From Sipunculus nudus (Eukaryota; Annelida; Sipuncula; Golfingiida; Sipunculidae): DNA of 64,000 nucleotides. The stretch lies in assembly GCA_026874595.1 (NCBI GenBank), contig CM049313.1:16613508-16677507 (forward strand), read 5' to 3'. This document shows, piece by piece, positions 1 to 64,000 of this stretch. The position numbers and the translations under genes were made by a program. The notes under the pieces are model-generated. The model had not been told where the DNA came from and searched no databases. It saw only the letters and a program-made list of their open reading frames with translations. The stretch's first letter is position 1. Each line of letters starts with the position of its first letter.

Positions 1-908
1 AGAGTAAGCTTGTGTTTACCATCATTAAAGCTAAAATTATCCATTTATTTAATTCAAACACATTGCTTTATACAATTGCTAGGTTTCCTGTAATGTTTCA
101 CTTGAAGTCATGCAGGGACACTTTGGTGTATATTTCTGAGACTTTTTACAGGTAATTATAAATAGTAGAATGGAATTCAGTTTAGGGCATACCTCCACTA
201 CACAAACATTTAATTAGGTCTTCACTGGCTAAGGTCCACCAGTCTAAAGTTTTGTGAATATTGGTTCTGTATTTTATATGCAATCCTGCTTATACTGTAG
301 ACAAATGTACAAAGAAACAAATATAGACGAACATAGGTCAAAACTTAACTTCCTTGGTAGAGGTGACTATATCCTTGAGCTGACTGTTTCAATGTTTATG
401 ATTCAGTATTTGTATTTAGCCGTGATTACAAAATAGGCATTGTGGATTATATTAATGTTTATCAAGGAAAACACACACTAGCATATATAATCAGGCATGA
501 AGTACACATTACAGAATTAATAATCCACTTGCATTGCAAGTTGAACTTGATGTCATAAAAAGTAAAAATATACCACAGATATATACATCAGCATAATTAT
601 ATTAAGTCTAATTAATGCAGAACTGATGCAGTTTCATATACAGATTATATAGTTATATAGTTAGTACAAAGTCTATAGTTAAAATCTTTTAGTACCACTT
701 ATGAATAACTGCAAGTATAACCAAATACTAACATAAAGTATGAAAGAATCATGGAAGAGCTGCCATTTAGTCAAATACGAAGCAATATTCCTACTTGCTT
801 TAGTTTCCATAAGCGTGTCTTGCCTTTCTTTGTTGCTTTTATCCCCGACCAGCCAAAGACTAGGGAACATTCTGGTAGCTAACTGTATTGATTCCATTCT
901 CTGCCACT

Positions 909-979
909 TGATGTCATGATTTGATTGTGATGTCATAATTTGATTGTGATGTCATAATTTGATTGTGATGTCATAATTC
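909..979. repeat. 19-bp tandem repeat, four copies
   Basis: Units begin at 909, 928, 947 and 966 and differ by one or two bases. Each contains TGATGTCA, close to a CRE/ATF site but lacking its central CpG. No function is implied. Confidence 0.85.
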
Positions 980-1252
980 TTGTGTGGTTCCATCATTATG
1001 TGACAGCTTATCTCATTTCAGTGCAATGTAGTAACAATAACTCATTACTGTGAGAACATGGATTGAGATTGACTGCCATTTAACCTGCTTGAAATCGTTA
1101 AGTTGGAAATTCTTCTTATATTGAACATGTGGGTGTACTCTGTTTTTGAACCTAGTGGTTTTGCAGTTATTTTATAGCCCGAACAAGGTTGACTCTCCAG
1201 CAACAGCAAGGACGTGGTCATTGACAGGCTAAAATCCTTCCAAAAAATTTAA

Positions 1253-2363
1253 AGGGACATAATCAGGAGCAATGTTATGCCTGTTCTTTCACACTATCAA
1301 TTCGGTTTTTCATAATTCAAAAGTTCAAGTTCCCAGAACAAAAAAATCCCACCACACAGTCTCAGTACCTCGCATATGGCTCTTAACACTTAGTAATGGC
1401 TGCATGTTGGTAAACACAGTTCACGTATGTCTTTTTACCATAACAAGGCCGCTTTAAGAAAGGAATTTAAAGAAGTGATGACAGCAGTTTGGCTGGATGA
1501 CATTTTGGAGATATTTAAAAACACTGCCGCGTTCATGCCAGAACTGTCACAAGCATTCTCAAATGACGGCTTTCACCATGGGGGACTTTCAAAAATTTGC
1601 TGAAGAGCTTGTCATGTTTGTTTGCTTGAGTTTTATTTTCTTTGACTTTATTGTTAGAAAGTCTATTTAGATGTGTGAATAGTAGCTCATTCCAGATTGG
1701 CAGCATCAGAAAAACCTGGTTTATATTGGCTTTCTAATCATCTTTGTTTAATTTTCTTATTTCAGACAACAACAAAAATTACTTTATACTTCGAATAAAA
1801 CAGTGTTACTTGTGTATTATTATTATTTTAGAGTATGTCTCCACAAAATATCCAGTGTGTAAAAGGGGCCAAATCACTTATAAAGCTTGTTGAATTAACC
1901 CTAGAAATAGCTTCTTCCCTTTGAATAAAAATGTACCTGCCAAAATATTGCCTTGAAACCATTTGCTTACTGCTGTAAAAAATGTTAAAAACAGTGGACC
2001 AGGCGCAATTACAGGTATCAACATAAACACCAATATAAACGTGTGCATTGCCCGGACCACAACATGTGTCAATCAGGAGATGCCATATGATTGGCCCAAA
2101 AAATGTAATACATGTTCCTGCTGGCTGAAACACTGCGTGTTGCAGCTCACAATTGTACCTCCAGTCACACAGTCTTGTTATTGGTAAACAGACAAACAGA
2201 GACTGTGTTTACCAACTCACAGAGCCATAACAGGTGTTAAATAGCTGTATTTGAGGTACTGAGACTGCTGGAACAGTTTTGCTGGGGAAACTTTTGTATA
2301 AAGTAAAACTGAACTGGTAGTGTGAAAGAATATAGGCATAATATTGCTCCTGAGTTTGTCCCT
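1253..2363. mobile_element. Non-autonomous DNA transposon with long inverted repeats and TTAA flanks
   Basis: The segment at about 1253-1435 and the reverse complement of about 2195-2363 are clearly alike over roughly 170 bp, with scattered mismatches and small gaps, and enclose about 750 bp. Outer ends read AGGGACA inward from the left and match inverted at the right. Both ends abut TTAA (1249-1252 and 2364-2367), the target of piggyBac-type transposases, although the TIR does not begin with the usual CCC. There is no transposase frame. It could also be two independent insertions in opposite orientation. Confidence 0.6.
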
Positions 2364-4526
2364 TTAAACTAACACTGGATCACAGTAGGTAATAGCACTG
2401 GTACCTGAATCACTGTAGGAATTAGCCACATCTGCCTCAGTGATGCAGCTCAGGTTTAAATCCATTACCGTTTAATCACTGTAGATCTGTGTCTGGGTCA
2501 GAAACAAAATGCCTCCAAGACAAAACTCCAGCTGGAAAAAGCTCCATCCAAACAAAAACCCCACAGAACTTAGACAAAGTCATATCCAAAGAACAAAAAA
2601 CTGAAACATAGACAAGTTTAAATAACAAGTATGACAAAAATGATACGGTAAATGTATTGTTGTGTCACACATCTTCATTGTCTTGTGTAATTATTCAGCT
2701 CATAAGATTCAGTTTAAAGTCTCAATTTACAGTCTGATATCACTGACAATGTCAGTCTAATCCAACCTTTACACTTTGCCTGAATCCGGCACTTTTGGGT
2801 CTTTAACGCCTGTTCTTTCTTGTAGCTATTCTGGGCTCCCTAGGGAGCATATGACCCAAGCAGTCATAATAGGTGCCAGAAAGTTATTTGATCTACTAGT
2901 ACATTTGCTATTTACACATGGGTTGAGAGAGCACACACTAGTGGTAGCTATAGGGACTTTGGCCAGCAGTCTCAGCAAAGAAAGTAGTCTGACTTGGACC
3001 CAGAAACTTGCAGTTAGCCTACAAGCACTCTATACAAAATATTGTTGTGCGAGTGAGGACACAGATATATAGATATATAATATATTAATTTAATATAAAC
3101 AAATGTTGGTCTTTACCTGGGTGTGTGAACTATTTTCTAATAAATTAAAACAAAAAATTTGCAGGTAGCACTAAACCTGACTTAGAGCCATTATTTTTAT
3201 GTTTTAGTTACTAAATGGCACTATTTTAGGGACCAGGCAGTAAATTTTATGCTTGGATTTCCATGAAGATTGAGTCTGAAACCTAACAGCCAGTCATAAG
3301 GAGGAATTCGAAAACTGGCTTCCTGCTGCGTCCTTGACCCTATAACAACTTGTCATGTTGGTTAGAAAACCTGCGAGCATTGCTTTTTAACTTTGCACCT
3401 GGATAATATGTTTGATTTTCTTATTTTACCAAGAAAACAATTAAGGTGTTTTTCTGCCTACACACTTTGCACCCGTCATCCTTGCCCAGCCATTTTTTAT
3501 CAGCCACCTTTTAATTTTCCATTTAAATCAACTACTCAAGGACTAAAAAATAAGGTGTCCTAATTAATGGTAATTTATGGTAGTATTTATGGACTTCAAA
3601 TAATCTTCTTCAGCAATTAAACTGTGACAATTTGACATCAAACCTAGACAAAGAGCCTGCACATAATAAAAAAATAGCTGCTCAGTGTCAACAGAACTGA
3701 TGGGCTTCGCAAAAGCTTTTGAAATTTTAATCTTCAGCCAAATTAGCTAGACTTCAAACGATTGAAACTGGAGTTGATATTAGCTGCAGCTCGTGTTTTG
3801 TATAATAAAAAGATCCCTGTTAATGGTTATATCATCTCTGCAGCTTCAGGTTAAATACTGGCTGTCTTTGACTGGTTTCTGAAAGGTAATTGATGCAGGG
3901 GTATTTATATGCAGTGCTGGCCTCTTAATTCAGATAAAATATTGATTTTAAAGTGTGTGATCGATTGAACAAATCATTTTTTGTGACCAGGACTGTTAAA
4001 TGGAATGAACTTTGGTCAGGTCAGAATGTTTTAATTTTTTGTTTTAAAACAAGAAAAATTCTCCTCCCCCCCTCCCTCCCTAGAACATTTTCTTGCCATA
4101 AGATGTTTCTTCTGATAGTAAAAAATTATAATGATTGAGTGGGGCAAAAACAATGATCTTTTTAAGAAAAATTTTTGGCAGTGTACATTGAATTAAGTTG
4201 TAAGTTAAGGTAAATAGTATGGACAAGAATTTAACTGTAGGGTGTATATACAGAACTATATACAGTACACACAGTTTCCTATGATTGATTGCACTTTTGT
4301 TGTGTTTATGTGAATAATGTAAACCATGTGTCCCACAACTGAATTTGTGTACATAATCTACTAATCATACAATATGTTATGAAAGGAATTCAATGCGAAA
4401 AGATACCAGTTGGTCAGACTGGGGTACACAGTACAAGAAGGTGCTATATCTGTATGTTTTCAGAAATTCAGTCTTCTTTTCATATTCCCTTCATAAATGT
4501 AGAACTACCAGTGTTAAGCCAATACA

Positions 4527-4540
4527 GGGGGGGGGGGGGG
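4527..4540. repeat. G14 homopolymer
   Basis: Fourteen consecutive G residues, one of seven G or C runs of ten or more in the window. Length may be inaccurate because such runs are error-prone in sequencing. Confidence 0.9.
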
Positions 4541-4611
4541 AATGGTGTAATGACATCAATGAAATGTGAATAAGTAAGGACCATTGTAAGAAAGATAAAT
4601 ATTGAATTACG

Positions 4612-5003
4612 CAGTGTTTCCATTCATCCGTAAATCTTGTACGTCTCGTATGTAAAAAATCGGATCCCCTTTTTAAGATGAACTGTTTCCATATGTATGT
4701 TTTAACGTGCTCCGCATGCGTGTCCGCAAAAACGGACAGCATCGAAACGGATCGGTGAGCGATTCATCCGTTTTGCGGATGGCAAAAATGCCTACATTTC
4801 CGAACAGTGCCCCGGCCCCAGGTGTGATGAGACATATTGAACCTTTTCCTGCCTGTCGTCCTTGCAGTTTCAAAAGAGGTACGCGAAAGGGTATCCGCAA
4901 GAAAAACGTACGTACTTATGAAAACAGTTTTTGCGTTCTGCTCACTATGGAACGTACGTACGTCTTTTGCTGATACGTTTTTTGCGGATACATGGAAACA
5001 CAG
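4612..5003. mobile_element. MITE with hAT-like inverted ends, 392 bp
   Basis: The ends CAGTGTTTCCA and TGGAAACACAG are inverted, and similarity continues inward (ATCCGTAAA against TTTGCGGAT, then ACGTAC-rich stretches on both sides). The interior is markedly richer in CpG and TACG than its surroundings. I see no clear target-site duplication and no coding sequence, so the hAT assignment rests only on the CAGTG terminus. Confidence 0.6.
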
Positions 5004-7813
5004 CTTTAGACTTCTGGATTTTAGGCTTTTACATGCACAGGACAGGTTATACCTTATTATTAGGGTGTTTTATGGATATCTTGAGGGTTTATCAAGCCTG
5101 ATTTCACCACTTCTTCTCCAAAATCCAGGGCCTTAACCACAAGCATTTGTCCTTCCCCTGAAAAGTAAAAGGTACAGTGACCCAGGCCACATGCTCTGTC
5201 TACAGGCGTGCAAACTTTAGGATTTTAGATCTCAAGCATAATATATCATCTGGTCTAATGTAATGCATTCCTGATTCCATTTTGACCTTTAGCTTTAACC
5301 AATAACAGCATCCCCCCCCCCTAATGAACAGGCTCAGCTTTAGTGTCAAGAGATGAATCCTGATGGAGCTTTCTCAAGCTGAGATGGATTTTTAACTCAG
5401 ACACTGTAGCTAACCTGAAGTAACCTATACAATTTAAAACCAGCTGACATGTTTTAACAGTTAAGTGATGCAGGCTCTTGTCTGTCCCTTTGGATTTTAT
5501 CTGGCTTCACCTGTGGACAACCTCAGCTCTGTTAGTGACAGCTGTAAGCCTTTTGTCCAGGGTCTATGTCTTCCCTCTGCATATATACTTTATTCAGTGA
5601 AACCCCAGGGCCTGCTCAGAGCATCAGTGTTACATGAATAAAATGATCGTACTGCCTCAACTGCGGCTTTAACATACTTTTCTACTCAGCTTGGTTTAGA
5701 TCAGTAGTTTTCATATTTATAGTATACTTAGCAGTCACTGGGTAAATGGTTACATGAAAGGTTATCCTTGCTCTATATTGTTCTTGACATTTTTAGTTTC
5801 TCTACAGTTGACCCAGGGTCATTTACTCTCAGTGATCTATCATTATTCCTTATTCACTTACACCTCTGGTGCTATGTTAGGTTTGTGTTATAATTCCTTC
5901 TCGAGTAAAGCAGTTTTTAGCCTTTGTTTCACTTTAAAAGCTGTTGAAAATTCAGAAGTCATACATTCTTGTATGAGACAGGCCAAGAGCCTTACTTCTT
6001 TTAGAAAAAAGTTTCCTAACAGGAATTTCCTACAGTTCATTAGTATGTATGTAGGGTGGATCAGAAATCTCATTATTTCTTATGAAAAGGAGGATGAATA
6101 GCTGTCTTTAACTACCATTCTAGGTCACAGAAACTGCTTCCAGCCAATGAGAAGATACACTTGTTGTAAACACCATAAGCATACTTTTTTCACGCAAACA
6201 CAGCTGCACTGCATTCTGTTGTAGGGTTTGCTTTGTATTGAGAGTTTATTAGGGTCAGAGCCTGGACTATTCAGACCAATGAGAGCTTTATAACGTATAA
6301 TACTCTGCTGTAATTAGTCATGACATTTTGGCATTTTATTTTACATTTTAAGTGCTCATTTACCAAAGATAACTATTGAGTATCAATTACATGACAACAA
6401 TGCCAAAAAAGGATATATCCAGCAATGTTACCAAACGTAAAAAGGAAATCAGCCCAATCCAAGAATACTTAAGACAGTCTCCCAAATTAAATTATTGGCA
6501 ATTGACATGAAAATGTGTAAAAAAAAATCAGCTGAATGTTTAAAGTGAGATTTAGATAGCACAGTGTTAAAATGCTACAAATTACATTTTCCAATTTCAC
6601 AGATAATAGATTATTTAGCTAAAGCAATTATTAATCTATCTATGATTGGTTTGCTCAAACCGATGATTGATTATGAAATAGGAATCGACTTCCACCACTA
6701 GTCAGATGTATGGTTCATGGCTTACACAACATTTAAGCAGGCATCTGGTTCTGTGGTTGCCCAGTGAACAGTTTGCTGGATATCCTGGGGATACATTTTG
6801 GGACAGTGGTTTTCATCATATAAAACCATACCATGCAGGTAGCCCCTGTTTGCAGGGCTTGGACTTACTGTTGGTTTATGATATGAGAAGCTCAGACCCA
6901 GGGGCTGTAAAAACAGGTCCCACCAAATCACATGGGGCCATTTCTTATTGATACACCATAATGTCTGCCGTACATCAACATTACATCAAAGTCTGTGCAG
7001 TTTACAGGCTTGATTTAACAGCATTATAAACCATGCTTTATATCAAGTATGTATAATACACAGAACATTCCAGTGTGGAGGCCTGTAAATTCCAACCAGC
7101 TTCAACCCAGACTAACACAGTTATATACCTGATAATAATTGAAAGGTCATATAAAAAACAGACATGGGCATGTCTTAATTGGTTTATGTATGCAAAATTT
7201 CCATGTTAAAAAAAAGCAAACATGCATGGGCCATCTTAATTGGATTTTGTGTACAAAATTGCATATCATCTGAGTAGCAGCAATGATAATAAAATGTGAT
7301 TGTGCCAGTGATGCCATTTTGTGTCAACTGTCAATTAGCATAAACTGCCAAAAAAATCATATCCTTTGTGCAGTGTTTTCTTTCTAAAAAAATGATTCTG
7401 ATTATAAAATGTACATAACCGTACTATGGTATGTTATCCTCTGTATAAATGCTGACATATATATATATATAATATTTCCTTTTTTATTTATAATAACATA
7501 TATACTACTGCCATCTCTAATCTCACAAAAGTTTCTTCTTTACCAAGTTTGGACTTTATTTACCCAGCCAGCAGCTTATGTATTACTTCACAATACTCTG
7601 TTTAATGATTCAGAGTTATGAATATATTTATTAACAGGCCTGATACATAATTGACATATGCATGTGCATGTACAAGCACTTTCTACTATATACAAACCAA
7701 ATGAGATAGTATTTAGTCCTTTCTTAACCATGCCTGTTTTATTTAAACTGTGATAATGTATGCAGCTAATAATGTCATTTTGGGTGATAAAGTTTTACTG
7801 GATTATCATAGTA

Positions 7814-7990
7814 CAGTAAAATCTCAAAATTACGACCACCAATGGGACTTCCATGTAGTAGTAGCATTTTTTAGGTGGTCGTCTTAGCGAGGTCTGATGA
7901 AAAGAGCTGAAAGAACTGGGACTGTGAAAAGGTGGTTGTTATTATCATGTGGTCACTTTACTGAGTAGGTCGTTGAGCGAGGTTTTACTG
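7814..7990. mobile_element. MITE, pogo/Tc1-mariner type, 177 bp
   Basis: The left end CAGTAAAATCTC and right end GAGGTTTTACTG are inverted repeats with one mismatch, and both sides carry the TA dinucleotide (7812-7813 and 7991-7992) that pogo and mariner transposases duplicate. The inner TIR continues with ACGACCAC on the left against GTAGGTCGTTGAGCG on the right. It is non-coding and must have been moved in trans. Confidence 0.8.
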
Positions 7991-10900
7991 TACTCAACAG
8001 GGACATGCACTAGTTCTGTATCTGCATCAGGGGACTGTAAAGCTTAATTTAGTATTTAAAACTCTAGCCAACCATAAATGGTGGCTGTATAGCTAGCTTT
8101 ACTTGAGTGAAATTGTGAAGGGGCCTTCCCTGTATACAATGCTCTGTATGTGTTTATTCTAATAAATAATCAGTTAACATTCATACTTGAGCAGGAGATA
8201 TATCAGCGGTGAGAGGCCAATTATCAGCTATAGTTCATCATTGGATCATCAGTAAAATAATGATATTTGTTTTAAAAGAGGATACTTAAAAATTTACTTA
8301 AATGGTTGTGTAAGTAAACTAATGGATGTAGAATTGGACATAACAGCAGTAGCCATGTTGGTATAATGGTTTAGTCTTAATTCTTATTGACATGAATCGT
8401 CATGAAGTCGGCTGAAACACTAGACATTTCATGGTCATACACATATATATTCCATTAAATGTTTTAATAATTTGAATTTCTTTATTGAATGTTCTTAACA
8501 ATAAACTCAACAATTTTACCAGTTCTTGAAGACAGTACATGTTTTGTTGTATCAACTTCTGTTAGAGTCCTTGATAATTGTATTGCATCAATTGATATTT
8601 AAATAAATTCTCCCAGACCTAGTGACCAGCTATTTATTATAAATGGCATTTGTGTAAATTGTTACGATATTGAAGACATCAACTGACACATACATTTCAT
8701 GATTACACCTTTGGGTATATATGTCAAAATTGTGAGTAATAATGTCATCTAAGCTGTCCCATGTGTGACTGGGGAGAAAAAGTTGACATTTTTATGCCAA
8801 GTCATGATTCAGATGCTGCATGAATCAATAACAGTCAGGTTAATGTCACGTTGTGTTAATGTAGTTTATGAGTGGCCTGGTGTATCAGTCACTACCTGAA
8901 TTAATAACTGGTGCTGATCTGGTTGGTGGATAATGCACTCCATGACCTGTCCCTGACACCTGTGTTGATATTAACTTGGCATGCCTGTGACCTTATTGAA
9001 CAAGTTAATGAATAAATAAACAAAGCTGAAACATTCTAGCAACAGCTCTGCCACCTGGAATCAGATTTGGAACTACAGGTCTAAGGACCTTGGGAAATAT
9101 TTATAGACTTTGTGAAAGTGTGCAAAAATTAATATTTATGGGGCCTTGTGAGCTAGGCCCTGTTAATTTAAATGCATGAGTACGGAATATCAATATTCAT
9201 AAGTCCATGTTGATGCACAGCGTGGGAGTGATCATCAGTATAAATTATTCAATAAAATATGTAGGACTGAATTACTATGAGAGTTAATGAATTACAATGA
9301 ATTAACAAGTGGTAAATAGCCCTATTAATATGACAGAATTATGCACTTTTAAAGAGCTTAAAAAATCGCCTGAAGGCACAGATCTTGCATTTTGTAGCTC
9401 ATTCCCCGTGAAGTCTTCCCAGACACATGATAAATTTAGAGAGCACTCATAAAGCACATGCCTGCCCCAATATCAGATGTTCCTCCATGTTACCTCCAGC
9501 ACTATCAGCATTTGTTGTTTCACAACCCAGCTTTGAACAAAATTCATTGAAATGCACCAATATGTTTTTTGCTTTAATAGGCCACTTTCTTATGAAAAAT
9601 AAAGTATACTGGGCCAGAAAAAATAAAAGGTGTGGTTCTAAGGAACAGCCCACATCAATTTCAACGCCCGCACATCAAAAATTTTTATTTTGATTTTCTT
9701 CTTACAAGAAGATTCATTAATACAATTTTGATCAGTTTTCCTTTGTTATGTAGTGCCTTTACCTGTTTAGCCATAAAATTCTGTTATTTTCATCTTCTCT
9801 GCTGGTCATGTGACATTTTTATCGAAACATAAAAAAATAAAATAGCACCCACCTGCACTGATTTCTGAAAAAAGTGCCTGAGAACCATACTTTTATTTTT
9901 TGGGGCCTAATATATAACATCATATTGCATTTGACCCAGTGTAATACACAGTGGTTTTGATTTCCATATAAATTATAGAAATGGAGAGTTGGCAAATATT
10001 GCTGGCCATTTACTGTTCAGTGTTGTTCAGTTTTCCAGTTTCTTTCAGCCCGCCCCCCTTTATGATTATATAATACCTGTCATGATTAAAGTTTTGATCA
10101 TTGCATATTGGATCAGGAGATTAGTACCTATTTGAGCAGCTTGATTAAATAGGAATTAATGGGATGTGTATTGACAGGAGTTCTGATCCAACACCATTAT
10201 TACATCAATGCTAAAAAAGCCTATGTTTTTTTTCTTTTTAATAATCCTCTAAATGCTTTCTAGTGAGGGGATCAATAAAGACTGATGAATTTATACGCAT
10301 CAGGATTTTAGCTGGTGGTCTGCCAGCAGTAATGTTGCAGAGGCAACACTGTCAGAGTCCTAGGGAAACTGAGTCCATGCAGGCCACTCAAATCCAAGTT
10401 TTAGTCCTTGAGTTGTGAACTCACCTTCTTTGAGTCATATTGAACCTGAGTCTTAAACAGAGTCCAATACATTTCTCAATATTAAAAGATATTAAAATGG
10501 AATTATAAGATTATCATATGTATTTTTTTGCTGGTTTACACATGCATGCTTGTACCTGGATGTTTATTTTTTTGGCCCCTGATGCAGAGCTAACCTTAAT
10601 TGGTATATATATAGTCTTTTTTATAATGATTTAGCATTTTGCACATGTATATAAATCTTTTTAAACATTATGTGACAGCCTGTTTTTTCTGCAGTTCTTA
10701 AAAATGTTTCAGCCGGATTTATATGATTCTTTTTCTTGAGTACAGGCCTGATTCCTTAGCACCCTTAAGTCCCAAGTTTTGAATTCCTAAAAAAATGGAC
10801 ACCATTCTACTTTTTGTAATGTACATTATTGGTAAAGCACCCCAATAATGTACATATCTTTATTACATTTGCATAGTGTCTCTATAATCTTAATGATATA

Positions 10901-12014
10901 TACAGTGAAGCTCCCATATTATTGTCTTCAAACAGACTTTAAAAAAGGTAGTCATATTAGAAGACTGCATGGTCTTAATAAAAGCATGGGTCTTCTGGGT
11001 AAAAAAGTGATTGCAGCTTTGGAATCTCGCCTGAATTTTGGGCCTGGCTGCTGTTAAAGAATGATTGCTGACAGGAGTTCCACTGGACTTTTGAGGATTT
11101 GAGAATCAGGTCTCAAAAATGTTATGTGAGGGTTATTCCTGTTTTATAAATATAAAGATGTTGAAAAAAGCTTTTGCCAATGCTTATAAATCAGTCCATA
11201 TGCAAAGCCTGAAGTGGTGATTGCTTTAAAAAGCTAGTAGGAATGCTTAACCAAAGAAAGGTGACACAGTAAAAATCTAGTGATCTTGGAACTTTCAGCA
11301 GAATCTTTAATATCCATGAAACAAGCCTTAAAAGCTGCAAAGTATAAAAAGGTGTGAAAAGAGCTCATCACCATGGATTTCATGATTCACTTATGACCTC
11401 AAGATCTTTTGTAGGTTGAGATAACGCACACATACATACCATGTGGTTTATAACTCAGAACATAAAAAAAATTAAAGATCAGATAGCAGCACAGACCAAT
11501 AAAATGAAAGGTAATTTAATTACAGACCTTCCTGACTTACTTAACCGGTTATCTGTGATTAAAATTATTCTGGGCATTACTCATAAGTATAGCATTATGA
11601 AAGAGATAAACAAGAAACCAGTGTTTAAATTGAAGTATGATAGAAAAAAAAAACATAGCTGGAAGAGAGGAGACTTTAAATGAGAACAGTTGTGGCTTTT
11701 CTTAGAAACACAAGTGGGGTATATAATAAGCAGTCTTTTTGAATGCGGAGAACTCTACTGGTGACCACGTACATGGCTATTGATTTCCATTACAAGCCAG
11801 ATTTAAGTCTTTGCTGGGATCACATTTCCAGCTTTTACCTTCCATTTATATGGGAAAGATTACATGGATCTATAATTGCCAAAGCTCATGATCTAAGTTC
11901 AGTACTCTCTGACAGTCACACCCACACTTGGCTGCATTTTTGCTAAAGAGATCTCAGATCACGGCCAGATGTGTGAGAAGAAGATCATTAATGTATCCGG
12001 CTTCTGTGCCGGGT

Positions 12015-12085
12015 CTTTTGGTAGAGCACAGGTCCCAAAGTGATAAGATAGTGAGTTTGAATCTCAGCCGAGAAGGTGAACTACA
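12015..12085 (+). repeat. tRNA-derived SINE-like fragment
   Basis: An A-box-like TGGTAGAGCAC at about 12019-12029 is followed 22 bp later by a B-box-like GAGTTTGAATCTC at about 12052-12065, the internal RNA polymerase III promoter spacing of a tRNA. An A-rich tract follows at about 12105-12116. No acceptor stem can be folded, so this is a SINE head or fragment and not a tRNA gene. A related but more decayed copy is at about 60540-60680. Confidence 0.5.
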
Positions 12086-12495
12086 CCAAAAATAAAGATA
12101 ATATAGAAAAAAAATTTGATAAATTTTAATGATTAAAGTACAACTCTGATGATTCATGGTTTCATTTACTCCTTTGCCAGCTCATCATACTTTCTAAATA
12201 CTGATAGGAAGCTGCTGTGGTTGTAAGTTTTCATTGGTTGAATTCATTTCTTGGATTAAAACCTTTGACAAACCTCCATTCACCAAACACCAATCCCCAC
12301 AAAACTGAGACAAGAACCCCCGCCTCCCAAACAACTAGTTAGAAACTTCAAATTTGCAGTCTCTCCTTGAAATTATATGTAAAAAAATCATCTTTTAATC
12401 AAGGAATATAGTGATTTACAATTTCAGCCATTCAAGCATTAGGCCAAACCATTAAAGTGATATGTAAATTTCACACAATCAAAATAATTAATAAA

Positions 12496-13394
12496 CTAGA
12501 ATACGGGTAGTCGACAAGCGACTACGTGTATCCGCCTAAATCAGAGTGGAACGGGTGAAGTGAGGCATGGATTGAGTGGCAAGGGGAAATAGAGTTTTGC
12601 ATATTAGCATGGATGTCTGCAGCCAAATTGTGTATGTAGGTTGCCCCCCCTACCACAAAATCCAGAAAGCCGTCCAAGTTGTATACATATGCAAAATTTA
12701 AGGCAGATAAGTCAAACCACTACATGTATATGAGTGATTTTAGCCCGTGGCAGACAAACAGATGGACGCTGAGCAAAAATGGTTGCAGGTGACGCCACCA
12801 GTTTTGCGTATGATAAAGAGCTATGTGAGAACTATACACATGCAAAACTTTGGCCCAATCGGTCAAACGGTTCCCAAGATATGAGCTTGGATGTCTGCTG
12901 TATAAACTAGAATGCAGGTGGCGCCACCTGTCATAAAATCAGAAAAGCTATCCAGGATGTATACGCATGCCGAATTTCAGGTGAGTTAGTCAAGTCACTG
13001 CAGAGATATGAGTGATTTTAACCCAAGGCAGATGAACAGATGGACACTGTGCAAACATGGTGGCAGGTGGTGCCACCATTTTTTGTGTATGTAATAAAGC
13101 TCTCCAAGGGCTACATTTGTGCAAAAAAATTTTCCTGATCGGTCAAACGGTTCCCGAGATATGTGGGTTTATGTGTGGAAACAGACGCACAAACGGATGC
13201 AGAGTGCAGAGGAAAGGTCAGAGGTCAAAACAGAATCGGGGCGCAGCAGTTCACATGTGACCCGAACATAATCCCGGGTTTCGTAAAATTCCGCCCAGTG
13301 GTTACGGAGGAATTCTCCGGACACCTACGCGGCAGCCGCGGCGGCGTGCAGCTGAAAACATAGTATCCGCAAAACTCTGTTTTGGCGGATACAA
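12496..13394 (-). mobile_element. Helitron-like non-autonomous element, family B, reverse orientation
   Basis: Read on the - strand the element starts at 13394 with TTGTATCCGCC and a 5' hairpin whose arms are GTATCCGC and GCGGATAC, and ends at 12496 in CTAG followed by T. Near the 3' end lie GGCGGATAC, an internal inverted match of the 5' end, and a small hairpin with TAGTCG/CGACTA arms. This matches Helitron2/HINE architecture: asymmetric inverted ends, 3' hairpin, CTAG terminus and no target duplication. The core contains the 16-bp palindrome CAGGTGGCGCCACCTG at 12915-12930. No Rep/helicase frame is present. Confidence 0.75.
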
Positions 13395-14757
13395 TTAAGT
13401 GCAATCAAAATATGTAACATCTATGTTTTAGAGATAACAGAAAAAAACAACCTAAACAAAACCAACCCCTAACTGACATATGTATTGCATTTTATATGCT
13501 CTTAAGTTCAGTGCAAGTTATCATTGATTTAAGTGTACCTAGTTTAAATGTTAAACATAGTGCCCAGGTCATGGTTTGGACAAAGTCAGGATTTCCTCTC
13601 TAGTAAGTTCAACAGATTATGGTCTAACCATATATATACCACAATAACCAATATATTTGTATTCTCAGAGCCAAGTCTTGGAAGATCTGAATCTAAAAAA
13701 ATAAATAGAATTTGGGCAGAGTTTAGGAGAGGTTGATTGCATCACTCAGTCTTCAGTGAGTTGGAGAAATAACAGTTCATGTGTCTATTAGGCCCAAGTC
13801 AGGAAGGTTCAGCCTTTGGCCTTACATTATTGAAACACTTAAACCAGTGGGTCCAATTGTGGCCTTGGCAGCAGAGGTGGCGGATAGGATGCAGAATGAA
13901 GACTCCCTGGTCAGTGACTGCGGCACTTTTGAGTGGTCTTGTGTTTTTACCAAAGTGTTAAAACTTTCCAGACCTGGTGGAAGCTTCCCTTGTAAAGATG
14001 AATGAATGATAGATTTTCCTCTCGACTGTGGTTAAAAGACTGTTGTGGATATCCAAATGTGTGACCTGTGTTTTTATAGTTCAGTGTTTTACCATTGGCA
14101 AATTTGTCATTTTTTCCAGTAGGTGGCAAGCACTGCTGCTTTGGTGTGTGGAATAATGAAGTGACAGGAATTTTTACTTTTTAGTGTTGATTGGTGAAAC
14201 TTAGGTAAAAATATTTTACTGTTCAAGGTCTTGTTAGAATTTGGTACTGAGGATGTGGGTTTAGACCTCTCATTACCCAGAGTAAGACCCCAGGCCAAGG
14301 TCTGTACAGCAGCAGTGCACTTTTAACCCAAGGTTGACTTGGTATAAGTTTGCAGTGGCAGGCTGCTGTAGAATGAATAACTGGGCTCCTCTAATGGCTG
14401 TTTGGGCTGTATGCTACCCAGGGAGCTGAGAAAAGTGGCAATAATGAACCAGATATTGCAACACCAATCAATCAGTGAAAACCTCCCCCATTGATAATGG
14501 GGAATCAACTGGTATCACCTTGGAAATTAGGTCAAGGTCATAAATAAGTATTATGTGCAAATCTGTCTCCGATGACAAATTATTCTGCCCAAAGGCCAGA
14601 TTTTGAAAATAGTCTACCACATACAGGGCACAAAGAAAAAAAAAGAAAAAAGAAATTATTATATTTGATGGTTTTGCACTGTGGGGTCCCAAGAAAGTCC
14701 AAAATGTTTACCCAAATTTATTAAGAAGTAAACTATTAACTGCTGTAACCCTCTGTA

Positions 14758-14773
14758 GGGGGGGGGGGGGGGG
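14758..14773. repeat. G16 homopolymer
   Basis: Sixteen consecutive G residues on the + strand; exact length is doubtful. Confidence 0.9.
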
Positions 14774-15521
14774 CTTAACAAGCTGAGAAAAAGACAAGTA
14801 AGAAAAAGTTGAATGAGACTGACATAGTCAGTTATTTCAGATTATAAATCAAATGCCTTCAACATTATTCAGAGTTATCTTTTATTTCTTGATTACTTAT
14901 TCTGTCCTTTCAATATATTTTGTGCATGCAGTGTTTTTTAACAGTAAATCATACACACAGTTCAGAGTGATGAGACCATCTTTATAGCTATCATATTCTC
15001 AGAAAATCCCTTCAGATTTCTCTGTGATGATGTCACTTCGTGTCATTATTCTTTCAGTAAAGATCAGAAGATAATTTAAGACTCCAGGATATCACCGGGG
15101 CTTATACCTTTAGATGTTTCTCTATGAAAAACCACCAGAATGTTTTATGACAAACCCTGAGGATGTTATATAACATACCATAATGATGTTTTATGGTATG
15201 CTATCATTATCTGAACACGAGATCTGCTGCACTCCTTAATCTGCTGCATTCTTCTGCCATACAAGACCCAAGATCAATACTGATTAGCCCTCAGGGGGAC
15301 CTTATTTACCTCAAATATGGCACATACCATACGTTCACTGACTGAGGGACCACATGATCCAGACTTTTATATGATATATACAAATCATACCAAACCACCT
15401 CCTACCCTGACAGAGTAGTTGCGACCAGATTTGTCTTACTTATAGGCTTAATAACTCAGCACTAACTGGAATATCCTCTACTGCGTGTCCTCCAGGGAAG
15501 GAGCTAGACTACATTTGCTTT

Positions 15522-15663
15522 AGCTTGTTTATTTCAGTTTGTTTATTTCAGCTTGTTTATTTCAATTTGTTTATTTCAGCTTGTTTATTTCATCTTCTGT
15601 ATTTCAGCTAATTTATTTCAGCTTCTTTATTTCAGCTAATTTATTTCAGCTTCTTTATTTTCA
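15522..15663 (+). repeat. ~14-bp tandem array of TTTATTTCAG-like units
   Basis: About ten imperfect copies of a 14-bp unit, each containing TTTATTTCAG or a one-base variant. On the + strand, the strand of SNX27 transcription, each unit looks like a pyrimidine tract plus AG, i.e. a 3' splice acceptor. It lies 1.3 kb upstream of the SNX27 exon at 16975. It is a low-complexity array; any splicing role is inference. Confidence 0.85.
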
Positions 15664-16974
15664 TATAATTCAAATTTTGTGCTATATATAAACAGTGAGA
15701 TTGTCTATATTAGGACTTTTCAGTTCCTCTTTCAATTTAACCTCTTTCCTTTATATTAAATCAGGCATCTTAATTGAAGTCCCAAGGACACTAGATTTGT
15801 ATACCCATTCTTTCTTTCTGATAAACTTATAACAGATTAAGGATAGAGAGAAACAAAAATGGTTTGTGTATAATTGTGTTGTTGATAATTCAGTAAAACC
15901 TGTTTTACATGTCACTTTTCCATCCATCAACTTCACCAGTTGGCTGGAAATGACATAGTCCTCATGATTTTACCACATTGTGCATGTTTGATATTATTCC
16001 CAACCAGTGAGAGTTATTTAATCATGCTATATATGTCTTTCTTCATAAACCCATGGGCATTTTCCTTTGTATTTACCTCTACCTATATATACCTGTATTT
16101 GTATTGTGAATAATAAGCAATATGAGTACATTTAATTGCCTGCATTAATCATTTATACCACAGGAGTTAACATAATTTCATTAACATGATTTTATGTCCT
16201 TGGATATGGTATTTTTGGACTTGTAGCTTTAATATCAAAAATTTTAGCAGTCTCAAACTTCAAACATATATATCTAGGTCATACTAAATCACAGGGAATC
16301 TAGAACCTATCGTTGATTGTTAATGCTCTTCTTCAAACTTCAAACATACCTTGCTTTGACCTTAGGTACTTCTCCCATGCCTCTGGTGGGTGATCTTGGT
16401 GTATATAAACTGGAGATACCTTTGAAACATTACCCTTGATCTAACTTTATGCTTCTCAACATGTAGTGGTTGGCCTACTATTCCATCTCTCATAGAAAAA
16501 AGGGACATATGTTTGAATGGTTATAACAGCCTTGTTAGCAGGGACAGAAATATATCAGAGACTTATATTAGGGTTACTTATTTTAAGCTGCTATATATAA
16601 AAACCCTACCGCATCCTAAGTGGGGTCATTTAAAATATTCATACAATTCTTACTTTACTTTGAAAACTCCAAACATAATAACAAATTTAGCATTTATCAT
16701 ATTTGACTGTGCCAGCTAGCAATTTTTTAGTTGACATGGTGCCTGAGAAAAAGATGTGCCTCAAATGATTTTATGTACCTCTCCAATTTGGGCACCTCTC
16801 ATTTATGGACACTGATGATAGTCTTTTATAAAATAAAATCTTATATCCTGCACATCTTTAATATTAACACCTCTGAATTATAGGCAAAGACACAGACACC
16901 ACAGTCGGGAGGTTCAGCTGTATATGAATATTATTTTAGACTCCTACCAGACCATATCTTTTCTGTTGTTTCAG

Positions 16975-17167
16975 GTTTATAATATATACATGGCTGGCAG
17001 ACACTTGTGTTCAAGGAGATACAGAGAATTCTCAAATCTTCACAACCGTTTGAAACGAGAGTTTGTTGACTTCACATTCCCCAAGATGCCAGGAAAATGG
17101 CCCTTCCACCTCTCAGAGCAGCAGCTAGACTCAAGGCGGCGAGGACTTGAACAATATTTAGAAAAAG
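16975..17167 (+). CDS. SNX27: SNX27 exon, PX domain core
   Basis: The acceptor is tttcag before 16975 and the donor is GTACGT after 17167; the exon starts in phase 0 and ends after one base of a codon. It encodes 64 residues from VYNIYMAG to QYLEK, including the RRYREF phosphoinositide-binding motif and the PGKWPF loop of PX domains. The preceding residues of the PX domain are on an exon outside the window. Confidence 0.95.
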
Positions 17168-20100
17168 GTACGTGATTAGTTTACGGTAAATATTTGCCTC
17201 AGAAGGCATTTAAATTAAGCTGATAGGACCTACTGGGATCATAATTACAGTCAAATGGAAAACTGCACTGTGGTCATCCTCTCTTTTGCAACAGTATCAT
17301 TGTACAGAGCTGATAATCTTAACATGTGTCTAAAAATGAGGAAGTAAAAAAAAAAAATTTGCAAAGGTGACCGCTATATATTCAGTACCTGATGTTTAAG
17401 CTGTAAATCACATAACCCATTGGAGACTTCTTGAATGCGGAATTTAACACATGCTGGGAAATATATACCAATAAGATGAGTTATTATAGGATATTTCTAT
17501 CTGAATGATGAGTGTTTTTAGAAAGAAAACCAACATATTTAAGTACTGGTCTTGTTTATTCTAGAAGACACAAAACTCTTTAGCGATGAGGTGTTACAAG
17601 AAAATGGTCTGAATATTTATGCCCCCATCAAGGTTTTAGTGCAGATTTTGACCTAGTATGCACTGACATTTTATGTCTCAGTAAACTCACCCTTTTTTAT
17701 GTCTCAGTAAGCTCGCCCTTTTTAGGTAGCTGCAGCATTTGAAGGCTGAGAGGAAATGCATGAATGTCAGTAGCAAGATAGCATACTGGGTAATTATATA
17801 TCAAACCAATCATTTTGTGTCTCAGGTAGAAACTTGTGCTTAATGAAACATACAAGCCTACATTGTTAATATATAACAAAATCAGCTTGATTTATATTTT
17901 TGACAGAATAAGCCATCGCTTCTCTGAACAAATAAAATGCCACTGAGCTCAAAGCTTTGTTTCAAGCTTTACAAAGTAAATCTTTTTTGCCTAGATACCA
18001 CAGATTTACAGTGGAATAAATGTCTGTCATTTATAATAATGCTTTTCAATTCCATTTTATTGATTTCTGTTCATTCATCTATTTTTGTTCATTCATCTAT
18101 TTTTGTGTATCTCTTTACTCTAATTGCCTTATCAGTTGATATTTTTCTCATTTCTTATTTTGGTGGTTGATAGCATTGGGTGGTAGTATAAAGAGATTGT
18201 CAAATTCAGGCAGTATTGATATTTTTCTTGGTTTTTTGGTTTGTGCTGTGAGGGTAATAGTATAGATAGATTTCTTGCTAAGTTGATATTTTCTTATTTT
18301 GTAGTTTGTGCTGTGAGGGTGATATTGTAGATAGATGTATTGCCAAGTTGATATTTTTTCTTGTTTTGTAGTTTGTGCTGTGAGGGTGATATTATAGATA
18401 GATGTCTTGCCAAGTTGATATTTTTTCTTGTTTTGTAGTTTGTGCTGTGAGGGTGATATTATAGATAGATTTCTTGCCAAGTTGATATTTTTTTTCTTGT
18501 TTTGTAGTTTGTGCTGTGAGGGTGATAGTATAGATAGATGTCTTGCCAAGTTGATATTTTTTTTTCTTGTTTTGTAGTTTGTGCTGTGAGGGTGATAGTA
18601 TAGATAGATGTCTTGCCAAGTTGATATTTTTTCTTGTTTTGTAGTTTGTGCTGTGAGGGTGATAGTATAGATAGATGTCTTGCCAAGTTGATATTTTTTT
18701 TCTTGTTTTGTAGTTTGTGCTGTGAGGGTGATAGTATAGATAGATGTCTTGCCAAGTTGATATTTTTTTTCTTGTTTTGTAGTTTGTGCTGTGAGGGTGA
18801 TAGTATAGATAGATGTCTTGCCAAGTTGATATTTTTTCTTGTTTTGTAGTTTGTGCTGTGAGGGTGATAGTATAGATAGATGTCTTGCCAAGTTGATATT
18901 TTTTCTTGTTTTGTAGTTTGTGCTGTGAGGGTGATAGTATAGATAGATGTCTTGCCAAGTTGATATTTTTTTTCTTGTTTTGTAGTTTGTGCTGTGAGGG
19001 TGATAGTATAGATAGATGTCTTGCCAAGTTGATATTTTTTCTTGTTTTGTAGTTTGTGCTGTGAGGGTGATATTATAGATAGATGTCTTGCCAAGTTGAT
19101 ATTTTTTCTTGTTTTGTAGTTTGTGCTGTGAGGGTGATAGTATAGATAGATGTCTTGCCAAGTTGATATTTTTTCCTGTTTTGTAGTTTGTGCTGTGAGG
19201 GTGATAGAATAGATAGATGTCTTGCCAAGTTGATATTTTTTCTTGTTTTGTAGTTTGTGCTGTGAGGGTGATAGTATCTATAGATAGATGTCTTGCCAAG
19301 TTGATATTTTTTCTTGTTTTGTAGTTTGTGCTGTGAGGGTGATATTATAGATAGATGTCTTGCCGAGTTGATATTTTTTCTTGTTTTGTAGTTTGTGCTG
19401 TGAGGGTGATAGTATAGATAGATGTCTTGCCGAGTTGATATTTTTTCTTGTTTTGTAGTTTGTGCTGTGAGGGTGATAGTATAGATAGATGTCTTGCCAA
19501 GTTGATATTTTTTCTTGTTTTGTAGTTTGTGCTGTGAGGGTGATAGCAGAAAGTGACATGATGCAAGAGTTCCTATCCACTACAGAGGAAGATACGGTTA
19601 GTGATCCAGTGTTACCGTAGATCCGCGTTTTGCCGCCGCACTTCGTCTAATGGCCGCACCCCATGTTCGTAAAATACCTGGAAGGCTCCTTCACTGGAGT
19701 AAAAATACCCAAAACCTTACTTAATGGCCGCACCACATTCTCATCACGTTCCATTGCCGGGTGATGTATGATAAAACATAACGTAAAAAGGTTTCCCTCA
19801 AAAGCTAGACTGCAGCTTGGAAGGCTGTGGTATGCTGATATGCGATCAGGCATTACAGTTTTGGGAAACTGAGCAAGTTGCAACTGTGTATGTTGCTTGG
19901 CTTTGTTAATTAAACAGCCTGATCTACCCAGTTAGAATAGATGAGAATTTGTTCGATTTATGACGACTCATCCAAGACGAATCCTAGTAGGGCCGCGAAA
20001 TTAATTTGACACATCACTGAATGCCGGAGAATCTTGCGCCTTTAACTTTGCTAATTAAACTTCAATGGGACATCAACAGATCAAAGCATTGTATAGGACG

Positions 20101-23100
20101 ACGGTACTTGTATTTAGACTTTATACATCGTCGGTCATTTAACAACAAAATCTCTAAATAAACGACACCCGCGTCGGTGATCATACCGCCTGAATCCCCG
20201 GCTCCTGCTGTTCATAATATATGCAAAATGGTGTCTGCACGGTCTACCGGCAAAACATGCCATATAAAATGATTACGAAACAAGCGGGCCTTGAGATACC
20301 TTGTGCCATTTCACTGACAAATTAAACTTCAGTGGGACATCAAAGCATTAAATATGCCAACGGTACTCTTTGTGATGACAAACTTTAATTTGGACTCTAT
20401 ATAACGCCGGTTAACTAACAACCTTGACAAAACCTTTGAATAAACGAATCCCGCGTCGATATTCACACACAGCCTGTACGCGTACTCCCAGGGTCCTGCT
20501 GATCATAATATATGCACACTGGTGCCCAAACCGTCTGCTGGCAAAACGTGCTATATTGAATGATCACGGAACTAGCTGGTGAGGTTATGACCTTTGAGCG
20601 CCATCTATTGAAAATGTGATGAACGAAGAAGTAGCTGAACGTGAACGCAGGTTTAATTGCCGAAGACCGTATGGTCTTTGGTTATCTTTTGTTTTACAGT
20701 TTATTTTAAAAGAAAGGATATGTTCCAGAAATATCTTTAAAAAATGTGTTACCGGTATTGCAGCCATGCTCAAATTTAGGTACAAACGTTAGAGTGCATA
20801 ATTTGGTGAGTGAATATCGATCATTTATCAGTCATGGCTCGAAAATGGCCGTGGTTTATGACTAACTCAAAGAAGTTGGTTAATATACATAAGCCTGTTT
20901 AAAATAAAATTTTACATTTTATGAAATTAACAATGAATAAAATTAATACACAAATATGCAGTATCATTAAAAATATGTTCTTAGTATTCACTTCAACCTT
21001 CCTCTGCCTAATATCGCCCCTTGCGCGTCGTCGAGTCTCTTGCACATGTTTGGTTTTAGCCAAACCTGCGTATTATAGCCGCATCCCTTGTCGAGTAAAA
21101 TTAGTCAGGATTTTCGGTTCTAAGTCTTATTTTATGGCCGCGGCGGCAAAACGCGGATCTACGGTACACGTGGACACTAAACAAGCCTTATGTAGAACAT
21201 AATCCTCAGCTTTATGGCCACGCTGGTCAGCACAAGTTGGGGGTAGCCTGGACAGGCTTCTGATGGCCGGCACCAAGCTTACATTTGCAACCCACAGACT
21301 TGCACAAGATATCTTAAAGATCATATAAAACTTTTGTTATTTATTAAATTTTTACTCCAAACTGCATTCAGTTTGTGCCAATGTGTATATTAACAAAATG
21401 AATCAATTGAGAGCCAAAATAATCATTAAAAAATAGTAATAACACATAGATCAAGGCAGCCCCTTGAACCGCCTGCCATGACCACTTATAGTACCTCCGC
21501 TTGCTTTGCCAACATTTGTTAAATTTAGCGGGCACTAAAATTTGTCTAGCTACATCATCAGGTTACTGAAAAATAACTATCCAAAGTACAGCTGACATGA
21601 TATATTGATATATTAATTAATACATATTGACTAATATGTTGTTGAATGCTCAGACAAGATTCTATTCCTTATAATATGTGCAATGTACACAAGCTGTAAT
21701 GAGACCTAATTTATAATTTTGATTAAAAAAATGTTTTTATCTAAGGGTAAATAAAACGCAGCCAAAACATTTTTGTTGGTTTAATATGAACAATATTAAT
21801 AAATGTAATAACAAAGTGAATAATACTTAATAATTATGCTAATAATAATAATGTTAATAATAGATAAAATAATAATAACAATAATAAAAATATTAATAAT
21901 AATAATCACAATAATTTTAATAACAAATATAATTGTAATGATAATAGAATTAATAATAAAAATGAGAAAATTATTGTATCTAATACAAAAAGGCCTCTTT
22001 CATGTCACACATGATCTTATGGGAACAGTATATTGGCCAGTGGATGTGAAGTATTTGAATGATGGAAGTAAGTGTTGGTGGTCATTTCAAATGATAAACT
22101 GTAATGTTGTAGACATGAACTCTCAGGTAAACATGACAGCTGTGGTACATTTGTATTACAAGTTATCTGTATGTTAAAGGTGTTTTGCTTGAGTTACCTG
22201 GTAAACAGTTTATTCTGTAAAATTATTATATAAAAAGTTAATTAAAAATGCAATATACTGGGTCTTTTAAAAGCTGGCCTTCTCCCAGTGAAATAACCTA
22301 TTAATGATAGATTGAATTACAGAATCTGCTGAGGTAAAAGCTAGTGTCTCTCCATGTCCATCAGAATATATCATATATACGTCTTAAATTTCATCTTAAA
22401 ACCATCCCTCTTCCTGAAAAATAGGATATTTATTTTAGAATAATCCTTAAAATCTGTATTTAATCAATATGCTGGAATTTTTATTCGAGAACAGCCAGCC
22501 TTTTTACCTGATTTATTTTATTCTAAATTTAATCTGCCCAGGATATATTGATCATGTCAGTGAGTTTGCCATCGTTAAGCTGCCGGGTTCCCACAGCAAA
22601 TTTGGTTAGACTGAAAAACAAGTGCAGGAGGAACATTTAATAGGAAACTATATATGTTAGTCATATTATATTGACTTGAGATAATTAATATAGTGGTTTC
22701 TATGCTGGTGGTAGTTCATTGTTAGTTTTTGCCTTGTGGTAATCACTCTGGGTGGTGGAAATTTGATGATTATTTTACTGTATCCATCATCTGCTGAAAG
22801 ATTGGACAATTTAATCTTAATGAATGTGATTTTGTTTCATCAAAGTAGGGTTTTCATGATAATAACAAAATTAATGTGCTGATAATGTAACATGAGCTGT
22901 TATACAGATGTGAGGAAAACATGGCCATTTGTGTTTTACCTATAATAAAGCTATAAATATCAGGGCATTGGGGTAAGTACCTTTGATGCTCACAATCTCC
23001 TGGACTCTCAGTTCTGGTGGTCCTAGCGTCCAAATGAACATCCAAATATCTAGCCCTAGATCTTGCAATTTCGCAAACTACCTGAAACAAACCAAACTGT

Positions 23101-26100
23101 GCTCCTTACATTTCAGTATGAAGAACTTATTATATTATTATATTGACACAATATCAAATCATATAATAATGCAATAATAATGTAAAATACAAAAAAATGA
23201 TTGATTTTTACATAACTTTTCAAAATATGGCATAGCTCCTCTCCCTTTGGGACTCTCTAAAATCACACTTGATTGTCCATGATTTTTGACCTTAGTGTTC
23301 CAGACTCTTTATAGCCTTGAATTATATACTTTTATTAAAAAAAATGAGAAATTTTAACTATTTCTAACTGTAAAAAAATTACTTTAAAAATCAATACAGA
23401 TAAATATAAATTTGACTGTCAAAGAATGAATATTAGGATTTTTGATCATTAAGTCTTAGAACTCCTGATGGATAACAAATCAAGTGATAAAAACTGCCTC
23501 TCAGTAAGTTCAGAAGAGCCTTTCAATTTTAATACAAAGTATTCCCTGAAATACACTTCAGTATTTTTATATGGGATCCAGTATTATAAAAGGAAACTTT
23601 AAATAGGAGCCAGAATTATGGCAGACAATATGTGTTGAATTAGTCAGTTTAAGTGACAGACTGAAAGAGATTCAGATTAGAAAAAGAATGCTTTCTGTCT
23701 GGCATTTTGTAATTGATAGTGAAAGAGTTGAAAGAAATACATGACAGCTACAGAATCTGGGCAGACTATTCAAGGGAAGACTTGTAGTAAATATAATAAA
23801 TGAAAATAATAATGAGATTACGGGCAGAAATCTAGGGAGATCTAAAAACCCCTGGAGGTGTATTTAGATGCCTTTGATATTTACTGTATTTTCTGTATTA
23901 GTCCATCTCCTTTAATTGTTCAGACACCCTTTGTTTACCATATTTATACAGACAAACAATAGTAGTGAAGTAGAACTGAGGGTGCTGCTACCAGACAGAA
24001 ATATCCTCACAGTCACAATAAGAAGAAATAGCACCACTGATGATGTGTTCCAGGTGAGTCTGTTCTGTCCATGCTGCATTACAAGCACAAGGCAGACTTA
24101 TTAGTTTTGTATCCTACGTGTGTATAAACTTTTCGGGTTTGTGAAATGTTAAGATGGTTCCCATAAGTTAACATTTTTAATCGTTTTGTGACATGGCTAG
24201 CTGTCATGTTTTAAATCAGATGTGTGTGTGTACTGTAGGAGTTAATGGCTATAAAATGTTTAGTGGGAGCCAGGGTATTTTTTCATTTTAAACATTTAAA
24301 TGTTATGCAAGGATATATTTGTGACCTGTTCCATCTCAGAAGTGTACCTAGGATGCTCGAGATTGTCCAGTTCACAGGTTTAAGTCATTAAATTATGTAG
24401 GAGGGTACCTTAAATGATAAATGTGTCAGTGACTGTAATCCAAAACCCTGGATCAAACATGAAATATTTCTTTTCAAAGAAGTTCATATCTGTTTCTTGA
24501 TTCATATTAAAATGGGTATTTTTGCCATACATTTCTTATATGTTTATATTTTAATTGCAAAGTGCTTTGATCTAATTATTTTATGTTAAAACACTATATA
24601 GATTTTGCAAAAAAATAAAATCAGAAGATATATAAAAGTTATCCATGGTTAGCACAGGAACAATGCCCTGTAAGGCAGCAAGGTCACTTTGACTTATTAT
24701 ACATGTGCCATTAAGTGCCATTATGGTGATAATCCCTCTCATATTAATCATTACAAAAGCAGTGGTATAATCATATTGGTGTTTTCAGTTAGGTGCATAT
24801 TAATTTCTGTTTTTGCCTTCCTTTGAACCAAGCTCCAAACAAGCGTAAAATGTGATCCATTGCACAAATGGCTACACAAGTATATTAACCTGATCACACA
24901 CCATGCTTTATTTACAAATTTAATAATATTGGTTTTCATGAAAAGCCTATTGGTTTTAATGAAAATCTTTATTTATTTTTATTGGCTTTGAACCACATAC
25001 ATCCTGATGAGATGAGGTAATAATCAGTTGTACATTTCAAACTTACATGAATACTTTGATTCCTACATATGTATTCATGGTCTCTCTCTCTTTATACAGA
25101 GCTATTCATTAATTTATCTACATAAATACTCATATACCTAAAACAGTTGTTATCATTACATGCCTCTCCGGGCTTAAGTTTGTACATCTGACCAGCTGTA
25201 TTCTTTTTATAACTGGAAGTTTCATCACATGTATATTGAATATGTATGTTTGTTTTAGGTGTCTTTGTAAAGACACATAACTGAATCACTTTAGAAAATA
25301 TGTAATCCTTATCCTCACGTTTTGAATATTGTAGGCTGTGGTTCAAAAAATGAACATGAAATCTGACATCGCACAGTATTTTGCCTTATTTGAAATAGAA
25401 GAGTTTAATTTTGGTAAGTACAAGAGCCACAGGTGAAGACTTTTAAGCCTTGTTTATTGGACTTTGGAGGGATTCTCCTGAGCCAAATCTGATTTTATTG
25501 TCTTACCTTACTGAACAGTGGCCCGAGTCTTAGTGCTATAAAAAAGTGTAAGTTTTAGTGACACTGTATATTTTTAAGTAGTGTGGGTTTTTGACAGAAA
25601 AAAAATTAATGTTTCATTTTGTTTTGCTTTTTTCATTAAATGAAATAATTGTTTGTATTTCTCCCTTAAAATTATACCCACATTGGTGATTGAAGGCTTT
25701 TTTTCACTTATATAATTTATTTAAGGGCACTTGTTGTAATTGCAAGACGCACGTGCCTCACTGCAATATTATATCAAGTATGAGTGACAGGTGTATTTTC
25801 CGCAGTTTTTATTTACCATTTTCTTGTCAGTGACTAACGTTACCGTAATATGAGAAATTGAGCATCAACCAGCGGAAGCTGCCAAAACGTGATACTTAGT
25901 ATCCCTGTAACATATTCACAAGTATCATATCAGTAATGTATATGTAATGAAGGTTTTTCCTTATTTGCCTGACAGTTTGTTACATTTTATCTGGAAAGAC
26001 AGTTTTTTTCAGAAATGATGTTTATTACTGATTATTTTATATAGGTTGCATATCATTTTATTTACTTGATATTTGCAGATAGAAAACACTGGGTTATTTT

Positions 26101-28240
26101 TTATGTGGAAAATATAAATACATTTTCAAGGACTGAAGTTTATTACTTTATTGAGGTTTCTGTATCAGGTTTCTGTGATTTTTTCAGAGTGAAAAAAGTA
26201 TGCTACTTTTAAACAAGAACATATTTGTAACATTACAGCTAATGGAAATGCAACAGTAACACAATTATAGGGTTATAATTTTATGTGCATTGGGTCGGCT
26301 TTATACATGCAATAGTTCAAATTCACAGTTTTCACAAAAGGGACAATAATGGTTAATAAAAATCTCTATAAACAAAGGTGAACGTTCAATTATACAGTGG
26401 CCCCATTAGCATGTCATGTATATTACCCATGAATATAGCATCAAAGGTTGAGACTAAAGGATGGATGTGTATATTAAAAATTATATATTATAGATAATAT
26501 CAGATCTTTTATATTGTTAATTTAAAATGAAAACAAAATGAATTTCCACTCACTTTATGTTAATTTAGCTAGTATTGAGAGAGTGAAAGTTTTGTGAACA
26601 TATTAAACCAGAAAATTGAGAAATGACAAAAGAATGAACTCAAAATACCAGAAGGGCAAAGAGCAGAATCAGATGACACTAACATCATTGATGATATCAA
26701 ATTATAAACCCAAACTTTTAAGTTTAATGTAGAAGTTAATGACAATGTGTGACACAACTTTCAGTAATATATATCTTTTGTCACACTGTTAACTATTTAT
26801 CAGACCATAAACCGTTACATTTACCTTTCAGAGAGAAAACTTCAGGCAAACGAATACCCCCACAACTTGTACATCCAAAACTACTCCACTGCCACCGCGA
26901 CGTGTATCTCACTCAGGAAGTGGCTTTTTACTGTGGAACGAGAAGCGCTGCTCTACAACAGCAGGATGGGCCTCGACTTCCTCTATGGTCAGGTATGTTA
27001 TAACATGGTCATGAAAACATGACTTTACATGAAAATTTGCTAAACAAATGTGTATTATCTCAGGCAGTTAGTTCATTTTGGCTGAATACATTTGTTTACC
27101 AGCAAAACCATCCAGATAATCGGACTGACTCTGATTCACCTGTTTTATTATTCTCCTCACGCAGCAGTTATTCCCTGCAATTGTCCCAGATATCCTCTTG
27201 TGTAACTTTTGCTTTGTATAGCAAGATTTTCTGGGTCTGACCACCAGGGCTGGCACAGAGCATAGAAGTGTGATCAGACCAATGAGAGAGTGATATTGCA
27301 TTGTGCATCCAGCTCCAAATTTTTAACATGCACCACCCACTCTCATTGGTCTGATTCTTGGCCCTGTGCCAGAACCGGTGTAACTTATGCCTTAACTGTA
27401 TGGGCATACTGAATGGATAATCTTAACATTTGGTTATAAGTGTAGAATTAACACGAAAAAAAGGCATCAATGTACAAACCAACACATAAAGCCACATATC
27501 TGTTGTAACCAACAGTTAGCCAATCAGATGCTGATTAACAGTGTTGTTTTGCCATGTGCTGCTGACTGTCATTAAGTGCTGGAGGTCACAAGCTTAATGT
27601 CAGACTTTCTGTTGAATGGTCATTTATCTTTTCTACATATTGACACAGGGACACTTGACAATACCAAGTCAATATTTGACTTTGCATCACAACACACAAG
27701 TGCATGGGAGAACCAGTAATTAGCCATTAAAAATTGTATTCAGCAGTAGGGCTGAAATGGGTACAACATTTTGGACTCGAGTACTCGATAGGCATTACCC
27801 GACTTGGACTCGAGTACTCGTTACCATGGCAACGCTGTAAAGTTAAACGGACATGTGTTTATGCAAGACATACATAAATTTGACTTCGTGACTCAGAACG
27901 AAGGAAAAGATATAGATACTAAAATTTAACAGAGTGGAAAAATCCATTGGAATGCATTTAAATAATAAATGTGAATCTCTTCGAAACTGTACAGTATGAT
28001 TGTTACTTCGATAATGAATAAATAGGCCGAGACTGCCAGTAAATTTGCCGTAATATTCATATATGCATGTTCATACACGAGTACTCGAGTCCAAATTTTA
28101 GACTCGGGTACTCGGTAAGTATTACCCGGACTCGAGTACTCGAGTACCCCTTTCAGCCCTATTCAGCAGTCAAGAATTTTGTAACACAGGTCATTGTATC
28201 CCCAGACAAAGTCGGGGGATACTATGTTTTCATACCGGTC

Positions 28241-28277
<37 letters not shown>

Positions 28278-31200
28278 ATATGAATCTTGTTGGCGTGATA
28301 ACCCAAAAAATATTTCACGGAACTTTACCAAACTTGGTATATGTATAGATATGGGTAAGAGGACGACGCCTATTTAAAATGAGGTCATGACCTTTACTAG
28401 GAGAGTGTCCTTGACCTTGAATAGGTCCAATTTTTGGGAAAATCACACAAATTCTTTAATATCTCAAGAAATCTTGCATGGATTTATCCCAAAATCAAGT
28501 TGATGGAAGATCATGGATAGGGTTGTCATGTTCCAGAAACTGGTGGCGCCACCTATTATTCTTTACTTTTTTTCGTGCCGTTTAATACCCCCTAAATTGC
28601 CACCTTACAGCACTGTGAGCATTATAAGTCAAAAACTAATGGACAGATTTCTTTTGTATTATGCATATACATAGGTATGGGTTATGGGATGATGCTTATT
28701 TAAATTGGGGTCATAACCTTTCCTATGATAGTGGCCTTGACCTTGAATATTGCCATATATGGTGAAAATCACACACCTCTTATGATATCTCCAGTGTTGA
28801 TAGCCATATGGATTTCAAACATGACTTATGTATGGCCCACCACTAAAGTAAGAACCCTATAGGTTCTAGGGTCATGAGGTCAAAGGTCAAGGTCACTGGA
28901 CTGGCATTTTAAAAGATACTTTGGATGCATTTTAAGCCAAACTTTCATCCCAGGTCTTCCATCTTGAATATATAGCTCACTTGCCAATAATGGATGATCC
29001 ATATAAATTTTGGGGTCACAAGGTCAAAGGTCAAGGCCACAGGAGCTATCTGTCCAAAAATTAGTTTCTGGATGATAATTCCTGCTGTTATTGATGTAAT
29101 GATTTCAAAATTGACTTATATATGTCCCATTGAAAAAGCAAGACTCAAATTGATTTTTGGGTCATGAGGTCAAAGGTCAAGGTCACAGGAAACCTCTATA
29201 AAAAGATTGTGGATGCATTTTCAGCCAACCAATTCATCTCAGATCTTTCATCTTGCACATATAGTTCACCTGCCAAGAGTGGAAGACCCCTATCAATTTT
29301 GAGGTCACAAGGTCAAAGGTGAAGGTCACAGGAGCCATATGTCCAAAAATTAGTTTCTGGATCATAATTCCTGCTTTTATTGATGTATGGATTTCAAACT
29401 TGACTTATATATGTCCCATTGGAAAAGCAAGACCCAAATTGATTTTGGGGTCATGAGGTCAAAGGTCAAGGTCACAGGACACATCTTTAAAAAGATGTGG
29501 ATGCATTTTCAGCCAAACATTTCATCTCAGACCTTTCATCTTGCACATATAGTTCACCTGCCAAGAGAGGAAGAACCCTATCAATTTTGAGGTCACAAGG
29601 TCAAAGGTGAAGGTCACAGGAGCCATCTGTCCAAAAATTAGTTTCTGGATGATAATTCCTTCTTTTATTGATGTTTGGATTTCAAAACTTGACTTGAATT
29701 TGACCCATTGGAAAAGCAAGACCGGAATTGAATTTGGGGTCATAAGGTCAAAGGTCAAGGTCACAGGAAACCTCTATAAAAAGATTGTGGATGCATTTTC
29801 AGCCAAACAATTCATCTCAGATCTTTCATCTTGCACATATAGTTCACCTGCCAAGAGTGGAAGATCCCTATCAATTTTGAGGTCACAAGGTCAAAGGTGA
29901 AGGTCACAGGAGCCATATGTCCAAAAATTAGTTTCTGGATGATAATTCCTGCTTTTATTGATGTATGGATTTCAAACTTGACTTACATATGTCCCATTGG
30001 AAAAGCAAGACCTAAATTGATTTTGGGGTCATGAGGTCAAAGGTCAAGGTCACATCTTCAAAAAGATGTGGATGCATTTTCAGCCAAACATTTCATCTCA
30101 GGTCTTTCATCTTGCACATATAGTTCACCTGCCAAGAGAGGAAGAACCCTATCAGATTTGAGGTCACAAGGTCAAAGGTGAAGGTCACAGGAGCCATCTG
30201 TCCAAAAATTAGTTTCTGGATGATAATTCCTTCTTTTATTGATGTTTGGATTTCAAACTTGACTTGTACTTGACCCATTGGAAAAGCAAGACCGGAATTG
30301 AATTTGGGGTCATGAGGTCAAAGGTCAAGGTCACAGGAAACCTCTATAAAAAGATTGTGGATGCATTTTCAGCCAAACAATTCATCTCAGATCTTTCATC
30401 TTGCACATATAGTTCACCTGCCAAGAGTGAAAAACCCCTATCAATTTTGAGGTCACAAGGTCAAAGGTGAAGGTCACAGGAGCCATATGTCCAAAAATTA
30501 GTTTCTGGATGATAATTCCTGCTTTTATTGATGTATGGATTTCAAACTTGACTTATATATGTCCCATTGGAAAAGCAAGACCCAAATTGATTTTGGGGTC
30601 ATGAGGTCAAAGGTCAAGGTCACATCTTTAAAAAGATGTGGATGCATTTTCAGCCAAACATTTCATTTCAGGTCTTTCATCTTGCACATATAGTTCACCT
30701 GCCAAGAGAGGAAGAACCCTATCAGTTTTGAGGTCACAAGGTCAAAGGTGAAGGTCACAGGAGCCATCTGTCCAAAAATTAGTTTCTGGATGATAATTCC
30801 ATCTTTTACTGATGTATGGATTTCAAACTTGGCTTTTTTATTGACCCATTAGAAAAGCAAGACCCAAATTGATTTTGGGGTCATGAGGTCAAAGGTCAAG
30901 GTCACAGGAAACCTCTTTAAAAAGATTGTGGATGCATTTTCAGCCAAACAATTCATCTCAGATCTTTCCTCTTGCACATATAGTTTACCTGCCAAGAGTG
31001 GAAGACCCTATCAGTTTTGAGGTCACAAGGTCAAAGATGAAGGTCACAGGAGCCATATGTCCAAAAATTAGTTTCTGGATGATAATTCCTGCTTTTATTG
31101 ATGTATGTGTTTCAAACTTGACTTGTATATGTCCCATTGGAAAAGTAAGACCAAAATTGATTTTGGGGTCATGAGGTCAAAGGTCAAGGTCACAGGACAC

Positions 31201-34200
31201 ATCTTTAAAAAGATGTGGATGCATTTTCAGTCAAACATTTCATTTCATATCTTTCATCTTACACATATAGTTCTCCTGCCAAGAGAGGAAGAACACTATC
31301 AATTTTGAGGTCACAAGGTCAAAGGTGAAGGTCACAGGAGCCATCTGTCCAAAAATAAGTTTCTGGATGATAATTCCTGCTTTATTGATGTATAGATTTC
31401 AAACTTGACTTGCATATGTCCCATTGGAAAAGCAAGACCCAAATTGATTTTGGGGTTATGAGATCAAAGGTCAAGGTCACAGGACACATCTTTAAAAAGA
31501 TCAAGGTCACAGGACCAACATCTTCAACAAGATTGTGGATCGTTAGATGGAATAAACAATAAATATGCCAAGTGTCAGTATATGCTGCTAAAAATGGGGG
31601 TCTGTTCTTGTAGGAGGGGGGCCTACTATGTCTGGGGATACTCTGGCACCTGCGGTGCCAAGAAATGTCTAGTTTATTGTTGAAGTTACACTGACTTTTC
31701 TGTTACAGGCAGTGGATGATGTAGGCAGAGGCCAAATAAAAGCTGCAGAAAAACTCTACGACTTGAAGGCCTACCAAGAGGCCGAGAAAAAGTTAGAGGT
31801 ATGATCCCTGTGTGTGCTGTATCGGTGTCTTTAATGTATGGTAGCTCATCAGGATAGGTAGAAAATATTAGAGGTTGTTATAAAAGTTTATATATGTTTT
31901 ATATTTGAGCATTATTGAAATAAATTGTTACATTTAATAATAGCGTATAGATTCTAATTAACATGGTTGTCTTGGTTCATCATTTTTACAATAAATGTTT
32001 GTTTGAATTGTAATTATTAAGGAAGAAATATCCAGGCTGATTAATTTCACCATATTTACTGTAATTTATGAATGTGACCAGCCTGACAATATTTTCATCA
32101 TCTATTCTGAACGCATGGACATTGCCACTCAAACAGTTGTTTCACAATCTTTGCTGTACCATATACATATAACAAGTCTGATGATTATTTTTACCATCTT
32201 TACTGTAGTACATGAAGCTAGTCCGACAGTTGGAGGGTTACGGTGAAATCACCTTTCCCCATTGTGCGTGTGACTCACGTAAGGAGGGACATGTAGTTGC
32301 CACTGTCAGCATGGCCTGCTTCCGATTACAGGCCTGTAAGGACGATGGATCATTAGAGGTAAGTGATGTCAAATCTGGTCATACTCACCCTGATGTTAAA
32401 TTAGCACAGGTTGAGAACCAAACAGGCAGGTGGCTTTACATGTTAACCATAATGTTACAGTGGTTGATGAATCATACTAATCACAGCTGTTGTGTTAAAA
32501 TGACCATGGATACTTATTTAGCAAACCTGTGAGCTTATGCGATGGTGTGGCGTCGTCCGTCTTGCGTCGTCTGTATGTTAACCATAGCTATCTCAAAAAC
32601 AGCAGGAGCTAGCATCACCAAATTTTTTGCAAATAATTACTCATCTGAAAAACTCTATCGGATTTTGTTTATTTTTTTCTAACTGCATTTTCTTAGATTT
32701 CATAGGGAAAAAGCTAAAAAAGCTTTAAAAATCTTTTTCTCCGAAACTGTCCAGCCAAATTGTCCAATATTTCACAGAAATGATCCCTGGAATTATCTCT
32801 CTCGAATTTGTTTAATTGGTTCCATTTCGGAGATTTTTGGCTGAGTTACAGGAGGTTGAACTTAGTCATTTGTCCAAAAAAGCATACTAAAATTAAAATC
32901 TCAGAAACGTCTAGAGCTGTAATCACCAAATTTTATACCAATGTTTCTCACATATGTCATATCTGAAATTGAGGTATTTGTGGCGCCACCTACATTGATC
33001 TTTTTTTACAAGCGAAAATGTAAATTTAAACTCTTATAGCTTATACACTGATTTATGATGAAACTGTTAAGCTGATTGGTTTAAACTTTACAAGAATTAT
33101 TCTATGGAAGGGTTCTGCCAGTTTTATAAGAATAGATTGGCTAAATACAGCTTTAAAAAAGTTTTGTAGCCAATTGAAGAAGGCTTTCTGTGTTTGAAAA
33201 CAGATTTGACAACATGCTGAGTTTCAGCAGTCAAGTCAAGAGGTCACTCAGTACAACCAGGACGGGTCCAGACATCACCATGGCAACTGACCTGGCTCTG
33301 GCAGTGTCTAGACAATGTGTCTAGATGTCTAGACTAGAGACAGCGTCTAGACTTCTAGACACAATGTCTAGCACAGAATTCCCAGATTATTGGAACTATA
33401 TCTTTGAGCTGTTTGAAAAAAGATTTGACATCTAAAAAATTATCAGATTTATAGCGAACCTGTGAGCTTTTGCAATGTTGCTGCATCGTCCATTGTGCGT
33501 CGTGCGTCGTCTTTAGTTAACCATACCTATCTCAAAAAATGGCAGGAGCTAGCATCACCAAATTTTTTGCAAATAATCAGTCATCAGTCATCGTTTGTTT
33601 ATTTTTTTCTAACTGCATTTTCTAAGATTTTTGCACAGCGTCCATATCTCTGCATTGGTTGGACTTATCGACCTGAAATTTTGCATGTGTATACATCTTG
33701 GACAGCTTTCTTGATTTTATGACAGGTGGCGCCACCTACATCACGTTTAAGCTGCAGACATCCAAGCTCATATCTTGGGAACCGTTTGACCAGTTGGGCC
33801 AAAATTTTACATGTGTATAAATCTCCCATAGCTCCTTATCATACCCAAAACTGGTGGCGCCACCTGCAACCATTTTTGCACAGCGTCCATCTGTTCATCT
33901 GCCTTGGGCTAAAATCACTCATATCTCGGCAGTGGTTTGACTTATCCACCTGAAATTTTGCAGGTTTATACATCCTTGACAGCTTTCTTGATTTTATGGC
34001 AGGTGGCACCACCTACATTCAAATTTACGCTGCAGACATCCAAGCTCATATTTCTGGAACCATTTGACCGATTGGGCAAAAATTTTGCATGTTTATAGGT
34101 CTAACATAGCTCTTTATTATACGAAAAACTGGTGGCGTGACCTGCAATAATTTTTGCACAGTGTCCGTCTGTCTGTTTGCCGTGGGATAAAATATCTCAT

Positions 34201-37200
34201 ATCTCGGCAGTGGTTTGACATATCTACCTAAAATTTTGCAGGTTTATACATCTTGGATAGGTTTCTCGATTTTGCGGCAGGTGGCGCCACCTATATTTAT
34301 GTATATGCTGCAAACATTCAAGCTTATATTTCAGGACTGGTTTGACATATCCCCCTGAAATTTTGCATGTGTATAGATCTCACATAGCTCTTAATCATAC
34401 ACAAAAGTGATGGCGCCACCTGCCAACAATTTTGCACAACGTCTGTCTATTTGTCTACCGTGGGCTAAAATCACTCATATCTCAGTAGTGGTTTGACTTG
34501 TCTGCCTAACATTTGGCATGTTTATACATCTTGGACAGCTTTCTGGATTTTGTGGTAGGTGGCGCAACCTACATACACATTTCGGCTGCAGACATCCAGG
34601 CTATTATGCAACACACCTCACTCTATTTCCCCTTGCCACTCAATCCATGCCTCACTTCACCCGTCCCACACTGATTTTGGCGGATACAAGTAGTCACTTG
34701 TTGACTACCTGTATTCTAGTTTTTGTGATGTGTGCACCCATGCTAGAATTTCATTAATTCATGATTAATTGTTTCTTGTTCTAAGTGTTTATTACTTGCA
34801 TTGTTCATATACATGTTACACATGTTCTTGAAAAGTAATGGTCCAGCATTGAAGCATTATACCTGGTGTAATCTCACTGCACAGGTTTGCATAAGGCCTG
34901 TAGGCCTTGTTTTTTAAAATAAATAAAAAATAATCCTACCGAGTCAGCTCCTTTATCAAGATTGACACAAAAATTTTATGTGGACTCTCCTGGCCCATAT
35001 TGCAAAGGGACAAACAGACACAGATAAAACATATCGTAATAAATTATTGCATATTCATCCATCAGTTTTATCAGTTAAATCATCATGGGATCATGTAACT
35101 GAGTAAAAGAAAAAAAATCTGCTTATTTTGACTTAGATTAATCTGAGACCACCAGAGTAGATTAGTGTATTAGTGTATTAGTAAAGATTTAATTCTTCAG
35201 GGATATCTGTATGTGCTGTGTGTTTTTACATTACAGTCCCAGGTGATAGACTTCCAGTGGGATGAGGTCAAACAGTATGAAGTCGATGAAGAAGGAATGT
35301 CTTTCAACTTTGAATATGAAAAGGCTGGTAAAAAATCAAGATGGGTCCGAATATTAACATCATATGTAAGTAAATGCTAAAATATAATAAGACCTTACTT
35401 ATTAAAAAGAAATTAAATTAATATATATTTACAAGTACTTGGTTCAACAAGGTAAAAAAAACTTATACCTAGCCTCACTTCTTATTCACCTTGTTTTGTG
35501 CAGTATTTAATCATCTAAAATAAATCCATAAAATTATGGAAATGTTCACAAGCAAAAAATACAAAAAGAAAAAGGATGTAATTTTTTGTACAATATTACA
35601 GTTAAATAGCAATTATATATATTTCATGATCGGTGGGCTTGTGGGTATGCTCCAGAGTTATTCATATAATCTTTTCAAATGTACTGTTTGTGGATGGATG
35701 TTTAATTGATAGATAACAGAAGCCATTAGGTTCACTCAGCATGTAACCACCTCATTTGCTGGTTGATGATAAGGTGGGAAGATGCTATTTATGGTGCTTC
35801 TTGTGCTAATTTCACAACACATGATATCTTGTGAAGTGAACATGTTCTTAAACTGCTACCAGCATTGATCCAACAAGTGTCACTGTAACATTAACAAGGA
35901 CATGAAAAGAAACATGAAAGGATCATGATTCTGATGATGAGACACTATCTGATATGATGATAGTATACAATGTCATATATTGCCATAAGTATATTTACAT
36001 TATACATGAAACAGTTCATTTATATATAGTTATTCCTGTGACAAAGAGGACTGACTTATAGAGTTTATGTCTTCTTAGTATTAACATAAAATATAATAGG
36101 TTTATATTGTGCAGGCACTGTGCAATAATAAAAGTAAAATTAAACTTTTTGCAATACAGAGAGAACAAACTAATAAACATTTGATTACGAAAATGAAGTT
36201 AATATAATTAACATGATTCTTAAATGGAGGAAAAAGTATTCTTTCAGAAGACATTTAAATGTTGAAATGGCACAACAAGGATCAATATCTTTAATAACAT
36301 TGTTCCAAATTCCAACCCCTTTGAATTGTAAAGTTTTACTGTAGGCTGCAGTTTTACATACTGGTACTTGAAAACAAATGCAATCTTCTTGTTCTGTTAT
36401 GATGTACGTCTTAAGTATTTGCAAAATAATTCAGATACAATTAAAGGTAACATAATTAATCTTATACAGAAATAAACAAACACTATAATTGTAGATATTT
36501 TCTAGGGTTAGTAACCTGAGGGAAATAAACAGATCATGTGTATGCCAATACTGTTTAGATTTTGGTCCACCAGCAGTTAGCTTACTGAGAGATGTTTATT
36601 TTTCTTTCAGCAATTCTACATGTATGACTGCTTTGAGCGGGTACAAGAAGAGAGGCAATGGAAAAGAGAAGTGAGGTTTCATTGTAAACTATTTCATGAC
36701 AAACCTGTTGTATAGACCTGCACATACTTAATGTAAATGGTAAATTTTTTACCATAAATCAAGTAATTCTTAATTATCGCTTTACATTGGGTATTTGTCA
36801 TATTTTGCTCAGGTCACAAGTTACTCTACTCTCCTCATGCAGTCACACTCTGGTCGTTCCAGATCTCCTTCGTTTTAACCGCTGCTTTGTTTAGTGTGTT
36901 TTCTTGGCACATGGCCAAGAATCACACCAACAAGAGCCGTGTTATTTAAAACTTGGAGTTGGATGCACAATGTGATCCCATGCTCTCATTGGTCTGATTA
37001 CAGTTGTTTGTTCTGTGTGGGCCCTGGTAGTGTAACCCAGAGAATCTTTCTATACAGAGCAGATGTTAAAATGATAAAAATCTGGAATGACTACAGTGTA
37101 TAACTGCTGTGGGAGGTGTGTAAATTTACCCTAATAGTGATGTCCTAAAAATGAAAGTTTTATTAAACATTAAGAACAATGATTTCAGTTTCAAGACTGA

Positions 37201-37363
37201 TGTCAATGGAGTAGAATAAGCTACTACCACAACCCAGGTAATTTCTCAGTGGTTGTGTTCAGCAGTAATACCTTGCTGTATAAACAAATACATTGTTTGT
37301 CATTGATATTAATTCTGACAAACTTTATGTATATTCCAGAACAATGAAAGGGGGAGTCTATGA
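16975..37363 (+). CDS. SNX27: Sorting nexin 27, partial gene (PX and FERM-like module to stop)
   Basis: Ten exons with consistent phases and GT/AG borders encode about 352 residues: 16975-17167, 19526-19596, 23952-24053, 25335-25413, 26832-26992, 31709-31798, 32209-32358, 35237-35365, 36611-36670 and 37340-37363. SNX27 is a PDZ-PX-FERM endosomal adaptor that binds PI3P and couples PDZ-ligand cargo to retromer and the WASH complex for recycling to the plasma membrane. Recognisable stretches are the PX core RRYREF and [14 protein letters not shown], the FERM F1 strand VELRVLLPD, then [22 protein letters not shown], and the F3 segment [12 protein letters not shown]. The order and lengths match the last two thirds of the ~541-residue human protein. 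The PDZ domain is outside the window. Introns are filled with mobile elements. The ortholog call is secure; the C-terminal tail is the least certain part. Confidence 0.95.
18136..19525 (+). repeat. Minisatellite (~68 bp x 19) derived from the SNX27 exon 5' boundary
   Basis: Nineteen units start their exon-like part at 18240, 18305, 18372, 18439, 18508, 18578, 18645, 18714, 18783, 18850, 18917, 18986, 19053, 19120, 19187, 19254, 19325, 19392 and 19459; the true exon start at 19526 is the twentieth. Spacing is 65-71 bp, varying mainly in a T-run. Each unit has a pyrimidine tract, TTTTGTAG, then the same 21 bases that open the real exon, then about 35 bp of intron-like sequence. Two more decayed units are visible at about 18136-18239. 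Copies next to the exon are nearly identical and those at the 5' edge are the most diverged. The long - strand open frame across it is an artefact of the repeat. Confidence 0.97.
19526..19596 (+). CDS. SNX27: SNX27 exon linking PX to FERM-like module
   Basis: It completes the split Val codon and encodes [20 protein letters not shown] followed by EDT, matching the end of the PX domain in animal SNX27. The donor is GTTAGT, which is weaker than consensus. Its first 21 bases and acceptor are repeated about nineteen times immediately upstream, and a transposon TIR begins 18 bp after its end. Confidence 0.95.
19615..21164. mobile_element. Non-autonomous TIR transposon, 1550 bp, next to an SNX27 exon
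   Basis: The ends are exact inverted repeats of about 25 bp, beginning CCGTAGATCCGCG at 19615 and ending CGCGGATCTACGG at 21164, flanked by TA on both sides. The interior contains two diverged direct copies of a unit of about 240-280 bp (about 20044-20280 and 20322-20575), both starting near AATTAAACTTCA. It is GC- and CpG-richer than the surrounding intron. No transposase frame is present. TA flanks suggest a mariner-like or other TA-targeting superfamily. Confidence 0.85.
21361..21442 (+). repeat. Dispersed repeat, copy 1
   Basis: This stretch is clearly similar to 60969-61053 in the same orientation, sharing AGAGCCAAAATAATCATT and flanking blocks including ACTGCATT. The family is unknown and the copy ends are not resolved. 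Confidence 0.65.
21837..21975. repeat. Low-complexity (AAT)n-like tract
   Basis: Imperfect AATAAT/AATAAC units dominate the whole stretch. It is non-coding. Confidence 0.9.
23952..24053 (+). CDS. SNX27: SNX27 exon, FERM F1 (ubiquitin-like) start
   Basis: Thirty-four codons in phase 0 at both ends, with acceptor tatacag and donor GTGAGT. The product [20 protein letters not shown] then [14 protein letters not shown] aligns with the first strands of the SNX27 FERM-like F1 lobe, where human has VELRVALPDGTT. Confidence 0.95.
25335..25413 (+). CDS. SNX27: SNX27 exon, FERM F1 end
   Basis: Twenty-six codons plus one base, acceptor attgtag, donor GTAAGT. It encodes [20 protein letters not shown] then IEEFNF, matching the YFALFE segment of the family. 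The last base joins the next exon to form Glu. Confidence 0.95.
26832..26992 (+). CDS. SNX27: SNX27 exon, FERM F1-F2 junction
   Basis: The exon starts in phase 1 and ends on a whole codon, acceptor ctttcag, donor GTATGT. It contains [17 protein letters not shown] and [16 protein letters not shown], both hallmark SNX27 segments. Confidence 0.96.
27152..27395. mobile_element. MITE-like repeat, family also at 36831-37116 (inverted)
   Basis: It is the reverse complement of much of 36831-37116. Shared blocks include a CATTGGTCTGATT motif on both sides of the centre, TTGTGCATCCA, and the end CTCCTCACGCAG. Both copies sit in SNX27 introns. The right end of this copy is not well defined. Confidence 0.65.
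27747..28161. mobile_element. hAT MITE, 415 bp, perfect 8-bp target duplication
   Basis: The ends TAGGGCTGAAATGGGTAC and GTACCCCTTTCAGCCCTA are inverted with one mismatch. The 8-bp direct duplication TTCAGCAG flanks it at 27739-27746 and 28162-28169, diagnostic of hAT transposition. Palindromic GAGTACTCG blocks recur inside near both ends. It is non-coding. Confidence 0.92.
28241..28278. repeat. (CCG)n microsatellite
   Basis: About twelve CCG units just inside the 5' end of the family A element. The family B element at 40501 has the same feature at 40547-40573. Confidence 0.95.
28790..31540 (+). repeat. Tandem core of family A element, ~288-bp units built from two ~144-bp halves
   Basis: The landmark TTAGTTTCTGGAT recurs at 29061, 29350, 29638, 29928, 30209, 30498, 30779 and 31068, and as a variant near 31356. 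Spacing is 281-290 bp, with alternating 281 and 289 in the middle. Within a unit, two related halves each start with a GGTCA-rich block, so the unit is an ancient dimer. Alternating units differ in a block near the GTGGATGC motif, giving a higher-order period of about 570 bp. Confidence 0.9.
31709..31798 (+). CDS. SNX27: SNX27 exon, FERM F2
   Basis: Thirty codons in phase 0, acceptor gttacag, donor [26 protein letters not shown] matches the AVDDV...K segment of SNX27, an alpha-helical part of the F2 lobe. Confidence 0.95.
32209..32358 (+). CDS. SNX27: SNX27 exon, FERM F2-F3
   Basis: Fifty codons in phase 0, acceptor actgtag, donor GTAAGT. It contains [20 protein letters not shown], nearly identical to vertebrate SNX27. 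Confidence 0.97.
32519..33633 (+). repeat. Composite repeat: two copies of an unknown element head
   Basis: A block starting with AACCTGTGAGCTT, followed by CGTCGTC repeats and AGCATCACCAAATTTTTTGC, occurs at about 32522 and again at about 33456. The second copy runs about 180 bp and then changes abruptly, near 33634, into the interior of a family B Helitron-like element. The first copy contains a GTGGCGCCACCT palindrome near 32980. Confidence 0.7.
33304..33374. repeat. Long imperfect hairpin of TCTAGAC motifs
   Basis: The arm 33304-33334 and the reverse complement of 33345-33374 match with one single-base gap and two mismatches, enclosing ten bases. TCTAGA occurs repeatedly inside the arms. 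Confidence 0.85.
33634..34719 (+). mobile_element. 5'-truncated Helitron-like element, family B
   Basis: The 3' end has GGCGGATAC, a small hairpin with TAGTCA/TGACTA arms and CTAG at 34716-34719 followed by T, as in the complete copy at 40501-42213. The core has several GGTGGCGCCACC palindromes. The 5' hairpin and (CCG)n tract are missing; the element begins mid-core at a junction with an unrelated repeat. Confidence 0.75.
35237..35365 (+). CDS. SNX27: SNX27 exon, FERM F3
   Basis: Forty-three codons in phase 0, acceptor ttacag, donor [26 protein letters not shown] followed by [18 protein letters not shown] matches the F3 (PH-like) lobe of SNX27. Confidence 0.96.
36611..36670 (+). CDS. SNX27: SNX27 exon, C-terminal helix of F3
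   Basis: Twenty codons, [20 protein letters not shown], in phase 0, acceptor ctttcag, donor GTGAGG. It corresponds to human [20 protein letters not shown]. Confidence 0.95.
36831..37116. mobile_element. Fold-back MITE, ~286 bp, in the last SNX27 intron
   Basis: The ends CTCCTCATGCAG and CTGCTGTGGGAGG are inverted, and TTCCAGAT on the left pairs with ATCTGGAA on the right. It is homologous to 27152-27395 in reverse orientation. It is non-coding. Confidence 0.7.
37340..37363 (+). CDS. SNX27: SNX27 terminal coding exon, form 1
   Basis: After acceptor attccag the frame from the previous exon continues NNERGSL and stops at TGA 37361-37363. A good donor, CAG|GTGAGG, follows at 37369/37370, so this exon (30 nt, divisible by three) may splice on to 42918 as 3'UTR. 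The tail does not resemble the human C-terminus. An alternative ending exists at 42918. Confidence 0.6.
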   Translation, partial: NNERGSL

Positions 37364-37369
37364 CACCAG

Positions 37370-38356
37370 GTGAGGGGCAGCTGCTGAGACAAAAGAGGAA
37401 GGTTGGTCAGCATCCTCATCTTGTGTCCTGTTTCATCAGTATTGATTGTTAATCAAAATCTCTAGTTAAATACTAAGACTTGAAATTTGTTCTCAATAAT
37501 ATTGTACATAGCGAGTCCTACTTTGAATTATGCAGGATATGATGAAGTAATGAATAAATGTCAGCCACCTTGAGTCAATAAATCAGAATGAAATATGGTT
37601 AAGTTTTGGATGTACTGTTATGTATTTTAAATATAGTGCCTACCACTGAATTAAAATTAGCTCACTCTGGGCCAGAAATTTCAAATAATTGAAAAAAATG
37701 TTATCTGAAGAAAGGCATTTGGCAACTGCAGCAGAATAAGCAGAAAAATGATTAACACTTTGTACCTCACTTTATTATTTATAGCCAGCTGATCACCTTC
37801 CATTTCTGTAGAATTTATGTGATTTCTTGATTTATCCACATACACATTAATGAACTGTAGGTTAGTAAACATGGTACATGCGCTAATGTTGACAAACAGA
37901 AAAAACATTCAACCTAAGGTGGATGTTTGCATGTGTGCAGAAGTCAAATGTTCACTAGTTGCAAAACAGTTTTCACTGACTTCCCACCAGATGTCCTTGT
38001 TGAATGTGTTTATATTATTTTATTAGGACCCCCAAGTTATAAAAATGTGGATATAAAAATAACAAGCAGCCTTTGAACAATGAGATCATTGTTTTCTGGT
38101 CTATTCTTATAAAAGTTTCAAGGGATTATCTTTTGTTGATAGATGTCAGATATTGGAATAGGCTCCTTTAATAAAATTTTAAATAACTAATGAGTTATGG
38201 TTGAAAGAAATAAAGAATGAGCAACTTACACCATCAATAGAAGTTTTATGTTAAATGCAAAGCAGCAACATTTTTCCTGTCTTTGTTTGGCTTTGCTATA
38301 GTTGGAGGCAAATAAGGGTTGTGAAAAAGCTTTGTTTATTGATGTAAGTTAGTTAA
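37370..38356. other. Non-coding stretch downstream of SNX27 terminal exon
   Basis: AT-rich DNA with no exon or repeat that I recognise, ending at the insertion point of the family A element. Confidence 0.6.
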
Positions 38357-41300
38357 TTGTATCCCCAGACAAAGTCTGGATACTATGGTTTCACGACGGT
38401 CCTGCCGCCGCCGCAGAAAAACCTTGTGGGCGGGATAACTCAAAAAATATTTCACTGATCTTTTTCAAACTTTACATTTGTATAGATATAGGTAAGGGGA
38501 CGAAGCCTATTTAAAATGGGGTCATGACCTATGCTAGGAGAGTGACCTTGACCTAAAATAGGTCCATTTTTGCTGAAAATAACACAAATTCTTAAATATC
38601 TCAAGTAAGCTTGCATGGACTGGTCTAAAAATCAAGGTGATCTTGGATAGCCTTGTGATATACCGGAAACTGGTGGTGCCACCTATTATCCTTTTCTTGT
38701 TTTTGCGCCTTTTAATACCCCCATAATTGCCACTTGACAGTACTGTAAGCATTATAAGTCAAAAACTAACAGACAGATTTCTTTCATATTATGCACATGT
38801 AGAGAGATGGGTTATGGGATGAGATCTATTAACATTTGGGTCATGACCTTTACCATGAGAGTGGCCTTGACCTTTAATGTGTCCATATTTGGTGAAAATC
38901 ACACACCTCTTATGATATCTCCAGTGTTGATAGCCATATGGATTTCAAACGTGACTTATGTATGGCCCACCACTAAAGTAAGAACCCTATAGGTTCTAGG
39001 GTCATGAGGTCAAAGGTCAAGGCCACAGGAGCTATCTGTCAAAAAATTAGTTTCTGGATGATAATTCCTGCTTTTATTGATGTATTGATTGCAAACTTGA
39101 CTTATATATGTCCCATTGAAAAAGCAAGACTCCAATTGATTTTGGGGTCATGATGTCAAAGGTCAAGGTCACAGGACACATCTTTTAAAAGATTTTGGAT
39201 GCATTTTCAGCCAAACATTTCGTCTCAGACCTTTCATCTTGCACATATAATTCATCTGCCAATAGAGGAAGACCCCTATCAATTTTGAGGTCACAAGGTC
39301 AAAAGTGAAGGTCACAGGAGCCATCTGTCCAAAAATTAGTTTCTGGATGATAATTCCTGCTTTTATTGATGTATGGATTTCAAACCTGACTTGTATATGA
39401 CCCATTGGAAAAGCAAGACCTGAATTGATTTTGGGGTCATGATGTCAAAGGTCAAGGTCACAGGACACATCTTTAAACAGGTTGCGGATGCATTTTCAGC
39501 CAAACAATTCATCTCAGATCTTTCATCTTGCACATATAGTTCACCTGCCAAGAGTGGAAGACCCCTATCAATTTTGAGGTCACAAGGTCAAAGGTGAAGG
39601 TCACAGTAGCCATCTGTCCAAAAATTAGTTTCTAGATGATAATTCCTGCTTTTATTGATGTATGGATTTCAAACTTGACTTGTATATGACCCATTGGAAA
39701 AGCAAGACCTGAATTGATTTTGGGGTCATGAGGTCAAAGGTCAAGGTCACAGGACATCTTTAAACAGGTTGCGGATGCATTTCCAGCCAAACAATTCATC
39801 TCAGATCTTTCATCTTGCACATATAGTTCACCTGCCAAGAGTGGAAGACCCCTATCAATTTTGAGGTCACAAGGTCAAAGGTGAAGGTCACAGTAGCCAT
39901 CTGTCAAAAATTAGTTTCTGGATGATAATTCCTGCTTTTATTGATGTATGGATTTCAAACTTGACTTGTATATGACCCATTGGAAAAGCAAGACCCGAAT
40001 TGATTTTTGGGGTCATGAGGTCAAAGGTCAAGGTCACAGTACACATCATTAAAAAGATGTGGACGCATTTTCAGCCAAACATTTCATCTCAGATCTTTTA
40101 TCTTGCACATATAGTTCACCTGCCAAGAGAGGAAGAACCCTATCAATTTTGAGGTCACAAGGTCAAAGGTGAAGGTCACAGGAGCCATCTGTCCAAAAAT
40201 TAGATTCAGGATGATAATACCTGCTTTTATTGATGTATAGATTTCAAACTTGACTTGTATATGTCCCATTGGAAAAGCAAGACCCGAATTGATTTTTGGG
40301 TCATGAGGTCAAAGGTCAAGGTCACATCTTTAAAAAGATTGTGGATGCATTTTCAGCCAAACATTCATTCTCAGACATTTCATCTTGCACATACAGTTCC
40401 CCTGCCAATAGAGGAAGACGCCTGTCAATTGTGAGGTCACAGGGTCAAAGGTGAAGGTCACAGGAGCCATCTGTCCAAAAATTAGTTCCCGAGATGATAA
40501 TTGTATCCGCCAAAACAGAGTTTTGCGGATACTATGTTTTCAGCTGGTCGCCGCCGCCGCCGCCGCCGCCGCGTAGGTGTCCAGAGAACTCCTCCGTAAC
40601 CGCTGGGCGGAATTTTCCGAAACCCGGGATTATGTTCGGGTCACATGTGAACTGCTGCGCCCCGATTTTGTTTTGACCTCTGACCTTTCCTCTGCGCTCT
40701 GCGTCCGTTTGTGCGTCTGTTTTCACACATAAACCCACATATCTCGGGAACCGTTTGACCGATCAGGAAAATTTTTTTGCACAAATGTAGCCCTCGGAGA
40801 GCTTTATAACATACACCAAAAATGGTGGCGCCACCTGCAACCATGTTTGCACAGTGTCCATCTGTTCGTCTGCCTTGGGTTAAAATCACTCATATCTCTG
40901 CAGTGACTTGACTAATTCACCTGAAATTCGGCATGCGCAAACATCCTGGATAGCTTTTCTGATTTTATGACAGGTGGCGCCACCTACATTCACGTTGACG
41001 CTGCAGACATCCAAGCTCATATCTCCGGAACCGTTTGACCGATCAGGAAAATTCTTTTGCACAAATGTAGCCCTTGGAGAGCTTTATAACATACACCAAA
41101 AATGGTGGCGCCACCTGCAACCATGTTTGCACAGTGTCCATCTGTTCGTCTGCCTTGGGTTAAAATCACTCATATCTCTGCAGTGACTTGACTAATTCAC
41201 CTGAAATTTGGCATGCGTATACATCCTGGATAGCTTATCTGATTTTATGACAGGTGGCGCCACCTACATTCACGTTTACGCTGCAGACATCCAAGCTCAT

Positions 41301-42425
41301 ATCTCGGGAACCGTTTGACCGATCAGGAAAATTCTTTTGCACAAATGTAGCCCTTGGAGAGCTTTACAACATACACCAAAAATGGTGCCGCTACCTGCAA
41401 CCATGTTTGTACAGTGTCCATCTGTTTGTCTGCCTTGGGTTAAAATCACTCATATCTCTGCAGTGACTTGACTAATTCACCTGAAATTTGGCATGCGTAT
41501 ACATCCTGGATAGCTTTTCTGATTTTATGACAGGTGGCGCCACCTACATTCATGTTTACGCTGCAGACATCCAAGCTCATATCTCAGGAACCGTTTGATT
41601 GATCAGGAAAATTTTTTTGCACAAATGTAGCCCTTGGAGAGCTTTATAACATACACAAAAAATGGTGGCGCCACCTGCAACCATGTTTGCACGGTGTCCA
41701 GCCGTTCGTCTGCCTTGGGTTAAAATCACTCATATCTCAGCAGTGGTTTGACTAATTCACCTGAAATTCTGCATGCTTATACATCCTGGATAGCTTTTCT
41801 GATTTTATGACAGGTGGCGCCACCTACAATCAAGTTTATGCTGCAGACATCCAAGCTCATATCTAGGGAACTGTTTGACCAATTGGGCCAAAATTTTGCA
41901 TGTGTATAGTTCTCACAAAGCTCTTTATCATACGCTTAACTGGTGGCGCCACCTGCAACCCTTTTTTGCACAGCGTCCATCTGTTTGTCTGCCAAGGGCA
42001 AAAATCACTCATATACAATATAGTGGTTTGACTTATCTGCCTTAAATTTTGCATATGTATACAACTTGGACGGCTTTCTGGATTTTTTGGTAGGTAGCGC
42101 AACCTACATACACAATTTGGCTGCAGACATCCATGCTGATATGCAACACTTCACCCGTTCCACTCTGATTTAGGCGGATACAAGAAGTCGCTTGTCGACT
42201 ACCCGTATTCTAGTTCAAGCTTGGATTGATATATGGATTTCAAACCTGACATATATGGCCAATCAATAAATCTAGACCTCTATTGATTTATATATAAAAG
42301 TGGATGATCATTATCAATTTTGGGGTCAAAAGGTCAAAGGTCAAGGCCACAGGAGCCTATTCTTAAAGGGGGGGCGTACTATGTCTGGGGATACTCTGGC
42401 ACCTGCGGTGCCAAGAAATGTCTAG
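38357..42425 (+). mobile_element. Helitron-like element, family A, copy 2, interrupted by a family B element
   Basis: It has the same 5' TTGTATCCCCAGAC end and the same 3' end (GTCTGGGGATAC, TGGCACC/GGTGCCA hairpin, CTAG at 42422-42425, then T) as 28194-31672. The core has about six ~288-bp units at roughly 38920-40500. A complete family B element occupies 40501-42213. After it the core sequence resumes at 42214 at the matching position (GATAA before, TTC...GATATATGGATTTCAAAC after), so the insertion can be dated as later than this copy. Confidence 0.85.
40501..42213 (+). mobile_element. Complete Helitron-like element, family B, nested in family A
   Basis: The 5' end TTGTATCCGCC has a hairpin GTATCCGC/GCGGATAC, followed by a CCG tract at 40547-40573. 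The 3' end has GGCGGATAC, a hairpin with AGTCG/CGACT arms and CTAG at 42210-42213. The core has four tandem units of exactly 280 bp, with GATCAGG at 40761, 41041, 41321 and 41601. Each unit is two diverged ~140-bp halves centred on GGTGGCGCCACC. No protein is encoded. Confidence 0.85.
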
Positions 42426-42832
42426 TCATAGCAGTTAGTTTGCTGTAGGGGTGGGTATGTTCAGTAAGTTATTTGTGTCCATATCAGGATCCCCTGCCAC
42501 CTTGGAAATCAGGGAAAACCTGGTAAATTAGTCAAGCTTTATTTCTGGCCAAGCAAAAATCAGGAAATATTAGAAAAATGCCTCAGATCAGCTAATGTGT
42601 TTGGCCTTGAACAGAAAGTGATGGGTCCTTTATATTTTATCTCATTTGTGAACAACATATCTACCATAGTGTATGGTTGGCCATAGAGGCTTCTTAGTTT
42701 GTGACTTTCCAAAAAGGTTTAAAATAATTATCTGTAATTTTCAAAATTCATCAGGAAAAATCAGGGAATTTTGTTTTCACTAAACACTTAGAATCTTGCA
42801 TGAACAGTTAAAACTACCAGAAAGTGTGTATG

Positions 42833-42860
42833 CCCCCCCCCCCCCCCCCAAAAAAAAAAA
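42833..42860. repeat. C17 followed by A11
   Basis: A homopolymer pair 58 bp upstream of a candidate SNX27 acceptor. Length is uncertain. Confidence 0.9.
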
Positions 42861-42917
42861 TATGTGCTTATTGCCCATGATTTATGTCTCAAGCCAATCA
42901 CTGATTTGTTATTTCAG

Positions 42918-42947
42918 GTACCTGAGAATGAAAGGGAAGCCTCATGA
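42918..42947 (+). CDS. SNX27: Candidate alternative SNX27 terminal exon
   Basis: After acceptor atttcag, splicing from the exon ending at 36670 would give VPENEREAS and a stop at 42945-42947. The sequence resembles the 37340 exon (shared AATGAAAGGG and TCATGAC/TCTATGAC), suggesting duplicated ends or a shared constraint. It could instead be only 3'UTR following the 37340-37369 exon. Confidence 0.4.
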   Translation, partial: VPENEREAS

Positions 42948-45860
42948 CCTCCTCTGTGAAGACACCTACACCTACATCTGCATTACCGGGCACATGATAA
43001 ACATAAATAACACGATAGCATCTTGTTTATGTTAACAATGTCACACTCATGGAGGTCCGTGTTATCAAGCTTTTTCATTGTAATTTAAACCTGCTCCGCA
43101 GATATGTTACTGTTATACTCTCATTTTCAAGATGTTTTAGGTTCCGAAAATATTTTAATACATGAAATTGGTATTTTGTTTTGCCAACTGAACTATAGTA
43201 GTTTGATATATTTGACTAACTTTGCTACAGTATCAGGTCACTTTGTCACAAATGTCACCAGTGTTCTCTCACAGCCACTGGAATAGTTGAGTTACCTTCT
43301 ATTGAGGCTAAGGCTGAGTCTGAGTCACAGCCTTCCGAGGCCAAGACTGAATTCAAGTCACCATTTTTCAAGTTAAGGTCCATACTACCTTAGGATAAAC
43401 ATCTATATTCTGGTCTAAGTTGGCACATTGGTGACCTTACATTTTAGAATTCTACTACAATCAATGACATGGCCTCAGATCAGCCTCGGTGACTCAGGCT
43501 AAGGCTTGAGTAAGACTCATTCCAAGGCCAAAACTGAGACATAGGCCAGGGGAACCCTGCCTTGAGAACACAATTGGCTTCTAGGCCTCCAACAGTGCTC
43601 ACAGCTTATGCTCAAGTTTTTCTGTTTGACCATAAATGCATAACTTCTGTATCAGAATGTATTACCTGTAATATTAGTATCAAGTCTCCAAGATACCAAA
43701 AGTTAAAAAAATATGAGAAATTCTGGAGAATCTTTCATACAATTTTTGAAAGCATACCACAAAAACACAAAATAATTGTGGGAATAAGCCCCTCTGGAAA
43801 AACTGAACTGATAGCAACTGATATTTAAACTTAAAACCAAACTTATAAGCAGCTGATATTTAAAGTTAAACTATCTAATTTATGTACTTATTGTCTACCA
43901 GTCTGTTAATTGTGAGAAGACCTTTTAATTAAATTCAGTTAAAATGAAATGTGATGTATATGAACTTTATGAAGCAGTCCGAAGCAGGAGTGGTTGAAGG
44001 CTGACTTTGGCAAGGTCACTACACCACATGCAAGATATTTTTCATGCACATGAGTATGATCATGTACAAGAAAGCTAATTACCACAAATAAATCATCTGT
44101 CCAATGACCTGTATATAGGCCACAAAGTTCATTCAAGGAACCTGATGTGACCTCTGACCTTTCATAGGACCTCTGACCTGCTGATGCTTATACATTTTGT
44201 AGCCGTTATCTTTGTGTTAATACATTGTTTACTGTGTTAACTGTTGGTTACATTCACCATGATATTATATATAAGTTCCCACTGGTTCAATTATCACTTT
44301 TCTGTGCCCTCTCATCTTATGTACACATTGTATTTTTTAATCCAAGTGTGATAAAAAGCTTCATTTTTTTCACAACAAATCTAAGGTCAGTTGGGTATGT
44401 AATGCTGTGTGGACAATAACTCATGTGACCTCAACCTTGACCTTTGACACTGATCTGATTCTTGCAACTTTTATTATGAAGTATTTAATATACAAAAGAT
44501 ACTAATAAAGTAAGAAGTCAAGTTGACATTAAGTAAAATGGAAAAGTGTAAACTGTTGCTTATTTTACAACATTTATTTTATGATATTATGGATGGTATG
44601 CATGTTATATTATCCTGCTGTAAAACAAATATTCACAAATTACAGAATGGATTTTGTTATTTTCTGTTAATGAACATTGTGTATCTTGTTATAAGTAGTA
44701 TTAAGTTCCTTCTCTGAATATCGTTGATTCTGTGACATCTCAGCACATATTAAAGTGTTGAACTGTTGAACATTGAGAGGAAAATGGGCCTAACCTTGTT
44801 GAATACTCAGCCCACTGCATATGTGTAAATACATTCCAGTTAGAAGCAGAGGGGGGTATGTGTGTGTGCATGTATTTTCTTTCTTGTGGCACAGACGTTT
44901 ATTTTATTTATTAATTTCTTGATATATATGAATGCTTAGCTTTCCAATCATAGCCTCAAAACAAGACATGTATCCAATATTACTGCAAGTTTATGTTTCA
45001 TACCACCAAAGGTTTTTACTTTTAAACTTTCATTGGAAACCTGGGATTTCACCGTCGAGACCCCATAGCCACACATATCACATACCCATAAACATCTGTA
45101 GAAAACGACTGCCACCTTTATGCCAAAATGCTCATTTTGTTCTTTTATTTGTTGTTCCATCTAGGCACCAGTCAGTGTAACAGATAGCTTTCTCATTTTA
45201 TCTTTTTATTGTCCGTTCATACAGAATAAATATAATGGGACCATGTGAATAAGAGAGAATCTTAAAGAATAGGAAATGTAGCTTACAACTTCATGTTGGT
45301 GGTTGTGCAGATTATTTAGGAAATAAAAAAAGTGAATTTCTAAGAATATTTAACTTTTGCTTGAGTCATTGTAAGTAATATTTCAACAGATTTGTTGATT
45401 TCCAGGGTGATTGGAAACTGGCCCTTACGAAACCAGAATAGTGAAAAGAACCATCTATATATATATATACATATATATATAATGTATATAAAAAGAAGTG
45501 CAATTTTTTATTGCACAATATTGTATATAGGTAACCTGTAATATACTGTAAGAAATGCTTGGAGGTACAAGTAGATAGGTAACAGAACAATTTTTCATAT
45601 ATATTATTACTGCATACTTGTAAAAATACTGTCAGCAGTGCTATATGATCTTGTTGTATAAAGGAAATATAGGTATAAGAACAAAGATTGATTGTTGTAA
45701 GGCATTCAAGCACAACTAAGCTGATTAAAATCAAAATAAATTGCATAATACAGATATATATGAAAATATTTAATGATAGTGTTTTGTAAATCATGTGTCA
45801 ATCATTTTGAGTGGAGATAATTTTTTTTTTGTGAATAAAGTTTCTGTTTAACATTACATC
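42948..45860 (+). other. Candidate SNX27 3'UTR and downstream DNA
   Basis: No coding exon is visible. AATAAA signals occur, including one at 45834-45839 within a TTTTTTTTTTGTG-AATAAAG context that would make a plausible 3' end. 43290-43560 contains loosely repeated AGGCTAAGGCTGAGTC-like text. 45449-45481 is a TA/CATA tract. Confidence 0.4.
45834..45839 (+). terminator. Candidate poly(A) signal of SNX27
   Basis: AATAAA on the coding strand about 2.9 kb after the possible terminal exon. Several other AATAAA copies exist, so the true site cannot be chosen from sequence alone. Confidence 0.35.
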
Positions 45861-46054
45861 CTGTATTATGTGCCATTGTTTGTTGTTAGATTGTCTGTTA
45901 CAGCTACAACACATTTGATACCAATCTGACTTAATATTGTATATGAGGTTATGTTTGCCCACATTCACCAGCCTGTAAACTCAGTTTTATCTGATCAGAT
46001 ACAGGTATTTAAAGAACCATTGATACAGCCTTGATAATGGGTAGCCAACATTTG

Positions 46055-46055
<1 letters not shown>

Positions 46056-46132
<77 letters not shown>
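46056..46132. repeat. (CA)n(TA)n compound microsatellite
   Basis: About 27 CA units (46056-46110) run directly into about 11 TA units. It is likely polymorphic. Confidence 0.97.
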
Positions 46133-46133
<1 letters not shown>

Positions 46134-47719
46134 TTGATACCCACAGACTTGAATACTTGTAATTATCAAGATTTTAAAAAAAAAATACATGTATTTAATA
46201 AGTTATTGGCCAGCAGTAAATTTACGGACGTATCTCTATTTGGCTTCATGTAAAAATCTGTGATAGGGTATTTGTACCCTAAGTAACTGATGGCTGGTGG
46301 TTAAAACTGTATAACATGATTTGCACAAGAACACACATTTTACTCCTGTGTCTGGCCCAATTTACAATCCCGAGTGGGCCTGCTTCTTTACAGACCCACA
46401 AAAAAAAGTTCAGGCCCTTGGCCTGTGGGCCCCTTCAAATTTAAAAAAAACTACACGGTAAGGTGTTACAATTGTAATTCATATCGATCTTAGAAGTGTT
46501 ACATAAACAAAGCCTGTGTTTGTAATACATGCATAATATTTAGATCATTGTTCTGCATTTATATTTACATGTACTGCCACCTGTGAGCAATGTGGTGCAC
46601 CAAAATGTTTAGTCCAGACCAAGTGTGTCCCTCACTAAAAGTGGTACAAGTTTTAGTTCTGACTATTATTGGTTCATCATGATATTTTTCTCACTGTTTA
46701 TCACAGATGTTTTCACATGTAAATATCAAATTAGGTCATTCGCATATTATTTGTAAATATCTGGTGCCTCTGGGTGAAGATTTTTTTTGGCATACAAAAA
46801 TAAATAGGTTATGTGTTCTTGTACTCAGAGCTGCTCTCCTTACAGAGTGGCACACTAAATTCATTCTATAGCTCCTTTCATGTCCCATGCTCATAACCAC
46901 AGAGTTGGCAGACTGCCAAGATTATTCCAACCAATCAAAGCAGAGTATTGTAGGGTTAAGACTTGGTCACACATCAAGTTAAATAATCTATCATAACTCC
47001 ATGGAAATGATATATAGGTTTACAATATAATGTATTCCTACTCCTTGCTCAGGCCATTGATACTAAGCACTCATTGATAAAAACATTAATGGCTTGATCT
47101 CTTTCACCTAACTCTCTAGTGCAAACCCTGCTAAGGAAGGCAGTGGAAAAGTGTAATGAGTTACAGAACAAATGTATCACAACCACTGTGTAAAGTTTGT
47201 AACTAACCAAGAGAACCAGAATTATTGCTAGAGGGATATGTCCCTTAAAGTGCTGTCTGTTGTAATCAAGAAACATTTTAACCATCCATGTGTTATTTTC
47301 AGATACAGGCAGAACTCAAAATTTTGTTTGTTGAGGTGTGTTGGATTCAGAATACTCCATGAATACTGCAAAACAAAGCACTAAGGATATATTTTATGAT
47401 ACAGGCCAAGATAATCATGGTGTGATGCATGATAAGGGGACAGGTATATTTTACACGCTGGATCTATGTTCAAAGTAAATTTTTGTCTTTTATATATATA
47501 AATATAAAAACTTTCTTTTTAAAATGTTATTCAAACGATAATTACCGGGTCAATTTGTTTCCAAACAATAAACTAATCGGATCAAATTCAATTTCTGATT
47601 AATGCATGCAGTGTATGGCATGAAGAGAAAAGTTATTAAATGTTGGACATTGATAGAGAGACATTAGAGACCAGTAGGAAATTTTTCATTGTATCATGAT
47701 ACTGCAGTTGCCTTTTTGT

Positions 47720-48075
47720 TAACGAGGGTTTCAAGTTTGCAGTATTTGTTTTAGGGGAATTATCATGTAAATAAAGCCTTTGTGAATAAGAGATTCCATC
47801 TTTTTCAAATATATATAACGAATAGTAATATATCTTGTATGTTCAAAGATTGTTATAAATGATATCAGATCTTTCAATTTATCTGCCATTAATGAATAAT
47901 AATTTCTATATTAATTTAATCAATTTTCCATGTTTCCTTGGGCCTGTGTGTAATTATAAGGTTTTGCACACCTATTATTTGATATAAGTAATAAATATAA
48001 TAATGGTTACACAATGTGTAGGTCATTTGTAAGGTGGGATTACAAAAATGGAACCCTCCTAAAACAATGAAAAAG
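47720..48075. repeat. Dispersed repeat, related to 56470-56790
   Basis: Shared order of motifs: a GAGGGTT start, GTGAATAAGAG, TCAGATCTTTCAA, AATTTCTA/GATTTCTA, TGTAGGT, and a GAACCC/GGAACCCT end. Both copies are decayed. The family is unknown. Confidence 0.5.
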
Positions 48076-49423
48076 TGAAAATTGCGAAATTTAAACCTCA
48101 CAAATTTGGAAGGCAACCACAGTATATTGATACACAAGCACCAGTTTGCCACCCAAAGGTAAATATATACAGGTATTCCTGAGATGGTTCCAGGACCCAT
48201 CAGTTTTATTGCAAAAGGATATTTCAAAGTAAACTAAATCTCTTCAGGATATCCAAATTTTCACCAGTGTATATTGGTTTATTCCAAAGTAAAGCAGTTG
48301 AGATTGGAATTCCAGTGTCAACCATGTGCGTTGGAAATTTAAACTTGAGGTTAAACTAGCTTACATCAGTATTCCATTCTTTACTAGTGTAGATCAGAAT
48401 TTCTAAGGAAACTACTAAGTAGAATTTTTTAACTTTATTCCACTACAATTTTACTAATGTATGTTCATACATCAAAGACATACATACATTCATCCTCATA
48501 TGCATATTCATCAGTATTCTCGGTTATTTTATTTCACCAGTCATTTTAAAATGGTTGCTTAATCACATCATATCTTGAGACAGTGGATGTGTTTATTGTA
48601 TCATGTAACTTCAGCATTAAATGACATCTTCATATGAAGATAAAATGAGAGAGGTGTTTGTTTATTGCAAATAGTTCAAGAATCATGGAAAATAGTATGT
48701 GAACTTGTACAACATGAACCTAGTGATATGAGTATTTTCCTTTGAATATTTTATCAGTGACAAAACGGCCAGTTTCCAGTTTCGTAAATTGTATTGTGGC
48801 CTTATGTCGTTCTTGAGGTACTGTATATAGTGTACATCTCATAACAACTAAAAGCAAATTGTGTATATTAACTGCACCAGTTTTTGTCCAATATATCACC
48901 ACTTTTTATTAACTAATATGCACTGTTAACATTTATTTTTTTCATTACCATTATTAACTTCCAGTAGTGGAACAGTTACTGTTTTGTTGCTTTATGCTGA
49001 CAAATGTATAGTGATAGAGTTCAAAACAAGGAGGGCCAGGTGGAAAGAAATGGGATAAACACATTTATTACCAGTTATAAGTTAAAGTGTTGTTGATTTG
49101 ATAGAAAATGCTGTTTTTGTGTTGGTGTAGCAAAGATATTACGACTCGGGCGCTAAGTTGATCCAGCGGGTTGTTATTATGTTTTACATAATGGCTTGTA
49201 TTCACAAAGACCCTACACTAAAGCTTACACAGGCCCAGCAGATGGTCTCCTTGTGATCTTGTAAACAGGACAGCACCACTCCAAGAAAAGTATTGTGAGG
49301 ATTACAAGTTAACATAAATATAGGAAGAGTGGTGTGGAAAAGATGTGGTCAGGTGCCAGTAAAAGATTTAAAAATTGAGATTTGGCTTATATAGCCAGGC
49401 TACAAAGAGGAAAGAGTAGACCC

Positions 49424-49437
49424 GGGGGGGGGGGGGG
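49424..49437. repeat. G14 homopolymer
   Basis: Uninterrupted G run in intergenic DNA. Confidence 0.9.
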
Positions 49438-49960
49438 TGTCTATTGTCGGAGTATCCCCATCTATGGTATAGAAAGTTTTTTGAAAGTTCATGCATTAAT
49501 GGTGCAATCTGAGGTAGTTTAAGCATGTATTGTATCATTTCCCAGATATTCAGAACAAGAGCACTCTAAATCCACCCCTGGTACCCAGGGAACAATATGT
49601 CAAAGCAACAGTTGTGCATGTGACACATTTTTGGATATCATACTAATTTGTTTAAAAGGTTGTTGTCATCACCAAAGTGTTCCTCCAGCTTCTACTTTGA
49701 TACGGGGCTGATGGTCACAAAACTCTTTCTGCTGATAGATTCCCACCTTGAGAATGTTCTCATAGTACTTTCCTTTTGCATTTTCATGTCCTTATCCAAC
49801 CATGGTTTTGCAAAAATTGTTGCAACTGCTCATTGGGCTTCAAATTTGCATACACTAAAACACAGATATCACAAGTCACACCTCACAGTTAAGGGTATAC
49901 TGCAAGTGTCCCTAATATATGCTCCAGATGGGTTGACAGTCTCTACTTCAAGGCCAGATT

Positions 49961-50145
49961 CAGGGGCGGATCCAGGATTTAGGAAAAGGGGGGGGTCCAA
50001 CCCAGGAGGACAAATGAAAACCCTAAAAAAAGGTCCTCAGGTCTGAAAAAGGGGGGTCCAGGCGGCAAAATTTTGTCTGAAGCCCTTAAAAAAACGTTGT
50101 TTCTGATGAAAAAGGGGGGGTCCGGACCCCCTGGATCCGCTTCTG
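49961..50145. mobile_element. MITE, 185 bp, 5-bp target duplication
   Basis: The inverted ends CAGGGGCGGATCCAGG and CCTGGATCCGCTTCTG (two mismatches) are flanked by AGATT at 49956-49960 and 50146-50150. The interior is G-rich with several G6-G8 runs. A solo end of the same family is at about 58793. Ends of this type are widespread in invertebrate genomes. Confidence 0.85.
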
Positions 50146-50649
50146 AGATTGGTCAATAATGTTCCTAGACACGGGTAGCGGGAGGGAAGCAAGGCTTGGA
50201 GGCGGTGGCTGTTTCTGATATATCTAGTGTGTGTGTGAAGAGTAGGCCTGTGAAAGCTGGAGTTCTTTGTGAAAAAGTCAGTATATAAAATATACAGGCC
50301 CAGCTTGGTGTAACCCAAGATAAACACAAACAGTGATAACCTGTGTATTTGACTTTGATTCTCTGTGTGTCTCTGTGTTACAGATGGTTAGGTTAACAGT
50401 ATAATCCATGATATTTTAACTGGCTGGTCATATTTTACCGGCACCCTACTTACCATGTTTCATTGAAATAAAACAATACAAGATATCTTTCATGTTGTGT
50501 TTTCTGCTTTGACATGTAGGGTTTATTATATCACAATACTGCCAGCAACAGTATGTAAATGAGAAAAAGAATTCACACAATCAATATTGATTTCATGACA
50601 AAGTCCCCTTCCCCAGATATGCCCCTCCATAACAAAGAAGACAATAGCA

Positions 50650-50662
50650 CCCCCCCCCCCCC
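50650..50662. repeat. C13 homopolymer
   Basis: Uninterrupted C run; length uncertain. Confidence 0.9.
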
Positions 50663-51073
50663 TTCCCATTGAATACCTTAATTTCTTCATCCCATCATAT
50701 ATTAATATTATTGAACATATATTTTGGTTATGCAAAAGTAATTTGTTCAGTTTTCAGTGCTATTTGGTATAACTGACATTTGATTTGAATATTCAACAAA
50801 ACATGCCAAAGGCTAAATGTTATGACAATTCAATAAAACCTTTTAGGTAAATATGAAGAAATTATAAAATAAATAACAGAATTTTGTTGGATTTTTGCAG
50901 CAGCTTGCATGTGGATGCTGAATGTTTTCAAAGATGAAAGAGTTGATAGAGCTTGTGAGGCAGCATGAAAGACTACCATAAATTTTCCATTATATTCCAC
51001 ATGTCTATTAAAAGCTGCCCCCAGATTTTAACATTCCCTGTCCCGGATGATCTAAGGAAAAGAAGATCTGGAA

Positions 51074-51087
51074 CCCCCCCCCCCCCC
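51074..51087. repeat. C14 homopolymer
   Basis: Uninterrupted C run; length uncertain. Confidence 0.9.
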
Positions 51088-51356
51088 TTCAAAGCCACAC
51101 CTGGATATCTGTTGCATGAACCCGTATCAGCTGGAGCCATTCAATTGATTTGGGTTGTTGGCTGATCCATGGTAATATAAATTCAAAGATGATGAATTGA
51201 TGAGAAAAAGAAAGGTTGATAATATAAAAACAAGGGACCCATGGGTCACAGTGCTAAGCTGACTGTGACAGTTATAACTGCATCACCATAGATTTATTGA
51301 AGTTGCAATAAAAATACTATCCTCAGTGCTCAGGAACTAGGGCTCAATGACTAGGA

Positions 51357-51366
51357 GGGGGGGGGG
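51357..51366. repeat. G10 homopolymer
   Basis: Uninterrupted G run; length uncertain. Confidence 0.85.
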
Positions 51367-53387
51367 AGAGTTACAACACCTTTGGATATAAATACAGAAT
51401 ACGGAATTAAATTCAATGGTGCTTACAGGGACTGGTGGGAGTAACAGCACCTCTGCATCTACGTAAAGGATAAAATTTAAAATGAAATTATTTTTAAATA
51501 TTTTAAAACAGGCAGATAGATGGAAATAAAGGCAAATAACTTTAATTTCCATTCTACTGAGACAGGAAAATAATGAACAAATATTTGCATTAGATCCTAT
51601 TTTTTCTTTTGTTAAGTCATTTATTTTAAGTTGATAAGTTTTCCTATATATTTACAGTATATCTTTTATATCTGAATATTTAAATTGATTCACAAATCTA
51701 AACTGCATCAACATTTATACTTAATTTAGTCAGGTAACATCACATTATGCGCACAGATATATATATATATTTTTTTATAAAATATTTTTTAAATTTGTAA
51801 AGCAATAAATATATGAAAATAACACTCGAATTCACAATTTTAAATTGCACCTTTATTTATCCATGATTTGTTTCATATATTATCAAATTATGCCTACTAA
51901 TGGGTTTAAATTATATTTTTTTTAATTATTTAAAAGGAAATAATTTCTATAAAATGCTACATCAGAACAACGTGGCATCTCTTGGATTACTTCTTGAATT
52001 AATATTTCAAGAAAAGTTTCAGATTTCAACAGATTAAATCCACATGTATCCCGGCTGTGAAAAATAAATTAAATCTTGTGCTTCTAAAGACGCTACTGAT
52101 TTTCCTGCTGCCTGCTTTGACCGTTTATGATGCACTTAAACACCAGGTGGTGCACATGGGACCTGTCTGCTGAAAAAAATGCTGATGTGACGAGCAGCCA
52201 ACCAAATGCAAGTCAACAAACACTTGACAGGCATCAGGCTTCGCCCATGGTGGGGCGATTCTCTCTGAGCCTGTGGCCTGTTCAAACGGTCACCAGGGTG
52301 ATGAGCTGTCACTCTTAACAAAATGAACAACATTGGCTTCGTGTATTCCTCGCTTGGCTGGTAAACTGTTTTGTCTTCAGCACATGGTCTCATCTGATTG
52401 GACCAAAATACAGTGCTCCCCTCTGGTGTAGAGATTCAGAATACAAGGTCATAACAAACAACGCTTACGATATAGGTAGTTGGCCTATGGGTAAAGCGCT
52501 GTGTAAAGAGCATATCAAAGGAACAAAGTCGCAAAGACCAAGTTTACAGCTTGGTTGGAGATCTTTGGGACATCTAACATTATGCTGAATTTTGGATTCC
52601 TAGGTATACGGTTTCAAAATGTGCCACATCTACGGATGGACAGACGGATGGACAGACAGACAGACGACGGACAATGGAACATGACTATAGCTCAGATGAC
52701 TTATAGTAAGCTGAGCTAAAAACCAATCAGTCAAATATTTAAAACAAATAAGAAGAATGAAGTAGGCTGACTATAAATATCCAATAGATTCTAGTGTAAA
52801 CAGGAACCAAGGCTTCACAAGATATGCCCACTAGCTACAGGTGATAATGTTACTGCGATAGAATTTATATTATTACACCAAAGCATGCACAGTTCTGAAC
52901 AGGATTTCATATGAAATAGTCATTCATTTATGCCTCTAACTTTTCATATTTACTACCATGAAACAATTTTGTATACAGGTAATTATTCTACTTTCTGATT
53001 CAGTTCATGTCTCCTTACAGAATGCCCCCAAATTACCCTCCCCCCTCCATAAGATGTAAATTACTTAATCTAATTCCTACTTATTTCATAGTTTACATTT
53101 GTCCAAGTGGCTGTTGTATTGGCAGATATAAATAATCACTTAATAACAGTCTCCTAGAATACAAACTGTTTATATCACATCCAGGACTACAATAGGTCAA
53201 ATCAATAGTTTATTTCTCTCACACTTTCTCCAATGATACTGGGTTTTTAAACATTTAATATGTATTGACATACACACACTACACAAAATCATACAAGAGA
53301 ATGCTGATGAAACAATATCCTGTAAAAACATAAAATTTAATGTACCTGTTTAGGACTTTTTAAACATTTGCTAAAATTACATAACTT

Positions 53388-53393
53388 TTTATT
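53388..53393 (-). terminator. Candidate poly(A) signal of TTI2
   Basis: AATAAA on the - strand, about 74 bp after the TTI2 stop codon, the usual range for a short 3'UTR. Other AT-rich alternatives exist nearby. Confidence 0.45.
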
Positions 53394-53466
53394 ATTTAAG
53401 GTTATATTCATAGTCCTTTTAAAGATTTTTGGAGGGACACAATCCTGCTCCATGGAGAGGACAAAT

Positions 53467-54939
53467 TTATAATTTATCTCTGTTCAAACAGAGCTTGTTA
53501 ACAACATCAGTACAAGCATTGCCCAATGACAATTCTTTCACACCACTGAGAAGATTAGCAATGTTTCCTTGTGTTGCTTTGTCCAATAAGGATAAGCAGT
53601 CTGTGGCCATCGCTACCAGTTCCTTTTTCACAGTCACACAGGAGCAGCCATCATCTCCTGAAAGATCCGTTAAAAACTTAAGGACAGCTTTGGTAATATC
53701 ACTTGAGTAATGTGCAATTCTTGGCCATGTTTGAATTATAATAATTCTTAATGCTGTTAAAATGCCTTTCCTGGTTTCTTCTTTGGCGCCATCATACACT
53801 TCGAGGTACATGAACACAACTCTGAAAAGCCTTTTGTAGTGACGTACAAGACTGATGCCAAGTAGGTTTAAAATCCCTGGAAGCTGTCTGCAATACGCTC
53901 TTCTTAGTACTAATAAATTTTCCATCTCCATGTCTGTCAAAAATTTAACGAGAAACTTATCCCACCTGTTGTAGGGATGTGGGCTGTTTTGAGATAAAGG
54001 TTCAACCACTTTCAGTGCATCAAGGATGCATGGGTACAAGACGTCCACTAATTTCACCTCACGATGATATAATAAATGAAACAAAGCATCGTAAATAACC
54101 TCAGCTCGACCATACCACTGCAACTCTGCTTTGCTAGTGTTTTTGATAATATGATGCAGGCATTGTACACCCAGACATCTGTAATCCAACTGCACAGCGT
54201 CAACCAGCAGCAAAGCTGGTGGCAACAGATCACTGAAGTATTCGCTCATGTGTGGAAATCGGAGGGAGAATACACAATAACTGTACACAGCTAAAACTCC
54301 TGGGTTATTCTTCCAGTTAGCTTTGTACAATTTCTCCTTCATCAGCTTTATCAAATACGTCAGAACACCACCTGGTATATGACTCTCTGGACGACCAAGC
54401 AAAAGATCAATATTACTACCCACATTCAATAAAGTACAAAGCTGATCTAAAATGTTTTTGCTGTGTGTGAGGGTGGATTCTGTAGTCCATGAATGTTCGT
54501 CAGCATGTTCAAGACATAGCAGGACTATGCTAGTCACTGGGATGACATCGTACCATCCTTCCTTACTGGTTTCAGCATGGACTGAAAGGATTTTGTCAAG
54601 GAACACTTTCACAAGATGAAACACAGAAGGAGCAAATGTAAGAGTCTTGTGGAAATCCTCAGTGCTGTACTCTTCCACATCTTTCTGGTCAAACGTCCCA
54701 ATCAGACCTTTTTGTGTAACATTATGTAATGCTTCTTTTAGCCTGCCACAGATTTTGACCTGATTTTCCCTTGAAAGATTGACTTGGCTTGCTCGATCGT
54801 CTTCAGGTCTGGCCATGAAGTAGGGAGGGGCCCTCTGGGCGATAATTGAAGATATTTTCTCCAATTCCATACAAAACGCATCTTGGTCGAGAGTGAAGGC
54901 CTTTTCAAGGCTCTCTGCTATAAAATTTAGAAATTCCAT
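53467..54939 (-). CDS. TTI2: TELO2-interacting protein 2, intronless, complete
   Basis: A 490-residue frame from ATG at 54939 to TAA at 53467; human TTI2 has 508. TTI2 joins TELO2 and TTI1 in the TTT complex, which works with HSP90/R2TP to fold and stabilise PI3K-like kinases (mTOR, ATM, ATR, DNA-PKcs, SMG1). The protein is all-helical HEAT-type. The C-terminal half carries the family's recognisable segment LGISLVRHYKRLFRVVFMYL then EVYDGAKEETRKGILTALR and a leucine-rich tail with CLSLLDKATQGNIANLL. An in-frame stop lies three codons upstream of the ATG (54946-54948), so this start is firm. There are no introns, unlike the multi-exon vertebrate gene; intron loss or an old retrocopy are both possible. 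I see no poly(A) remnant. It is convergent with SNX27. Confidence 0.9.
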   Translation of the reverse strand: MEFLNFIAESLEKAFTLDQDAFCMELEKISSIIAQRAPPYFMARPEDDRASQVNLSRENQVKICGRLKEALHNVTQKGLIGTFDQKDVEEYSTEDFHKTLTFAPSVFHLVKVFLDKILSVHAETSKEGWYDVIPVTSIVLLCLEHADEHSWTTESTLTHSKNILDQLCTLLNVGSNIDLLLGRPESHIPGGVLTYLIKLMKEKLYKANWKNNPGVLAVYSYCVFSLRFPHMSEYFSDLLPPALLLVDAVQLDYRCLGVQCLHHIIKNTSKAELQWYGRAEVIYDALFHLLYHREVKLVDVLYPCILDALKVVEPLSQNSPHPYNRWDKFLVKFLTDMEMENLLVLRRAYCRQLPGILNLLGISLVRHYKRLFRVVFMYLEVYDGAKEETRKGILTALRIIIIQTWPRIAHYSSDITKAVLKFLTDLSGDDGCSCVTVKKELVAMATDCLSLLDKATQGNIANLLSGVKELSLGNACTDVVNKLCLNRDKL

Positions 54940-55171
54940 TACATATTATAGTCTTTTCGTTTTAGTACCGTTGCCTGAATGAGGCAGTAACACAAGATAT
55001 CACAGTTCTAACAAAGTGGAACTATGGGCGCAGACATATTGAAAATATATAGTAAAAAGTAAACGCAAACCTAGTATTCTCGGATTAAATAAACATGGGG
55101 TTCATTTCAGCGGAACAATTATTAACGTGTTACCGGTAGGTGTAAATGGTTATTACCTGCCCGTCTGTCAG

Positions 55172-55190
55172 CTCTCTCTCTCTCTCTCTC
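55172..55190. repeat. (CT)n microsatellite
   Basis: About nine CT units roughly 230 bp upstream of the TTI2 start codon. Confidence 0.9.
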
Positions 55191-55230
55191 GTGTTCGGTT
55201 TTATTGTAGGGAGACATGAATTAGACATGA

Positions 55231-55232
55231 AA

Positions 55233-55270
<38 letters not shown>

Positions 55271-55416
55271 TAATAATAACGATTATAACAATAACAATGA
55301 TAATAATAAGTAGAAGAAGAAGAAGCAAGGGAAGAAAACAATAATAATAGTATTGTTGCTGTTATTATCATTATTATTATAAATAACATCTTTATTCATT
55401 ATTTTATTTATTTATT

Positions 55417-55461
<45 letters not shown>
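55231..55461. repeat. (AAT)n, (TTTA)n and (TTA)n simple-repeat cluster
   Basis: Consecutive tracts: AAT at 55231-55280, mixed AAT/AAG to about 55350, TTTA units at about 55400-55430, then ATT to about 55461. The AAT and ATT ends are complementary and could form a weak hairpin. Confidence 0.92.
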
Positions 55462-57417
55462 GTCGTTGTTGTTGTTATCATTATGATTATTCCCTGCCTA
55501 AATCTATTTTGCTATTATAAGACCTATGCAGTCCCAGGAAATATTTAATACTTAAGTTAAATTTTAATTCAGTTAAGTTACAAAATTAAGAAAAAAAATC
55601 TTGCTTCAATGTTCGTGGAGAAGTTTGATAAACTGTCAGCCAGAAAACTCTTCCTGTCTTGAAAAGCCCGTGTATATATCTTATTAACAAAACCACTAAG
55701 AACATTTGACAAGAGATCAATCAATATTTACACAAAACCACACTGATTTATGAAAATATATATTGACGGGACGAACAACTTGCGTTACATTTATGTAAAC
55801 TAAATAAAGTCATATATGATAACTCATAAACTATACACGTTTTGTTTAGGTGCTCTGCCCAAAGTTTAAGACTGCCAGGTGCAACCTCAATATGAGAATG
55901 TGGATTATATAAAGGCATGTAACATTTTGGAACGGTTTTTATTCTTACTGAAATTGCGTTTGTGTGTAACTGGAAATGTGTGTGCATAAAGGTTGCTTCA
56001 TTAGGGTATATTTTAGGGAAATTTAAGAACTGGACAAGTTTTGTTATGGAAAAGATAAATACTAAAATGTGACCACCCTCTTAGTCTATATATCAAAGTG
56101 TAAACTCGGTCATGATCATGATCATGATCAATAAAAAGAAATAAAAAAATTAATAAAAAGTCTAAACTAAAGCTGATACACTTTGGTTGTCATTTAAGTT
56201 TATATAATAGTAATACACCTGTGTCATATATGAATTTGAAATATGACAATTTATATATGATTAATAAAGAAATATATCATAATGTTTGCAAACTCTTATC
56301 AGAGCCTTCATGATCGATGAAATTCACTAATTTAAACATACATGGATATAAAAGTAGTTTTTAGTATGTGAATAGAGCTAAACTTTACATGTTAGAACTG
56401 CACGTATCCAGAATTACAACCGCTCATTTATCATTCACAACTGCACAAGTAAGGGTTAACTACAGAATAACGTACTGTGGATGCCTTTTTTTCGCGAGGG
56501 TTACAATTTCGTGAATAAGAGGTCCCATGGTCGAAGGCGAGTCGAAAAAACAAAAGATTTTTAATATAAAAAATAACTGATTTTGAATAAATCCGTTAAC
56601 TAAGACAGGTATTATCAATTTTCAGATCTTTCAAATTATTTGCAAACAATGAGCAATGATTTCTAAATTTTATGAGTTGGCACACATATAAATTTGTATA
56701 ATTAATTCATGATTCATAAAATTATAGGTATGCTCTGTGTAGGTTATTTTACGGTGAGGTCGATAGAACTGAACCCTTTTACATTATGTGAAGCTTGAAG
56801 TTTAGAATTAAATTTAAATTGTATAAAGTCCCCAAAACAGGTTCAAACCCCAGTAGAATGCTGACATTGAAGACGGTTCATGTAAAGTATTATATTCAGG
56901 TCATAAGTGAAGATTCCTGAAACGAGGCTTTGTGTTAATGCGCAAGAATATATGTCAGACACCAGAACCAGAGCCTAACGGCCAATTTTTTAAACTTGGA
57001 TAAATAAATATGTTTAAACCAACCGTATAGAACTATCCTTATATTGTTGCTTGATGCTTTTGTGGTGGGTTTCATTTATAGTGGCATATTTAGGACTTGT
57101 GGAAGGTTATACATTGAATAATACCTTGCATGGGGGATGGGGCGGCCGGGGTTGTTATCTCCCCTCCAAGAAATTCTGGTCCTTCATCAAGATGAGATAG
57201 AGCAATAATACTGGATTATCTCTATTGCATAAAGAGGATGGGAAAAGGATTTGGGAAAAGTGACTGATGGCAGAGATCAGATACAAGAAAGGTACAATCT
57301 GCCTCTGACACCAAACAGAAATTTTGAATAGAATAATTTAAAGCAGAATGTCCTATATATGCCACCTCTCAACCCAACCACCATATCTGAGAAGATATCA
57401 GCATATGTGAGTATGGT
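55462..57417. other. Intergenic DNA between TTI2 and a LINE remnant
   Basis: AT-rich. It contains a TGATCA/TCATGA short palindromic tandem at 56108-56129 and the dispersed repeat at 56470-56790. No gene is recognised. Confidence 0.55.
56470..56790. repeat. Dispersed repeat, related to 47720-48075
   Basis: See the copy at 47720. The left edge here reads TACTGTGGATGCC followed by a CGCGAGGGTT block. Confidence 0.5.
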
Positions 57418-58380
57418 GTCCAGAAACTACTGCGCAGCCTCAAACCCAACTGTAAATCCTTTGGACCGGAGGGAATATCCACACACGTTTTGAGTGAGGT
57501 CGCTACTCAGCTGGCGCGATCGTTTTCTCTTCTCTGGATGACTTCACTGGAGACAGGAATGGTCCTCTTGGAGTGGAACGTTAGAAGATTGCTCGCGTGT
57601 TAAAACATTTTAGCGCTTCAAGGCTGACAACTATCATTCCTATGGTGGCTCATAGGTCTCATCCGCGTGCCGTGCCCCGCGCCTCAGTACTTACCTCTTT
57701 ATTTCTTGCTATTATATACCACGGTGTGTCCTCTGTGAACTTCTTGAACACATCCTGGTTAACACCATAATGTATAACTTGATCCTAAGATGTCAACAGC
57801 AACATCGTTTTCGACGCGGGTTCATTCATGCGATACCCAATTACTGAGTTTTGTGGATGAAACCATTGAGGCCCCAGAACGTGATTATCAGGAAAATCTA
57901 CTTGTTCTTGAAGCAAAGTAGCAAACCATGTCAAGAACCTTGGGGTTGTTCTCATGCAACAAGGACTTGAAGTGGAGATCCAGAGTTCTGGATACCGCCT
58001 CATTTAATGCAGTTAGGTCTTCCATATATATCATCAGTCATCCAGTGTGGAGAACATGCTAAAATCACTAAACTAGTCAACCTGACTACAAAGAGAAGAA
58101 AAGCAAGACTGACTGCCTTCTGTTAGATCGACAATAGATCGACAGCTATCAGCTCTAAGCAACTCCCCAATCCCAGTCGTCAGAGACGGACTACACACCA
58201 CTCCCAGCTGTAACTCGCTTATGACAATCAATCCACCTTGACCACCTACAGACTGATTTATCCCCCTAAAGAGCATTCCAGAATGTAACTGCATACCAAC
58301 AGATCAATAAACACTCCATTCATACCAGCATTCAAGTCCAGGTTTGCCCTCAGTCTGTAAAGTTTAGATGTAAGGAATGG
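57418..58380 (+). pseudogene. Decayed non-LTR retrotransposon (CR1/Jockey-like) reverse transcriptase
   Basis: 57418-57603 translates as VQKLLRSLKPNCKSFGPEGI then STHVLSEVATQLARSFSLLW, SLETG and EW before a stop. This is the finger-region pattern 'LL.L.P.KS.GPDGI...L...A..LA...' of CR1/Jockey-superfamily RTs, with the usual Asp replaced by Glu in GPEGI. Broken frames continue with CELLEHILVNTIM (57730-57775) and QQQHRFRRGF, matching the next RT block. 58070-58300 carries remnants resembling the C-terminal tail. The YADD active site is not visible. Many stops and frameshifts: a dead fragment. Confidence 0.65.
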
Positions 58381-59224
58381 GGGTTGGGAATATACCAAGG
58401 GTAGGCCTAAGGCCTATATCTACATTTTTCAAATGATTAGGAGGTGTGCAGCAGCTTTTGGGCCAGAGCACAGCAGAAAGTTCAGGTTTTTCCTTTTTCT
58501 AAGCCATTCACTCAGTTTTGTAATTATTGTTAAAAAGCAATGCGCCTGTCAGCAGTTCCACATGTATGATGTAGCGACCCTTTCTCAACATATCTACAGT
58601 TGGGAACAGCTAGCTAGTCCACTCAGATTACTAATTATTACTAATTTTTACACGTAAATACTTGAAGTCTCTCAGAGTGAAACAGATTCCTTAGTAATTT
58701 ATGTTGACGTTGACTGCCCAAACACAAGAAGAAGACCATTGCCATAGCTGTTAGCTTAATGAACAGTCTGGCTTATATAGAATTTAGGCTATCAGGGGCT
58801 GATCCAGGATTTAGGAAAAGTGAAATAAACAAAATATTTTAGGTCTTTTAAATTATATAAGTATAAAAAGACAGATAAGTTATACACATGAAGTAATAAA
58901 ATTATTAAAAAAATGCCTCTTAATGTCTGAATAATATCACGTACCACATATTCCGTATTTTTTTTATTTTCATTTTGGGTAGCTTATATGTTCCAGGAAT
59001 GTTCTGTGTCCTCTGAATTTTAGTTAAGAAAACCTCGCCAGAAGATAATCTCAATCCCTCGTGAACATTTTATTTGTAAGTTTCAATATACTCTTTATTC
59101 ACGCCTCTGTTTATGTGCAAAGGTTTCAATTTATATTTTAGCATTTTGATATGCATGAAATGTTGATGAACATAATGGTTTGCTTCATAGATAGTAAAAC
59201 TTACAAGACTATCTACCGAAACGC
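58381..59224. other. Non-coding DNA upstream of PCLAF
   Basis: No exon is recognised. It holds a solo end of the AGATT-type MITE at 58793-58820. Confidence 0.55.
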
Positions 59225-59246
59225 GCGGGAAATACGCAGTTTCGCG
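59225..59246 (+). promoter_or_regulatory. E2F-like sites upstream of PCLAF
   Basis: GCGGGAAA at 59225-59232 is the exact reverse complement of the E2F consensus TTTCCCGC, and TTTCGCG at 59240-59246 is a second, near-consensus site. They lie 70-90 bp before the PCLAF start codon in an otherwise CpG-poor region. Vertebrate PCLAF is a G1/S gene controlled by E2F, so the context agrees; activity here is inference. Confidence 0.55.
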
Positions 59247-59314
59247 GATTTTTATTGTTGACAAGCTGTCAGTTTAAAGGCGTGCAGCATCAGGGGAATT
59301 TTCTGGAAGTAATC

Positions 59315-59348
59315 ATGGTACGAACAAAGGCTGATGGAGGAAGAAAAG
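59315..59348 (+). CDS. PCLAF: Probable PCLAF/PAF15 first coding exon
   Basis: ATG at 59315 opens MVRTKADGGRK, ending one base into a codon at a GTAAAT donor (59349). The first seven residues equal the N-terminus of vertebrate PCLAF (MVRTKADS...), a small intrinsically disordered PCNA-binding protein with a PIP box that is mono-ubiquitinated near its N-terminus during DNA replication. MVRTKA also resembles the histone H3 tail. The call rests on 11 residues plus the E2F-type promoter. The PIP-box exon was not found before the LINE at 61155 and probably lies beyond the window. Confidence 0.55.
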
Positions 59349-60539
59349 GTAAATATCTTGTAAAAGCAACTGTGATTATCTGATTGAATGATAATCTTTG
59401 TAAATATAGATTATTAGATCTATCTGCGCATCCTGCAGTTGGCAGGCAGTGTACCGCTAGAGAGCCTCGGCTCAGGCTCAGAGAGGTTTGGGACCGGTTC
59501 CTTCATCACCACAGTTCATTTGTCATCAAATGCGCCTTTTCCATATTTCTTATTTTTTTTTTGTCTAATAACTGTAATGAAAAGGTAGAACTCACTTGAT
59601 GTTCTTGGATCACCGTTAAACTGGTAGTGTAGCCTGTAGGGCGGATTCTATATTGGGCCATAATTAAGCTTACAATAACCTCAATTTAAAGGTTATTTTT
59701 CCCGCTGTGACCTCACTGATACGAAAAAAAAATTTAATGTGCACCTCATTTTTAGTGATTTTGTGTGCTTTCATAAATTGCGTGGAGGTTACCTTTGAAA
59801 ACAGCCAAACTGCCTCTGCAAAGACTGGAATGCCATCGGCTTCTGTGGCTCAGGGTTTGTTGCGGATCCACAACAGTGATACGATCACAGTTGTGGGAAT
59901 GGCCTGTACAGTTAGGCCTTGTAATAGTGAATTGGTAGACACTGGTAGAAGGCACCAAAAAAACTCTTAAAAACTACTAAATATACACACCAAAATGCAT
60001 CCGTTAATGTCTTTGGTAGTAAATGGGTCTTTCTGGCAACTTTACCACGTTCTGACCTTAATATATTAATGAAATAAAATCCCTAACGATCCTTGTAAGC
60101 CCACGTTGATTTAAACAATATACAGGAATTTGTAATGAGGGGAAGTTGATCGACTGGTACCCGCCACCGACATCTATTATCGCCCGCTTTTTACAGTTCA
60201 AACAGCGATAAGATCAGAGCGGGTTCCCAGTCTAAATCCCGTTGCAAAGGACTGTGGGTCACTTAATGTAATCATGGCGGCTTGTTCTCTATGTAAACAC
60301 ATCAGCTCTTGGCAAAATTATGGATAAGTAGGGCTATTGAGCAATATTTTGGTGCCAATACTTTGCAGATGTTTTATAAAACATCCAAAGACAACAAAAA
60401 GGTAATTATTTTATGTTGACACCGCTTGAAATGTCAATTATACGATTCCAAGGGGGTCTCCTATTTGGAACCTTACAAGGCGTTTTCCTAAGGGTCGTTC
60501 CCAAGACGTTGTTGACGGAGAGGAGCAGAGCCGATCGGA

Positions 60540-60680
60540 ATCACACGTCTTGGGCCGAGACAAGCTCAGGGTTAAAGCACAGGACTCAAAAGTCGGGAGA
60601 TCGTGAATTAAGATGTCAGCAGAGGCAGTGAGATTTTCACCGTCTGGCCTCCACCCAGGGTGAGCGCTCTGCAGGCTTAA
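60540..60680 (+). repeat. Decayed tRNA-derived SINE-like fragment
   Basis: CTCAGGGTTAAAGCACAGGA resembles a tRNA D-arm (A box), and GACTCAAAAGTC resembles a CAA-anticodon (Leu) loop. The following GATCGTGAATTAAGA is a degraded B box. It shares GAGCACAGG/AAGCACAGG with the fragment at 12015. Confidence 0.4.
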
Positions 60681-60968
60681 TGGGAAGGCCTTTCCCAAAG
60701 GCTGTGTCACTCACAAACGAGTGCGCCTTTCTGGGTTCCTCAGTGGTATAGTCCAGCAATGGGAACGATTGCACACTCAGGGCCTGTAGGTGCAGTAGTC
60801 ACCGGGCCTGGTTAACACCAGTAAAAAATGAGGGAAAGCATGTGATACTGCCCTGTCATGTAGTCCAAAACCGGAATGGAATTTCGCAGATGTACATATG
60901 CTTGGTTTAGATAGCATTTAATAAAGGTGGTTAACTCTAACAAAAAAATTGATTTAAAAGAAGACCCA

Positions 60969-61053
60969 GACTGCATTAAGTTTGTACCTCACAAGTATGA
61001 TTAAAAAAATGAATCAGTCGAGAGCCAAAATAATCATTGAAAAAATAGTAATA
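60969..61053 (+). repeat. Dispersed repeat, copy 2
   Basis: Homologous to 21361-21442 in the same orientation, including AGAGCCAAAATAATCATT. It lies about 100 bp from the LINE poly(A) end. Confidence 0.65.
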
Positions 61054-61154
61054 CCTTATAAAGCAAGGGAATGATGTGGGGGCATATGTCACAGAGTAAT
61101 TTTTCCCTGTAAAAAGTGGACACCCTACAATTTTGTGATCCTTAGACCTTAAAC

Positions 61155-64000
61155 TTTTTTTTTTTTTTTTTTTTTTTTTTATTGAAACAACTTATAAACA
61201 GATACAAAAGAACATACAAATAGACATATATGAAAAGATACAAATACATTCACATAGACGGACATAAAGCAAAACATGTATGTTTCTATATCACATATTT
61301 TTAACTCATAGATCTATAATCAGATGTTAGTTACAGTGTTTAATTGAGAATGATACATATATACATATACACATATATATACTCCTGTTCATACATATAC
61401 ACGCATACATACATATACGTGTTGACAAGGGTTCTAAAAAAATAAAACAGGAAAAGAAAATAGATTTATTTTTACTCTTTTTTTGTTTCTAAAAGATAAT
61501 ATGAATATTGTCCCATTTTTAAATATGACTCTTGATTTTATCGCGTTTCCTTGCAATATTCCTTTCTATATTATGAACTTGTTCTACATATATTTTGAAA
61601 CTAATGTTTGTTGGCATTGTCTTGTTGCATTTGCAATTGTATATAAATTTTTTTGTTAACAGAAGTAGCATATCAATCAGGCTATATTTTGTTGTGTTGA
61701 ATATAACAGATTTTATATCAAACATCTCTTCATTTATCCCATTATGTAGAGTTGATACCCAATTTTTTACTTGAAATATTATCTTTTTAGTTTCTCTACA
61801 ATGATAAAAAAGAAGTAACAATGTTTCTTTTTCAGAATTGCAGAAGGTGCAAAGTGTTGTTTCCTTTTTTCCAATGATAAATAAAAATGGGTTCAAAGCA
61901 ATACATCTATGAAGTAGTTTAAACTGGAACATTCTCAGTTCTTCTGATATGGTTATTTTTTTAATATTCTGAAATGCTTCAAATACTATTTCTTGATTAT
62001 CTCCTTGCCTATCTCTGTTCCATTTTTCTACAACTTTTGAAGGTTCTATATATATCTTGAGTATTAATTCTTTATAAATTGTGTTTGTTACTTTTTTCAT
62101 TTTCTTAACTATTTCTAAATTTGAATTATAGACTGTTTTTGTTATTTTATCTGTTGCCAGTTCTTTCTTCCACCTGAATGGGATTGCATCCACTATACTC
62201 ATGTATTGCATTTTCTTGATATATACTTTAGTTTTATCTGTTAATTCTCTGTGGGACAGGAAGACATATTTTTCTCCATTATACTTTGTGATATCTTTTA
62301 TACTTGTTATTCCAGCTATATGCAAAGTTTTATTATAAACTATTTTGTTACCAACTTTTATATGAGAGTTGAAAAATAATATTTCATTTAGAATTTCGTC
62401 ACAAGTATTTACATGTTTAAAGTTATATTTGCCCCAAATGTTGAGTACCTCTCTCCAAAATGGATGACATGTATTGCTAAAATGGCGAAAATCATCAGAT
62501 TTTAAATTACATTGGAATATAAGGGGTCCTAATTTTTTAAACTGAACATTGACTATTTGTCTCCATCCCTCATCTGTTTGTCCCGAGACAAATCTTTTAA
62601 TCCATCCAATTTTTAATGCTTCCATTTTGGATTTAAGATGTATCATATTGAGCCCCCCTTTATCCATTGGAGCAATTAAGGTTGTTCTTTTTATCTTTTC
62701 TTGACCTCCCCAGATAAACTTATACAAGAGTGCTTCAATTTCTTTTAAATAATTTAGCGAAGGATTTGGTAAAACTTGAAATGCGTAAGTTAATTGTGAC
62801 AAGATATGGGCTTTTATAATAGTAATTTTACCTGAGAGAGACATTGTTCTTGTTGCCCATATATTTAAAATGGCTTTGATTTTACTTAATATTTCTTTGT
62901 AATTGATATCTTTCATTTTTCGCCAATCTGGGTGTATATATATACCAAGAATCTTTATGGGTTCTGTGCACCACTTAAGTCCTAAATTTTTCATACTGTC
63001 GCCTATATTTTTAGTGTTTTCTATTACTGGCATAATAACAGTTTTATCTAAATTCACCTTCAGTCCAGATATTTTTTGAAAATTTTGAAATGTTAAAATG
63101 GCTTCTTTTATTGATTCTTGCCCACCTGTGAGGAAGAGAGCAGTATCATCTGCATATTGGATTAATTTATGTTCTTTACCAGCAACATTTATCCCTCTTA
63201 TTTTTGTATTGTTTCGTATTTTAATTGCCAATATTTCTGAAGCTATTATAAATAAGTATGGAGAAAGAGGGCATCCTTGTCTAACACCACGCGTTACTGG
63301 AAAATAGTTTGTTGCCCATCCTCTGTTCATTACACAGCTACTGATGTCTGAATATAATATATTAATCCATTTCTTAAAAGCAGATCCAAAATTAAACATA
63401 TGTAAAGTGTTTTGAATATGGGACCATTCTAAAAAGTCGAAAGCTTTCTCAAAATCTATTGACAAGAGATAACTTTCTATATTATGTGTCTTTGAATAGG
63501 CAAATAAATCTATAATTTTTACTATATTCTCCCCAATGTATCTATTTTTAATAAAACCTGTTTGGTCTGGACTTATTAAAATGTGTAACACTGATTTTAG
63601 TCGATTTGCGAGGGTTTTGGCAATAATTTTATAATCAGTGTTTAACATTGAGAGAGGGCGCCAGTTCTTTAAAACTAGAGTATCTTTATCTTTCTTTGGT
63701 ATTAGGCAAAGGATGCCTTGGCGCATAGTGGTTGGCAAGGTTCCAGTTTCAAAAGAGTATTTTATTGCATTTATATAGTATTCTTTAATATGATCCCAAA
63801 AAACTCTGTAAAATTCAGCAGGGAAGCCATCTGGACCTGGTGTTTTCTCATTCTGAAGCGATTTCAATGTACTAAATAGCTCTGCAGGGTTAATTTCTTT
63901 GTCGCACATTTGTTTATCTTCCTGTGGCAGGATTCTAATGTTATCTAATAAATCATAATTATCTAAAGAGTTTTCCTGGTTAACTGTGGACTCTGTGGTT
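61155..64000 (-). mobile_element. L1/Tx1-like LINE, 3' part, truncated by the window end
   Basis: On the - strand the element runs from beyond 64000 to a poly(A) tail seen as T26 at 61155-61180. Between the ORF2 stop (61519) and the tail is a ~340-bp AT-rich 3'UTR. An intact long frame and a clean tail indicate a recent insertion. The target-site duplication cannot be checked because the 5' end is outside. Confidence 0.9.
61519..63999 (-). CDS. LINE ORF2 protein, C-terminal part with reverse transcriptase
   Basis: The frame is open through the window edge (826 residues visible); the Met at 63909 is internal, since 30 more codons precede it without a stop. Counting from that Met: PGPDGFPAEFY (24-34), NWRPLSMLNTDYKIIAK (82-98), catalytic IDFEKAFD (151-158, Asp152), RGVRQGCPLSPYLF (207-220) and YADD (252-255), i.e. 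all RT catalytic aspartates are present. The C-terminus has CTFCNSEKET...FYHC, the zinc-finger-like CxFC...C of L1/Tx1 ORF2, though the usual His of 'HLF' is Leu here. The style of the NWRPLSMLN block and CxFC tail place it in L1/Tx1. The apurinic endonuclease domain would be upstream, outside the window. No internal stop or frameshift, so this part is potentially functional. Confidence 0.93.
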   Translation of the reverse strand, partial: TTESTVNQENSLDNYDLLDNIRILPQEDKQMCDKEINPAELFSTLKSLQNEKTPGPDGFPAEFYRVFWDHIKEYYINAIKYSFETGTLPTTMRQGILCLIPKKDKDTLVLKNWRPLSMLNTDYKIIAKTLANRLKSVLHILISPDQTGFIKNRYIGENIVKIIDLFAYSKTHNIESYLLSIDFEKAFDFLEWSHIQNTLHMFNFGSAFKKWINILYSDISSCVMNRGWATNYFPVTRGVRQGCPLSPYLFIIASEILAIKIRNNTKIRGINVAGKEHKLIQYADDTALFLTGGQESIKEAILTFQNFQKISGLKVNLDKTVIMPVIENTKNIGDSMKNLGLKWCTEPIKILGIYIHPDWRKMKDINYKEILSKIKAILNIWATRTMSLSGKITIIKAHILSQLTYAFQVLPNPSLNYLKEIEALLYKFIWGGQEKIKRTTLIAPMDKGGLNMIHLKSKMEALKIGWIKRFVSGQTDEGWRQIVNVQFKKLGPLIFQCNLKSDDFRHFSNTCHPFWREVLNIWGKYNFKHVNTCDEILNEILFFNSHIKVGNKIVYNKTLHIAGITSIKDITKYNGEKYVFLSHRELTDKTKVYIKKMQYMSIVDAIPFRWKKELATDKITKTVYNSNLEIVKKMKKVTNTIYKELILKIYIEPSKVVEKWNRDRQGDNQEIVFEAFQNIKKITISEELRMFQFKLLHRCIALNPFLFIIGKKETTLCTFCNSEKETLLLLFYHCRETKKIIFQVKNWVSTLHNGINEEMFDIKSVIFNTTKYSLIDMLLLLTKKFIYNCKCNKTMPTNISFKIYVEQVHNIERNIARKRDKIKSHI

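Follow-up and report, generated by a model that had tools for sequence, protein, structure and literature searches.

An intron of the SNX27 gene carries, upstream of the exon that begins at 19526, 19 head-to-tail copies of its own 3' splice signal together with the first 20-21 bases of that exon. The array belongs to a known, if obscure, kind of boundary duplication, the mirage, of which it is a large and clean example. It is probably a neutral by-product of tandem duplication that is tolerated because the last acceptor is chosen through exon definition. Unless a locus or contig is given, positions refer to the window, by which we mean the whole analysed stretch of 64,000 nucleotides.

The acceptor array and its host gene

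The 16-mer TTTGTGCTGTGAGGGT occurred exactly 20 times at 18240-19526, representing the 19 array copies and the start of the genuine exon. The spacing between copies was 67 bp in 12 of 19 cases, 69 bp in four, and 65, 70, and 71 bp once each. TRF identified the array at 18216-19546 with a period of 67, 19.7 copies, 96% matches, and a score of 2371, which is far above chance. A 29-mer consisting of TTTTGTAG plus 21 exon bases was matched 14 times in the genome (1.43 Gb, 153 contigs), with 13 matches in the array and one at the genuine exon; no match was found outside the SNX27 array locus in this 1.43-Gb search. The features of the array are as follows.

18216..19546, + strand: minisatellite array (mirage), 19 units and the genuine boundary (TRF, copy table, unit alignment)
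18240..18260, + strand: exon-derived segment of copy 1, with GG instead of AG at the acceptor (copy table)
18305..19479, + strand: decoy copies 2-19, exon-derived starts, all after AG (copy table)
18305, 18372, 18439, 18508, 18578, 18645, 18714, 18783, 18850, + strand: starts of decoy copies 2-10
18917, 18986, 19053, 19120, 19187, 19254, 19325, 19392, 19459, + strand: starts of decoy copies 11-19
18136..18201, + strand: possible remnant of an earlier array copy, decayed and lacking AG (local alignment, near-matches to GGGTGATAG)

The initial annotation had described an exon boundary amplified in units of about 68 bp, with the first 21 exon bases repeated in 19 copies before the genuine one and the AG kept in all copies except the first. 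The amplification into 19 copies was confirmed by TRF, with a modal period of 67 bp in place of 68, and the copy table bore out both the AG of copies 2-19 and its loss (GG) in copy 1. The 21 exon bases were identical to the genuine ones in 13 of 19 copies, whereas six copies differed by one base (copies 2, 3, 4, 13, and 17 at base 21 only, copy 1 at base 17). The same annotation counted about 19 nearly identical acceptors, and this agrees with the 18 decoy AGs plus the genuine site; 11 of 19 decoys matched the genuine site throughout the 23-mer from -20 to +3, and 5 of 19 did so from -30 to +21.

Local alignment of 18136-18201 to the unit gave a score of 32, which was reached by 0 of 1000 shuffles of 18110-18205 but by 4 of 1000 shuffles of 18110-18240, and a second window position also scored 32. 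Five near-matches to GGGTGATAG lie outside the array, two of them at 18165 and 18178. These results are suggestive only; at its 5' edge, the array may continue into a copy that is older and has decayed (about 18136-18201). On the minus strand, the array is open for 398 residues (18148-19344), which is most likely meaningless.

An assembly artefact, affecting either the array itself or the number of its copies, was considered, as one amphioxus mirage is described as apparently aberrantly assembled in the draft genome (PMC3087553). The units here carry unit-specific variants and T tracts of differing length, the 5' copy is diverged, and the array sits in an 80.9-Mb contig, all of which make such an artefact highly improbable. 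The exact copy number is that of one assembly and should be taken as provisional.

The exons of SNX27 in the window were located by tblastn with an SNX27 probe and are listed below (a slash marks the exon boundary).

16975..17167, + strand: SNX27 exon (PX domain), supplies the donor G/GTACGT (tblastn with 77% identity, splice sites, frame, Pfam PX)
19526..19596, + strand: genuine SNX27 exon after the array, 71 nt, phase 1 to 0, donor ACG/GTTAGT (tblastn, in-frame junction, SNX27 homologues)
23952..24053, + strand: next SNX27 exon after 19526..19596 (tblastn, splice sites, frame)
25335..25413, + strand: SNX27 exon (tblastn, splice sites, frame)
26832..26992, + strand: SNX27 exon (tblastn, splice sites, frame)
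31709..31798, + strand: SNX27 exon (tblastn, splice sites, frame)
32209..32358, + strand: SNX27 exon, acceptor duplicated at 32038 (tblastn, splice sites, duplication test)
35237..35365, + strand: SNX27 exon (tblastn, splice sites, frame)
36611..36715, + strand: last SNX27 coding exon with stop (end derived from the 359-residue frame)

The donor G/GTACGT after 17167 joins the TT at 19526 in frame, and the two joined exons matched SNX27 in the PDB with an E value of 1.9e-42. All nine exons have GT/AG splice sites and a continuous frame, giving 359 residues with PX and FERM-like domains. A protein search with this sequence yielded 701 relatives; among the best 120 of the 701, identity was 66% or less and the top named relatives were invertebrate SNX27. 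When Owenia SNX27 was searched against the whole genome, 11 matches were obtained, eight of them on the window's chromosome in gene order, representing five of the nine exons in the window plus three that lie upstream. Two upstream exons were also located by tblastn, 21-23 kb before the window. Three of the eight matches contained one stop codon each, which we attribute to ends of matches that extend into intron sequence. The remaining three of the 11 lay elsewhere and covered only the PDZ part, with 34-41% identity. Rescue by a second SNX27 was therefore rejected, since none of the 11 whole-genome matches was such a paralogue at the sensitivity of that search. The gene thus looks intact and single-copy as judged from its sequence, and the acceptor at 19526 is therefore presumably used at least in part.

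A tree was built with 41 named homologues picked from the best 120 of the 701 relatives. The window sequence was placed within a 28-row spiralian set (100/99) and outside a 22-row mollusc set (100/98), with the nemertean Lineus nearest by path and Branchiostoma among the deuterostomes. By this tree, the host would be a non-molluscan spiralian.

Other repeats and genes were also observed in the window. Two tandem arrays with a unit of 289 bp and AAGGTCAAGGTCACAGG-like motifs are related to each other; they lie at 28807-31501, in an SNX27 intron, and at 38937-40502, past the last coding exon. Further tandem arrays of 278-280 bp are present at 33643-34602 and 40738-42142. A long open frame on the minus strand at 53467-54945 belongs to a TTI2 (TELO2-interacting protein 2) gene; its best match was from the annelid Lamellibrachia (37%) and most other matches were mammalian, which is weak evidence.

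Decoy signals and the choice of acceptor

In each unit, a branch-like TTGAT motif is followed by a T-rich tract, by TAG (copy 1 has GG in its place), and by 20-21 bases derived from the exon. The A of the branch-like motif lies 19-24 nt upstream of the exon start, and the copy table gave no AG between the motif and the acceptor in any unit. The T tracts of copies 5, 6, 8, 9, and 12 exceed that of the genuine site in length. We propose that a tandem duplication took in the branch site, the pyrimidine tract, the acceptor, and the first 21 exon bases, and that the duplicated boundary then expanded and was homogenised as any minisatellite would be. A tandem duplication that spans an acceptor would always leave its 3'-most copy attached to the intact exon and donor, so the gene would survive if the exon-proximal acceptor is chosen.

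Exon definition is the likely reason for this tolerance: the spliceosome would take the exon-proximal acceptor, as the decoys offer equal or near-equal local signals and only the last acceptor is placed 71 nt from a real donor and beside the rest of the exon. In the array (18230-19540), no GT matched at least 6 of 9 donor-consensus bases, whereas the eight real donors match 6-8. By the seed list used, seven purine-rich enhancer-like seeds lie in the genuine exon past base 21, and none in any of the 19 decoys. The introns flanking the genuine exon are 2358 and 4355 nt long. In a transcriptome-wide database study of a lineage other than the host's, splice sites closest across the exon were reportedly favoured when the flanking introns exceed 250 nt, the class into which both introns fall (PMC9225289). 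The genuine donor ACG/GTTAGT matches 6 of 9 consensus bases and is one of the two weakest among the eight, which weakens exon definition. Last-acceptor use, the exon-definition mechanism, and neutrality are all three what we infer from these signals and from the survey below.

The frame was read from each copy to the end of the exon, and an in-frame stop was met in all 19 copies, including copy 1 without its AG (at codon 9 in 18 copies and at codon 24 in copy 16). The initial annotation had expected either a strong preference for the last acceptor or isoforms. Since every copy leads to a premature stop, productive isoforms made by reading from a decoy through to the exon are excluded, whereas regulatory or leaky decoy use followed by transcript decay may occur. 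The stops arise because the unit contains TAG, and they are no sign of design.

These stops also bear on leaky decoys, that is, a sizeable share of transcripts spliced to the array and lost through premature stops and nonsense-mediated decay. Array length would then lower SNX27 output with no selected purpose. Besides the uniform stops, the 11 decoys whose local sequence equals the genuine site speak for leakage. The database study reports an overall preference for the upstream site among alternative 3' sites at least 20 nt apart, although this preference is significantly reduced with long flanking introns, and upstream decoy use is therefore a live risk (PMC9225289). We consider substantial leakage unlikely. 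SNX27 is open and conserved, the array is without strong donors or listed purine motifs, and the stops are expected anyway from the TAG in the unit. In amphioxus, RT-PCR is said to have suggested normal, undisturbed splicing at mirages, though many of their repeats keep AG or GT (PMC3087553, PMC3902484).

Alignment of units 3-19 gave 12 variable columns of 74, with copies 1 and 2 more diverged. None of the 12 falls within exon bases 1-20; all lie outside these 20 exon-derived columns. By our own arithmetic, the chance of invariant exon columns given five substitution columns is about one in six. The changes are too few, and the invariant columns neither show nor exclude constraint, nor do they favour neutrality. 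Amphioxus mirages are likewise described as having a homogenised centre and diverged cluster edges excluded from homogenisation (PMC3087553).

A selected rheostat, in which decoy splicing and decay at poison sites tune SNX27 dosage and the number of copies sets the level, would fit the same stop outcome in 19 of 19 copies, the AG retained in 18 of 19, and the invariant exon-derived columns of units 3-19, whose changes are too few to be telling. Homogeneity by turnover accounts for the stops, the AGs, and the columns, and such tuning is very unlikely.

The repetition of complete acceptors also raises a ladder of recursive splicing, with stepwise removal of the intron through the array. Recursive splice sites require AG/GT. 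All 18 AG-bearing decoys read AG/TT, and the GTs of the array all match fewer than 6 of 9 donor bases, with no strong donor match among them. Recursive sites were rejected on these grounds, and the probability of such a ladder is negligible.

Boundary duplications elsewhere in the genome

Among the SNX27 boundaries of the window (8 acceptors and 8 donors), two acceptors, 19526 and 32209, have a nearby upstream duplicate.

32038..32072, + strand: decayed duplicate of acceptor 32209, AG now AA, a single-copy mirage remnant (blastn, null test)

This remnant is identical to the 32209 acceptor at 29 of 35 positions (blastn E 2e-5) and scored 40 against a null maximum of 26 from 372 window segments. 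For the boundary at 32209, a third copy was considered at 32090; it was weak, its score being reached by 2 of 615 null segments, and was rejected. No boundary duplicate was found on the 12 edges of six further loci from the Owenia SNX27 search.

Recurrence was surveyed with 62 exon matches, comprising 50 of 75 for the myosin head (100 edges; two matches within the ranked series examined were passed over) and, for kinesin, 12 of 126 (24 edges). The edges were match edges rather than annotated exon ends, and the exon ends of mirages were judged by eye. An edge passed the duplication test if it beat its null by more than 3 points, a margin fixed after the myosin edges were scored. Three of 100 myosin edges passed (L053, L060, and L076), and without the margin five beat the null (these three, L037, and L065). 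The survey yielded three clear donor-side mirages, L053, L076, and L065. The duplications of L053 and L076 span the exon end; that of L065 scored 1 point above its null, was also flagged by TRF, and spans the exon end, with its decoy donor decayed. L037 scored 24 against a null of 23 and was not counted. L063, whose exon end is not fixed, and L077 are probable mirages. These five loci are listed below.

523-1522 (G000:C7), gene on - strand: L053, donor-side mirage of a myosin-head gene (TRF, reading)
786-976 (G000:C5): L076, myosin exon end and donor, with about three extra repeats downstream of the exon
836-991 (G000:C8): L065, myosin exon end and donor in an 83-bp duplication, decoy donor decayed
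10-591 (G000:C9), gene on - strand: L063, 30-bp array of 19.5 copies with many donor-like sites CAG/GTAAAAT past the myosin match
756-825 (G000:C12): L077, donor region duplicated in two copies that include only 3 bases of the exon

The L053 array consists of 27.8 copies of a 36-bp unit that includes the exon end and the donor, with ACAG/GTCAGT present 25 times, and a further myosin-like segment was recognised by motif downstream of it. L060 passed the duplication test, as did L086, the one passing edge of 24 for kinesin; both were rejected as mirages, since their repeats begin within the intron without crossing the boundary. At G000:C2:44848559-44854198, myosin-head matches repeating the profile span of about 109-153 were observed, which look like alternative duplicated exons.

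Sham positions within introns passed the test with the same >3-point margin in 19 of 180 cases; they were drawn from the first 30 myosin loci, are non-independent, and used wholly intronic queries, and 8 of the 19 passes came from L052 and L053. The myosin edges (3/100, kinesin edges left out) differed from the shams with a Fisher p of 0.035, which became 0.08 when L053 was dropped from only the shams and again 0.08 when the SNX27 boundaries of the window were added (5/116). Duplication is thus no more frequent at boundaries than in introns and may be less frequent, though a depletion at boundaries is not firm. Because sham introns are duplicated at least as often as boundaries, a neutral origin is best supported, and the SNX27 array would be a by-product of the genome's frequent local tandem duplication. 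The presence of the same kind of array at unrelated boundaries and the common local duplication at sham positions also argue against a selected rheostat of SNX27 dosage.

It is quite possible, and we put it forward tentatively, that this is a mirage-rich genome outside the cephalochordates, in which boundaries at acceptors and donors have repeatedly been amplified to as many as 19-28 near-identical decoys and the spliceosome routinely chooses by exon context alone, because the local splice-site sequence is uninformative at such loci. Together, the SNX27 array and the L053 donor array (about 28 copies) would allow exon definition to be tested outside vertebrates on both the acceptor and the donor side.

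Comparison with known systems

The SNX27 array consists of tandem units holding a splice site with intronic and exonic bases, with the AG kept in 18 of 19 copies and the authentic boundary and gene intact, as in mirages. The name reportedly comes from the Adh paper. Mirages are described in amphioxus as minisatellite-like duplications of intron-exon boundaries in the globin genes BflGb6 and BflGb9 and in Adh3, and TnC and PGBD5 are likened to them (PMC3087553, PMC3902484). The initial annotation had called a minisatellite with a splice site unusual, which is partly right; the kind is named and published, and other exons in this genome show it. The amphioxus examples are alike in their tandem boundary units, which occur at acceptors as well as donors and in many cases have AG or GT (PMC3087553, PMC3902484), whereas the host of the SNX27 array groups with spiralians by the SNX27 tree. 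The unit sizes and numbers also differ: the SNX27 array has 19 units of about 67 bp, while haplotypes of BflGb6 are reported with 6 and 3 units of 150-160 bp (PMC3087553), and reported Adh3 units measure 10-72 bp. No mirage outside lancelets was named in the open-access literature searched, where the wider search for the word itself was limited. The SNX27 array takes mirages beyond amphioxus, together with the intron-gain model that rests on them.

Two human systems are also comparable. The IFI6 (6-16) gene is reported to contain a minisatellite with repeated splice sites (1995 paper); there, donors of an interferon gene give protein isoforms, whereas the SNX27 array consists of acceptors with a stop after each decoy. 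An isoform-giving minisatellite of the IFI6 type was therefore rejected, as all 19 copies yield a stop if read through. Some tandem repeats of human segmental duplications likewise lie at exon-intron boundaries and are linked to the formation of novel introns, but their units are reported to average 30 bp by 4 copies, with half in coding sequence (PMC2812944).

In the SNX27 array, 12 of 20 acceptor positions, the genuine one included, share one 23-mer within one intact gene, so any preference among them in RNA must stem from position or exon context. In classical cis-competition experiments, minigenes with engineered duplicated 3' splice sites make identical acceptors compete, and exon context is reported to decide. 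The SNX27 array is a natural version of this identical-acceptor experiment and, unlike the engineered minigenes, it is about 20-way and sits within an intact gene.
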